Origin: Strigamia acuminata
Taxonomy: Eukaryota > Arthropoda > Chilopoda > Geophilomorpha > Linotaeniidae
Length of the DNA stretch: 64,000 nt
Assembly: GCA_949358305.1 (NCBI GenBank)
Contig: OX442318.1
Span: 9,964,517 to 10,028,516 of the forward strand
Direction: 5' to 3'
Shown here piece by piece: positions 1 to 64,000 of this stretch (the stretch's first letter is position 1; each line of letters starts with the position of its first letter). The notes beneath the pieces are model-generated. The model was not told the DNA's origin. It did no database searches and was given only the letters and a program-made list of their open reading frames with translations. A program made the translations under genes and the position numbers.

Positions 1-307
1 AAAGAAAATGAAAATCTGTAGTTTTACTAATTTGACAGTTTTCAGACATGAAATTGTCTTCCAGTTCATTTATTTGCTTACCTGGAATGATTTTAGTTGT
101 TTCTATCCTTCGATGGCAGAAAGAAATTGTGATTGAGGCTGATTGTTGAAACAGGTCAGGCAGCCATTTTGAATTTCTATTAGCACCATCAGCGCCATTT
201 GCAATAGTGGGAGGAGCTTAAAATAGTGTTAAGCGATCTGATTGGCTCCCTTATTTTACAAAATAGTGTAAAAATTGAGGAGTTACGTTATGTTATAAGT
301 CCAATTT

Positions 308-338
308 TATAATTATGAGCTTGTAACTCATAATTATA
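308..338. repeat. Perfect 12-bp inverted repeat (hairpin)
   Basis: The arms are tataattatgag and its exact reverse complement, separated by a 7-nt loop. The sequence lies in AT-rich DNA with no flanking gene. It may be the centre of a decayed foldback element. Confidence 0.75.
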
Positions 339-517
339 AGGAACAATTGGCAACCGCAAACTCACTATTGTTTCAAACAGTTACAACATACAGAATTCTT
401 TACTGTGAGTTGAAACACTACTTTTTTATTTTTTGAGTAAAAAGTCCAATTTTATCATTACACTTGTGACAACATAACTACTTATAATTCATAATTTACT
501 ATTCACATACAATTGCA

Positions 518-541
518 TTAATAATAATAATAATAATAATA
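518..541. repeat. (TAA)n microsatellite
   Basis: About eight uninterrupted copies of the trinucleotide taa. This is a simple repeat with no associated gene. Confidence 0.9.
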
Positions 542-2009
542 AATTTCATTTGCAAGCTTTCTAATAATAAGCCATTTATTTGACTAATTTCACTTACTTT
601 TATTCATTTAAGCCAATTTTTAAGTACCGGTGTATGCTTAACAAATTTGGATGTACCTATTGTGAACTTAGCATTAGATAGATTTATTTTTAATCCACAC
701 TGTTGCTGAGTTTGTATTGACTGACAAGTCATCAGTAACAATTCACCAACTCCATTTCCAAGAGCCTCTTAGTCTGGTTTATCTTCTTTAAACCAATCTA
801 AATGCATATCTGAGACGTTCATTTCAACACCAAAAGTGATTTAAACATTGTTTACCTGCAATAAATTAGAAAATGCTAGAAACTTTGTACAAAATTACAA
901 TTAAACATAAAAAATTTCTAGTTTAAACCAAGCAGCTTGTTCAAAAATCCTCCTGGTCTAATTGACTTTTCAAAATGCAGCTACCGTTGCTTCCCAAAGA
1001 ATAACAAAAAAAAATTTCTTGTCCGACAACTCATTACATCTATTACAACAAATTCTGCAACAACACGAGTCAGCACTCGTTCAGGTATTCGTCCTGACAA
1101 TACAGCGTGGCAGCCTTTACTCCCATAATCCCTCTTCGCGCTCCCTCCTATAGAATTGTTAAACATCAGACCCGCTTCCACGTTGGCATCTTTTGTGGAA
1201 ACCGAGTCTTTCCCACGCACGTGTCATATTAGTATGGGGCGAAGACACTCGCACCTGCCTTGATCACGAGTGCCAATGCTTGTCGCTCGTAGTGAAAACC
1301 AGAGACCCGCTCGGTAATTGCCCGGCCATTTCGATTCGTCAAGTGCCCAAAACATCATCAACTTGCAGACCACACACGTTCACGTGTCCCGATCGAAGCT
1401 AATGTCCAACTCCATCTTATCCCTCCATCCAATGCCTCTCCCTTTAACCCGGGCTCTTCTTCTTGCAAATCACAGTTGTCAACAAGGGTCTTTGGTCGAG
1501 GGTGACATGATAGAACCCATAAACCAATGGACGTACATCTTAATTTTAGAAATCTGCGATTACGACCGAGCGTATAATTAACGTTACATATGTTGTGTTT
1601 CTTGTATTTGGATTGCACTGATTGCATGTATGTATTTATTTGTAACGGCGACCCATCTATGGGCAAAGGGCCGCACTGATTGCAGTTGGATGTAGCCAGA
1701 CACGAGGCATCACGCAGCTTTGTTGGCTTATTTGCAGTACTTTCAAAGTTTCTGTTTATACCGTTTATGCAAAAACGTGCCTAACTGTGAATTTGTTCGT
1801 TTATGGGCCCGTTTGTAGTAACATTTTCGCGTCTCGATCGTGCGAGTGAATAATGGCGTATAAAAATTCATTTTTTTCTATTTAACCGCCGAACTGTAGA
1901 TGTGGCTCCCTTATTTGCACTCAATTTAGCATTTACTCACATTTTTGGAGATGGATGCGTCGTCTGAAAGTGTTTATGACACTTGAAAGTCTGAACCCTC
2001 GACCTAGCA

Positions 2010-2075
2010 TTCAAGGCGGCCATTTTGAATTTGGTTGTAAAAAAGAAAACTCGACATAAACCATTTCAAAAACAA
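2010..2075 (-). repeat. Dispersed repeat copy (partner at 20868-20970)
   Basis: On the minus strand this reads ggtttatg, then tttttacaaccaaattc and aaaatggccgcc. The same order of blocks appears on the plus strand at 20868-20970. The two copies are diverged, which suggests an old repeat. No termini could be defined. Confidence 0.6.
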
Positions 2076-4416
2076 CTCTAGTATTTTTTTAAAAAGTTTT
2101 TGGTGATAGGTTTCAGCTAAAAACAGTAAAAACACAACGGGTGCAGTCTCACGCTCGCGTTGCGATGGACGACCACCTTTTCGCTGTTGATGTTGCCGTT
2201 GTTTGGTTTTTAGGGTTCTTAAACACAAAATCAAGGAATCAAAGGGTTTATTTCTGATAATTCCCGACACTTCCGGTTCCACGTCATACAATATCGTCCA
2301 AAACCCAAGCTGAATGTTGGCTTCCTTACTCACACTACCCCACTTTATCTTTGTGAGAGTAAGGACGAATATCGACGAATAACTGCATAAAAACTTACAA
2401 TTGCGCTAGATTTAAATCTTACGAAAACAAAGACATGCTTCTGGTTACAAATCAAGAACAACACTATTTATTTGAGTTTCACAAATACAAAATCAAAAAG
2501 AACAAAAGAAGGATTATGATAATTATAATTAATGACACTTTGATACACTTCCGGTTCCACGTCATCGCTTCTCAACCGAAAGCACCTCTTCGATGTCGAC
2601 TTCACTGCACATCACAATCGCCGATTCCTTCGATCTCGTAACACCTCGCTGCTTCTAAAACTCCAGTTTTTACAATCTTTAAACGCCAGTTTTGACAGAT
2701 ACGTCATCGTGGCGTTAGTAGTGCCACCAGTGCCACAATAACATATAACCAAATTTCATATTTTAATAGTCTCAGCCCCTATTTTTTTTCCACCCATTTG
2801 ACATTCTTTCGTCCATACCAATCGCAAAACTTTCCTCATCAAATTCTCGACTCCGCGACTCTTAAAACCAATCCTAATGTAATTACCATTCACTTTTAGT
2901 GCCAATAAAACATCAGACTCTAACTCACTCCCAACTTTCGCTTTAATTTACGACAGGAAAAAAAAAATGTTTCCAAACAGTCAGCAACAACATTTCTTAT
3001 CTTACTCAGAAAGCCCAGAGATATATGGAGTGAAGTCGAGGGCAGAACCGGACTCCAAATCATCCAATAAATTCTTTTTCTATCGATATACTCTATACAC
3101 ACACCTCCATTGCCAAGCCTCTTTTTCCTCATAGCTTAACGCCTCCCATAAGTGGCTTCTTTTGCGGTCTTTCCATGCGTAACGTCCTCTAACGCTGCTC
3201 GTTTTTTTCCACCTCCGGAGTGAGGAGTGCACGCTCACATGTTCTATCTGAAATGACCAGAATCATAGACGAGGCAACTTGTAATTACCGAGATTCTCTG
3301 GGCTGGAAGAGCTTATTTTGCAAGATTTTCCAAGCATATTGCTCAGAGGGATGAAGAGTAAAAGTTTAAGAAAAAAGACTTAACTGTTCACGAGTCATAA
3401 ACTTTGGCTACAAATCTCGAGGAAAATGAGAGGCTTTTTTTTCTCCTTCCCTCTCTTCATTTCTTTTCTTTCTCCCTTGCCAAGTCAAGTATTGGAATAT
3501 GATCCCAGTTGAGTCATTCCACTTTTTAAATTGCTCTGATATTTTTCATAATTAAGATTCATTAATAATTTGCCGCTTTAATAAAACGAAACAAGAATGT
3601 GCATTTTTGCCAACGACATTCCAGATTACCAAAATTCCAAATTCATTTTTTGCAGCTAAATGTAATCAGCAATCAATTTGCATTCTTTTAAATTGAGAAC
3701 AAACACACAGGCTTAACCAAGCTTAATTTCACTCACATGTTGTGTCTCCTTTCATCTTATAAAACAATATTTTCATTGCTAATTCACCGGTTAAATTCAA
3801 TAAAACAAGTGATGCCCAACTATGATCGATGGTAGAATAAGGAAAAGTCTTCTGCCAAATTAAAATTGTTTTAATAATTATTAATTAAACATATGGTGTC
3901 GCAAAAAATTGCATACATCTTATTGTAACCGAACAATACCAGTATACATCAACAAGATGAAAAAGTCAACAGTGCTGCCATTTTGATTGCAACAATGTAC
4001 ATTCACAATTTATTAAACACATAAAAACAATATACAGCTAAAGACAATAATAATCCCAATTGTGACATTGTTACCTGTAATTAACAATTTTAACAGTGGC
4101 TACTTTCATGCCCGGCAAGGAATTGAATCGACATCATTAGATCTCAACCAATCACAGCGTGCCATTAAAATAATACGTTCATGTCAAACAAAATATTAAT
4201 CAAACTAATATTCAAATATTAATTAAGTATTTATGCTAGGCATGCACTGAAGTGTTGATATAAATGGATTGAATTAATGTGCGACTGTCATTGTTGATGA
4301 TTGGTAGCAAGAGTGATTTTATTACAGGATGACACGTAGGTGGCGCTGAGATTGTCAGCATCACAATATAAAACAATGGTCAAGAATCACCAATGGAGTG
4401 CGAGACACTTTACACA

Positions 4417-4470
4417 CTATCGATAATTCGTTATATCGCGATTAGTTATAGAGTTTCAACTGTATATATT
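4417..4470. mobile_element. Pogo/Tigger-like MITE, right-end fragment
   Basis: The blocks gataattcgttatatcgcg and agagtttcaactgta match the right end of the full-length copy at 28029-28212, with some substitutions. The left part is missing. The family has CAGTCGAA-type termini followed by repeated cgttata(a/t)cga words, as expected of pogo/Tigger non-autonomous derivatives. The family name rests on the termini, not on a transposase. Confidence 0.6.
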
Positions 4471-5134
4471 CTGACCATTCATTCTACACGAGACACTAAT
4501 TTTTCCATCTTAATCATTCATCGTCATCTTTAATAATAAACAAATTATCAATAAGTAATATTGTTTCTCCGCCTCCATCTGCTCAATTCCCAAAAGTAGT
4601 TTCATAACACAAGTCTCCTTCAAGTCTCTTCCAACATTTATAGAAAACTTAGGTCCGACTCAAATCCTGACTTCATTTTTAATGCAAGTGCCAGTTGTAA
4701 AATCCATCTTTCAGACAGACAGAAATTCGCTCGGGTGCTCCAACTTGAACTGCAGCATCAAAAAGAGGTTTCTCTCAAGCCGGTTTTCAATTTTTCTTCA
4801 CAGTGTGCAAATGTAAACAACACATGCTTTCAGAGTGAAACTTAAAGTATCGCTTGTTCGCGCCAATTGATTGTGAACAAGCTTTTACATCAGCCGAAGT
4901 GACAAGGAATCCAGGCGGAAAGCGCTACACATTGGTTCCGAAGCATTTCAAGATTTTCAATTTGCTCCCAGCGTAAGCACGAAGCTGACATCTTTGCCAC
5001 TCTGCTCCGCACTGATCTAGACTGCCATTACTCTATAAACATCTCTTATTAAAGAATATGCAAAATTGACTTTTCACAAGATGTAAATTGTTGCACATAC
5101 AAACAACAGTTCGTAATAACGAGAGTTCAGAATG

Positions 5135-5665
5135 CAGTCGTTATTTCGAACCGCGATAAAACAAATTATATTACAGTTAGGCAATAAATGTTGTTAACTA
5201 TAGGCTTGTCCAATTTAATTAATAAACACTAGTACTTTAAAGAAAAAATACCAGGGAGAGGGCTTGACCTTTACCCCCGGTCTAGCCCGAGACCGTCATA
5301 ACTTAGCAAAATATTCAATTTTTCGTTACAACGAATACTTAAAAATGGCTCGGTTGGTTAGCCATAGAACATTAAAATATAGCTTGAAAGCATTAAAACC
5401 GACCAAAGATGGATAAAAATTGTCAAAAACATTAAAAACAGATTAAAAATGTGAAAATCGTAAAAAAACATTAAAAGTCGATTAAAAACCGATAAAAATC
5501 AGTAAAAAAAAAGATTTAAAAAATCGCTTTACTGCTGTAAAGTTCGTATAGCCGAGGTTCTTACTACACAAACTTTCGTTGTAACGAAGTGATTTCTCAG
5601 GGACCTTGCGACACGTTAAACGAAGCTCGACTATAATGAGATTTTCATTACAACGAATTGGTTAA
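5135..5665. mobile_element. Composite of pogo-like MITE fragments
   Basis: The stretch 5146-5270 shares a block, including aataaatgttgttaactata and gtactttaaagaaaaaata, with the minus strand of 19735-19832. Positions 5320-5395 match the internal 'ggttagccatagaac' part of the MITE family. Positions 5570-5635 match its right end, ending in gctcgacta. Between them, 5395-5520 is a degenerate A-rich array built on cattaaaa and gattaaaaa words. The arrangement suggests one element broken by an internal expansion, or two adjacent insertions. Confidence 0.55.
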
Positions 5666-5689
5666 TCTAGACACTGGAATATTTTGGAT

Positions 5690-5975
5690 CCCATCTGAAG
5701 CTGCGGATCTAGATCCAAGATTGGTGCGAACACTGAACTCCGTTCGCGGATCTAGATCCGTGTGCCCAACAACTCTGTTCGTCAATCGACTTCCCACAAC
5801 TCGATTCGACGATTGGATTCGGATTGGAATTCATTAAATAATGTCAGCAGTCTGTAGCATTCCATTGTTAGTGTGAACACAACTCCATCCAAGTGAATAT
5901 TGGAACTCTGTTCAGTTGGATCTGATCGGGCGGATCAGATCCAGCCAAACTCAATCCGTTCGTGTGGTATAATAC
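5690..5975. repeat. Cluster of GGATC-type palindromes
   Basis: The word gcggatctagatcc occurs twice (near 5704 and 5745); its core, ggatctagatcc, is a perfect palindrome. Near 5919-5942 a 10-bp perfect inverted repeat (ggatctgatc / gatcagatcc) surrounds a short spacer. The sequence is GC-richer than its surroundings and codes for nothing evident. It may be an unclassified MITE, but I could not find its termini. Confidence 0.5.
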
Positions 5976-5983
5976 TCGTCTAA

Positions 5984-6085
5984 CAATTGTATAACATCAA
6001 TAAATAAATGATGTTATTTACGGCTTGTCCAGGAAAATTCAGTACTTTAAAGAAAATTCCGCCAGGGGGAGCCCCCTAATATGGT
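5984..6085 (+). repeat. Dispersed repeat copy (partner at 19343-19445)
   Basis: The blocks ttgtataacatcaa, aaataaatgatgttattta, ggcttgtcc, cagtactttaaagaaa and ttccgccaggg occur in the same order and spacing at 19343-19445. The gtactttaaagaaa word also occurs in the pogo-like fragments at 5240 and 19740, which links the families. Confidence 0.7.
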
Positions 6086-7180
6086 CTGAATACAGCAAGA
6101 ATTTTGATACTGGATTTCATAGCGTGCATTTAGTATAGAAAACCAAAAACTTACGGACGGAGTTTTTTTTACCACTTCAACTTCATGCTATTTCTTTAAA
6201 ACTTTAGACTTATTCCTTTCTTTCTGCCATATGTCGATGTGCAATGCCATCTGCAATATTTTTAAAAAATTTATACCGTTCACTTTGCATACTTCCGTTT
6301 CATCTCATGCACCAGTCACGATGCCACGTGCTGCTACCATTCCACTAATTTAACAACTCATCCTTCCTGCAAACATCATAGCATGTCACACGCGATACCG
6401 TGCACACACGTGGTGTGGTGTATCACGTGTTCTTTACGACGCTGCAGACACACACCAACACTTTGAGCAAATTACATCCACTAGACATGCAAAATTAGAA
6501 GTTTCTCGCCAACTTTTCAGCCAAATCAAAATTCGCCTGAAATTCCAGCATCTCGGACCGGCGTTAGGCGTGTATAATGTCACGAGCCGCGATGATGGAT
6601 GTGTTATAATTACACAGTCAGAATGCTGGGGTACTGGCACGATATAATAGCGTGTTGAATAGTCGCACTTAATCGTGGCAGGTGGCTGTTGGCTGCAAAT
6701 TGCAAGGCTGCATCAGTGCGAGTGCGCGCATTAAATTCTGTCCGGCTTTTGCTTGCAAATGATGACCGGCTGACCTCCACAAAACAAACATCGGCCTCGT
6801 TAAATTAATCTCTCGGCCCATTTACATTTCCCACTCTATCATCCGTGTTTACCTTTCTGCAGCCAATTGTTTATTGTCAATTTCCTTTCACAAATGGCTT
6901 CCTAGTTTGAACGGCCAATCGCAGATGACTTTGTGTTATGTTGCTCGGCTATGTTGGGATCAATTTCACGTCCCAACCACAAGAAAAATTATTTCTTTTT
7001 TAAAATAAAAAAAAATACCGTAACTTTATTCAGTTTTTTGTTGTGTTGTAACATTTTGATGTTGTTGTGTTGTTACCGTGAGCTCCGAAAAGGTTTTTGG
7101 AAGAAAAACCATGTTCTAGGTCCATGGTCATGGTCAATGCAGAATAACTTTGGATCGAGCATAGCATTTAGATTGCAATG
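6086..7180. other. No gene seen
   Basis: AT-rich DNA with short non-homologous open frames on both strands. No repeats, RNA genes or splice-bounded exons are recognisable. Confidence 0.55.
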
Positions 7181-7775
7181 ATCTAAAATGGAAATTTTTG
7201 ATCTAAAATGAAGATTTTTTTTTATCTAAAATGGAGATTTTTGATTTAAAATGGAGATTCTTGATCTAAAATGGAGATTTTTGATTTAAAATGGAGATTT
7301 TTGATCTCAAATGGAGATTTTTGATCTAAGATGGAGATTTTTGATCTAAAATAAAGATTTTTGATCTAAACCTCGATTTTTGATCTAAAATGAAGTATGT
7401 TTGGTCTAAAATGAAGATTTTTAAGCAAAAATGAAGATTTTTAAGCTAAAATGAAGATTTTTAAGCTAAAATGAAGATTTTTAAGCTAAAATGAAGATTT
7501 TTAAGCTAAAATGAAGATTTTTAAGCTAAAATAAAGATTTTTAAGCTAAAATAAAGATTTTTAAGCTAAAATAAAGATTTTTAAGCTAAAATGAAGATTT
7601 TTGATCTAAAATGAAGTATGTTTGATCTAAACCTCGATTTTCAAGCTAAAATGAAGATTTTTGATCTAAAATGAAGTATGTTTGGTCTAAACCTCGATTT
7701 TCAAGCTAAAATGAAGATTTGTTTGGTCTAAACCTTGATTTCTAAGCTAAAACGTCGATTTTGGTCTAAAACCAT
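7181..7775. repeat. 20-bp minisatellite with two unit families
   Basis: Tandem array with a period near 20 bp. One unit type has the core gatctaaaatggagattttt (about 7181-7400 and again near 7600). The other, agatttttaagctaaaatga, runs almost uninterrupted from about 7425 to 7600, suggesting recent local expansion. A third variant containing aacctcgatttt is interspersed from 7360 onward. No long frame is conserved across units, so coding is unlikely. Confidence 0.9.
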
Positions 7776-9083
7776 TGATTTTTGTAACATCGCAATGACT
7801 TTCCCCCTTGTCTGCTATTGGTTAAGGCTAACTCTAGCAGTCGGAGACACATTGACACTTTGATTTTGCTGTGTAGAAACACATTGAAAAGGTTACATTG
7901 AAACTTTAACAACATCATATTGAAACATTGATGGTGTTGTGACTTAAATCCTCTCTCCCAACCTCTCTTCATATCTTTTCACAACATTTAATCCAATTTC
8001 AAATTCAATCATTGCTTCATCATAGTGGCTCTGCTAGTGATCAGTCATTCCGTCTGTTCCTGATTAATTGTATTGGCCCATTCCCAATCCCACAAATCAC
8101 GGGATTTCCCCATTCCCCCTCAAAAAAGTAAACAATAAAAAAACAAACGCACATCAAACAAAATCATACCTGGCCATCATCCAACTCATACACGCGAGCC
8201 CACAATCCATCCCATCTGAATTAAACATCTCAATGTTGCCTTTATCATCCAAACCACCCACCCATCTCTTACACAAACTTCCCAATAAAACGCCACTTCC
8301 TCGTCCTAACTCGGCTGCAATTACACACCCCTGACATATTCCTTTTCTTCATCTTTGTTGATGCGTTCCCACCCGATCCCCTACACCTCCAAACACATAA
8401 TTGATTAATCAGACGCACCCTTCCCTCTTTTTGCAATATATTTGCTCGCACGACGCGGAAGAAACGCTGACCTGTGGTAATTGGTGCACGGACCAATATC
8501 CCAGCACGCCAAGTTAGCAGACCCAATTACATGGAGCGGAAAAGGCGTGGCCAAGCTCAGGCTCGCATTAAAATATATTACAAGTTACGAGTTAATCTAC
8601 ACCTGTGTAGTGTCGAGTGTTTATGGTCTACCTGGGGAGACGAAAATATGCTGGTAACATGTGATAAACTTCATAGAATTCAAAGCAATTGCAAAAATGG
8701 AAATGAAAAGTGGGAGGAAGAGGGGGGGGAAGCGGGGGAGGAGAAAAAGTCAAGTGAAAAACCGAAAAGAATGTTTTTAATTAAAAATTTCCAACGACAG
8801 CTCGTGTATTAAAAAACATTAGCTGACTCAATGCACCTTGGAACATTCCAACTCAAATTACCTTGAATATTTTGCTCAAATATAAATTATCAATTTTTGC
8901 CAACGAAAACTGCTTCGAATGTAATTAAATCCAGAATTGAATATATGCTAAATGATTCATATTGTGGCAAGGAGAGAAAAGATGGAGACCAGTCAATCAT
9001 ACGGTAGAAATTAAAATAGCGTTTATTCGTTAAGAAACATAGGTTGCGCTGTATTTAACAGCGTCATACAAAATGATTTAAAG
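7776..9083. other. No gene seen
   Basis: There is a purine-rich patch near 8711-8755 with several G-runs, and short open frames on both strands that resemble nothing known. No repeats with clear ends were found. Confidence 0.5.
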
Positions 9084-9086
9084 TAA

Positions 9087-9706
9087 AGCCTAGTACTCAT
9101 ACGCTTTCAGAGTCTAAATATTTTTACAGTCTTAATTTTTCAACAGCACTATTTCAAACGGAATGTTTTATTCTCATATTATTCAGAGTCTGATAAATTT
9201 GTGGTACTCATGAAATTGTCACCAGAAAGTTTCCATACTCTTAAACTGTCTGAGTCATTGTTGCTTGTTTTGCAAATAGCTGGCAATGGCAATGAAGCTT
9301 TGTCCGACTTTTCTGACTTAAATATTATTTAAAATCAGTTTAGGTCTTTTTGCAATTAAAAAAGCATTTATTTTGTCTGAAATGCAGGCAAAAATATAAT
9401 TCTACTAACCTTCAACAAACAACGTGTTCAATTGTAGTAGTTGGGTGTCTTTGTTTGCAACCGGCTGTGACCAGTTGCAAATTTTAGATCAAAAACAAGA
9501 GAATTCTGGGTAGACAAAATTTATTCAGAGTCTGAAACAATTAATTTTTTCCATGCACCATCGAGGCCGGAAGAAATTCGTTTCCACATGCAAGGGTGAT
9601 TCAGAGTCTAAACAATATATTTATTAGTACCACCCTTGGCAGGAAACTTAAGACTTTGATTCCTGTTACCATTCCAAGGAGGGAATGGTGTTATGAGTAC
9701 TAGGCT
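9087..9706. mobile_element. 620-bp MITE, PIF/Harbinger-like, TAA target duplication
   Basis: The termini are inverted: agcctagtactcata at the left and tatgagtactaggct at the right. They are flanked on both sides by TAA (9084-9086 and 9707-9709). A 3-bp TAA/TTA target duplication is characteristic of PIF/Harbinger elements. No transposase is encoded, so it is non-autonomous. The internal word ttcagagtct is repeated several times. A partial copy of the left end lies near 38450-38590, inside another MITE. Confidence 0.8.
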
Positions 9707-9775
9707 TAAGACAGGAAAGCGAACATGGCATGTACCGTTGTAGGAAGGATGTTCGTGTTCGTTTATAGAATTTCT

Positions 9776-9990
9776 GACTTCGGTCGTGAACCAAAGATGA
9801 CGTGGACACGTAGCCGTGTGTTATTTCCTATTGATTCGTTCTTCTGTGCGCTGATTGGATGACGGCAATTACGTGTCATACGTTGCTTGCCAACTAAGCA
9901 TGTTTGTTACCTGTTGTAGTCCCAGAATACAGTGCGGCTATATATTATGTGGCGCCGTCGGTGGCAAAACGCACTGAACATGTGGATATC
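9776..9990 (+). repeat. Uninterrupted copy of a dispersed repeat (partner 37388-38735)
   Basis: Blocks including gtgtgttatttcctattgat, gtgcgctgattggatga and ggtggcaaaacgc are shared, in order, with 37388-38735, where the sequence is split by two MITEs. This copy therefore serves as the empty-site reference for those insertions. No coding potential was recognised. Confidence 0.75.
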
Positions 9991-10204
9991 CATGTTATCC
10001 CTGGTTCATGCTTCGGTGCAGCAATCTGGTCAATGGGGAGTCGAATATTTTGAATTTTGTTCAGGGACATCACGTTTGAAACGTATCGCTTGTTCTGTCG
10101 GTTAACCGCAGCGACATCCATATTTTGTCTTCGAACAACAGCTCCTGCCATGGAAACCCATCAATTTATATTTTTTCATATGTTTCTGACCGATGTCCTT
10201 CTGA

Positions 10205-10385
10205 CAAAGCTTGTTGAGCGCAAAAATGGAATCATTTTTAGGCAAAAATGCAAAAATAAATTATTTTTAGGTCTAAAATTAATTTTATTACATGCAATAA
10301 TGCCCGAAAATTTATTTTTAGGCAAAAAAATCCATTTTTTATATGCAGATATGCATTAAAAAATTATTTTTAGACATTAAATGCA
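10205..10385. repeat. Degenerate AT-rich tandem repeat
   Basis: Repeated words of the type atttttaggcaaaaatg and aaattatttttaggtct with drifting spacing. This is an old, diverged minisatellite. Confidence 0.6.
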
Positions 10386-11192
10386 TTTTCAAAAATGAAC
10401 TAAAAAACCCATAAACGGGGGAACTACATCCCAGGGTGCTCAATTAGCTGGCTGTGATGCTGCAGGAGACTGAGATAGGCTTCCCCTTATATGTTTTCAG
10501 CATCCGCATCTTCAAACTTCAGCTGTAAAACTTTCGGAGAGAAATTTGTATTTACATGTCATAAAACTAATTAGAAAATCTACTTGAAATTGATCGATCA
10601 CTTTGTCGTCTCAGCTCTTAATGAAACAAGCACAATTTCACTCATTTTCAAGTACATTATTGTAAACCTAAGTAAATTAACGTAATAACAATTAAACCGA
10701 GTGCTTTTGGTGATAAATGAATGTCACAATTTGACATCTGAAGCAGAAACCAATGCTACTAAACTACTGCACGTGAGCAAATAATTTCCTCCTACTAAAT
10801 TCCACGCCCGGTATCCTGTTGCCAAATTCAAACACTAAATTCCATTTTTAGCACACGAAAACACAAAAATCCAACAAATCTGTAATTTCATATAGTTCGT
10901 TAATTGAGAAAGTTCATACACATCAGTTCAGTGTTTTTCATCGTATGCTGTATGCAAATCAATCAACCGGTCAATCGGAAATGTTGATCCATCACGATCG
11001 TGCTAGCTGCAGCATGATGCCGTATGAACAATGGGTTGTATCAAATTTGTTTCTATGGTTGGACCAGTTCGGCCATAGAGTAAAGAATATAAGAGGCGGC
11101 ACTCTCCCCATTTCCCATTGTTCTCGTGGCAATCGTGTCACGTGGTACACGATGGTGGCGCCATCAAGCGGCTGTGATGCTACCGGTTCAGT
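10386..11192. other. No gene seen; one dispersed-repeat fragment
   Basis: At about 10805-10875 is a fragment of a family with members near 17210-17270, 25065-25110 and 28563-28630. Shared blocks include cccggtat(c) and, in most copies, aaattccatttttt...gcaca..aaaacacaaaa. The rest is unique DNA with no recognisable exon. Confidence 0.5.
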
Positions 11193-11194
11193 TA

Positions 11195-11607
11195 CCGTAC
11201 TGCCTTGAACAATGGCCCGAACGTTTAATTTTTTTTTTCGACTCGCCCGCCAGGCGCTTATTCAAAACCAGGCGATTATTCAAGCCAGGCCTCTATCCAA
11301 AAAAAAACTTTAAAATAAGTTATAAAAAATTTGTGGTCGTGTGCACGTTTTTTCAAATTTTTTAGAGCTATACCGCTGTATTATTGGTAGAAATGCAGCA
11401 GTGAAACAATGAAGGAGCGTTAAATAGCTCATTTCTATCGTACATTACGTGTACGGTAGACATAAAAATTTACAATAAACCCGGCGTTTAAACACGCCCG
11501 GTGTTTATTTGAGGCAGGCGCTTATTGGTTCTTTAGCTGGCGGTTGCCAGGTGCTTAATCAAGAGCCGGCGCTTAATTGCGCCCGGCCATTGTTCAAGGC
11601 AGTACGG
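11195..11607. mobile_element. 413-bp MITE with 23-bp terminal inverted repeats
   Basis: The left end begins ccgtactgccttgaacaatg and continues gcc. The right end is its exact reverse complement. Both ends are flanked by TA (11193-11194 and 11608-11609), as in Tc1/mariner-type insertions. Inside, GC-rich words such as aggcgcttatt recur in both orientations. There is no transposase frame. The superfamily is uncertain beyond the TA flank. Confidence 0.8.
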
Positions 11608-11609
11608 TA

Positions 11610-12600
11610 GTTTGCATTCGTTTGGCTTCGATTGAGGAGTCTAAATTAAGTTTTGTATGAATTTTTATGTTATTTATTGTTGCAATCCAACATGAGATAT
11701 CAATTTTATTTAATTTAGAGTGACAAAAGTGACAAATTAAAGTAAAACACAAAATATTTTAACTTTTGAATACAAAATAGGTGACCCCGTCGCTTAATTG
11801 CACCCGACATTTATTTAATAAACATTTTAATAAAATCTGCACAGACCAGGCTACAATTCGAAGCTTTACGATATTTGTTGGGTGTTTGTGTGCACGGAGA
11901 CAGCTTTTTTTATCGGTTTGATTTCGGCACCCCACGGTCCCCAACATCTGCGTGACCGTATCCATCACGACATCCTCACGCGAGATCCCACGGAACGACG
12001 TTTCCATCCAAACTTTGCATTTAAACTCGGGCTTTTGAAAATTTGCATCGTAATGAACTCGACACCGACTCAATTAGAAATAATTCACCCATTAATTATT
12101 TTCTATTATCATTAAATTAAGGTTTGCAGTCATCAGATGAAAACGATGGTCTATAATACGAACGAGTGCAACAGCTGTTAGAATTTTCCAAATTGAATTC
12201 CATACACGAAAACCCCTCCATCCTTCCCGTGTCATTTTGTAATTCAAGAAACACCGTAACGTGCATGCGGTGCCTTCCTCAGCTGCAACTTTTGTGACGC
12301 CACGTGTGCAAAACTCCTCCAGAAATGCATACACATATATGCAAAAAAAAAAATAAAAAATGTTCACAACTGAACTGAATTAGTGCCGAAAAGAAAAAAA
12401 ATATATTTCTTTGCTACGTGGTAGTTACCGATTCACAAACTTGTGACACTCATTTCAACCTGTCACTTTCAGACTATGAAATATTCCATTACTTAAAGCA
12501 AAGAAAAAATTACTCTATAATGTTGCCGCATTGCCATATTACCTCATTTACATTTTATATTGCAAATGCAGTCATTTAATTCCATTATACTTTTAAAACT
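11610..12600. other. No gene seen
   Basis: Open frames occur on both strands near 11759-12367, but they overlap each other antiparallel and resemble nothing known. No repeats with ends were seen. Confidence 0.5.
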
Positions 12601-12631
<31 letters not shown>

Positions 12632-12643
12632 TTTTTTTTTTTT
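12601..12643. repeat. A27T16 homopolymer junction
   Basis: A run of 27 A followed directly by 16 T. This could be the meeting point of two oppositely oriented poly(A) tails, or a slippage or assembly artefact. Confidence 0.85.
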
Positions 12644-13390
12644 AGAAATTGAGGTAGAAATTATGCATGACCATGCAACTTTATAATCATAGCACAAACA
12701 AGTCGTAAAAGTCAGTAATGACAAGACCTTGTGTCATTTACCTTTCACATCAAGTGTAATGTGGCCTACCTGAGATTTAAGTATGCAAGGGGAGGTCGTG
12801 GGTCGGGTTTGTTTCTGCGCCAGTTTCGGGGTTAACTAAGCAAGAAATGGACGGCCTAGTCAGGTTAGACAATAAACAAGAGATATGATGGTTTCGGGTT
12901 TTATGGCATTGTGTTGTCATGTAGTATTTATCCTGTCGGATTCATTGGAGAAATTGTATTTTTTTTTTTTTTACGGTTTTTGAAATTGAATGTTTTTGGA
13001 ATTTTTGAAGGTTTGAAGGTTTGAATGGAAATCTAGATTGATTTAAAGATTTGTGTTGATTTAGAGACTGCGATGAGATTGTGCTGGAATTTTGATGAGA
13101 TTTTAATTATTAATCCTGCAATGGAATTAATAACCCCAAAAAATGCAGAATGTGCATTTAAGAAGTACAAATGTACATTTTAGATGCACATAAGCAGTTT
13201 GAAGTAATACATTTGTTTAATGTAACATACGAAGTCTGAACGTCATGAACAAAGCGTATGTTCATCGTTCCTGAGGTTAAATACGGAAACAATACCGTAC
13301 CTTTGCAAAAATACGGTATTCTTGGTGTCTCAGCCGCGGCTACTATTCGAGGGCAACTACAATTCGAGGGCAACTCTTAAATACAGTAGG

Positions 13391-13544
13391 TGCATTCAAT
13401 AAGTCTAAAACGTATGCAAAACTCGTTTCGTGTTTGAACGTGACGTCATTCCCATTTCCATTGAATAACATGTTATTCAATGGGAATGACGTCACGTGCA
13501 AACACGAAACGAGTTTTGCATATGTTTTAGACTTTTTGAGTGCA
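13391..13544. mobile_element. Foldback MITE / long near-perfect hairpin
   Basis: The two halves are near-perfect inverted repeats of roughly 65 bp. They run from tgcattcaataagtctaaaa inward through actcgtttcgtgtttg and gtgacgtcattcccat. A smaller palindrome, ccattgaataacatgttattcaatgg in outline, sits at the centre. Each arm carries a TGACGTCA (CRE-type) word. The transcript would be an almost continuous dsRNA hairpin. No target duplication is convincing. Confidence 0.8.
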
Positions 13545-13596
13545 TTAGTACTTGTGATTTAGCAATTTTAGTTTAGGTGTATTTTTGAACCATGTG

Positions 13597-14105
13597 CAGT
13601 GTTTTATCGAACGCGAACTAAGTTCGTTAGTTCGCAAACTAAGATCGCAAACTTTTACAAGTGAACGCAAAAAACAAACTTAGTTCACTTTTAAGAGTGA
13701 ACTTGAACGAAGTTCGCGTTCATCATGTTTGATGATGAAAACGTCGCAAAAAAATAACTTTTTGCATCGGTTTTAAACGTTTTGACGACGTTTTCATCAT
13801 CAAAACATTCATTTTGATCACTTTTTACAACAAAAATGGCAAAATCTGCCGTTTTCGTCATTAAAATCAATGAAAACGACTGCTTTACTAAAAAAAAAAT
13901 GTTTTTTATCCATCGGCAAACTACAAAACATAAAAAGAACATTTCAATTTTTTTAAATGAACTATTGGTTCAAGTTCATGAACTTGAAATTATTTCATTT
14001 TGAAAAAAAATTTTAGTGAACGTGAACGTGAACGTGAACTAGTTCACACGGTGATGAACGCGAACTTGAACTAGTTTGCGATTTGGTGAACGAGATACAA
14101 CACTG
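13597..14105. mobile_element. hAT-like MITE, about 509 bp
   Basis: The left terminus is cagtgttttatcgaacgcga. The right end reads gaacgagatacaacactg. The cagtgtt/aacactg ends and subterminal repeats of gaacgtgaac and gttcgcg words are typical of hAT non-autonomous elements. The eight bases on either side do not match well, so a target duplication is not established. Confidence 0.65.
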
Positions 14106-15384
14106 ACATATGAGACTATACTTTTTATGTTCAGAAACGTGCTTTGAATGTGCAAACATGTAATTTAGTTTATAAGTTTTTTTTAGGTACACAAATAAAC
14201 ATACGATGAAAGAGCTCTTACAATCACAGATATAAAAAAAAGACTTAGCACCCATACAACTTACAAAACAACAACCCAACAACACCTGCGTTTTTAATTT
14301 CTTCATACCAGTATACGTTTTGTTTGGCCAAACATTTTCTATTCTTGCCTTAGACTTTGAATGTTGTGACAGGTGCGTTTTAGCTCAGTTCCCTCAGAGT
14401 TTTCGCATTAAATCCCAGCCAAATACAACTTTATCAGCACTGTACAGTCCAGCGCTTCTCAAACTATGTAATGCAGCGGACCGGCATTTTTTGTCCCGAT
14501 GTGTTATAGCCTTATTCACTTAGAAGATATTAAAAATCGCAATATTCGATCAACAAGTGGGATGATCCCCATCCTTTCTATATTTTTTGTAATCTCTAAA
14601 GTGAAAAGAAAAATCAATCGGAAAAAATGATAAAAAATATTTTCATCTTTTGACAGTTTGGACATATTTCATAAAAAGAGGGAGCGCACAGACAAATTTC
14701 CAGTCAAGTTGAAATATCGTATTCCATCACAGTCGACTTTTTCCACACGTGTCAGTCCTAGCTCGGGCTTTTTCTTTCTTCTTAATGTTATCGGCAGATG
14801 GCTAGCCCCAGTTTCAACGACCCAGTCCACGACATTAAGTTGAATAAACAGCTGGCAGTGCAATCCGATTACAGTAAACTTCACACGTTTTCAAAAATTT
14901 AATTTCACACACATCCGACTGCAAACTGTTGCAGAACTGCACACATAAAACTTTGCCTTTCATCTCAGCACATTTTCCCTCCCCAACGAAACTACAACAA
15001 ACTCAAATTAATCGTTTTATGCCAAGATTTAGATGGAAATGAGCACCTCGCAAAATCCACCCTATACCACCAAGCGGATTAATTACTCAACAACTTGGCT
15101 CTTTCTCCAACAAGGTTAAGCTGCGCGAGCAAAATATTGCAATTTTCACTCGGTATAGTCGCTGTCAACCACAAATATCCACCGCGTGACTTTAAAAATT
15201 AAAAATTAAAGTCTCTATATATCCACATTGAAATACATTAAAATTGTATTGCAATGTAAGGTGCATGTGCCGTAAGTATAGAATAATCAGTTTTTTTGTA
15301 ATATTTTTTTTAGACTTCACCTGGAATCCAATTTTTTTAATAAATGTATTTGGTCATTAGAATTCATTTAAAATTAACAGATTT
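14106..15384. other. No gene seen; possible hAT terminal fragments
   Basis: The word cagcgcttctcaaactatg near 14451 and, downstream, ggttgagaacccctg near 15711 look like hAT ends. Their flanks do not form a target duplication and the interior lacks a transposase. I do not call an element. Confidence 0.4.
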
Positions 15385-15515
15385 ATAATGAGTACTTAAA
15401 ATGACTTGGTTGGCCATAGAACATCGTAATAAAAAATTTTGTCGTAACAAACTTTGACATATCGAACCGATTTCTCGGATCTCTTGTGATTCGTTATAAC
15501 GAGGTTCGACTGTAT
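15385..15515. mobile_element. Pogo-like MITE copy, right end intact
   Basis: It contains gagtacttaaaatg, ggttggccatagaacat and the terminal ttcgttataacgaggttcga followed by ctg and TA. These match the internal and right-end parts of 28029-28212. The left terminus is missing. Confidence 0.65.
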
Positions 15516-17870
15516 TTGTCAAATATGAATGAATTTTCAAAGTGCATTTTTTCCCAATCCTATTATGAAATGCATTATTTAATTTAATGTACAAATAATA
15601 TACTGTATTTACCATAATTCTGCAAAATGCTGTACATTTTGAAATGCATTAAGCAAAAATCAATATATTGTAAAATACATCTTTGGGGGTACCTTCTTCA
15701 ACTTACCCAAGGTTGAGAACCCCTGCTTTAACTTTTGCTTCTATTTATTCATTTTTTTTATCTCTATTTTTCTGCTCCAGTTTGATTCACAAATCAAACC
15801 AGCAATGAATTTTATGACATGTAAACAATCGTATTTCTCGAAAATATTGCAATAACGCATTTTTACTACCGACTATGTACTAAGCAGTTGTTCAATTTGC
15901 ATGAAAATGCATGACCCATGAATTAATGACGTAGAAAATCCAATTTGTGGGCCTTTGGCCGCGCCGAACCAAATTTTGGATCTCCATTCCAAGCGAAAAA
16001 CGCAATTTTTTCGCTTTTGTTATCCAACAAAGACCTAAAATTTTCGCAAATTTATCCCACCAAACACTGAAAAACACCATCTTTTCAATAGTTAATGTCA
16101 AAACCACTTTAAACAAAAATCATCTCAAGTTTCTAAATAAATGTTTCACCACTGATATTGATCTCAACAAACAGTTCAGTGGGCTTCACCCTCTCACTCC
16201 CATTCACATCCACTGGAAAAAAAATTTAAATTTCCAAACCTTTCCAAGTTGGAAATTTATATGGAAAATTTGAATTTACTATCACGAGAAAATTTGATGA
16301 AAATATGATATTTCCAATGTGTTGTAAATAGCTGAAATAAAAGCCGTCATTTCACAATGATTGTAAAACAAACGTAAAAGCAAGAAAATACATGAAATTT
16401 AAATATAACACTTAAATAAATGAAATGTAACAAGAACAAGGTAAAATGCAATCAAAAACAAGAAAATTCTATCAAATTTGAACTCGGAAGAGAAAATAAT
16501 GTATAAAACGGTCCAGTTTCAAACCAACGAAGACAATATAAAAATGTTTGTAAAGTTATTGTAAAAAAAAAAGACATCAAAATGGTGTATTCTTTTTCCT
16601 CCACAACTCCCATTTCCATTCACATTTCCCATAAAATTATATCCTTCCCCCAATTTTTTCCAAAGCCAAAAAGCAAGAAAAAAAAATAAAATAAATACTC
16701 GAAACATTAATATTTTTTTCCTCCCATGGTTGATATCCTCCACCCCCCGCCTCATAAATGGTCGTCGTGTTTGGGTTTGCCAATCTCCATTTCATGTCAG
16801 GCATCATTAAAGCTTATGCGTTTTATGAGGAGATATTAAAACAAATGGCTTCTGCTCTCACCTAAAATGCCAAACGAAAACCCACCAACAGTCAGTTGGA
16901 ATGACTTCGCAGAAAACTCCAAATTTCCGACCACCGTACAAAACAATAAGAAAAATCTGCGGTGTATCGATCATGAGTCGAGTTAGAATTATGAATCCGA
17001 GCCGAAAATTCATGCAAACTTGCTGAATAAAATATGACAGGTCATTAATTTTTTGTGGATATGGAAACTACGGTAACACAGCATACATGATGTAAGCTGG
17101 GCACTACATTCGTGAGGCGCAATCAATACTCCGAGCTTTGGAAAAGTGGTTTTAGCACCGCTTTGGGGAAAAGGTAAAATTTCCACGTTTAATGTTTCTA
17201 GTCAATTTTGAGTCTGTGCTGCCGGTGTCTTGATCCAAATTCATACAATAAATTACATTTTTTTGCACACAAAGGCAAAAATTTGAAATTTGTTAGCGTT
17301 GAACCGTTGATCACGCGTGTGCAGCTTGTTGTAATGGGGTTTAATGCTCAGGTACACTATAGATTACGTTACAACGACTCACAGATTGATCCAACACATA
17401 ATTTCAGTTCACTTACGTTAGTGATGTTGTTGACTTCGTGGAATGAGAGACTCGAAGCACGTCTTACTCTATGGGTGGCTTTATTCGGACTAGGGGTTAA
17501 AACTGTACATGGGGAGACATGGTTACACGACACTACATAAGTAGACTAAATAATCATTGGCACCACTCATGTGGCATCACATAACAGAATAACACATTGC
17601 TATATAAACAACATTCCGACAACTTGGTCAAATGCACATAATGTTCAAGTTCAAAGTTGGTTGCTTTCTCTTAAGAGTCCAGCTGAACTACTCCTCTCTC
17701 TGGTCTCACTCTGACATCATTCTCCCCATTACTTTTGCTCTCTAACTCATCGTTGACACTCACATGTGCAAAATCTTGTTTTGACCCTCGTGGCATAACA
17801 AAAGTAGCACGACCTCTGGAGGTTTATTTTAAGGTCGTGCGACGAGTCTCATCAAGTGCATTCAAGAAGA
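15516..17870. other. No gene seen
   Basis: AT-rich DNA with low-complexity open frames. A fragment at about 17205-17275 belongs to the dispersed family described at 10805-10875. The frame at 17208-17540 lacks recognisable homology. Confidence 0.5.
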
Positions 17871-17871
17871 A

Positions 17872-18102
17872 TTAGCACAACATAAGAATTACACTACCTG
17901 TTAACATGAGATGGTGTTCTTGAAGATAACTCCTGCTACAAGGTAGCCCAAGTACTGTACACGTATTAACACAAAATTCACGTGTCCAAAAAATCCCTAG
18001 AAGATACTCGCGGTTGCAATTCGCCATGGCAACGTACTCAGCCTGCATAGTCGAGGTAGCCACAATTGTTTGTCTCTTGCTCTGCCAGTTCACGGCGCAA
18101 CC
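17872..18102 (-). pseudogene. Ty1/copia pol remnant (RNase H segment)
   Basis: On the minus strand, 18102 to 18008 translates to a segment of about 32 residues. It contains VNWQSKRQTIVATSTMQAEYV followed by AMANCNRE, read continuously without a stop. This is the conserved (V/I)xWxSKRQxxVAxSTxEAEYVA block of the copia-type RNase H domain. The frame stays open to 17872, but the downstream residues no longer resemble copia Pol, and an upstream in-frame stop lies just 5' of the conserved block. I see no reverse transcriptase or LTRs nearby. It is therefore a short, old fragment from a superfamily different from the two LTR elements further right. Confidence 0.75.
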
Positions 18103-18164
18103 TTAAGAAGGCCAATGTGTCATATTTCCACCTGTGGCGAGCAAAGCATATGCTGCCCTTTTGC

Positions 18165-18340
18165 GTTATAACAAATCGCACGGAACCCGAAAAATCGGTT
18201 CGTTATAACAAAAGTTCGTTATATCGAAAATTTTTAACATGGTGTTCTATAGCCAACCAACCAACCAAGCCACTTTTAAGTATTCGTTATAATAAAAAAT
18301 TCATTATATCGCAGTTCCTTATAATGATTCTCGTGTGAAA
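18165..18340. mobile_element. Pogo-like MITE copy without clear ends
   Basis: Contains cgttataacaaatcgcacgg, gttcgttatatcgaaaattt, ttaacatggtgttctatagc and tattcgttata words in the same order as 28029-28212. Both termini are degraded. Confidence 0.65.
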
Positions 18341-19342
18341 TCTCATAACACGGAATAACACAACTTTATCAAAAGCAACTGCTATCTTGTCGATTTATGA
18401 ATAAAATAACAAATTTACATGTACAATCATTGTTGGCACATCTTGTGGATATTCTAAAGATTAACTTATCAATTTCTATAAATCTTGCAAGTTTGCTCGA
18501 ATTTCCTGCAACATTTCTCTCCTGCTATTTTGCAAATTGTTTTATCGATTTCCAACATGCATTTTCTGCTTGGAAATGTTCTTGCATCTGTTTTTGTGAA
18601 CCAATTTAACTCTCGTTTTCTTGAAATTACACAGCAAATTAAAACTCTACATTAATGTCTTTCTGATGACCAACACAAACTATGTTCCCCACACCCCCCC
18701 AACCCCCCACCATCCCACTTTCTTTTTTAACCAACCGCTATTCTGCCCAACAAAGTTTTGAGAACAAGAAAATGACTACAGCTGCAAACGTTTTGAAGTT
18801 TTTCACTACAGAGTGCATTTTTCCTCAGTACACTCAGTTCCTGCCACAACAGCTGGCCCCCATTATGCCCAATGATAATGTCGCTAAAAACACTGTCCTT
18901 AGCATAAACAACACTGCAAACTGCACACCATTAGTGAAGGGCCCCAAAAAATATGAGAAACAAAAGAATAGAAGTGATTCCTCCGCCCACATTTTAAAAT
19001 ACCTTAAAAAGTCTCACTTTAATGCTCATTCACCATTTAAGAATTTGAATTTCCAATTCCTTTAATGGAGTTCACATAGATGTGTTTTTATAATAAATGT
19101 AAATTAAATCTTTTTCACGCTAATTCTCATCGAGATTCTGTTTTAATATTTGCTGTCAAGTGGTGTTCTCCCATTTCTTGTCACACGATCCCTGGAATCG
19201 TAAAGCGATAGACAACTGAAGAATGTGCATTAAAATCGGCCGCCATTAAAATGCTCAGCCGTGTTAATGCTGTTCAAACTCTAAATCCGTTAATTCGGCA
19301 AACACGCACATACCTCAAAAATATTTTGAGGCACATTCATAA
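18341..19342. other. No gene seen
   Basis: A 127-codon open frame occurs at 18682-19065 but shows no motif, no splice support and biased low-complexity composition. I treat it as chance. Confidence 0.45.
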
Positions 19343-19445
19343 AGTAATTGTATAACATCAACAAATAAATGATATTATTTATGGCTTGTCCCGTTTATAT
19401 CAGTACTTTAAAGAAAGTTCCGCCAGGGAGCGCCCCTAATATGGG
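19343..19445 (+). repeat. Dispersed repeat copy (partner at 5984-6085)
   Basis: Same block order as the partner: ttgtataacatcaa, aaataaatgatattattta, ggcttgtcc, cagtactttaaagaaa and ttccgccaggg. Divergence is modest. Confidence 0.7.
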
Positions 19446-19660
19446 CACCTTAAACAACATATTTAAACAGCTTTTGCGAGAGTTGTCTCGATCTAACTTC
19501 AGAAATGGCAACCAATTTTTATTTTATTTTATTGTTCTTCCCTTTACAAATTGAAACAAGGCGGTTCCCAAGATTGTAAATTATATAAAACTTTTACAAG
19601 ACGTAAACAGAATAGACACCAAAACAGCCATGAAGCATTGTCCACATCTATTTACAGTCG

Positions 19661-19832
19661 AGCCTCGTTATAACGAATCGCAATGTACCCGAGAAATCAG
19701 TTCGTTATATCGAATTTTTTTACACGTTTTATTTTTTCTTTAAAGTACTAGTAAATATTTAATAAATTGAACAAGCCTATAGTTAACAACATTTATTGCC
19801 TTAACCGTAATATAATTCGTTATATAACCCAA
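19661..19832. mobile_element. Pogo-like MITE copy, left end intact
   Basis: Begins TA then cagtcgagcctcgttataac, followed by gttcgttatatcgaa. It continues through a block whose reverse complement lies at 5146-5270. The right terminus is not evident beyond aattcgttatata near 19820. Confidence 0.6.
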
Positions 19833-20867
19833 AAAGTAAACTACAGACACGAAAACAAAATCATCTTGCATATATTTGCAGTTAAGAATCCTTTTGTTTA
19901 TGCATAGAAACCCCATTAGCCATATTAACAAATATTTAATCCACCTACTGTCCACGTTCTCAACCTTGTTTATATAGCAATATATTGTAATTAAAATATG
20001 TTTTTATAGATGCAATTAACTTAAGACTAACCTTTAGGACACAACAGCAACCTCTTCTCTTCGTGCGGTCAACTAAAAATAAAAACAAAATCTAATAAAC
20101 ATATGTGTGTAAATTTAAATATAAAATTATAATTACAGTACTAAACCAGTACCTAAAAACTAAAAAGTTCATCACAATTTAAAAAAAAAATTATTATTCC
20201 ATAATGACAATATTTTTTTTAGCGAATAAAAAGGAAATTAAGAGCACGTTCATTTTCTTTTTAATTTTTTATGTTCTCTCAAACATTTTCCCCATTTTAA
20301 TACAAGATAATAGATGCAAGATAATCTTGATCTTCATGTGCAGTCAAGCGAAAGAATTTAATGGCTTCTCCGGATGCTGTTAATAATTTCTTAGCATTAG
20401 GTGACAGTATGAAACCAAGTGCAAATTAGCAACCAACAAAAACAAAATCTATACAACAAAAGAACATTTTAATTTGAAAAAAAAAATCCTTAATGGTGTC
20501 TCACATGTAAACAAAATCTAAACAAATCACTAGATGCAAATTTGACAATAAACGGATTCTCACCAAAGTCAAAGGATTTAAAACTGAGAAAATTAGCTCT
20601 AAAAATCAATTGTGCAATTAGTTTATTGTAGCAGTGACTTCTTGGTGGCTTAAATAATGTGGTGGGGAAAAACCTAAGCTTTAGATGCATTATAAATAAA
20701 TAAATGTATGCACACTACAGGGGCTGATTGTCCATTCAGGCCCCTGGTTCTTAACCTTTGATGCAGTCGGCACCCCCTTGCGCCCCTCACCAATAGGCGT
20801 GTTCAAAGTTTCCGTTTCTACCGTTTCTATAAACAGAATGATATCAAAAACAGCCAAAAACCATCAC
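19833..20867. other. No gene seen
   Basis: Very AT-rich DNA without recognisable coding, RNA or bounded repeats. A hAT-like terminal word (cccctggttcttaacc) occurs near 20741 without a partner. Confidence 0.5.
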
Positions 20868-20970
20868 CAAAAACCGCATAAACTAAAACCTCGACTGGAG
20901 TGGTTTATGAATCGGTTTACGCCGGATTTTGATTTTTACAACCAAATTCAAAATGGCCGCCTCGAACGTT
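20868..20970 (+). repeat. Dispersed repeat copy (partner at 2010-2075)
   Basis: Contains ggtttatgaatcgg and tttttacaaccaaattcaaa followed by atggccgcc, the inverse of 2010-2075. Confidence 0.6.
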
Positions 20971-20979
20971 TTAAGTTTA

Positions 20980-21440
20980 TATACCAGGTGGCATAAAAAT
21001 CCATTGAGATTCAATGACATCAATCTTGACTCGGTCTCTCGGATGTACATCATTTTAGCGATTTCATTTTAGCGATTTTATTTTAGTGAACATGTCATTT
21101 TAGCGACACAAAAACCTACGTTTAATTCCTAAGAAGGGCTAACAAGAGGGGCTGCGCCCCCCCTTGACCCCCCGCAAACCTAACCTTACTGGTTTATTGA
21201 TAAAAACCACTTTTTTGAGCCGGCTTGTCGCTAAAACCTAGGTTTTTGTGTCACTAAAATGACATGTTAGCTAAAATGGGACTTTTTGGTAAAAATTGCT
21301 AAAATGAGCGTCGCTAAAATGACTATAATCGGGTCTCTCGTCTTACCCTAACATCAGTATTAAAAGATAGACCAGGCAAATAATAATAGATATACTTAAA
21401 ACAGCTAAACAAAAGGGAAGTTTTTTTTGTCCACGACTGT
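20980..21440. mobile_element. Mariner-like MITE copy split by a second insertion
   Basis: The sequence from accaggtggcataaaaatcc through cttgactcggtctctcg matches 30013-30086. It resumes after an insertion at 21042-21331 and ends in tttgtccacgactg followed by TA. The copy at 29962 begins with the complementary terminus cagtcgtggacaaa, so the two copies together define the terminal inverted repeats. This copy lacks its left end. Confidence 0.75.
21042..21331. mobile_element. 290-bp MITE with 9-bp target duplication (Mutator-type length)
   Basis: Flanked by exact 9-bp direct repeats ggtctctcg (21033-21041 and 21332-21340). The related copy at 30055-30086 contains this site uninterrupted, which proves an insertion. 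The ends are loosely inverted and rich in cattttagcga words. An inner inverted repeat pairs gacacaaaaaccta with taggtttttgtgtc. The GC-rich centre reads ggggctgcgccccccctt. A 9-bp duplication is typical of Mutator-like elements, but I see no transposase. Confidence 0.8.
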
Positions 21441-21736
21441 ACCTATTATTTTTACTTTACTAATTTTTTACTGGTGTCACTCATATTAAACATTTTTCTG
21501 AAAATGCCTCGAACACTCAGGGGGTTGCGTGCACAAGAGTTAAAAAGTGCTAATGTAGGCAATCGGGCAAGCCCCGAAGTACCAACTACCCAAAGGGTCG
21601 TTTTTATACTACAAAATCAAGCCAATTTTTTGTACAAAAATGCCTGGGTCACTGTTGCTCGTTAATACGCCCCTGATCCAATAGGCCCTTCATTTTCTGC
21701 TGATTCATGAAAACACCGTCCTTACAGTAAAGGGCT

Positions 21737-21852
21737 AGCAACGGCTTATCGTGCTGATCACCTGTTCCCATTAGAACACGGAAGTTAAGCAGGATTTGGC
21801 CTAGTCAGTACTTGGATGGGTGACCGGCTGGAAATCTGTTGTTTCTCATCCT
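21737..21852 (+). pseudogene. 5S rRNA-like sequence (pseudogene or 5S-derived SINE head)
   Basis: The core gaagttaagcagg, cctagtcagta and cttggatgggtgaccg matches the internal control region of eukaryotic 5S rRNA (A box, intermediate element, C box) at the right spacing. The 5' part (acggcttatcgtgctgatca) is recognisable but diverged, and the 3' strand of the terminal stem is lost, being replaced by tgttgtttctcatcc. A functional 5S gene should keep the closing stem and be followed by a T-run, neither of which is clear. It could be a stray pseudogene or the head of a 5S-derived (SINE3-type) element. Confidence 0.75.
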
Positions 21853-23034
21853 TGCCTGACTAAGGTACTGCTACTAGAGCAAAAACTTAGTTTTCTCAGA
21901 TTTTTCCAGTTCTCGGTGCCAATTCTGAATAAACAATTCCAATTTTAAAATAGACATTTTAGGACAGTTCATGTTTTTGCTGTTAGAGATAAGTTAATTT
22001 CCACATTTGAAACTTGCTGGAGCTGTTAAAACAAGCAGTTAATCTGTTCCTTTTAAAAATCTCATTTCCATGTGCTGTTAAATTGAAATTAATTATCCCA
22101 GCTGCAACTTGTTGGAAAACATCTTGAAAGGATTTCACTTAGTCGTGGTCATTAAACTGGGTATATTGCACAAAGTCAAGGAGTAATCACTGTTTTACCT
22201 GGAGTCTGGTCTTTATTACATCTAAAGAAGGTAGCATCTTCCCACTCAGTTCATTGGGGTCTCTTTCCCCCAATCCCACTGGGTATGTCCATGAAGGTCT
22301 CCAATAAGATGCCGCACAATGCAATGCCCTCGATCAAATACCACTTTTCCCAACTAAGTGTAATGTGTCGTCAGGTCGCTAGATGACCCTCATGCAGGCC
22401 TGATTAGCCCTAATAATTTTATTCTAAAACTTTAGTTATTAGCATTTGGCTTGGTCTGTTCAGTGAATAAAATGTTTTGTGTATAAACTATTGTTTAGAC
22501 TGCAAAAAAAAAAAATTTTGAGTTCAAATCAGCGCAGCTGGTGGCTGATCGAAAACTTTTAGCCAGGGGTCGTACGTTAGATCAAGGCAACCCTCAGTCA
22601 AGCAGTTTAAAAATGCTGTTTAAAATGTTGTTTAGTTTAAATGAATTTGTGACAGGGGTGTTATCAGAGCAAGCCTGGGCACAGGTTATGCAATAATTAA
22701 GTTAGTGTTAGCAATTGAGAAAGTTCATGTGTTTTAGTTTGATATTTTCTTCGATAATTGATTAAAACTCGCCTTGTTCCATAAAAGACACACATGGCAC
22801 TTCCAAGATTAGTTTAATAATGACAAAACTGATCACAAGGGCCAAAAAGCATAAATTCGTACATAATTTGAATTCTTAGTCCAATCAGAAGCCAAAACGG
22901 ATTAAGAGTTCCTAAAAGTAGATTGTCAAGAACTATTTTCGACACAATCAATAAAACACATGAACAAGATTCAGAATTAATAAAACAACAATTCTGCATT
23001 AAATCCTTTCAAATTTTACAGGTTACCCTACTTG
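21853..23034. other. No gene seen
   Basis: Unique DNA following the 5S-like sequence. I could not identify a SINE body or tail. No coding motif is present. Confidence 0.45.
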
Positions 23035-23514
23035 TAAAGCTAGATTCATACTTGTGTTCACAACAGGGGCAACGCAACGCAAGGAAAAATTAGTCAAACG
23101 CAATGCAGAGTCTGTTCATACTGTAGGGCACGTGTAAACAGAGCTGAAACAATTGATGTTGCGTCTGGCCAATCAGATGGTTTCCACGAAACCTGGAATT
23201 GATCTATTTCTAGAACTAGTTCCAGAATCCGAAAATGGCAGCCTGTTTGCATGTAGCAAAGTCTCGCCAACCAGACGTGAATCGACGAAAGTTAAAGTCG
23301 ATCGTGATTGGTTGGCCACAAGACCTTTCCTTGCGTTGCGTCGCTTACTTCAACTTAGGTTTGATGCAAAAAATGGATAAAATTAACATCACGTAACCTG
23401 CCTTTGTCTGACTAGTCAATCAGTGATTATGTCATCAATTTTCTGCCATTTTTGATTTGTATTACTATGTTGCGTCAGTTTTCTTCCGTTGCGTCTAGTG
23501 TGAACCTAGCTTTA
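23035..23514. mobile_element. About 475-bp MITE with AAGCTAG termini
   Basis: The left end (ta)aagctagattca and right end tgaacctagctt(ta) are inverted repeats, both flanked by TA. Related terminal words (ctagttcac) recur singly at about 23518, 24343 and, inverted, 32385. The interior repeats gcgttgcg and gttgcgtc words. A short frame at 23153-23380 shows no homology, so I treat the element as non-coding. Confidence 0.65.
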
Positions 23515-26500
23515 AGGCTAGTTCACAATGTTGCGAATTGTTGTTGACAATAACGCAAAGCGAAGAAAATCCACATGCTGGTTATGCTCTAAGACAAACA
23601 TTTCGCTACGACTTATAAAGTGATGTCTAAGATGTCGCATAATACATAAGGCACCAATTGGTTTCAAGTGCAATTTGTGCGTAAAATCAAAGTTTGGCTT
23701 CGGCCTCTCCTCTTAACACAATAAATTAAGACGACCAAACGGAGCAAAAACAAATTTTCATTTCCTCTTTGAATAATCCAGAACCTGTACACCCTTATTC
23801 AATCAAGCTGCCAAAATGGTTACGTTCAATTACGTATTAGACGAGCACTTTCATTAATCAAATTAAACCCAAATAATGCAAGATGAACCCATTCAAAGCT
23901 CACATTTCCTTTCAAAACTTCTCCCATTTCATCTGAAGGTTAATTCAATTTCCTTACAACTCAATTACACATCTCAAAATGGGTGCCTTTAACCTCCATG
24001 TCCTCTTTTTAACGCAAATACATTTTATTCCCAACGTTTCTATTTACACCTTTCATCCGCAGTACAATTACGTATTTTCAAAAAACTTCTTAGTCAGTTT
24101 TCCTTTTCACCCAATTTCCATTAACATGTTCCCAACATAAAAAACATCAACACATAGGCGTAATTCGCCTCCCTCGTTGCTTAGCAACGATACGATTACA
24201 GCTTCTTTCAGGTTGTTGTTGTTGGCTTGCTGTTTTCAACAGTGCGTTGTTATATCTTGCTTTTACGAGCCAGGCGGCTTTTGTTTTTCATTCACCAATT
24301 TGTTTGGGGCGTTTGTTTGTTTTTAACGTTGGTTTTACTCATTGTAAGCCTAGTTCACGCTTTCGTATACGCTGCGGATACACAGCTCAAAATGACGTCA
24401 CTTTGAATTCTCGTAATTAAATTGAAGTGAATTTTGATGAAAACTGACTAGAATTTTGATGTTTTACTGAGATGAAATAAAACCATGCTTTGTAGGTAAA
24501 GACAAGATTTATTGTGTTAAAAAAGGGGTTTGCATTTCTTAAAGCAGGAACAAAGGGTTATAATTGAGAAAATATGTAAAGAAAACATAACTTCCGTTTA
24601 TGCGTCATCCGATCTCGAATCCAAAAGCGCCGCCACAATATTGGCTTTCCTACACGACTCTTTATATCAACCCAATGTCATATTCTCTTATCTTCTCATT
24701 TTACTATTGCCTGACTACCAAATATTTTCCTACTGCCTAATACAAAAGTTCCCACTACTAAACTTGCTGGAATCGTTCTCTCTGGTGCTGAGGAACGAAA
24801 CTACAATGCAAAAAAAATACTATCTTTTTCCGTTTGCTTCGTAGAATCAAACTTCAGCGTTTATATAAGAATTTTTTGTGACAATGTGATATGCAGCAAC
24901 CTGTTCTGCCCTCCACCAAATTCAAGACCAAACTAATTACACAACAAAAGGACCAGAGGCTAAAACAAATTACTAATGAAAATACCATTAACTTGGGCTA
25001 ACTTCTGATAGACCGCCATCAGCCTCTTCACTCTCATTACAAGTGCAATAAGAAACGGTGCCCACAGTTCGCACCCGGTATCTCAATGCCGATTTCATAT
25101 TTCTCATCCCATTCTGCACAGATGATTTAGCACTATTAGGCCTGATATCAGAGATAAACATTGGCGTTAAAACTGTACCCGTTACCCGCCCGTTAACCGT
25201 CTCCAAAAATATTCTGTACCCGTACCCCACACTCGCATCTACTATTCGAAGGCGGCTAGAATTCGAGGGCGACTCTTAATCAGTAAAATACAATATTTAT
25301 TTTTTTGGAAGCCGTATTAATTGATTCATGTGTGACCGTCGGGTAAAATTCAAGATGACATATGTCAGAATGCAAAATATGCAAGTAGCTATGTGTGTGT
25401 AAGTTCGTCTCCACCATCCTCCAGCAACATGTTTTGGTTGTTGTAGGTTTATGTTTAACAGTTTCCCATTTCCAGTGCATTTTTACAGTCTAAGCGGATT
25501 CTTCAAACATTTCCATCCTCCATTTTCCTTGAAAATGTAAGCAAATGAGAAATTTCCAAGGCAAAACGCAATCTTCCTCGTGCCACTAGATTTTATTGCA
25601 ACCAACTGACTCTACACTTTCATTCAGATTACACCTTAAGCCATAATTTCCTGCTGGTTTCTTTTATTGTCCTCCAAACAAATACTTTATACTGGTGGGA
25701 AAAGAAAGCAACAACAACAAAAAAAAACATTTTTCCTTATGTGCATGGCTTGTAATATTTTACTAAGAAAAGGGTTGGTTTTTCATTATTCGAAATATGG
25801 ATTAAATCTACAGCCATGGAAATTGCGAGGGAATAGGTTGCAAAATCTGGAGACAAATTAAGAATTCAACAAAACTTTAAGAAAACAAAATATTTAAATT
25901 AAACAAAAACAAAAACTAGAGACATTTGGAACCCCAAGATACCTTTAACTTGTCACCGAAGACACTAAGACAGCGGTTGATGCCAAAAGATAGAAAAAGA
26001 GATGGGGGTCGTGTCATTGCGATAGCCGAATCTCGATTTTGACACAATGTGATTTCTGCCAAGCGTCCCAAATGTCAAAGAAATCATTCAAACACCAGGT
26101 TCATTCATAAAGTCACGTTTTACTTGCAGTTAAACATATTTTGTTGTCTGAATGAAAACATCAAATCAGCAGCCATTTTTTAGATTACTTTATGAATGCA
26201 TCTACTGATATAAGGTGCATTCATCCCTCAAAAGACGAATTCACTTTTCCTTAAATCACTTAACAAAGTGTCTTAAAAAATTAAATTCTTGATTAAAAAC
26301 TGAACTGAACTAAAAAGATGGCTACCTACAACATGCTCAAAATTTCATATTAACAAAATTTAAATTCAAGTAAATATGAAGTGTAAATTTATATTTAATG
26401 CGTTAAGTAAATATAATGTTAAATGTACGTTAAATATGAACGTAAAAGTCGTAATGTTACAATAGCCAACAGCCGGTGCCGAAAAGATAAGTCACCCCTA

Positions 26501-28010
26501 AAAGTCAAACAAATGATTTAAATTTCACTTAATCTTAATCCTCTTATTTCAATTCTTTCAAGTTGACTTCTCAAAGATATAATGTAATAACGTCCACGAC
26601 CACTGTTTTACAGCTCTTAGATTTTTCCTACCTTTCCTTACTAAGACATGTTAAGTGGCAATATCAACAATAGCCCATGGTATCCCACACTAATTCACTA
26701 GCAGACTGCATGGAATCATCCATGTTATGTCATCCACTAAAGCTAAGCAGACGCCAAGAGCATTAATCTATCATCACCTCCATTGACGTCATTTATTACA
26801 ATAGCTAATTTCTCCGACAAATAACCTAAGAAGTGATAATTGGATTTTGTTCTCAAGAAAGTCGTCTCGCAGATCGCGGAAGGCAAAACATTTCCACAAG
26901 AAAAAAAAAAGTTTCTTTTTAATTTTCCATACATTCAGTTCCATAATTTTTTTCCCCCAATTGAAATTAGTCCAATCCAGAAAACAGTCATCAACATCTA
27001 TTCAAGTTCTCTCTCTTCAGTGCCAATTTCATCATTTCAATTCAGGTTATCCAACACATTTCACTCCTCCCAAATTACTATCGATGTAAACGACCTCAAA
27101 CTTCTTCTATCTCTTCGTCTACTCCTCCAGTCTACAAGAAATTCCATTCTCACAATTTATGACTTAATCTGATTCTTGGACCACATGCAAGCTCCAAAGT
27201 AATCCCAACAGTTTGTACAGATTGCCAAGATGTAATTATTGTTTATATGCACAGACTGTGACCTTCCCCAACACAAATGCCACAATATCTGCTTGACCAC
27301 ATAACCACAGACCCATAAATATTTTTAAAAAAAACGCAACTTGACCTTTAAGCTAAGGAGTCACATATTGATAGGTGGAAAACATGTGACTATGTCTCTG
27401 CATCTTAATAATTAATCCAGTTCCTTGAGAGCAAAGTCTTGTCAATGACAGAAGAGTGTAAATTATGCACTGTTTGTAGTGCCAACTTGCTTTGTTCTTC
27501 TTTTCAAATCAGTTTTAATGTCCTTTAGACCCAAGGAGCTCACTTTTAACTAGACAATTATCTACATGTAATTATTTTCCAAATTTTTTGTTTTCATTGC
27601 AACTTTTATTAGGTCTTAACTTCTCATGAAACTTTTATTAAGCTCAACGTAGAAACAACATTAACCCAAAAGACCCTTCGGTGAGTGTGAAGAAACGTAT
27701 CTGGGAAAAAGGATAAAATGTTTTTGTTGCCTACTATATAATTAATTTGGCCCCGCTTTTAATTCGCTTTAACTTACCAACTCCCATGACACACATTTGT
27801 GGACAGCGATTATTCATTTTAGTCGACTTTCTTGCCCTAGAAATTTGTGCGCGACCCCGTTTGTGCCGAATTTTGGTTTGTTTAGAGCAGCGTCTTCCTG
27901 TGGTGGATAAGTATAGTCGTGTTCAAAAAAACTGGACCCTCACTCTATGCTGGCAATTGAACTTGTGAGTAATTTCATGTTTTGCCACTAGGTGAAACAC
28001 CAGACATCAA
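23515..28010. other. Long stretch without a recognisable gene
   Basis: No exon or RNA gene is supportable. It holds an X-box palindrome (24174-24190), a dispersed fragment near 25065-25110, and a block near 25235-25280. That block (actattcgaaggcggct, attcgagggcgactcttaa) is shared with 13335-13380. A fragment at about 26215-26290 recurs inverted at about 58795-58870 (both read aaaagacgaatt and ccttaaatcactt). Confidence 0.5.
24174..24190. promoter_or_regulatory. Perfect X-box-like palindrome (possible RFX site)
   Basis: The 17-bp sequence tcgttgcttagcaacga is a perfect palindrome around a single central base. Its core, gttgcttagcaac, fits the X-box recognised by RFX factors, which control ciliary genes in animals. 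No ciliary gene is visible downstream, so function is inferred from the motif only. Confidence 0.45.
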
Positions 28011-28241
28011 CAGGTGATAATACTTGTACAGTCGAAACTCTTTATAACGAATCGCAAGGGACCTGAAAAATCGATTCGTTATAACGACAATTCGTCAAAT
28101 GGAAAATTTTTAACATGGTGTTCTATGGCCAGCCAACCAAACCAGCCATTTTTAGGTATTCGTTATATCGATAATTCGTTATATCGCGATTCGTTATAAA
28201 GAGTTTCGACTGTTTCATACTTGTACAAGTATTATCACCTG
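28011..28241. repeat. 34-bp palindrome split by the MITE
   Basis: The flanks of the MITE, 28011-28028 (caggtgataatacttgta) and 28223-28241 (gtacaagtattatcacctg), are exact inverted repeats. Rejoined, they make one perfect palindrome. A 9-bp direct repeat (atacttgta) at 28020-28028 and 28217-28225 marks the insertion. Confidence 0.75.
28029..28212. mobile_element. Full-length pogo/Tigger-like MITE, 184 bp
   Basis: The termini are exact 27-bp inverted repeats starting cagtcgaaactctttataac and continuing gaatcgc. The left flank is TA; the right TA is lost. The interior carries ttaacatggtgttctatgg, ggttttggctgg-type words and repeated cgttatatcga. This is the best reference for the copies at 4417, 5135-5665, 15385, 18165, 19661 and 33541. 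No transposase is encoded. Confidence 0.85.
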
Positions 28242-29961
28242 TAAAGAGTGTAACAAGTATTTTCTTTCTTTAAGTCCATCCGATGTGTCACTGCCCGTAA
28301 TTACAATGCAAACCAAATCCTTAGTTATTAAATTCATGCCCAAAAGCACGTATCTGATGCTAAGCCTGATATCCATAAAAGGTCACGCCCATTCCATTGA
28401 AATCCAAATCCATTTTGATTATTTATTCCTGCCTAGCAACAGGGAACAATGTTGAAAAAAATATGCAGCCCACCGTTGCAGAAAAACAATCTATTTATGA
28501 AGGTAATACACCACACTATCTTGCTTCGATGCAAGCAAGCAAGCAAGATGCAAGTAAGCTTCAGTCTGCGCCCGGTATCTTGATGACAAATTCCATTTTT
28601 TGCACATGAAAACACAAAAGTCTAAAATTGTTTATTCTGCACCAGCGGATAGTGCCATTACCTGTTATTATTTCCAAAAATCATGTATTAGTTAGCTTAT
28701 GTGCGCAGTCAGAGATTTTCCTGTTTGATTTTGGCATCAACATACAGAGCGCAGACTATAGTGCGAACCAGGCTTAAATAGATTCCAAGGAAGCACAGTA
28801 GGATCTGTGCCGCAACGTAGAACTACTTGCGGAAGAGATTGTTTGTTGTGTTTAAGTGCTTTCTCTTGATGGGAATTGTTTTCTATTGTGCACTGTTTAT
28901 TCCTTGAATAGTTTTCTAAAGTGGTACTCCGTATTATTTATTCAGGTTATTACTTCCGTCACATGGTGTTGGATTGTTTATTTATTTATTTATTTATTAA
29001 ATCAACGCACCATAAGGAGGATTGTCCTCCTATACATAGTACTATGTCAGACAACTACCGTTTTTCTTCGATTTGCTCGCGAGCCTCTAAAACCTTGTTC
29101 GCACCAGAAAGTTTGGGCTAGCCCAAAGTTTAAATCTAGTTCTGGTTCTTGGTGCAAACGCATCTAGCCAATTGGCCGATGTTAGAAGATATACGGTAAC
29201 TTTGCTAGGAGCAACACAGCAAAAACTCAACATCAGGATGTCTCCAACACCAACATCTGTGACATTTTAAACCGGATTTACAAAGCAACTGCATCTACAA
29301 CATTTATTTTTCAAACATTCTAAAATGGATTTGTCTTGTCCAGTCACACAGCCATTCGTTTTCATGGCGTTGAAATGGTTTCGAAAAGCTTCCAAAACTA
29401 CCAAATAACTTGTTTACAGTCTGGAATGGGACATTAACAGACAATTGTTAGCTCGGCTGCTCAGTTGCCACCAGTTTGAGGAAATGGGAAAACAAAGAGA
29501 TGTCACATCGAGGTAAATAATAGACGCGCCACTAGTTGTCAATACAAATCACCTTTATTGAGTTGGAACTCTGATCCCACACTTCCCCAAGTTCTCCTCG
29601 GTGTTGTCTGAGATTACTTAGTGCAGAGTGTTTCACGCACCCTCTAAATCATTATCATTCTTTATCATTTTCACATGTCTAAAGACAGATTTGGCCTTCC
29701 CAGCTTGAGGGCTGCGAGAAATAAAGTTGATCTGTCCCCTCCTAGCCCAAGCCAACAGTTTCATTTGCAGGCCATCTGGTGGCCAATCCGGCAATAAAAA
29801 AATCCAACGTCTGAGTTTTTAATCAGTCTTTGTCTTTGCATGGCATTGAATAGGAAGGCGGTACAAAGTACTAGCGTGAACAAAATTACTTCCTCAATAC
29901 CATGCAAAGATAAAGACTGATTAAAAAATATGAAAAAATCAAGCCGCACGAATCCCACGTA
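28242..29961. other. No gene seen; one dispersed-repeat fragment
   Basis: Position 28563-28630 (cgcccggtatcttgatgac, aattccattttttgcacatg) belongs to the family at 10805 and 17210. The rest is unique. Confidence 0.5.
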
Positions 29962-30086
29962 CAGTCGTGGACAAAGAAAACTTTCCTTCAGTTTAGCTGT
30001 TTTAATTTTATCTACCAGGTGGCATAAAAATCCATTGAGATTCAATGACATCAATCTTGACTCGGTCTCTCGCCTTGCCCTAACAA
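29962..30086. mobile_element. Mariner-like MITE copy, left end intact
   Basis: Starts after TA with cagtcgtggacaaagaaaac, runs through accaggtggcataaaaatcc and ends near cggtctctcgccttgcccta. The right terminus is missing. The copy at 20980-21440 supplies it. Confidence 0.75.
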
Positions 30087-30744
30087 ATAAAGAAATAAAT
30101 TCTAAACCACTAAAGGGCCCAAAAAACTAACCACCGAAAACCATCTTGAAAAAAACAACACACACGCGACAAATCATTTTTCATTTTTGAATGGAAAGCG
30201 TGAGTGGAAACCCTGCTTGAAACGCTCACTTAGACCAGTGGCAAGATAAGCACACCCCAAGTGACCACACAATCCGCAGAATCGACCTTGTTCCATTTGT
30301 CCATCAAAGGTGAAAAATAAGGCTCCGACTAAGTGCACACATCAAAGATGAAAAATACCTTTCGCGCAAACTGTCCATAACTCAAATTGTCTTTTCTCTT
30401 CGGCGCTCTAAGCTTGTTTTTACCCAACTTATCCTCTGCTTGCAGTGTCATTTGTATTCTGTAGACCACAACTAAGTGTAGCCGCGAGTTGTGATGGCTC
30501 TGTTATGGCATGTGAAGTTGCTTTTGAGGAGAACTTGTGCTCTTACACAGACCTGAGCTAAGGCTATTGTCAAGACATCTTTTCCTTTCCTCAGATAACT
30601 TGGTTGTTGGAGAGTGTCTTCTTATGTTATATACACCTCACCTTTGTTTCCCTTTCTTTCTTCTACTTGCCGCGAATGCAAAGTAATATCCTAAAGAAGA
30701 AACGATCATGCCAGCTCTAAAATATTTATAACTCATTAGTTATA
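30087..30744. other. No gene seen
   Basis: Unique DNA without motifs or bounded repeats. Confidence 0.5.
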
Positions 30745-31114
30745 CTCCAAACCGGTACAACGTTGTCCTAACTCCTATTGGTTGAGCAGTCTCACTGGTG
30801 TAGTGGCACAAAAAAGTAGCCCACAACACCAGAATTGTAATCTAACTAAGCAAAACAACCAATAAAAAACTAAACCTTTGTTTGCCAACTTGCCAAAAAA
30901 ACCAACAAAGTATGCTAACATTGTTTGATTGATTAAAAAGGGGAAAAGCTTATTTAGAAAATAAAATAAACATCTTATTACCAAATAAATAAAATCCATC
31001 ATTCTAATCGCTTTTTACACTGAAATTCATTGAAAATAAACAGAACTACTTTTCCGCATAGTAGAGCACAGTCCACAGTTAGGCGTAATAGCACAACGTT
31101 GTACCAGTTTGGAG
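30745..31114. mobile_element. 370-bp MITE with inverted termini
   Basis: The left end ctccaaaccggtacaacgtt and right end aacgttgtaccagtttggag are inverted repeats differing at one position. The left flank is TA and the right flank is CA, so the target duplication is not proven. The interior is AT-rich and non-coding. Confidence 0.7.
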
Positions 31115-31576
31115 CATAGTGTGTGTTCACATTTAGGGATCTTATCACAATAGCCTCAAACTCTTTCAAATTCACTAAGAAAACTCTTCCAACAACACTT
31201 TGTAATTAAAATCTGACAAACTACGGTGAGGCTTTGCAGAAAGACGTGCAACTTTTTCTTCTCCGTTGGCCACTAAATTATTCATTTTGTTGATACTAAT
31301 GATAGTGCAAAATTTAATTTCATTGTTGACTCACGCAAAATCAACATAATACATTTTCCATTTTGTGGATTTAAAAAAATAATCGCTGTTAGATATTCCA
31401 ATTAAAATTTTCAAGTTGCAGTGCACAGTAAAAAAAAATATATATATAAATCTGCACTAGTGGTAAAAAATGACGCCTTCAAGTCACGTCCTTATTGCTG
31501 TCAGTGAAAAATGAGTATTTCAATGTTTGGCCACTAGAACGAATAGTCTAGTCGACTGTACTGGCAACTGATTGCA
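31115..31576. other. No gene seen
   Basis: AT-rich unique DNA with no recognisable feature. Confidence 0.5.
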
Positions 31577-31584
31577 GTCTAGAC

Positions 31585-31680
31585 CAGGATTTCATAAACT
31601 GTGGGTCGCAACCTCGTGTGTTTAATTTGTATACCGATATAACCGTAAAAATTTCTCACTTAAAAGTTTAAGAAGCCCTG
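31585..31680. mobile_element. 96-bp hAT-type micro-MITE with 8-bp TSD
   Basis: The ends are caggatttcataaact and agtttaagaagccctg, imperfect inverted repeats of the hAT CAGGG type, with a subterminal gtgggtcgcaacc. Exact 8-bp direct repeats gtctagac flank it (31577-31584 and 31681-31688). The target site is itself a palindrome. Confidence 0.85.
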
Positions 31681-31688
31681 GTCTAGAC

Positions 31689-32232
31689 TATGACAATAGT
31701 CCCTGTGAACCAAGATGTGTCAGGTCAACGTCAAAGTTTTGAACGCTTTATTCTCCGATTCATACAACATGGATAATTCTATAATTGGCACCACATATAC
31801 CCACCCTCTTCCTGGCCCTCTGGTGACCCTTGCCCTCTTACAGTTCCTGGATCTGCGCAGGGATTACATTCAGGGGAGAATAAAAACAGTTGCCAAAACT
31901 TATCACCCAACCGCAAATCAAGAGATTACTATAGCTGCATTTAAAAAAAGTGTTTAAAATTGCAGTTCAACATGTTTTGTTGTCTAAATGGCATGGGAAT
32001 CCCAGCTGTTTTTCAATTCTTGTCTGATCTAAGTACTGGTTGCTGTTCTTACGGCAAGAAAACTTGCCACTCACTTCAACTGGGTTATCTGTGATTTTCC
32101 CAATTGTCAGTGTGAATGCAAGGTTGGGTCGTTAAAAAAGTTGTCCCACAGATCACAAAAAAAAAGGTTATCAATCAAATCAATTTAAGAAGAACAAAAT
32201 AGGTCCTGGCCTCTGTATCGATTGATTTGTGG
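31689..32232. other. No gene seen
   Basis: A short open frame at 31715-31957 has no motif. The word aacatgttttgttgtctaaatg near 31968-31989 resembles 26140-26155, hinting at a shared old repeat. Confidence 0.45.
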
Positions 32233-32580
32233 GAATAAAATAGAGGTGGAACCTCGTTATTGCGAACACGTCTATAATGAATTCCGTGTATTTCTTCGAT
32301 TCTAAGAAGCATCACATTTTTAGAGAAGTTGAAATGCGATAAAAAGGTGCATATCACAACTTCTACATAAGTAGTTCATGTGTGAACTAGGCATAAGACG
32401 CAACCCCCATTTTAGATATATTTATTTGTTAAAAAAGTGCATCTTAGAATCGAAGAAATACTGTAGTTCGTTGACTGTCCTATTTTTCCCATTATAAATA
32501 ATTTCCCTATAACGAATTCTCGTTACTATGAACTATTTTTTGCTCCCCTGACCTGTTCTTAACAGCGAAGTTCAACCTAT
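32233..32580. mobile_element. Pogo-like element carrying a nested MITE
   Basis: The outer ends, aggtggaacctcgttattgc and gcgaagttcaacct, are inverted repeats with substitutions, related to the CAGTCGAACCTCGTTATAAC termini. The element is interrupted at 32288-32461 by a second MITE with perfect inverted ends. Confidence 0.6.
32288..32461. mobile_element. 174-bp MITE with perfect 20-bp inverted termini
   Basis: The left terminus gtatttcttcgattctaaga is repeated exactly inverted at the right end (tcttagaatcgaagaaatac). It lies inside the outer element 32233-32580, so it inserted later. Confidence 0.75.
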
Positions 32581-33395
32581 ATAAACAAAAAATATTTTAT
32601 TTTAACGACTAAAAAAAAAACAGATTAAATTAATCGCCATTGTGTCCCTCCTTGTAGGCTTATTGCTGTTGAGAAGCACCCCCTCAATCCTGTATTGAGT
32701 ATTAAACTTAATTATTATTTTTTTTTTTAAAATTAAGATCGAGGCAACCTTCACTCTATGAGTTAAAACATGTTTACAAATGCATATTTAATACTAAATA
32801 ACTTTTTTAATGCACCTACTATATTATTCGCTCTTCCGAAAGACATCGCTATAACATAGTTTCGCTTTGACAAATACATTTCTTGACGTTTTGTTCTTAG
32901 TAGTAATTTAATAACATAATGATGCAATTATTTACTTAAGAATACTATTAAATTTAAACATCGGTGCATCTTCAGTGAACATCTTTAAAATTAGAGAACC
33001 TTCCACTAATAAATGTCATCCAATTTGGAAGCCATCTCTCGATGCAACAAACACAATATATTCTCAAATGATTCGCTGCATGCTTTGCCAAACTGATTTT
33101 GTTTCTGCGCGAGAATGACTTTCCATTTGCATAGTAATGGTAGAAGACACAGCTCTCCATCAACCTGTTTACCTTGGGTACAATTGCAAACATGGGCTGA
33201 GCTCAGAGTGCACAATCACTCAACGCTGACTCTATGTTGCCGTTCCTTACTTCTCCTTATCTTTACTTTTCCATAAATTTTACTCCAAAATCAATTAAGA
33301 AAATGAAAACCAGATTCACCAAAATTCTATCCGATCTCATTCAAAGCTGTTTCCATTACACAACTCGAAATCCGTTGCTCGGATTGCGTTGAAAC
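32581..33395. other. No gene seen
   Basis: Overlapping open frames on the minus strand at 32972-33215 show cysteine-containing but otherwise unrecognisable translations. No splice or homology support. Confidence 0.45.
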
Positions 33396-33399
33396 TTGG

Positions 33400-33525
33400 T
33401 TCGAGGGTTCTAACATGGTTTCGTGACAGTTTCCGAACTTTCAGACACCTAGCTCTTGCGATTTTTGAGCCTCGCCAATTTTAACGTACAAAAAGTCCAT
33501 ATCGCAAAATCCCTTGACAAAATGC
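33400..33525 (+). repeat. Dispersed repeat, 5' half
   Basis: Shares gggttctaacatggtttc, ctttcagacacctagctctt and aaaaagtccatatc with 44075-44195 and 58470-58575. At 44075 the element continues into a second half also found alone at 38743-38910. No coding content recognised. Confidence 0.75.
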
Positions 33526-33540
33526 ACTTTTGTCGACTAC

Positions 33541-33682
33541 AGTCGAAACTCTTTATAACGAATCGCGATATAACGAATTATCGATATAACGAATACCTAA
33601 AAATGGCCGATTTGGTTGGCTGGCCATAGAACACAACGCTAAAATATTTTGATATAACGAATTCTTGTTATAACGAATCGAT
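33541..33682. mobile_element. Pogo-like MITE copy, inverted and truncated
   Basis: Begins after TA with cagtcgaaactctttataac and follows the reverse complement of 28029-28212 closely. It stops at cgttataacgaatcga-type sequence about 45 bp short of the other terminus. Confidence 0.75.
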
Positions 33683-35834
33683 TGTAGTATTAAAGCCACT
33701 ATACTATCCAGGACCTCGACCAAACCACATACAATCAAGCCCTAGCAGCCACACTGGTGGACACTATTAGAATAGGCAAACCTTTACAAGATTTACTACT
33801 TAATAATTCAATGCGTGATGTAACACGTGACTAAACGGTGCTCCGGATACCCCGCCCGGGATGTTTCTTGGAGTGCCATAAACTGATAAATAATACATGT
33901 TGTGCTCCATCCGAAAACAGATTTAAAACGAAATTTTATGAGAATCTCGTTTTGAACATATCGTTGCGGAGAATGCTCCTATATTTCACAAACACATCGC
34001 CTGTCTTTTATCGCGCCAGCGTAACTGCGCATGCGCATTACCCAGCAACGAAACGCCAAATGCACAATCACATTTCACAGCATTTCAAGCGAGGAATACG
34101 CCATATTGGATTCCATACAACAATTATCCAACTAATAACATCCAATTGCCGTGCTATTAAGCTTGAATTAATGTGTATGAAGCAATACGTCATAAGTACG
34201 TATAGCAATTCACGTAAACATGAAATGATGTATCATTTATCATATTTTATCACGTTTACGTGGTCACAGTTTTCCAGAAAGTTGAAAATTCAACAAATAA
34301 ATGATGTTATTTATGATCATGCACATTGCCATTTTTAGAAAAATGCAATATTTTTTATATATTTTACATTACGGTATTTTTTTGTATTTTGGATTTGTAT
34401 TTTCACTACCGCAGCTCTTATTCGAATAAACACGGTATCTGGAAAACTGTCCACGTAAACTTCGCATTTTTGGCGCTATAATTAATGGAAAACAACTCAA
34501 TTATTATGTAATTAAACAAATGTGACATGTAAAAATGTCTTTCGTGTATTAATAATTGAAATTAATGTATGACACAACCTACTGGAAGTTCGCACATCAT
34601 CTTATGTTTATGCTTCGGCAACTTGTCATACCGGAAACGCTAAAATAAATAAAAGAAGAAAAAAAAAATATTAATGAAAAATTAGTACGAAAAAAAAATT
34701 AATTTTCAATTAAAAACTTTTAAGCGAATTAGAAAATTAAGAGCAAGTTTTAGATTGCTCTTAACTCTCGCGTCAGCTCAACTGTGTGATAGAAACAATT
34801 CCTAACAAATTACTCTGTAATATCGTCTGTCATTCGCTTTTGGAATTGTGCCATGCTTAGCTCGTATGCTAATGAAAAGAGCCATAGAGTAAATGAACTG
34901 ATTCAATAAGACAGGAACAAGTCCGAATCGTCAAATAGGAGGGAAAATGTGAATGAAATAATAAAAAATTCCATCGCATATCGCTATAAATTTACATTTA
35001 CCGTTAGTTTTTGAGTGTTTAAACGTGTCAATTCCACCGATTACTGCTTTTTTTCCTCTAGTTACGGGCTAGAACTTTCCTACGAAGATACAATGACAAC
35101 GCCATGTTGGGTTTTTATAAAACCTGAATTCCCGCGTCGGAATTTTTTTGTCTTACGATTCAATTCACTTATAAATAGTGTAATAAAATGACTAATTTAA
35201 TCATTTGAAATGAAAAACGTCAAGAAAAGGCAAAAATTAGACAGAAATAAATCGCTGTATAATTCTCACGTTACTAAATAGAGGACGAAGCCTCATGTTT
35301 ACACGACACAAACAAAATCACCTTTTCTAGTTAACCGCTACTGGGAGACCAACGCAATGAACATGTCTCGGCTGTAGTTTTAGAACTATGCTAACTGAGA
35401 TTCCTTTAATTGGTCAAATGAAATAATTACATCACAGAAAAGTTATTACTATTAGTAGAAACGAAAACACTCCAATCTGAAATTGAGTATCCATGACCAC
35501 GACCAGGAATCAAACCACAGGGCTCTTGTTAGTGATGTTTGTTACAAGGGGCTCAAACCAAACCACAGACAAGTAATCCTCACCAACCGCATAGTGTAGC
35601 TTCAATTTTCCAATCAGTAAATACAATATGGTGGGCAAGTCGAATTTGAAAACAGTTGTAAGTTCACTTGCTTGAGAAACCAGAGACTTTAGGTTCCAAT
35701 TCCCAATGATATGTTTGATTACAGATCATCCTTCTCAGATCAAATGTTCCATCAACGTCAACATCGATTGAATGACATCTTTTGATTGACCGCAAACCGA
35801 AATCAAGATCTAGTCATTTAAGGCATCCACATCC
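33683..35834. other. No gene seen
   Basis: A 166-codon open frame at 33838-34338 is the longest. It lacks motifs and has AT-rich, cysteine/histidine-scattered composition, so I do not annotate it. Confidence 0.45.
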
Positions 35835-35859
35835 ACATCGACTAAAATTTAGTCGATGT
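35835..35859. repeat. Perfect 12-bp hairpin
   Basis: The arms acatcgactaaa and tttagtcgatgt surround a single A. Flanking ggcatccacatcc / gttgatgccc extends the pairing imperfectly. Likely the centre of a foldback element. Confidence 0.75.
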
Positions 35860-37385
35860 TGATGCCCACGAAAACTTGTGAGAAACTTCGGTGACCCGTG
35901 TATTCCAGAAAATTGGACCCAAAATGGTTTATCCATGTATAATGCGCACCCATAAATCATGTTCCATAAAAATACAAATTTTGGCTATTTCGGAGCTATT
36001 TCGGGGCTGCTTCGGGGCTACTGTAGGATTTATAACTAACAATTACTAACATATACATATAAACACAAACATGTATGCATGTTATTAAGGTGCGCGCTAA
36101 AAGTATAGAATAATCACTTTTTTGTAATGTTTTTTTACGCTTCATTTGGAATCAAACCAATTTTTTAATAAATGTATTTTGTCATTAGAATTCGTTTAAA
36201 ATACGTACGTTCTATGTACGCTATACGTCCATTCTACTTCACGGTGGTGTTTTGGGGTAGAAATTTAGCGCGCTGTACACGATTACATACGGTAATTCAG
36301 AAAACTAACTTGACAAACATCGCTATTAAATCTTTAAAAATCCAACAACCAACTTTAAAACAAATAAATAAAAGAACCTTTAGAAAAGATAACAGAAATG
36401 TGACAGTTTCTCTGAAGCGAAAGAAAAAAATATTCGATTATCTTCAACCACAATTGGTTTTTTCTTTATTCTTTCTTTAATCCAGCCAACCCCCTCAACT
36501 TCCAAGTTGAAAACACTCGACTTTCCCCATTGATGGCACGAGTGTGGCCATAAATCCACCTTCGATTTTCTCAAGGACCTTTGTGCCCTTTTATAACTCA
36601 ACCTCTCCATTGCAGCGACGAGCCCCTTCTGTTTTCATTCTGGCCAAGATGAATCCGTCTTTGTGTATCCTGTAGAAATCGTATTGGGCTGAAGCACCGT
36701 GATCAAACAACCTACTTCGAATCACCAACCGTTACCTTCTGCTTTTGTGCTGATGAAAGCACTTTGCTGCTTGATATCGCTTTAGCTTTTCATTGCTTAT
36801 ATGCAAGTAGAAAAGGGGTGAATATTTAGACGCAGCTGAATGGCTTCCCACTCATAGATGGGCATGGCATGGTATGGGTTGTGCACTAAAAGATGGAAGG
36901 AACTCGCATCTTATGTTATAATGGAATCATAGAGTAGGAAAAGTACATATAAAGTGTGCAACTGCCTCTTCTAATATTGCATGCAGTTTCTTTTTCATCT
37001 TATTCCTCGCGTTAAACAAGTCAAGTTGCTTGCCAAAAGGTGAATTTATTAAACCTATCACCCAAATCTTTTTGACAGCAAATGAGAAAATACATGGTTG
37101 GGAAAGAAAAAAAAAGGAAAAAAGATTTCTTTCAGCAAAAAATAGGGAGAAAAAAAAATGGACTGGAAAATCAATCAGACTAAATTGGTTTTCAAGCGTG
37201 CAACTCAAATGATATTAACTTCCTCATTTGTTCACATTTTACATTTTTATTTCGCTTTTATCTATGTGCCAACAACTAATCCAGGTAGTTCTCTGAATGC
37301 ACTATAAAGATCGACTTCGGTCATATTTTTCATAGTGTTTAGTCACGTTAAGATTGACCTTGACAGTCAAGGTCAGTTTAAAAAA
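35860..37385. other. No gene seen
   Basis: AT-rich unique DNA. Open frames at 36172-36480 and on both strands at 36927-37212 are low complexity and overlap antiparallel, so I reject them as genes. Confidence 0.5.
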
Positions 37386-37469
37386 CACCATGAACCAAGG
37401 ATAACATGGACACGTATCGGTGTGTTATTTCCTATTGATACGTTGTTCTGTGCGCTGATTGGATGATAG

Positions 37470-38179
37470 TAGGGTTGCACCGAATATTCGGTTTATATTC
37501 GGTTATTCGGCCTATTCGGCCAAAAAACCGAATATTAAGTATTCGGCCGAATATCAACCTGATATTCGGCCGAATACATAATAATTGGAAAATTAGAATA
37601 ACTTGCACATTTCAATGGAAAGTTTCGCCTTTTTAGAACTAATACTAATTATTTTACGTAGTTTCTACTATATAAATTACATTTCATCAGAAAACTTCAT
37701 ATTTTCCGATAAATAAATGCAATTTTGACAAAATAATTTTAATTTTGGCTTTACAAAGTAATTATATGGGAAAAAAGTCATTTTTACGGTGAAAAAGTGA
37801 CGTTTTTACGTTTAAAATGACGTTTTTATGTTTAAAATGTCGTTTTTACATATAAAATGTCATTTTTACATAAAAATTGCGGTTTTTACATTTAAAAAGC
37901 CATTTTTACATTAAAATTTGCGATTTTAACTGAATTTTTATAGCAAATTTGACTTTTTAAACATAACAACGACATAAAATGGCTTTTTTCTACAGTGAAA
38001 AAAGACTTTTCCACAATAAAATAACTTTTTCCACCATAAAATAACTTTTTTCACCGCAAATGTTTATTATTTTTTATTATTCGGTTATTCGGCCGAATAC
38101 CGAATATTCGGCCACTGTATTCGGTTCTGAATATTCGGTATTCGGTTATTCGGCTTTTTTAATATTCGGTGCAACCCTA
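37470..38179. mobile_element. 710-bp hAT MITE with exact 8-bp TSD
   Basis: The termini tagggttgcaccgaatattc and gaatattcggtgcaacccta are exact inverted repeats. The flanks are exact 8-bp direct repeats gatgatag (37462-37469 and 38180-38187), the hAT signature. Subterminal regions repeat attcggttattcggcc words. The middle (about 37755-38050) is a degenerate tandem array of gacgtttttatgtttaaaat-like units. No transposase frame is present. Confidence 0.9.
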
Positions 38180-38219
38180 GATGATAGCAATCACGTGTCA
38201 CACATTGCTTGCCAACTAT

Positions 38220-38642
38220 TACTACGTTTACATGCACTGAATAATTCGAGTGGTGAAAAAATTAAATTGTTGTGTTTACATGCAGAAAATAATTCATCAT
38301 CACTTTCGGTTTTCGACCAATGGGGAAGTGCCGGAAGTGATGCGCGCATGCGCAATAAAAATAGTTCGAGTTCACTCGAATTAAACAACCTTCTGCGAGG
38401 GATTATACACTACTCGAATAATCCTTGTCATCCCTGTTTACAGCTTAGTACTCATAAGCTTTCAAAGTCTAAATATTTTTACAGTCTTAATTTTTCAACA
38501 GCACCATTTCAAGCGGAATGTTTTATCCCTTTATTATTCAGAGTCTGATAAATTTGTGGTACTCATGAAATTGTTACCAGAAAGTTTCCGTACACGGAAT
38601 ATTTCATCTCTCTCAAATTATTCCGTGCATGTAAACGTAGTA
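38220..38642. mobile_element. 423-bp MITE with TACTACGTTTACATGCA termini
   Basis: The left end tactacgtttacatgcac and right end gtgcatgtaaacgtagta are inverted repeats, extended imperfectly by gaataatt words. Comparison with 9893-9905 shows the target was at ccaacta/agc; the duplication is TA or slightly longer. Positions about 38450-38590 match the left part of the Harbinger-like element at 9087, so a third element inserted here and was truncated. Confidence 0.75.
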
Positions 38643-38742
38643 TAAGCGTGTTTGTTACTTGTTGTCATTCCAGAATACAGTGTGGCTGTATGTTATGTGG
38701 CACCATCGGTGGCAAAACGCTCTGAACATGCCAAAACATACT

Positions 38743-38910
38743 TTAGCAAAAGGGACCAATAGGGTCGCTTTTCTTCCTTTCGCATTTTCCTTTTGAGATA
38801 GTGATATGATCTGTGCGTGCACCATGCATTAGTCATCACATTAACATTTGACAGTTCTCCTCTAAAAATAAGATGCTTTTAAACATGTAAATTAACAGAC
38901 AGTTATTTAT
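38743..38910 (+). repeat. Dispersed repeat, 3' half (partner at 44199-44360)
   Basis: Shared blocks are acttttcttccttt / gcttttcttcctttcgcatt, atagtgatatgatct, catgcattagtcatcacatt and acatgtaaatta-type sequence. Order is conserved. Confidence 0.75.
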
Positions 38911-40043
38911 TATTTATTTATTTATTTACCTTTTGTCATTTTGTTGTAGAAATTCAATGGAACTTTTTTTTGAAATTTTCTATGTTTTCTGAATGATATT
39001 ACAATATTTATAATAAGTGTCTAAACTTTAACATTCTAAGATTATATTAACGTTGATATAATATAAAAATTCGTAAAGGAGTTTCTTTATTGCCCATTAC
39101 CTTCTGACCACCACTAGAAAAAAGCCGCAAAAGTTTCCTGTACGACGCTGTAGAAACATCTCATTGCACCATTGGGGTTTTCTCAGGATCCAAACATAAA
39201 TCAAGATGAAATGTATGGTTGGAATCTTAAAATGGTCAGATGACACCCAAAAAAAATTCCAAATCTCCAATAATATCTTTAATTTAATGAGCTTTTCAGT
39301 CAAAAACTGAAAACTGAAACGCATTTAACTTATCTCAATATTACTTTCGCATAAATTACGCGCGTGGGTTCAGATTTGTAGAAGATTCTATAAAAACTAC
39401 CGTCAGTCGTAGGCGTCGAGTAGGAGATATCTTCAATTCGCTGTTCCGACAACACTGTGACACCGGGCACCTGGGCTGACATTCCTGCAGAACATCGAGC
39501 CACTGCACCCCGATCCGCAGCGGAAAAACCTCTACCTTGGTGTGGGGAAGACGAAACTCACAGAGAGCCGGGAGTGGGAAAGACAAGACTCACCGAGATG
39601 TATTGCCCCCTGACCATCACAGCGTTCATCCCGTGCATGGCCTACTATTTTTAATTGAACTGAAACGCATTCATGTTTGACAAATGCAGTGCGTTTCAAA
39701 AGTATAAAAACAGTTTCGCCTAATAAAATCATCAAGCACATCTTTTGGGAGTATCGGAGAATTTCGTATGAATATTCCATTTTTCAGGTTGTTAAAAGGT
39801 CCAAAACACTGAAATTTTTCTTCCAACTCAAGCCACCATCTGTTATTCATTGTTTTCTTAATTTTTTTTGTAATATACTGTATAAAACGAACAAATTAGT
39901 TAGAAAATCCTAAAAAGTAATGCTAAACTTTGGCCATTTGCCCCCCCCCCTCACCAACTGGTATCACCTGACCTCATTTTTCCAAAGGTCTATTGTCTAG
40001 CTATTCAGAAACCAAAAGGAGAAATTTATTAATTTCTAATATC
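38911..40043. other. No assigned gene; GC-rich patch at 39360-39640
   Basis: The patch at 39360-39640 is GC-richer than its flanks, and open frames on both strands overlap it. I find no recognisable protein motif. It may be a degraded retroelement end or an unrecognised exon. Confidence 0.4.
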
Positions 40044-40048
40044 AGATA

Positions 40049-40263
40049 TGGAGTGTTTTGCACTCCATCTTTATTCTTTAATTGTGGCGCACGTCGCGTT
40101 CTCGTGACATTACGAGATCGCGTACAGCGCCACCTGTATTTTTATGCAAAATAAAGTATTCTAATTTGGTTCCTTGCAACTACTGCCTCGTACTTTCGCC
40201 ACCTCCAACACAATCCGACTAAATCCACGAGAATCCGAAGTCATCTACGCACAGAACACATCA
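40049..40263 (+). repeat. 5' LTR of gag-only element (215 bp)
   Basis: Starts TGGAGTG and ends ACATCA. It contains an aataaa word at 40151-40156 (gcaaaataaagta) that could serve as the poly(A) signal. By eye it equals 41780-41994. Confidence 0.93.
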
Positions 40264-40265
40264 AA

Positions 40266-40283
40266 TGGCGACGAGCGGATGAG
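40266..40283 (+). promoter_or_regulatory. Putative primer binding site
   Basis: Two bases after the LTR the sequence reads tggcgacgagcggatgag. The first ten bases, TGGCGACGAG, match the complement of the 3' end of animal tRNA-Ser(GCU) plus CCA, as I recall it. The match weakens after that, so the tRNA assignment is tentative. Confidence 0.55.
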
Positions 40284-40467
40284 ATATTTCAACCCAATTA
40301 ATTTCCAGTGACTTTTTGGTGTTGTTGTGTGCTTTTTCAAACACTTCCGGTCTCCAACCACGCTGTCCTCCGACCACGCTGTCCACGCCTTTCCAGTGCA
40401 GGCCTAATTCCGAACGTGTGAGTTTTTACGTGTGTTTTCGCCGATTTTATTCTTCTAAATCTACGAG

Positions 40468-41322
40468 ATGCCTCGCCTTGTTGGTGACCCTAACAAATAC
40501 GATCCAGCAGACGACTGGAGCACCTACACTGCCCAGCTGAAGTGTGTTTTCACCTGCAATGGAATTACCAACGACAAGCAGAAAGTTAATACCTTGTTGG
40601 CTTGCGTCGGCATTGCAACTTTTAAAAAAATCACGGACTTGGCGTTCCCGAAAGATCCGGCCGAAATGCTGTACGCCGATGTGATTAAGCTGATGGAAAA
40701 GCACCAGAAGCCCAAGCCACTGGTCGGCGGCGAGCTGTTCCGCTTCCGCTCACGGCGACGAAAGCCCGATGAATCCGTTGCAGACTTCGCGGCCGCACTC
40801 CAAGCGCTAACAAGATACTGCGAGCTTGGCGAATCGCTCAATAATGAACTGCGCAACCAATTCATCTGGGGTTTGCAGATGAAGCACGTGCAAAATGCGC
40901 TCATCATTCAAAGCGACTTGACGTTTGAAAAGGCGCTGGATGCTGCGACCGCCGCGGAATTGGCTTACGCCGACGTTTCCAGTTTCGAGGACCCTCCTAC
41001 GGCAGTCCACACGATCCAGAACGGTAGGAACCAGCGACGTAACACCCACCGTGACCACAGTTCTTCCTTCCACGGCCCGGCGCCTCCAGCGGATCCTGCG
41101 AGCCTCCAGCCCCAATCGAGTGACGACCGCCACAAATGCTTTTCGTGCGGCGCCACGGACCATCGTAGGCACGAGTGTAAGTTCCGACAGTCCCGGTGCC
41201 ATGCGTGCGGCAAGATTGGGCACATTCAGGCTGCCTGCTGGTCCGGTGATAAGCAGTCTGTAACCGCGTCGGCCCCCGTCAACACGGTACATGTTGAGCC
41301 GCGCAAATTGCAGTTTTATTAG
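40468..41322 (+). CDS. Ty3-type Gag with two CCHC zinc knuckles
   Basis: This 284-residue protein packages retrotransposon RNA. Residues about 10-170 resemble the capsid-like retrotransposon Gag domain of Mag/K02A2.6-type Ty3 elements: FRFRSRRRKPDESVADF at 91-107, then an ALTRYCELG block and DLTFEKALDAA near 150-160. Two knuckles follow, C224-X2-C227-X4-H232-X4-C237 and C244-X2-C247-X4-H252-X4-C257, the nucleic-acid-binding part. The ATG at 40468 is the first in frame after the 5' leader. The frame is uninterrupted and GC-richer than its surroundings, so it still looks intact. No protease or polymerase frame follows, so mobility would need Pol from another element. It is unrelated to the much longer Gag of the 12.3-kb element. 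Confidence 0.92.
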   Translation: MPRLVGDPNKYDPADDWSTYTAQLKCVFTCNGITNDKQKVNTLLACVGIATFKKITDLAFPKDPAEMLYADVIKLMEKHQKPKPLVGGELFRFRSRRRKPDESVADFAAALQALTRYCELGESLNNELRNQFIWGLQMKHVQNALIIQSDLTFEKALDAATAAELAYADVSSFEDPPTAVHTIQNGRNQRRNTHRDHSSSFHGPAPPADPASLQPQSSDDRHKCFSCGATDHRRHECKFRQSRCHACGKIGHIQAACWSGDKQSVTASAPVNTVHVEPRKLQFY

Positions 41323-41380
41323 CTGTTTCCAGCTTAGCTTTTCAGGGGGGGAGGAGAGAGTTATCCTTAACTCATTTTAT

Positions 41381-41525
41381 TCAATGTTCAAATATGTGCT
41401 ATTCAATTTCAATTCGTGTTTCAATTTATTCAATGTTCAAATATGTGCTATTCAATTTCAATTCGTGTTTCAATTTATTCAATGTTCAAATATGTGCTAT
41501 TCAATTTCAATTCGTGTTTCAATGT
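41381..41525 (+). repeat. Three copies of a 49-bp tandem repeat
   Basis: Units begin at 41381, 41430 and 41479 (tcaatgttcaaatatgtgct, followed by attcaatttcaattcgtgtt). The copies are nearly or completely identical, indicating recent duplication inside the element. Confidence 0.9.
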
Positions 41526-41536
41526 TTTATTTTGCA

Positions 41537-41700
41537 TTACAAACTTCGTGCAACTCTTGCACTATTCTATTACAAATTTCGTGCAACTCTTGCACTATTC
41601 TGTTACAAATTTCGTGCAACTCTTGCACTATTCTATTACAAATTTCGTGCAACTCTTGCACTATTCTGTTACAAATTTCGTGCAACTATTTGCACAACAA
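41537..41700 (+). repeat. Five copies of a 33-bp tandem repeat
   Basis: Units of ttacaaatttcgtgcaactc plus ttgcactattct(a/g). Successive units alternate ctattac and ctgttac, so the array probably grew by duplicating a 66-bp dimer. Open frames through it are by-products of a period divisible by three. Confidence 0.9.
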
Positions 41701-41766
41701 TTCTCATGTTCAAATTAATTATATGTTCAATTGTTTGTTTTAATTGCTCTTCTTGGTTGCTTCGCA

Positions 41767-41779
41767 ATTGAGGGGATAC
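41767..41779 (+). promoter_or_regulatory. Polypurine tract
   Basis: The purine-rich attgaggggatac lies immediately before the 3' LTR, where plus-strand priming occurs in LTR elements. A second purine run (gggggggaggagagag) is at 41345-41360. Confidence 0.7.
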
Positions 41780-41994
41780 TGGAGTGTTTTGCACTCCATC
41801 TTTATTCTTTAATTGTGGCGCACGTCGCGTTCTCGTGACATTACGAGATCGCGTACAGCGCCACCTGTATTTTTATGCAAAATAAAGTATTCTAATTTGG
41901 TTCCTTGCAACTACTGCCTCGTACTTTCGCCACCTCCAACACAATCCGACTAAATCCACGAGAATCCGAAGTCATCTACGCACAGAACACATCA
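41780..41994 (+). repeat. 3' LTR of gag-only element (215 bp)
   Basis: Identical by eye to 40049-40263, and followed directly by the agata target duplication. Confidence 0.93.
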
Positions 41995-41999
41995 AGATA

Positions 42000-44070
42000 C
42001 ATTGGTCCAATTTCTATACAAATTTGTCAAACCAATCATACAAAAAAATCAAATAATAGTATCGGAAACGCATTTAATAAAATATTCTACAAAAAATATT
42101 ATCATTTGCAAACCAACAGCACGCAAAAATATATTACAAAATGCACCCTTGTATTAGAACCGACGACCAATTTTTCCGATTACAAACTTTAAAGTTTTCC
42201 ATATTAATTCCTATGTCATCTACCTACCGGCAACTGGCAACCACAAGCATTATCAACCCAGCCACTTTTCTCAACTGCATATCAAACATTAGCTGCAGGT
42301 CACACACAACACCACCTCCTATCAAAAAAGCCCATGCAAATCAATCAAATGTGTGGAAAAAGTCTCCCACCCAGCAATTTATTTCTCCCTCCACAAGAGA
42401 TAAAACCACTGTAACTTATTACCACAAAAATAGCCAACTTTTTCCTATTTCTTTTATCACCAACTGCAGTAAACTACAATTGAAGGTGATAAAAAAAAGT
42501 AACAGCAGCTAATCAATAATAAATTTCTGATTCTTTATATATAGCTAAGCCCTCCAAAAATCCCACTCTATAATTCAGACCATAAACCTACCAATTATTT
42601 TTTTCTTCTCTCCCTCTCTCTCCTATTTAATCATCACTACACTTCCCCTGACCCCTTCCTCCTCCCTCCTGCTATCAAAACTTCTTTTAATTGCTGCTAA
42701 TGACCCACAAGATGACGACCAACTCACGTATCATTACTACAGGAGATAATAAGCGCTCCATCTGACACAAAGTGCAAAAACTCTGATGGTTGTAGTTTTA
42801 ATTTCCAAAAGTAATCGAAATACATCAATTTCGGCCCCTCGCGCTCACTTTATTGGAAGTATCCGTTTGAGATGTAATTAATGAACCCAACCTCAGCAAA
42901 AGCAATTCGTTTAATGGATTAATCACAATGGTCAGGTCCGACGAGTCGATGACACTATGTGTTTGGTTGTCTCTGCTCAAATGCTTAATTATGGCGCGGT
43001 GAAATCTGAGTTGACAATCGCCTTTCGCAAGTGCAAGAAAATTGCATTTCGCGTGGCATGGAATTAAATGGGAATTAATTTCTCGTTTTGTGATTGTTTG
43101 TGGCGTTTTGAGCCGTTTAGTAGTTGTGTAAAGCAAAGCAATTAATCACTTTTATGATTAGATTTAACATTTTAACCTCAAACGGGTGAATACAGTGACG
43201 CTTCAAGCACGAGTCTATGTGCAGCTCATTAAGGAGATGGTTTGAGCAGTTAATCTGATTGGTTGCATTATTTGGATTTCACCAACAGAAAATGATGTCA
43301 TTTAACGTAGTGCGTTTAATTTGGCGAATTAAGAGTACATTTTCTTTGTTTCTTTCCTTTTCTTACTTTTGGTCAGCGGATATGACGTAAAAATCGTCAT
43401 CGCTTGCAAAAGAAAAGTGCCAAAAGGGACCAATGGCAGTCTGAGGACCGCCACGGATACCCGTGCGTCCTCGAACACCTCTGCTGCCGTCCATGAAATC
43501 GGACGCTAACCAGGCGGACCTGTTCAGCGCGACCCGACTCATGTGCCCCAACAGTCTGCTCGAACACAATCCCACCGACCGAAGATGTTCCACGGTTTTC
43601 TTAATATACTGACTCTTTGTCATTATGTATGACGCTGCTCCCAAGCAGCGCCCCTATATCTTTTTTGACAATAAATTCACTAGCGTAAGTTCAACGTTAT
43701 ATAAAAACATTGACCTCAATGCGCACTTTTTTTTTGATAATTTAATAGAGTTATTTAATGACATTAATGGCACCATTAATATCATTAAATCAGTCTATTA
43801 CTTTCAACATTCGTTACGTTAAATAAAAACATATACCATATTTGCACGTCACTTGTTATTTGTTAATTTGTGACACCGCCTTTCTGCAGCGCCACCTATA
43901 TGTTACTTTGAATAAACTAGTCAGTTATGTAAATCTCAACTACACCAACGGTCACGTTATTTTGCATGCTCCATTACTTAGTCAAGACGGACTACATATT
44001 GCCGCGATAATATGGTATTCTTGCTCCCTTATTCCTCTGATTCAAAGAAATAGGGTATGCTAATTCAACC
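42000..44070. other. No assigned gene; GC-rich minus-strand frame at 43363-43644
   Basis: Mostly AT-rich. The minus-strand frame at 43363-43644 (93 codons) is GC-richer. It contains LLGHMSRVALNRSAW and GSRGVRGRTGIRG, which faintly recall the GHVxRM...R...RGRPR tail of non-LTR reverse transcriptases. The similarity is too weak to name. Confidence 0.35.
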
Positions 44071-44074
44071 ATGA

Positions 44075-44360
44075 TGGTTTGGGGGTTTCTAACATGGTTT
44101 CCTGACAGTTTGCAAACTTTCAGACACCTACTTCTTGCGGTTTTTGCGCTACGCCAACTTTGATTTCTTCGCTTCTACAATCAACTTCACAAAACGTTGG
44201 AACATAGCAAATGGGGTGACTTTTCTTCCTTTTACATTTTCCTCTTAAAATAGTGATATGATCTTGCATCATGCATTAGTCATCACATTCACATTCGACA
44301 GGGCTCTGAAAAAAATATGTTGCGTTTTAACACGTAAATTACCAGAAAGTTATGTATTTA
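44075..44360 (+). repeat. Longest copy of a dispersed repeat
   Basis: Joins the 5' half seen alone at 33400-33525 and 58470-58575 with the 3' half seen alone at 38743-38910. It shows that the two halves belong to one family. No coding potential was recognised. Confidence 0.75.
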
Positions 44361-45779
44361 TATACCCGGTTGTTCTATTACAACAAATTAATGTGTTCAT
44401 TCAAAACTATACGTTTTTTTACTTACGGAAAAAGGTAGAAAAGAATAAAATCACTCCTTGACTCTACACATTCGTCTGATTCGCTGTCTTGTCTGACATC
44501 ACCTCTTGGTAATTCCTTTAGTTACAAAAATGCCAAATTTTCACATTAATTTCCCTCATTTTCCTCTAATCCGGTCTCAAATTTCTTGCGGAAAGTCACT
44601 TACCTACAGTAAATCCCCCAATTAGTACCAGATCTCCAATAACCGCCTGGATGCGTCTGAAATTGGGATAAACAGGGCCGTGGAGAGATGAATCGGAAAA
44701 CCCTCCAAATAAAATCCATAAATCCAAAAAATAGACAATTTAAAAAAAAAAAAAAAAAAAAAAACATTTATCATTCCCCCTTTGACTGGGTCCGGGGATA
44801 AATTAGAGGACTTAAAGAAAAATAAATCCGTATTTTTTTTAAAAAAAATCTGGATAAATTAAAGTATCGTATTACACGCCGCCAATTGTGCCCTGCGAAT
44901 TCACTTATCTCTGCGTGTTGCAGCAAAGCAAATCTAGCCGAGATTCACTCTTAACGCCAAAAGATTCGAGCAAAAAAAGAAGCTGGCTTTACACAAAGTG
45001 CATTTACATATGCATTAGCTTAGACTTCGCCACTAGAGAAAAGTGTAGTGTTATCGGACAGCTTTCTCGCGTCTTGTTGTATTTGCATTTTTGACGCTTG
45101 CCCAAACAAATGAAGTTATATATTTTCTTTTCTGCCATATTAGACGCCAAACTTTTCATATAAGCCCTTGCACTCTCGAGATTATTACATTCCACCCCCG
45201 CCCCCACCCCCATTTAAGCAGCAACGCAAGAAAAAAAATTCGCTGAAATGGGAAACCTTCAACAATTCCAAACATTTGTTGGAGAAACCAAACCTGAGAC
45301 TGAATGAATGATCAATGTATATAAATCACGGCGTTCTTCCACAATTTCCACCGCACCAATCAATCGTTTTTGCTCATTTTCAAACAGCGGGCGGCAGTAT
45401 GGACAAGATAAAAGTAATTTAATTCAAGCAAAATACAGTAGAAGCTTTCTATTGGCAAAAGACGAATTGATTTATTCATTTGAAATGACTTCTCTAAACA
45501 ATATTATTATTATTATTTCTGTTTACTATTACATGGACTGAGGTGACGTACTTGAAACTTGGTCTGGAGTTTCTCCGTATTCAATATTCAAAAAACCGGT
45601 AAACGGGTATTTTTCGGTAATATAGTAAAATAAAATAGCTTCGATGTTAAATATTTTTGTTTTAATCGTAATGTTTTAATTGTAATCTTTGTTTATTTTT
45701 TTAAAATATTATTTTGAATGGGTTGTAGCAGTTTGATGAATATAGGGTTACGGTATGTTATCAAGTGTTGGTTTTATTA
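44361..45779. other. No gene seen
   Basis: AT-rich DNA with poly(A) near 44742-44764 and a C-rich tract near 45192-45211. Words such as accggtaaacgggtat near 45597 recall hAT-type repeats, also seen near 58365-58460. Confidence 0.5.
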
Positions 45780-45783
45780 GTTG

Positions 45784-46742
45784 TGCTGCGATCCGGGTTT
45801 TTATCCACTTAATTTCTAATAAATTAAGCAGAAACCGCAGGTGAATGCTATAAAAGACTTACAATCGGCGGCCTTAAATTATCTAGGGGTTAAGTTTAAG
45901 GAAAAGAAATAAAAAGACAGTTTTATTAATAAAAATCACAAATATGTATTTATTCGTTTAAATTACAATGACTAGTTAAAAATATCACAATGGCGACAAG
46001 TCGCGAAATGAAATGAGCGGGAACAATGGAAGGGCTTGCAACGACTGTTGCAAGCTACAAAGCGCTAAAATGGCGCTTAAACAACACACAGTTGTTAGGC
46101 GAAGGCGAATTGTCTTCGTTTGCTGAACTCACGAACGATGGTCGAAGACGATGGTTCTCGTGGGCTCCTTCTACGGCTCGTGCGACGGCTCGGCGGCGGT
46201 GGTTGACGGCTGTAGGCGTCCGGCTCTCGTACGATGGCGGTGGCTGTCGTTCGCGCGGCAGCGACGGCGATGGTTCACGATCGTCGGGAAACTTCTTCTT
46301 CTCGTTTGCTGGAATTAGCTACGGCTAATTCAAGCAGAATTGCTGGCTTTGTGCTTTGGGTGGCACAAAGATAGCAGGTGAAACTGAGTTACAACGGTCC
46401 TCTATCAATACGTATTGTCGGAGCAGATATCGCAGTGATGTTGAGGTTGTTGTTGTATTTTTCAGAGTCCCGATTTGAGCCAAGACGCGAGCCCAGCACG
46501 CTTCAATATTGCGCAGAAAACCTGCGCACTTAGCTCAAATGGGTGCAACTAGTGGTTATTACACCATATTGCACCATAACGGCTAATAACCGTTTTCACC
46601 CCGGACAACCTGGGGTGATATGTGCCTAGAGAGGATTTCTCCCCTCGGTCACATGATCTGACTTGGCGTGTGCCACAGTCAAATTAATTAGAAGATAATT
46701 AATTTAATCTTCTAAGTTGGTGAATATTTTGAGATCACCACA
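45784..46742 (-). repeat. 3' LTR (959 bp)
   Basis: Same sequence as 57162-58120. Its AATAAA words (minus strand, plus 45922-45927 and 45949-45954) would lie 138 to 171 bases from the element's end, a sensible place for 3' end formation. Confidence 0.95.
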
Positions 46743-46755
46743 CATCCCCCCATTT
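46743..46755 (-). promoter_or_regulatory. Polypurine tract
   Basis: On the minus strand AAATGGGGGGATG directly precedes the 3' LTR, where plus-strand DNA synthesis is primed. Confidence 0.85.
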
Positions 46756-46794
46756 AAGACGAATCTTACATGGAGAGAAAATGAACGAACCAAT

Positions 46795-49590
46795 TTATGA
46801 TTCGTCCATGGTCTGAGTTCGCTCAGGCGTCAACGGGCGCATCATATCCGTGGTGTCGTCCCTCGGGTTGGACCGCTCGTTAACCGTACACAGGTCGCGA
46901 CCTGCGTTTGGTCCGGAGACCATTCCAGGGTTGACATGAAGCCAAACCTGGATGATTCTCGCCGAGTTCGCTCGGTTGAAAAATCCTAGCGCCGCAAACT
47001 CTATGGGATCCTCTGGCGCCAATCGTGCTCTCAGGAGTCGATCGTGGAGCACTGATGGTGGGCTTAACACCCGGATGTGGTCCTCGAGCCACATAAACAC
47101 CTGCCTCGACAACTTGTGGTTGTTGCTAAGCAGTGTTCGCGTATCCGGCGTCAAATAGAAGTGCGGATACAGGCGCATCAGGGTCTTGAAAGCCGACTCT
47201 TTTTTCAGCGGCTTGACCTTCGTCTCCGGCTTGGCTGGCGGCGGCGGCGGCGGACGTGAGTCTTCCGTCGTGGCATCGTCAAAATGGCACTGCGGGCCCA
47301 AGAAAACCAACGCGGGTGCGGAGGTTGACGAGGGTGTGACGCCTCGTCCCGGTGCTCGACCCACACCGGGGAGCTGACGGGTTTCGACTACCCGTTGAAC
47401 TCCGGCTGGAGTTTGAGAACTTCCGGCGTTCTCTGGCCAAAATGAACATCCAGCGCCCTCTTGGGCCGACTGGAAAACAGCCAGTGACGCAGCTGCTGTG
47501 GCGCTTGTAACTGGAAGCGGTGGTCTTCCGGTCATTCGCGCCGTGGCCTTCGCAAAGGACCACTCGGTTCGCAACCGAACGGCGGCCTCTTCTTCGGTCT
47601 CACCGTTTGCTACGACTTGCTTTATTAGCTCGGCTAAGATCGTAGGCGGGTCGAGCCTGAGGTGGTACCACAGCTCGACTTTCTTCTCCGACAGGCCCAT
47701 CGGCGCGGTCCAAAGGTACGTTATGGCCGCTAACGCCTGTCCTGGCGAAGGAAGAACACCAGGGTACAACACCCTAGTCATCCCCGGAATTAGCTGACGC
47801 TGAAAATCCATCAGACGGGGATCATCAATGGTATTGATGTCGGAGACTTCTAGCCTTTCAGCTAGTCTCTGCCAGTCCTTCTGCGACTCGGCGATCTGGG
47901 CGCTTTGGTATGCGTCCAGCTTCTGGAGCACTTCCTGCTGTGCTCTAATGGGTTGCTGCTCGTAGCAGGTCCATTGTGGGCCGAATGACTCACTAAAAAA
48001 TGGCCGGAGTTGCAGGTTGCTAACTCCAGCCGGCAAGCGGGAAACATATCCTTGTTCGGGCAAGCGGCTAGCATGTCCAGGTACTGGCACGCTACAGTCG
48101 GGAGAAATATCACCGACAACACGTCTCATGGCGTATGGAGTAGCCGAGTTGTCCACTTTGAACGTGGAGGCGGTTCGGCTACTTCGGGCGGACTTAATTG
48201 TGGAGTCCGATTCGAAACTCAGCGAAGACGACGAGCCAAACGACTCTGGTGTCCGTCCTCGTCGCGACTGCGGGCGTGATGGCTGCGCGTCAGTCGAATA
48301 TGGGCGTGATCGCCTCTGACGTTCCTCTCGATCGCGGCTTGATTCGCGGAACATCGGTCGGACTGGAACCGGCGGAGGGAGTTGCCCCACCCTCAAATCC
48401 TCGTCTTGCGGCGGAGGATTGATGGCCGCTGGGGCCGGAATTTCATCTTCTTGATAAAAAGGGAGAGCGCAACGCGCTTGCTCCTCTGCCTCGTGTTCTC
48501 GAGCCAGTTGTCGATTTTCGTCGACGCGAAGCTGCACCGCGGCAGCTCTGAGTGCTTTGGACGGGAAAAATCCCGGAAAATCGTTAAAACACCCGGCGAG
48601 CGCCAACTGGTGGAGCTCGGTTTGTGTGACGGGAAGTTGTGGGTTCCCGTCACGAACGGATTTGCGATACCGTTTAACGACTTCGCGTTGTGTCGTCTTG
48701 AGGTTCTTCCTCAATTGGGTTAGAGCACCGTAATTAATTCCGGTACTCTTTAGCGCTCTTCTGCGCTCGTGACGCTCTCGTGGCGTCACTGGCCACTGGT
48801 TGTGCAGCAACTCTGCTGCAAGCGGTCCTGGGGGGCTCTCGTCGAGCGTCCACTCGATTTCGTCGACACCGTCCACGTGAAGGCGCTCGATGAATCTTCC
48901 TTTTGCACCAAATCCTTGCAGCGCTGATCTGCTGAAGTCGTGGCGCAACTTCCACCAGGTATTGTTTGCCGTCTTCAGTCTTCTGATTTTTTCGGGCAAT
49001 GCCGCTCGAAAAATCAGCGGGTGCTGAGTCGGCACGTGATCGGGAAGCGCGAATGGCGTTTCTCGATCCCTCTCGATCTGTATTCGAAGAAAAATAAATA
49101 AATTAGTTTATTTAAAAATAAACAAATAATTTCTTATTTGAAATATTTTTTAAGCTTAGCGCTTGTGGCTGTGAGTCACTAAGGGATGTTGGTTGTCATG
49201 GCAACTCCCTTCGCACATGCTTGAAGCACGTGACTTTTATAGCCGCCATTTTTATTTTTTAGCGGCTTGTGTTTGAAGTCAGGAAAAGTGAAATTACTCA
49301 ATTTTTCTGACTTAAACACTTGGTAAAAATTTATTCTAATAATTTACCCGTTGTTGAAGCGTCAATTGAACGTCTTCATTTGCCCCTTCCATGGGCATTT
49401 CTCCGTCCGCCTGGAGTTGGATCGCTTCCTCGTCCTTTCTCTTTCGTTTTCCGGTAATTTCGGAAATTCTTTCGTCTTGAAAGAGAAATAATACATAAAT
49501 CTTATGTTTTATCAAATTTTTCATACAGAAAAATTACTTACGATCAGGTTGTCGAACTATTCGGGTCGTAACGTAGGCGATGCGATGCAT
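46795..49590 (-). CDS. ORF3, predicted 819-residue protein of unknown function, two introns
   Basis: It sits where env lies in envelope-bearing Ty3 elements, but I recognise no family. The main frame is open from 49077 to the stop at 46795 but lacks a good ATG. Splicing supplies one: exon 1 is 49590-49542, starting at an ATG; exon 2 is 49475-49348; exon 3 is 49077-46795. Donors are GTAAGT and GTAAAT; acceptors are CTCTTTCAAG and TTCTTCGAATACAG. Phases match at both joins. Exon 2 holds GKRKRKDE, a basic NLS-like motif, and an acidic stretch. In exon 3 there are W/R-rich N-terminal residues, an S/R-rich low-complexity part, a possible helical region around ITYLWTAPMGLSEKKVELWY, and a proline run. 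No signal peptide or membrane span is visible, so it is not a typical Env. It is markedly GC-richer than pol, suggesting separate origin. Confidence 0.7.
49078..49347 (-). other. Predicted intron 2 of ORF3 (270 bp)
   Basis: Starts GTAAATTATT after a complete CGG codon and ends TTTATTTTTCTTCGAATACAG in outline, an excellent acceptor. Exon 3 then opens on a whole codon in the ORF3 frame. The intron is AT-rich, in contrast to the GC-rich exon 3. Confidence 0.7.
49476..49541 (-). other. Predicted intron 1 of ORF3 (66 bp)
   Basis: Starts GTAAGT directly after exon 1 and ends in a pyrimidine-rich TTATTTCTCTTTCAAG. Its length fits the short introns of invertebrates. Removing it carries a single base of a split codon into exon 2, keeping frame. 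Confidence 0.7.
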
Positions 49591-49592
49591 AC

Positions 49593-49779
49593 ACTCTCGA
49601 AACTTTTGAAAAAGTGACTAAGTTCGTTGATTGCAAACACGAACTTGGATTAGAGACGCTTTGTGACGTCACTAATTATAACGTATGATTAACGTTGTCA
49701 TTCGAGTGGGTACTACGAATGACGTCACGAGATTGCTTTCTCGGATCTTTTGGGTAAACCCAAAAGGTGAAAGACAACA
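49593..49779 (-). promoter_or_regulatory. Pol-ORF3 spacer with two CRE palindromes
   Basis: Between the pol stop and the ORF3 ATG lie two perfect CRE/ATF sites TGACGTCA (49664-49671 and 49720-49727), 56 bp apart. Between them is an 8-bp inverted repeat gtcattcg/cgaatgac (49697-49704 and 49716-49723). A TATA-like TTATAATTAG lies on the minus strand near 49680. This could be an internal promoter for ORF3. Alternatively, a splice acceptor in TTTTTCAAAAG near 49605-49615 could receive a leader from the 5' LTR. Confidence 0.45.
49747..49766. repeat. 20-bp palindrome just past the pol stop
   Basis: Exact 9-bp arms cttttgggt / acccaaaag around AA, 14 bases downstream of the pol stop codon on the minus strand. 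It would form a tight hairpin in the RNA. Confidence 0.75.
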
Positions 49780-52700
49780 CTATGTCTTGGCTCGCGGAAC
49801 GCGAGATCTCAAGTTGTACTTTGACTTTCGCGAAGTACAATCCAACTTGTTTAGATTGTCATCAGCATCGTCTCCAATGTCAGATGAGTTATATACTTCA
49901 TTGTTTGAAATTTTCTCTTTTTCTAAAAACATTTCCTTTTCTAGATTTTCATCAAGAGAAACATTTTCAAGTCGCTGGTTTATTTCATCGACTTCGTTAT
50001 TTTTGAGTTTCGATTTTTTACTCGATTCCGTGTTTTCGACAGGAATTTTGGATAATTTAGCATCATCCAAGGTATTAACAATATTCTTTGTTTTTTGACC
50101 CACTTCCTCCCCTTCCAGCCAAATTTCTTGGTTGAAAACGGGAAAGTACGGCATTAATTCAGTGCCGTGAACAGCTGGATAAATTTTATTATCACTCAGC
50201 CGTCGAAGTTGAAAGGCGCCTCCTTGTAACCTTTTGATAATTACATAAGGCCCATTCCTTTTCGGTGAAATGCCTGCTGCTATTCCTTTAGCGGCATTTG
50301 AGAGAATATGAGACTCTCGCCAGACTAAATCATTTTGTCTGAAGTTGTCGAATTTCTTATCTGATTTTTCAGCTTCGACACGGCGTCTCAAATCTAAGAC
50401 GTGAGACATCATATGCTGATACGTCTCTGCAATTATTGTTTCTAATTTCTGAACATATAAATGCGGATTTTTTGGATCAATGACTAAAATTCCTTCCGGA
50501 ATTCTTGGATCCCAAGGAATTCTTAATTCTCGGAAAAAATTTAAGAAAGCAGGAGAATAATCTCTGCCTCTTGTTACAGTTGTTCTCAAACTGAATGCAA
50601 ATTCGCGTAGATACTCATCCCATTGGTCATGAATATCTAAATAAATCGAAACTAAATATTTAATATCTCGATTGGTTCTCTCCACAGGATTGCTTTGTGG
50701 ATGATAAATCGATGTCGGTGTTCGCGACATGTCGAATTTTTTGCAAAATTCTTTATAGACCTGTGATCGAAATTGTGGTCCATTATCACTTATGATTTGT
50801 CTCGGAAATCCGAAAGTCATTGATAAGTGATAAATTGTGTTGGCAACTTTTATTGCCGTTGGATTACACATTGGAAATAATTCGGGCCAATGTGTAGCGA
50901 CATCTACGATGACGCAAATGTGGGTATTGTTTTTTCTGGTTCTTGGTTTGGGACCAGACAAATCCACACTGAGGCAGTCAAATGGTCCAAATGGTCCAAT
51001 TTGAGCGCCTTCAATTTCGGTCTTTGATCTCGGCTTACATGCCTGACATCCTTGACAATGTTGAATAAAACGTGTAATATCACGTTTCATACCTTTCCAG
51101 GTATAAACTCTTCGAGTTCGGTACATTGTCCTCGCAATGCCTGGGTGGCCGGACAGTGGATGTCCGTGCATCAACCAAATGATTTTATAAATCAATTTTC
51201 TTGGCACAACAACTTTAAGTGCCCTACCATCCTCTCCCAATTCATCGGTGGAGGTAGGATGATAATGGAGTAGCATATCTTCTTCAATGAGATAAGTACT
51301 CGCGTGTCTTTCAAAGTTTCTTCTTTGAAGACGAGTTACTATGTAACTTGGATATTGCTTGTTTAGCAAGTAATTGCGAATATGTTGGCAAAATTCGTCT
51401 GCTTTTTGCGCTGCAATAATGTCATCTCTCGTTGGAGGATCACATTCTAATTGCTTCGCAATTTTAGCTGCAAATGCTTTAATTAAAACATTTGTTGTTG
51501 GCAGCTCGAATTTTTTAGCCATCATAGCTCTTAATTCGACGTCAGGGGTTCCTGACGGATCATGCATGTTAATACAAAAATTAATTAATGCTTGATCGTC
51601 GTCATTAACTATTATTGACTTGGGTAATTCGTTCAATTTTCCCATTTGCCAACTTCGGCAAGGAGATGGACAATATGATAATAAATCATCATTATCGCCA
51701 TCGTCTTCTGGTTCGTCAGGTGCGCTGACAGGTGCACGTGACAATGCGTCTGCTATTACATTCAGCGGACCTTTGACGTATTGTATTTCGAACGAATACG
51801 CCATTAGCTCCATTTGCCAACGAGCTAATCTGCCCGACGGGTCAGATAACGACATCAACCACTTAAGTGCTTGGTGATCCGTTTGTACAGTGAATGTAGT
51901 GTACTCTAAGTATGGGCGAAATTTGCGTAATCCCCATACTACTGCGAGACATTCTAATTCTGTCACAGTATAATTCTTTTCAGCGGGTTGCAAGCTTCTG
52001 CTTGCATACACGCATGGCATTTCGACTTCTTGGCCATCCACAATTTTCTTTTGTGTAAGGGCTGCACCCAACCCTTGTTTACTGGCGTCAGTATGAACAA
52101 TAAATGGCATGTACAAGTCAGGCATCTTCATTGTTTCAGCATTCGTAAGCAGGTCTTTTATTGCGTCGAATGCTGCTTGATGATGCAGTTCCCAATCGAA
52201 CTCCGCATCTTTCTTCAAGAGTGGCCTTAGTGGTTCTGCCACTGTGGCCAAATTCTTGATTAGGCGGTGAAAGAAATTCACCATGCCTAGAAATCTTTGT
52301 AATTCCTTAAGATTGGTAGGAGCAGGAAATTGCGTAATTGCAGCGACTTTTTTAGGGTCTACTGCAAGTCCTTCTACTCCTACTTTGTAGCCTAGAAAAA
52401 TTAATTCCTTTCTACAGAGATGCGTCTTGCCAGGGTGCGCATGTAAATTAGCTTCTGCCAATTTTTTAAACACTATATCTAAATGTTTAATGTGTTCTTC
52501 GAACGATTTGGATACAACAATTATGTCATCCAAATATGCCCATGCAAATTTTCTGTAAACGTCACCCAAAACTTTTTCCATTAATTCTTGGAAGGTAGTT
52601 GGTGCGTTTACTAATCCGAAAGGCATGACTAAAAACATTAGTCTTCCCATTGGGCTCCAGAAGGCAGTTTTTTCTCTGTCTTCAGGGCGCAATTCTATCT

Positions 52701-54033
52701 GCCAATATCCCTTGGTCAGATCTATAGTACTGACCCACTCGAATTCTCCGATTTCTCGCAGAATTTCCTCAATTGTTGGCATTTGAGGTGGGTTGTACTT
52801 AGTATGTGTATTGATGGGGCGAAAATCAATGCACAAGCGCGGGTCGTTTCCTGGTCGCATGACTAGGACTGGCCTCATTCCGTAATCGCCTTCAGCTTTG
52901 ACGACTACGCCTTTGTCAATCATGTCTTGACAAAGTTGTCTGATTATTTCCCTTTTTTGAGGGTTTATGCTCTTAAAGGGGACACGGATGGGTTTCTCCG
53001 TGTCAAGCTCAATTTTGTGCTTAACCAGGTGTGTTTTACCTGGATCTTTAGAAATAATCCTTTTATGTTTGGATAACATCTTTTCTAATAATTTGGATTG
53101 CTCCAAATTTAAGTTAGCTTCTTCGACTAACTTTTGGATGAAATTCTCTTCATCAATTTTGCCTTGAGTTACACTTGCAGCGTAAGCTTTTGCAAAGGTC
53201 ATAAATGAGGAATCGGGTTCCTCTATTTTCTCCAAATAACGATCCAGCAACGCTTGTGGAATGTAGGGTAAATCTGCATCCATAGGTTGCGTGAAATTCC
53301 AAGACATCGTCTGTGGATTAGGTTGGATTTTTAATTTATTCATAAAATCGCAACCCAATAGTACCATTGGATACTTATTTGGTATTACGATGAACGGATG
53401 ACGTAACGTGCCATGTGTCCATCGAAATGAAAGATGAATGGTTCCATCTGGAGTGACTTCTTCACTTGCCGTCGTGACTCTGACACCAGGTCCGATAGGT
53501 CGTAGATATTTTTCTAGACCTAATTGATTAATAACTGAAGTGGCTAGGAAGCTTTTATTTGCTCCTGAGTCCAACATTCCGGTTATTACACCTTTTAACG
53601 TTTCTAACTTTAACGTCGGAAGGTCTTGGCTGTTTGGTATTCCAGCCACTTTGCACTCAAACTTGCGCAATTTATGAGGAACTGTAATTGGAGGCTCCAA
53701 AGGCAATTCATCTAATAACTCATTGGTATCAAGAGTTGTAGCTGCAAATAACTTAATGCACTCCTCAATTCCAGGTGTCTCTGGAACTGAGCTTGGTCTA
53801 TCGTCTTTAACTTCGACTTTATCTTGAATATTGGAAGTGTCTTCTTCAGTCGGGGTTTCGCCGACAATCTCCTTTTTTACATCAAGAGATCCTTTTTCTT
53901 TTAGTTCTGTTTGACGAATTAATTCATCAATAACTTCTCCAACATCTTCCATTATCTTCAGATTTTCATTCTCTGATTCCGATTTCGGAGGTGACGCAGC
54001 GTCCACTAGACCTGATGGATCTGCGTCTACAAG
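49780..54033 (-). CDS. Pol: protease, reverse transcriptase, RNase H, integrase
   Basis: Made as a Gag-Pol fusion by -1 frameshifting. The pol frame starts at 54033 just after the slip site and has no ATG near its start (a GTG lies at 54006; residues below count from it). The order is a D/E-rich leader (1-110), then protease with LDSGA (145-149). Reverse transcriptase covers about 340-545 with YLDD at 491-494. RNase H covers about 635-755 with acidic residues D640, E683, D710 and D753. Integrase has H949/H954/C984/C987, then D1015, D1074 and E1109 (D-35-E), and a GPY module at 1252-1254. An acidic, lysine-rich tail of about 120 residues follows. All catalytic residues are present and there is no stop or frameshift over 1408 codons. 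Codon use is AT-rich, unlike ORF3 downstream. Confidence 0.95.
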   Translation of the reverse strand, partial: LVDADPSGLVDAASPPKSESENENLKIMEDVGEVIDELIRQTELKEKGSLDVKKEIVGETPTEEDTSNIQDKVEVKDDRPSSVPETPGIEECIKLFAATTLDTNELLDELPLEPPITVPHKLRKFECKVAGIPNSQDLPTLKLETLKGVITGMLDSGANKSFLATSVINQLGLEKYLRPIGPGVRVTTASEEVTPDGTIHLSFRWTHGTLRHPFIVIPNKYPMVLLGCDFMNKLKIQPNPQTMSWNFTQPMDADLPYIPQALLDRYLEKIEEPDSSFMTFAKAYAASVTQGKIDEENFIQKLVEEANLNLEQSKLLEKMLSKHKRIISKDPGKTHLVKHKIELDTEKPIRVPFKSINPQKREIIRQLCQDMIDKGVVVKAEGDYGMRPVLVMRPGNDPRLCIDFRPINTHTKYNPPQMPTIEEILREIGEFEWVSTIDLTKGYWQIELRPEDREKTAFWSPMGRLMFLVMPFGLVNAPTTFQELMEKVLGDVYRKFAWAYLDDIIVVSKSFEEHIKHLDIVFKKLAEANLHAHPGKTHLCRKELIFLGYKVGVEGLAVDPKKVAAITQFPAPTNLKELQRFLGMVNFFHRLIKNLATVAEPLRPLLKKDAEFDWELHHQAAFDAIKDLLTNAETMKMPDLYMPFIVHTDASKQGLGAALTQKKIVDGQEVEMPCVYASRSLQPAEKNYTVTELECLAVVWGLRKFRPYLEYTTFTVQTDHQALKWLMSLSDPSGRLARWQMELMAYSFEIQYVKGPLNVIADALSRAPVSAPDEPEDDGDNDDLLSYCPSPCRSWQMGKLNELPKSIIVNDDDQALINFCINMHDPSGTPDVELRAMMAKKFELPTTNVLIKAFAAKIAKQLECDPPTRDDIIAAQKADEFCQHIRNYLLNKQYPSYIVTRLQRRNFERHASTYLIEEDMLLHYHPTSTDELGEDGRALKVVVPRKLIYKIIWLMHGHPLSGHPGIARTMYRTRRVYTWKGMKRDITRFIQHCQGCQACKPRSKTEIEGAQIGPFGPFDCLSVDLSGPKPRTRKNNTHICVIVDVATHWPELFPMCNPTAIKVANTIYHLSMTFGFPRQIISDNGPQFRSQVYKEFCKKFDMSRTPTSIYHPQSNPVERTNRDIKYLVSIYLDIHDQWDEYLREFAFSLRTTVTRGRDYSPAFLNFFRELRIPWDPRIPEGILVIDPKNPHLYVQKLETIIAETYQHMMSHVLDLRRRVEAEKSDKKFDNFRQNDLVWRESHILSNAAKGIAAGISPKRNGPYVIIKRLQGGAFQLRRLSDNKIYPAVHGTELMPYFPVFNQEIWLEGEEVGQKTKNIVNTLDDAKLSKIPVENTESSKKSKLKNNEVDEINQRLENVSLDENLEKEMFLEKEKISNNEVYNSSDIGDDADDNLNKLDCTSRKSKYNLRSRVPRAKT

Positions 54034-54039
54034 TTTTTT
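53993..54039 (-). promoter_or_regulatory. -1 ribosomal frameshift signal between gag and pol
   Basis: On the minus strand the heptamer A AAA AAC (plus 54033-54039) is in the correct gag phase (CGA AAA AAC TTG TAG). After a 5-nt spacer, TTGTA, comes GACGCAG (plus 54021-54027), which pairs perfectly with CTGCGTC (plus 53993-53999). An inner TCCA/TGGA helix (54016-54019 with 54002-54005) closes a 10-nt loop. Slippage by -1 enters the pol frame, which is open from here. A AAA AAC is the site used at retroviral gag-pro junctions such as MMTV and HTLV. This explains why pol has no ATG of its own. Confidence 0.9.
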
Positions 54040-57000
54040 CGAAACATGTCAGTTATGATCTTGACTGCTTTTTCAAACTCAGCTGTTGACACTGGTTTGT
54101 CCTTTTTAGAGGAAGGGCAGTCTTTTTGCCAATGCCCTAATTTTTTGCATAAATTGCATGGATCAGTGGCAGGCGATTTCTTTTTCGTTGCTGCTGGCGA
54201 GGCAGAACGAGAACGAGCGTCAGACCGGCGCTCTGGCGACACCGCAGGTGACTTTGAATTCCTTTCGGTATTCACCTTTGATGCGTCAAATGAAACATTT
54301 TTTGGTTTCATCCTTGGCTTCCATTTGCCCGCAACGGGGTTATTTTTTGCTAACAACGCCGCTGCTTTGGCCAATAAAGCCATCGTCTCGTCTCCTGTTT
54401 CCTCCTCCTCTTCAGCTTCTTCAGCTTCAGACGACGGAGTTTCAGCTCCAGTTATATTTGCGTGTAACTTAGGGACTGAATGAGGATTTTTGACGTCCTT
54501 TTTGGAAGATTCTTTTTTCGAACTCTTCTCATCCACTTCGTCTAGAAAGTCTTCGTAACTAGGTGGCTGCAACAATTTCAAACCATTAAAGGTTTCATTG
54601 TTTTGCTCAGCGAGTCTTTTCTCTCGCTTTAAGTACGCTGACCTTTCGGCTTCTGTAAGATAAGCTTTGTACTTTTCGTCAATGCGCAATTGATTGACTT
54701 CCATGAATTCGTTTAACTCGGAGAATTTCCCCGGGTCGGGAGCGTCCGACATCATCAGAATATTTTTACTATATTCTGTGAGGCCAGCTCTAAACTGATC
54801 ATCTGCTGTTGCATCAGTAACAGCATGTGGCATTCTGCCAAGCAGATTCTCTGCTCTTAGCATGTACGAATGTAAGCTTTCGCCTTTTCGTTGCTTAAGA
54901 CATCTCCAAAGCGTCTTGATGTCTTCGCTCGATTCACCAAATTTAAACATAAATTGTTTAACGAAGTCATCCCACTTCGTGAAGTCTTTCCTGCGAAACC
55001 ACTCCTTGACACCGCCAACTAGTATTCTTGGTACTAGATGGGCCAATGCACCTTCACAGCTAAAACTGTGAACTTTGCCTAGTTCGAATATTTCCAGCAA
55101 GAGGTTTGACCCTGCTTGCCAATTTCCATTATAGGCATGTGGGATAACTCGATCCCATCTAATGAACTTTTCATCTGTTGTTTGATGAGTCCATTTATCA
55201 GAAGTAAATTCACTTATTTTTTGCAAAATAATTTTATCCCTTCTGCTTTTTCGCTGTTGTTGAGCATTTTGCCTCAACAACTGGTCAATCTCATCTTTCG
55301 TGTAAAAATCGGGTCTTTGAGTTCTACTACGTGTTCTGTGACGAGATCGCCCTCTCACACTGGGACGTGAGGAATCTGTATCTGACGCAGATTCATGATT
55401 CGGATTTGGCGGCGGATCAGGGTCCGGAGGATCGTCGCCATCTGGCGGACGACGGTCTCCATTTGGTGGTCCCCTTCCATTTCGATTGCCATTCGAATTG
55501 TGGTCACGTGAGTGGCCACCTCCATGTCCATCTGAACTGTCTCCACCTGGTGGGTCACCACCTGGCGGATTTCCACGGTATCTCGGCCCATCACGGATGT
55601 CGTTGTGACAATCTCGTTTTGGTGAGCCTTCTCGCGGATTATCGTGTGACCGTCCACGATCGTGTGGTTTCTCACGTTCTTTATTCTTTTTCGCCAGCAA
55701 TCCAATTAATTGGTCACTATTGCTAAAGAATCTATCCGAATTTTGCGGAACTTTTGGGGAATGATATTCGGTCGGGTCTGGTTGTCGCTTTCTCTTTTTG
55801 CGACTGTGATGACTATTACGGCTTCCACGACTACTGCGTGAGTCATCGCTGTCAGTCCAACTTGATTGTCGACTGACTTTTGGTTTAGCTGATGTTAAAT
55901 CAATCAACTCAGGTGATTTGGAAGCACCTTTTTGCAAAACTGGGGCTGGCTTTGCAAAATTATCTTCGCCACAAACGTCTTGTACTTTTTGTACGACTAC
56001 TGCAAAGTTTTCTTGTACCGTCAATAGATCTGCGCGAAGAATTTCGTTTTCACGAGCTTGCGCAGCTAAGTCGGCACGTAATAACTGCTCTGCAGTGCTT
56101 AGACTTTTGGCGGCTTGACCAGCATCAATTACAGACTGCTGTCGAGCGAGAAATACTTCGTTTTCTCGTTGTGCTAATCTCTTAGCTCTTGCTGCTTGTT
56201 CTACAGCATAATTCTCGTAATTTCGAGAACATGAGGGGATTATTTCCCTCGCTCGAACTGGGGCGGTTAGTTCGGCAGTCATTAAATTTGTGTTGGCTTC
56301 TCGCAGATTTGCGTTAGCCAATCTCAAATTTTCATTAGCAATTTCTAAATCTTTTTGTGCTTGATTTAGTTGCTCGAGCCTTTGTTGTTGCTCTTCGTCA
56401 GTAATTAGCCAGGAAGCTTTTTCCTGCTCTAATTGTAACAACTTAACATGGTCATTCGCACGTTGTTGTTTTAGTTCGGCATTTTGCTGATGCATTTCTG
56501 CACGCATTCGCTCGAACTCTGCTTGCAAGCTTGTTCTGACGATTTCAACGTCTTTTTGACTTTGTTTGCGAACCATAGCTTTGTGGATTTGTTCCACAGT
56601 CATTTCGCTAGTGACTATTACTCCCTCGAGCCTAGCTTGCTCACGGAGTGCGTCCATCATGGTAACACGCACGGGAGAATGAGAAACTTCCATATTGGAG
56701 TTCTCAGAATCTTGTTGTGCTGCACCTTGAACCGGTGATGAATTCAGCGAGTGCTCTGCACTTGATGATTGAATTCGTAAATTCAAATCATCGTTTTGCG
56801 ACTTGGAACGGCCACTTCCAGTTGGATTGTTTAAGTCCAACTGGCCGCTGGGCGGGGATGGCTGTTGTCGCTCCAACGCTTGCGTGAATTCATTCACGAT
56901 TAACTGTGCCGAGTTACAGTTAGCTGTTTGATCCATGGCTTCAAACAATTCTTGTGACTCAGTCACTTCTTGATCCACGACTGGTAGATCGATCGCCACT

Positions 57001-57050
57001 CGTCTCTTCGCCGGCCTTCCTCTCGGTCTCTTCTCTGAAGGAGTCGCCAT
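54027..57050 (-). CDS. Gag, 1007 residues, with AT-hook, coiled coils, PPSY and CCHC knuckle
   Basis: This is the structural protein that packages the element's RNA. The ATG at 57050 has a good context (A at -3, G at +4) and is about 110 bases from the LTR. An AT-hook-like PRGRPAKRR lies at residues 9-17. Predicted coiled coils, rich in Q/E/L, run at about 155-260 and 280-355. A basic stretch SRKKRKRQ (416-423) looks like a nuclear-localisation signal. A low-complexity P/G/D/R hinge covers about 455-575. The capsid-like part is near 615-800 (WFRRKDFTKWDDFVKQFMFKFG, cut here by position 684-705). PPSY at 829-832 is a PPxY late-domain motif. One knuckle, C965-X2-C968-X4-H973-X4-C978, ends the protein. 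At 1007 residues it is about twice the usual Ty3 Gag. The stop lies two codons after a frameshift site leading into pol. Confidence 0.93.
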   Translation of the reverse strand: MATPSEKRPRGRPAKRRVAIDLPVVDQEVTESQELFEAMDQTANCNSAQLIVNEFTQALERQQPSPPSGQLDLNNPTGSGRSKSQNDDLNLRIQSSSAEHSLNSSPVQGAAQQDSENSNMEVSHSPVRVTMMDALREQARLEGVIVTSEMTVEQIHKAMVRKQSQKDVEIVRTSLQAEFERMRAEMHQQNAELKQQRANDHVKLLQLEQEKASWLITDEEQQQRLEQLNQAQKDLEIANENLRLANANLREANTNLMTAELTAPVRAREIIPSCSRNYENYAVEQAARAKRLAQRENEVFLARQQSVIDAGQAAKSLSTAEQLLRADLAAQARENEILRADLLTVQENFAVVVQKVQDVCGEDNFAKPAPVLQKGASKSPELIDLTSAKPKVSRQSSWTDSDDSRSSRGSRNSHHSRKKRKRQPDPTEYHSPKVPQNSDRFFSNSDQLIGLLAKKNKEREKPHDRGRSHDNPREGSPKRDCHNDIRDGPRYRGNPPGGDPPGGDSSDGHGGGHSRDHNSNGNRNGRGPPNGDRRPPDGDDPPDPDPPPNPNHESASDTDSSRPSVRGRSRHRTRSRTQRPDFYTKDEIDQLLRQNAQQQRKSRRDKIILQKISEFTSDKWTHQTTDEKFIRWDRVIPHAYNGNWQAGSNLLLEIFELGKVHSFSCEGALAHLVPRILVGGVKEWFRRKDFTKWDDFVKQFMFKFGESSEDIKTLWRCLKQRKGESLHSYMLRAENLLGRMPHAVTDATADDQFRAGLTEYSKNILMMSDAPDPGKFSELNEFMEVNQLRIDEKYKAYLTEAERSAYLKREKRLAEQNNETFNGLKLLQPPSYEDFLDEVDEKSSKKESSKKDVKNPHSVPKLHANITGAETPSSEAEEAEEEEETGDETMALLAKAAALLAKNNPVAGKWKPRMKPKNVSFDASKVNTERNSKSPAVSPERRSDARSRSASPAATKKKSPATDPCNLCKKLGHWQKDCPSSKKDKPVSTAEFEKAVKIITDMFRKNL

Positions 57051-57141
57051 TTTTCAATGAGGATAAAGAAAGGATAGAGAAGAAAGATAAGCAAGATAAA
57101 AATGGCGGGTAAATTTTAACTAACAAAGTTATACAATGACT

Positions 57142-57159
57142 ATCCCGGACGGGCCCCCA
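57142..57159 (-). promoter_or_regulatory. Primer binding site, tRNA-Pro type
   Basis: On the minus strand, two bases (CG) after the 5' LTR, the sequence is TGGGGGCCCGTCCGGGAT. The tRNA-Pro primer site of gammaretroviruses and HTLV is TGGGGGCTCGTCCGGGAT, so 17 of 18 bases agree. Reverse transcription would start from tRNA-Pro, whose exact sequence in this host may match all 18. Confidence 0.9.
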
Positions 57160-57161
57160 CG

Positions 57162-58120
57162 TGCTGCGATCCGGGTTTTTATCCACTTAATTTCTAATAA
57201 ATTAAGCAGAAACCGCAGGTGAATGCTATAAAAGACTTACAATCGGCGGCCTTAAATTATCTAGGGGTTAAGTTTAAGGAAAAGAAATAAAAAGACAGTT
57301 TTATTAATAAAAATCACAAATATGTATTTATTCGTTTAAATTACAATGACTAGTTAAAAATATCACAATGGCGACAAGTCGCGAAATGAAATGAGCGGGA
57401 ACAATGGAAGGGCTTGCAACGACTGTTGCAAGCTACAAAGCGCTAAAATGGCGCTTAAACAACACACAGTTGTTAGGCGAAGGCGAATTGTCTTCGTTTG
57501 CTGAACTCACGAACGATGGTCGAAGACGATGGTTCTCGTGGGCTCCTTCTACGGCTCGTGCGACGGCTCGGCGGCGGTGGTTGACGGCTGTAGGCGTCCG
57601 GCTCTCGTACGATGGCGGTGGCTGTCGTTCGCGCGGCAGCGACGGCGATGGTTCACGATCGTCGGGAAACTTCTTCTTCTCGTTTGCTGGAATTAGCTAC
57701 GGCTAATTCAAGCAGAATTGCTGGCTTTGTGCTTTGGGTGGCACAAAGATAGCAGGTGAAACTGAGTTACAACGGTCCTCTATCAATACGTATTGTCGGA
57801 GCAGATATCGCAGTGATGTTGAGGTTGTTGTTGTATTTTTCAGAGTCCCGATTTGAGCCAAGACGCGAGCCCAGCACGCTTCAATATTGCGCAGAAAACC
57901 TGCGCACTTAGCTCAAATGGGTGCAACTAGTGGTTATTACACCATATTGCACCATAACGGCTAATAACCGTTTTCACCCCGGACAACCTGGGGTGATATG
58001 TGCCTAGAGAGGATTTCTCCCCTCGGTCACATGATCTGACTTGGCGTGTGCCACAGTCAAATTAATTAGAAGATAATTAATTTAATCTTCTAAGTTGGTG
58101 AATATTTTGAGATCACCACA
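57162..58120 (-). repeat. 5' LTR (959 bp)
   Basis: On the minus strand it starts TGTGGTGATC and ends GATCGCAGCA. Two AATAAA words on the minus strand (plus 57300-57305 and 57327-57332) could provide the poly(A) signal of R. I see no TATA box in sense orientation, although TATAAAAG occurs antisense at 57227-57234. A GC-rich CGG-type block occupies about 57540-57660. It is identical by eye to 45784-46742. Confidence 0.95.
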
Positions 58121-58124
58121 GTTG

Positions 58125-59929
58125 AAATTGAATTTTTTTTTTAAATTGATAAATTGAGAGTTTATAAGTTTTCTAAGTCAAAAAATTCGATAAATTCTCA
58201 TTTTTAAGTTAAAAAAATCTATTAATTTCTAAATTTTAAATATAAAAATCGAAAAATTCACATTTTGAAGTTAAAAAATCGATGACTTGGCATTTTTATG
58301 TTTAAAAAAATTCCATTCAACGTGCGTTATAAATGTCACTATCGCAGTGATCTTTAACGAAAGAAACCGGTACCAATACCGAACTAAAGACGGTATTCGA
58401 TATTCGGTATTTTCTTAAAAAATTACCGGTTTTTGATACCGGTAAATACCAGAAAAGAAACCCTAACTGGAGGTTTCTAACATTGTTTCCTGACAGTTTC
58501 CACACTTTCAGACACCTAGCTCTTGCGGTTTTTGAGTTACGCAAACTTTTACGCACACAAAGTCCATATCTCGTTCGGATTTTTACAACATAACAAAAAT
58601 AAAAAACTTGACATCTTTTACATCACATCTCTGATACATCAACTTGAATAATTACAATTAATAGGATTAAAATTAAGTGGAATTGAAATCACTTCTTTGA
58701 CTGACACAAGTGATACTTACCTCTCTGGCACCCGCCATCGTTTGTTGTTACCACACGTAGCAGCCATCTTTTTAGTTCAATTCAAATTTTAGCGTCTTCA
58801 ATCCAGAATTCACTTCTTTAAGTGATTTAAGGAGAAATAAATTCGTCTTTTGAGAATTAAATGACAATCCTGGCAACAAAAATACAAATTACCACCTGTA
58901 GTCATAACAAAACCATATTTACTTACACTTTTAACGTTTAATTATCCAGTTGTTTCGTCACCTTGAACCTATTGACTAAAACCGTCGTGTTTTTGCATTG
59001 GGAAAAGGACAGCGAGGCTTTAGTTTGCGCTGAGGGCTCTCCAGTGTCCTATAGATTACCACAATGGATGACGGCCTTCTTCTTTTGGGGGCAAGGCTTC
59101 TCCGCAAGGTTAGACCGCATCCGGGCACATGTTATGACAGTGCACCGCTAAATGTGAATAAATAATGAATTTTTGGACAGGTGACTTTTGCATGCATTGA
59201 TGCAATGTGTTTGATTTAAAAAGGATCGGATATTTCTGAGGTTGTAGACGTCAAGTTCCTTAAAGGGGAAAAATGGTTCATTGAAGTGGAATTATTGACC
59301 GCGAGAACAAATAAGATTTTAATGATTCTTCGTCTGTTATTGAAACAGATAATGGGGATTTCAATTTGGTAAATGTGCTTGTGAAATTAACATTTAATCG
59401 TAATAACAAATATTTATTAGCTATCATTTTGACGAAGCTATTTTCATTTCAATTCCCCATTAACGGCGAAACGAACCATTTTCTCGTTGCTGGCATTGTG
59501 TGTTTAGTCAATTTAGTGATGTGTGTTTAAAGTGTACTGTTAGCGGATGTTCGGGTGTTTTTTTTTTTTTTTTTTTTGATGAAAATTTAAAGAAGTAGAG
59601 TTCTTTTGATTAATTTTAATGAGGTAGGAAATGTGGACATTAAAAATATATGCGTACATATAAAAGAGAGAAATTTTGTTTTATCTTTCGTCCCTGGAGC
59701 TTCGCTGCAATGAAGTTGGTTATTTGGGTCTGAAAATTTTGATGCTTGTTTCTTGTATTCGAGTTGTTGTTTAAAATGTCATTTCAATTTGGAATAATTG
59801 AAGGAAAAAAATAGTTTTTGTTTCATTTTAACGTTTCTACAGGATGGTTCTGATAAATGATGTCGTTACTTATAAGTTGGATTTAGAAACTCTAGAAATT
59901 CTTTTGGAAATCTAGAATTGTACTGTATA
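58125..59929. other. No gene seen; repeat fragments
   Basis: AT-rich degenerate repeats (aagttaaaaaatcgat words) run to about 58320. Positions 58470-58575 are a dispersed-repeat copy (partners 33400 and 44075). Positions 58795-58870 match the inverse of 26215-26290. A short GC-richer frame at 58963-59151 has no homology I recognise. A T-run lies near 59553-59577. Confidence 0.5.
58470..58575 (+). repeat. Dispersed repeat, 5' half (third copy)
   Basis: Shares ggtttctaacattgtttcct, ctttcagacacctagctctt and aaagtccatatc with 33400-33525 and 44075-44195. Confidence 0.75.
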
Positions 59930-60560
59930 TTTATAAATCCTTTAAAAAAATATAGATTTCTGCTCAAAATTTAGAAATTCTCCTATAAATCTAGAAATTC
60001 TTCAACAAATCTAGAAATTCTTCAAAAAATCTAGAAATTCTTCAAAAAATCTAGAAGTTCTTCAACAAATCTAGAAGTTCTTCAAAAAAATTAGAAATTC
60101 TTTAATAATTCTAGTAATTCTTGTATAAAATCTAATAATTCTTATATAAAATCTATAAATTCTTATATAAAATCTATAAATTCTTATATAAAATCTAATA
60201 ATTCTTCTATAAAATCTATAAATTCTTCTATAAAATCTAGTAATTCTTATATGAAATCTTCTATAAAATCTAGTAATTCTTTTATAAAATCTAGTAATTC
60301 TCATATAAAATCTAGTAATTTTTATATAAAATCTAGAAACTCTTATATAAAATCTAGAAATTCTTATATAAAATCTAGAAATTCTTATATAAAATCTAGA
60401 AACTCTTATATAAAATCTAGTAATTCTTTTATAAAATCTAGTAATTCTTATATAAAACCTAGTAATTCTTCTACAAATGTAATAATGTTTCTACAAACCT
60501 ATAAATTCTTCCCTAAATCTATAAAATTTTCAAAAAAATCTAGAATTCCACCAAAAATCT
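59930..60560. repeat. Minisatellite of about 20-21 bp units
   Basis: Left part (to about 60110): units of aaatctagaaattcttcaa, about 20 bp. Right part (60110-60480): units of attcttatataaaatctata and variants, exactly 21 bp. The 21-bp period keeps frames open on both strands (7-residue peptide repeats such as YIKSRNS), which is a by-product, not evidence for a gene. Confidence 0.9.
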
Positions 60561-61800
60561 ACTAATTTTTAAAAACACACACATATAAACAAATCTCGAA
60601 AAATTCCAACAAAAATCTCCAAACTAAAAATCCATAAATTCTACAAATTCCCAGCAATAAAACATCCAGCAATTCCTCCAAATTCCCACCAATAAATATC
60701 TTCCAACGTCATAAACAGCGACAATCACCTCGATTTAATAACCAATTCCCCTAATTTCCACCACCACCTCCACACCCACAAATCAAACTCCGCATTCCCC
60801 TTCACATTCTCAATTCGACGCAACAACTTTTTAGCAATGACCTCAGAGTGCAGATTTCTCTGATAATTTTGACACGTTCAGCAATAGAAGATGTTGATGC
60901 ATTCCAATCACTGACGTTTCCTCTCAAATTGCCTCTCCCAGTCCATCCGTGTCTTCATTGAAACATCACATCAATTCTTTGCCTCTCTCGCATGAGATGG
61001 GACTTGCCTTATTATCATTAGCATAGATATGATCCGATTGCTTCGCCTTATGGCGTCTCGGGGCTGTTTCCATGGTTACTGGGGCGCCCATTATCACCCG
61101 TCTCCTCCATAATACACGACACCCTCCTACTCCCTTCACACTGCACTGCAACTGCAACTGAGTCGATTTCCGGCCAGATTGCAACACCATCCTCCATTGC
61201 CCTTTCACTTTCCAACCCATTTTTTAACACTAAAGTGCGATTTGCCGCAAACTCGCACATAAAAAACTCGTAATTGATAAAAATAGAAACATTTTTTTTT
61301 TTTTTGCTTTCGTTTTTCATTTTTATTTCAGTTTTAAATTCAAATTTTAAATTTTTTTTTTATTATTGTTATTGGAAAACATTAAAAGGATGTTAAATTC
61401 TTGTTAAGTCTTTTTTTTTATGACTCAAAGACATTTTGCGTCTGCGAGTTGATATAAATGACAAACATGATTCGAATTGAATTTTCCTCACTTTGCGCTT
61501 TCCTGCATAGCAATGAGTTTCGAAAGATTGGTCATAGATTGATTTTCTCGCTTTCTCAGGAAATTCCTTAGATTTATTCAACAAATTTTGGCCAGCATGA
61601 AAGCACATTAGATGGAAATAACTACACAAACGACAAAACTCGCCCACAATATAAAAAAAAAATGAATTTACAATTTACCAATAACATCATCAATCAAAAT
61701 TTCCTCCCACAGGAAGAACAAAAATGGCAAAAACAATTAGACTACATTGTATATGAAATTGATGAGCCCACACTTCAAGGTGCTGTTTTTGGTAATAAAT
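60561..61800. other. No gene seen
   Basis: Open frames on the minus strand at 60966-61320 and 61393-61647 show no motif. T-rich runs lie near 61290-61370. Confidence 0.45.
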
Positions 61801-61807
61801 GGTGTAC

Positions 61808-61981
61808 AATGCGAGTTAGTAATTGTGTGCCACAACAATGCGAGTTAGTAACTGTGTACCACAACAATGCGAGTTAGTAACTGTGTACCACAACAATGCG
61901 AGTTAGTAACTGTGTACCACAATAATGCGAGTTAGTAACAGTGTACCACAACAATGCGAGTTAGTAACTGTTTGATTGTTG
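61808..61981 (+). repeat. Six copies of a 29-bp tandem repeat
   Basis: Unit aatgcgagttagtaactgtg followed by taccacaac. The copies are nearly identical, with the first and last slightly diverged, so the expansion is recent. Confidence 0.92.
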
Positions 61982-63099
61982 TTGCGATCACGCTAATATA
62001 CAATAGAAATGTTACAATAAGTGGCAACCATACAATACAGATGTGTTTATGTTGATCTCCAGGCTTTAGTCTTTAGTTTTACGTAAACACATAGCTGGTA
62101 AATTACATTTTAATTAAAAATTAATAAATTACAACATTGTAAAGTGCAATATAACAGCTCAGTAGTAAACAGACGATGTGTTTTTTTGTCGCTGAATGAA
62201 CAACTATTCGCCGGTTGTTACGAAATTCTAAACACACAAACCCATCGTTATTGTGAACAGTTCCAGCATATTGAAATTTATCTATTCCTAAGATTTGTGC
62301 TTACTTTTTAATTCGTGTGTCAAAATTGATCAAGAACCAAATTTTCTCATCCGATGGTTCCAACCTCATTTCGAAAGATATAACAGTGCAGAAAAAATGC
62401 AAACGGTGCATATTTTCAGATGAAACATACTACATTTTACAAGAACAGGAACATCCCACTTTTTACCTAACGCCATGACTTCCTTCTTGATGTATGTTCG
62501 ACAGAATGCAATCAGACAAAGGAAAAAAGTTGCATTCTAACACTCCATTGATACAATTTCGCCGTGAAATGATGGAATGCAGATTTTTCCCAACGAATAG
62601 CTACATTCTGCTCCATAATGTATATTTTGTTACTGCGTTGCAAAAATGGAGCGAAAGCAAGGATGAAATCTGGTGGGAATTCCTATTGGTGTAATCCTTT
62701 GTCTTGACAAATTGGCAGTGGCATTTTCAGTGGAGGAAAGAAAGAAAGACAAAGAAAAAAAGTCTGTATGTATATAGGAATGATGAATGTTGCCAAGATT
62801 TCTTTAAAAATGGATGCATTTCAATTCTTTACATGTTCGCTAAGAGCCATCGTGATTAGGTCCCTACTGTCTCTTCTATGGGAATGAATACCTGTTTTAA
62901 AGGATTTTTCAATGAGTCAATGTTGACAAAACACGGTGGAAAAAAATGTGTTTCCATCTTTCCAACATATCTAGACATCGATTGGTTGGAGACTGAAAGG
63001 TAACGTTATTAGAAGCTCCTCAAACGGAATACATCGAGGTTGTATGTTCTATAAAACCGGAAGTTTGCATTCAGGTCGGTTTTACCACAAACAGACACT
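61982..63099. other. No gene seen
   Basis: Unique AT-rich DNA. The short frame at 62494-62694 carries no recognisable motif. Confidence 0.45.
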
Positions 63100-63880
63100 A
63101 AACTGTACAAAAACTGAAACTGAAACTAAAAGTGAACTGGAACTAGAACTGAAACTGAAACTAAAAGTGAACGGGAACTAAAACTAAAACTAAAAGTGAA
63201 CTGGAACTAAAATTGAAACTGGAACTAAAAGTGAACTGGAACTAAAATTGAAACTGGAACTAAAAGTGAACTAGAACTAAAACTGAAACTAAAATTGAAG
63301 CTGATGAAACTAAAACTGAAACTGAAATTGTAACTGATGGAACTAAAACTGAAACTAAAACTGAAACCGATGGGCCAAGAACTGAAACTGAAACTGAATT
63401 AAAGCTGAACTGAAACTAAAACTGAAAATGAAACTAAAAGTGAACGGGAACTGAAACTGAAACTAAAAGTGAACTGGAACTAAAATTGAAACTGGAACTA
63501 AAATTGAAACTGGAACTAAAAGTGAACTAGAACTAAAACTGAAACTGAAATTGAAGCTGATGAAACTAAAACTCAAACTGAAATTGTAACTGATGGAACT
63601 AAAACTGAAACTGAAATTGAAACCGATGGGCCAAGAACTGAAACTGAAATTGTAACTGATGGAACTAAAACTGAAACTGAAATTGAAACCGATGGGCCAA
63701 GAACTGAAACTGAAATTGTAACTGATGGAACTAAAACTGAAACTGAAATTGAAACCGATGGGCCAAGAACTGAAACTGAAATTGTAACTGATGGAACTAA
63801 AACTGAAACTGAACTGAAACAAAAACTAAAATTGAAACCAAAACTGAAACCTGAAATTGAAACTGAACTGAACTGAAAAA
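63100..63880. repeat. Hexanucleotide-derived satellite with 66-bp higher-order unit
   Basis: Built from actgaa/actaaa/attgaa hexamers. From about 63583 to 63815 it is organised into near-identical 66-bp units marked by gtaactgatggaact and gaaaccgatgggccaagaac. The 22-codon period gives open frames on the minus strand (FSFSFSS-type repeats), which I regard as by-products. A less regular array occupies 63100-63580. Confidence 0.9.
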
Positions 63881-64000
63881 ATTTTGCGCACAACTGTTTT
63901 TCATCGCTTCGCGCAATTGTGAACAACAATTCGCAGCATTGTGACCCTTTACGATAAGTCCCTACATGAGATCGACCTTACTGGTGCCAAGATAGTCCAT
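63881..64000. other. Window edge, nothing recognised
   Basis: Unique sequence after the satellite. Too short to judge. Confidence 0.5.

Follow-up and report, generated by a model that had tools for sequence, protein, structure and literature searches.

Downstream of pol, a Ty3-type LTR retrotransposon in the window (the whole 64-kb stretch of DNA analyzed here) carries a third gene, ORF3, whose presence and splicing at the predicted sites are well supported by sequence comparison, the splicing being known from genomic copies of a long RNA. The preferred reading makes ORF3 a genuine ancestral third gene of a clade of Ty3 elements, expressed from a twice-spliced RNA, whose product may act in the nucleus as a regulator of the element's own full-length RNA, a reading that is held tentatively and at somewhat less than an even chance.

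The host element lies on the minus strand and measures about 12.3 kb between its target-site duplications. Two LTRs, a target-site duplication and the order protease-RT-RNase H-integrase place it in Ty3 / Metaviridae. The LTR pair forms an exact repeat over 960 nt, of which 1 base is counted as chance, and the identity of the two LTRs points to a recent insertion. The genome is probably that of an arthropod, judging from TTAGG telomere arrays and from a COX1 gene with 11 in-frame TGA codons, whose frame stays open when read with the invertebrate mitochondrial code. The features of the element and of ORF3 are as follows, in window coordinates.

45780-45783 and 58121-58124: target-site duplication GTTG, read from the LTR flanks.
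57162..58120, minus strand: 5' LTR with TG...CA ends, identical in sequence to the 3' LTR.
57142..57159, minus strand: putative primer binding site TGGGGGCCCGTCCGGGAT, 2 nt past the LTR, presumably tRNA-Pro-like.
54027..57050, minus strand: gag ORF, 1007 aa, with a single, weak CCHC knuckle slightly below the Pfam cut-off.
49780..54048, minus strand: pol frame with protease, RT, RNase H, H2C2 and integrase, in Ty3 order.
49591..49779, minus strand: pol-ORF3 spacer with two putative CRE palindromes, TGACGTCA, at 49664-49671 and 49720-49727.
49542..49590, minus strand: ORF3 exon 1, 49 nt, ATG, 16 codons plus 1 nt, its junction present in intron-less copies.
49476..49541, minus strand: ORF3 intron 1, 66 nt, GTAAGT...CAAG, phase 1, its junction found without the intron at 5 places.
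49348..49475, minus strand: ORF3 exon 2, 128 nt, with a basic KRKRK cluster.
49078..49347, minus strand: ORF3 intron 2, 270 nt, GTAAAT...ACAG, phase 0, its junction found without the intron at 7 places.
46795..49077, minus strand: ORF3 exon 3, 760 codons plus stop.
48583..49014, minus strand: conserved N domain, about exon 3 residues 22-165, from the homologue alignment.
47548..47985, minus strand: conserved M domain, about residues 365-510, for which a model of low confidence predicts mostly helices.
46873..47190, minus strand: conserved C domain, about residues 630-735, from homologue comparison.
45784..46742, minus strand: 3' LTR, exact repeat of the 5' LTR.

The original prediction of two GT-AG introns with matching phases, leading from an ATG at 49590 to a protein of 819 residues, was reproduced in full on the sequence: exons 1 and 2 (49+128 = 177 nt) supply 59 codons, and exon 3 adds 760. 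The long frame (49077-46795) had been said to lack an ATG, and indeed there is none between 49107, from which the exon 3 frame is open, and the acceptor. Exon 1 reads MHRIAYVTTRIVRQPD. Exon 2 has a stop in each of its other two frames and contains the basic motif KRKRK/KRKRM that had been described as NLS-like.

The predicted splice junctions, whose absence from reads had been named beforehand as speaking against the gene, are present in processed genomic copies. Splicing of the introns should leave some reverse-transcribed copies without them, and this expectation was the basis of a junction search covering the window's family and two further lineages, L052 and L054. The exon 2-exon 3 junction pattern occurs at 7 places in the genome (exact at 4, one mismatch at 3), including one in L061 of the neighboring lineage, and the exon 1-exon 2 pattern at 5 places (4 exact), whereas the reversed-pattern control gave 0 places for each junction. 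Both junctions are found together at 4 loci, with pattern starts 126 nt apart, matching the 128-nt exon 2, and at these loci the last ~2.1 kb of pol, the spacer, exons 1 and 2 and the start of exon 3 are contiguous and intron-free. In the two of them that were translated (L070 and L072), the ATG reads through into exon 3. Among the copies compared, the nearest relative is intron-bearing for three of the four loci (that of L071 is the intron-less L069), suggesting more than one intron loss. The predicted junction of L052 gave 8 places, each with 1-2 mismatches; at the seven on one contig (C1), the integrase motif lies 1448-1526 nt upstream, and in 2 of these 7 it is 76-78 nt nearer, fitting the additional loss of the 78-nt intron 1. 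For L054, the intron-less junction was found at 0 places. The intron-bearing acceptor pattern occurs at 148 places (≤1 mismatch) vs the 7 intron-less ones; the 100 among the matches listed are all exact, and the other 48 could hold a few spliced copies. Because pol is present at the 4 sequenced loci, they derive from a long RNA spliced at its 3' end, whereas ORF3 would be translated from a short mRNA of its own, made by a leader splice or from an internal promoter. Judging from these copies, long RNA that includes pol does reach the spliceosome, and its spliced copies can re-integrate.

Within the window's family, the gene is largely intact. When the final 1001 bases of exon 3 served as a DNA query, 40 of 165 candidates scored, one of them being the window, and integrity was counted in the other 39 copies, fetched individually. 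The ATG, both donors, both acceptors and the exact lengths of exons 1 and 2 are retained in 37 of 39 copies, exon 3 is open in 35, and both conditions hold together in 34. The five failing copies are L025 and L038, where the upstream part is absent (L025 is also not open), L014 and L037, with one in-frame stop each, and L045, which is frameshifted. A protein search scored 59 of 1478 candidates, near-identical throughout, with exon 3 stop-free in 57 of the 59. A motif pattern matches 131 places in the genome, 100 of them among the matches listed; at least one of these, a lone divergent match (L050), is unrelated, having no ORF3 or pol match. Two sub-types of the family differ by 16-61% in a patch comprising the spacer, exon 1, intron 1 and exon 2 (exon 2 alone ~33%), and by 2-4% in the pol end, intron 2 and exon 3 (13% for the pol end of copy L048). 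This diverged patch retains exon lengths, splice sites and frame, and looks like recombination with a diverged relative.

Codon comparisons show exon 3 to be under purifying selection, with dN/dS of 0.10-0.16. Values of 0.10-0.15 were obtained between the window and six copies of the second sub-type (L043, L044, L046-L049), from which L045 was excluded because of its frameshift, and a value of 0.16, at dS 0.65, between the window and L064 of the next family. The other two frames of exon 3 contain stops and give ratios of ≥1.81 (three copies). Along exon 3, dS is uneven (0.30-1.62), a pattern expected from recombination. Exon 1 is under little constraint, with dN/dS of 0.5-0.7 on few sites. ORF3 degraded and free of purifying selection, the outcome named beforehand as speaking against the gene, is thus the opposite of what the family displays.

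The search for ORF3 in related elements of the same genome, proposed with the original prediction, found homologues in other Ty3 lineages. A degenerate integrase motif, built to leave out the window's family, matched 186 places, 100 of them among the matches listed, and 14 loci were sampled for differing motif spellings, not randomly, together with two extensions. An ORF3 homologue was found by tblastn downstream of the integrase motif in 14 of 14 loci, 13 of them with a direct match to the window's exon 3 (E 7e-10 or better); the remaining one, L067, is connected only via L054, L053, L052 and L056. The near relatives of the window's family are L055, L061 and L064 (~79-83%), and the far ones are L052; L053; L054/L063/L065; L056/L060/L066/L068; L062; and L067. 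By this grouping, the ORF3 family is present in at least 8 lineages of the genome, the window's own included. Six of the sampled copies are broken (L055, L056, L061, L066, L067, L068), and two are clipped at the fetched edge (L063, L065).

In the aligned lineages, identity to the window's exon 3 is 83, 36, 29, 24, 21 and 25%, and pairwise identity among the seven is 22-38%, with 83% for the nearest pair. The alignment contains 37 invariant columns and displays N, M and C domains between long linkers that are R/S- and P-rich by eye; the C domain is covered by fewer rows, since L053 and L063 are clipped at the fetched edge and L060 ends early. In all seven lineages, the large exon has no ATG from the preceding stop to the acceptor and is preceded by a short exon whose join to it is in phase 0 (7/7, by eye). 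The ATG of the short exon was found in 6 of 7, the corresponding stretch of L064 lying outside the fetched sequence; the L064 copy also has an intron 1 donor without GT. The intron before the large exon ranges from 169 to 671 nt, and L054 and L062 have an additional methionine directly past the acceptor. Basic and acidic runs are common in the short exon (e.g. KR and SEDEEE in L062) and are weakest in L052 and L056/L060.

What the protein does has to be judged against several alternatives. The main rival casts ORF3 as an activator of transcription or a chromatin factor that acts via the palindromes of the spacer and sites in intron 2, for which foamy virus Tas and HTLV Tax provide analogues. 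Motifs that we take to be CRE, X-box-like and CTCF-like are indeed above expectation: TGACGTCA has 5 occurrences in 7 spacers (one partial) vs 0.07 expected, 5 of 8 intron 2 sequences have an X-box-like palindrome (49192-49205 in the window) vs 0.02 expected, and the CTCF-like core has two occurrences in L053 and two in L054 vs 0.06 expected in all. Intron 2 is also only 14% diverged from that of L064, compared with a synonymous divergence of 0.65 in exon 3, and may be maintained either as DNA or as RNA. However, the motif counts are leads, because the motifs were chosen by eye and counted afterwards, and they are not all independent, because the window and L049 are sister copies. The motifs are moreover absent from some lineages and may serve host factors, and no DNA-binding domain was found in Pfam and PDB profile searches; this role is considered unlikely. 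A structured RNA element in intron 2 was likewise considered and kept as a lead. Its folding score (z -6.7) is striking alone, but comparable scores occur in controls (LTR -8.3, coding windows to -5.4, intron 2 antisense -5.7), and covariation is weak: near relatives gave 1 double change against 6 inconsistent ones in 77 pairs, and the addition of L052 gave 7 double and 19 inconsistent in 59 pairs, in an alignment whose L051 row (640 nt) included sequence upstream of the intron and contributes mostly gaps. The fold signal is missing in 3 of 8 introns (L053, L060 and L062).

Database searches, the other check proposed at the outset, returned no credible relative. Exon 3 alone had no match in Pfam or PDB, and a Pfam scan of the 7 homologues gave only two weak unrelated matches (E 0.02 and 0.068, one member each) and none to the GDSL, DEDDy or paramyxovirus-type env domains of bdelloid ORF3s. 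A profile search of PDB produced a single match (E 1.8), taken as chance; no CERV entry was returned by solved-structure searches with ORF3, and scans of IMG/VR and of phage records yielded no match. The claim that no family is recognizable therefore stands for Pfam and PDB, but not for the genome itself, where other Ty3 lineages hold homologues. Structure prediction from the window's sequence without relatives was of low confidence only, with mean pLDDT 41 for exon 3 residues 350-740 and 48 for residues 1-206.

A particle or assembly protein, either a second structural protein or a Gag-like duplicate, would fit the size of ORF3, its conservation in parts and the mostly helical prediction for the M domain (mean pLDDT 41, low). 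Yet Foldseek with the low-confidence 350-740 model found nothing at E ≤ 0.001, and hhalign of the ORF3 profile against the element's Gag gave a probability of 0.1%, in a comparison of low sensitivity because it rests on a single Gag sequence; a Gag duplicate finds no support there. Late spliced genes are, in addition, usually regulatory or envelope genes, and a particle protein is regarded as quite improbable. A role in countering host silencing (e.g. the piRNA pathway) or another host restriction is rated slightly lower again. Such a role would suit an accessory gene that diverges yet is kept in a recently active family (identical LTRs, 59 near-identical ORF3 places scored), but no similarity to known domains was found, and the occurrence of ORF3 in 14 of 14 sampled loci points to a core function more than to an optional one.

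The view of ORF3 as an envelope, whether degenerate or highly diverged, is disfavored and appears very improbable. Location past pol and expression via splicing recall errantivirus env (PMC12992720), but the original view of a spliced third ORF with no recognizable Env and no membrane span is supported on each count: no 19-residue stretch exceeds a hydropathy of 1.2 in the seven homologues (maxima 0.80-1.19, exon 3 part, with exon 1 inspected by eye), there is no Pfam env match, no cysteine is found among the 37 invariant columns (whose C-terminal part not every row reaches), and a basic run lies close to the N-terminus. An errantivirus-type Env is accordingly disfavored, with neither anchor, fusion peptide, conserved cysteines nor env domain found. 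Coincidence of frame and splice sites is refuted for practical purposes by the processed copies, the 34 of 39 intact copies, the dN/dS of 0.10-0.16 and the phase-0 join in seven lineages.

The preferred reading remains that of a nuclear regulator of the element's own RNA. Because introns persist though spliced copies can re-integrate, the unspliced RNA must be protected and exported somehow, and a phase-0 intron at the same place in seven diverged lineages of an RNA-borne element likewise implies a route for unspliced RNA past splicing. A spliced, probably nuclear gene of the element itself would be a natural candidate for this task, and by analogy a role of ORF3 in RNA export or in the nucleus is inferred. 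The ORF3 protein would enter the nucleus via its basic N-terminal exon and act on the element's own full-length RNA, either restraining its splicing or driving nuclear export of the intron-containing genomic RNA, so that Gag-Pol could be made and intron-containing genomes packaged. It might thereby act like CERV of Cer1 or, by analogy, Rev of lentiviruses, the proposed likeness being one of function. A nuclear regulator is favored over Env because several lineages have a basic run in their short exon, the seven homologues lack a hydrophobic span, and linkers separate three conserved domains. Several observations count against the export model: no homology to RNA-binding families was found, L052 and L056/L060 have a weak basic run, no intron-less junction was found for L054, R/S dipeptides exceed the shuffled expectation in only 1 of 7 homologues (L052), the intron 2 fold score is not special within the element, and the L064 intron 1 donor lacks GT. 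A wider proposal, possible but on the unlikely side, is that this Ty3 clade evolved a regulatory circuit like that of complex retroviruses independently of lentiviruses and Cer1, with a nuclear protein from a spliced gene, cis-signals confined to the unspliced RNA or provirus (conserved intron 2), and a switch, made by this protein, from early expression of spliced RNA to late export of the genomic one.

Among known systems, the closest in kind is Cer1 of C. elegans, a Ty3/gypsy element described as having a gene, CERV, that is spliced from five exons and whose end lies at the ENV position (PMC10309623). The CERV protein is reported there as nuclear and required for export of genomic RNA, with 517 aa, its first three exons in the gag frame, a cysteine-rich region and a GTPase-like domain (PMC10309623). 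Like CERV, ORF3 is the third gene of a Ty3 element, is multi-exon, spliced and not Env-like, and has a candidate basic nuclear localization signal; the C-terminal half of CERV comes from an ORF in the Env position, and ORF3 lies past pol. It also has three conserved domains with linkers, which in CERV are flexible, and no obvious homologues beyond its own group. Unlike CERV, ORF3 has 819 aa and three exons, all downstream of pol (exons 1-2 at 49590-49348) and none shared with gag, and it is without an invariant cysteine, the two being compared by description rather than by sequence or fold. Within the literature searched (titles and abstract starts), Cer1 is the only Ty3 element with a shown spliced non-envelope regulatory gene.

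Other third genes are more distant. In the LTR retrotransposons of bdelloid rotifers, the third ORFs are reportedly expressed from spliced transcripts and are listed as paramyxovirus-like env, GDSL esterase, DEDDy exonuclease and coiled-coil or transmembrane proteins, family-specific and absent from the earliest branches (PMC5408684). As in several of these, the third ORF after pol is here a non-envelope one, but it is without such Pfam matches and is present in every sampled locus. Insect errantivirus env-F (e.g. in ZAM) is likewise presented as a third ORF of Metaviridae from spliced RNA, with a signal peptide, furin site, fusion peptide, conserved cysteines and a membrane anchor (PMC12992720), and an ostracod pol extension also surfaced in the literature searched (PMC7998251). 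ORF3 resembles env-F as a spliced third ORF of a Metaviridae-type element and differs from it in having no hydrophobic span or conserved cysteines. Rev of complex retroviruses, a small protein whose gene overlaps env, shares several traits with ORF3, namely multiple splicing, a basic signal for nuclear entry (a candidate one in ORF3) and an unspliced genome RNA that must leave the nucleus, but no sequence link between the two was found, and a response element in intron 2 is a lead only. The role of Rev in RNA export is noted alongside that of CERV (PMC10309623).

The splicing of a 3' gene, called unusual in Ty3 elements by the original prediction, is therefore unusual but has precedents in Cer1 CERV, rotifer ORF3s and errantivirus env. 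A spliced third gene other than an envelope gene is thus known in Ty3 elements, and this particular gene is not described in the literature searched (titles and abstract starts, with most subscription papers outside the scope). ORF3 thus adds to CERV a family of the same general sort, in at least 8 lineages of one genome, whose intron is conserved and whose splicing is documented by natural intron-less copies. Since many intact ORF3 copies exist in this recently active family, it can be tested there how retrotransposons with introns get their genomes exported, and these findings suggest that regulatory third genes of Ty3 elements may be older and commoner than assumed.

At four loci that carry both exon junctions of ORF3, the spliced third gene 3' of pol, the introns are absent and pol is present (L069-L072), and further intron-less, pol-bearing copies were found in lineage L052, a far Ty3 lineage of the same genome, at C1:43164398 and seven similar places. 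These copies show that long RNAs, once spliced, are infrequently copied back into DNA by reverse transcription and inserted into the genome again.

Between the sub-types of the window's family, spacer, exon 1, intron 1 and exon 2 are highly divergent (49779-49348 compared with L043-L049, copies of the second sub-type), and the flanks of this recombinant-looking patch are near-identical between the same sub-types. In the window's family, the pol-ORF3 spacer (49591-49779, with its homolog in L049) contains the CRE palindrome TGACGTCA twice; among far lineages, the L053 spacer has it once, and CRE half sites occur in those of L054 and L056. These palindromes could possibly constitute an internal promoter for ORF3. 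Intron 2 holds an X-box-like palindrome at 49192-49205, the sole match within the 64 kb window, that also occurs in intron 2 of L049, the near relative L064, L052 and L060; intron 2 of L053 and of L054 each contain two CTCF-like cores. The LTR segment 46470-46739 is predicted to fold much more strongly than shuffles (z -8.3).

Two further features lie in the window:
40459-41322, + strand, an ORF resembling gag that encodes a CCHC knuckle (Pfam zf-CCHC)
63110-63820, AAACTG-type hexamers in a long, degenerate array with a 66-bp unit
The Gag-like ORF, which is followed by tandem repeats with unit lengths of 49 and 33 bp, probably derives from another retroelement.
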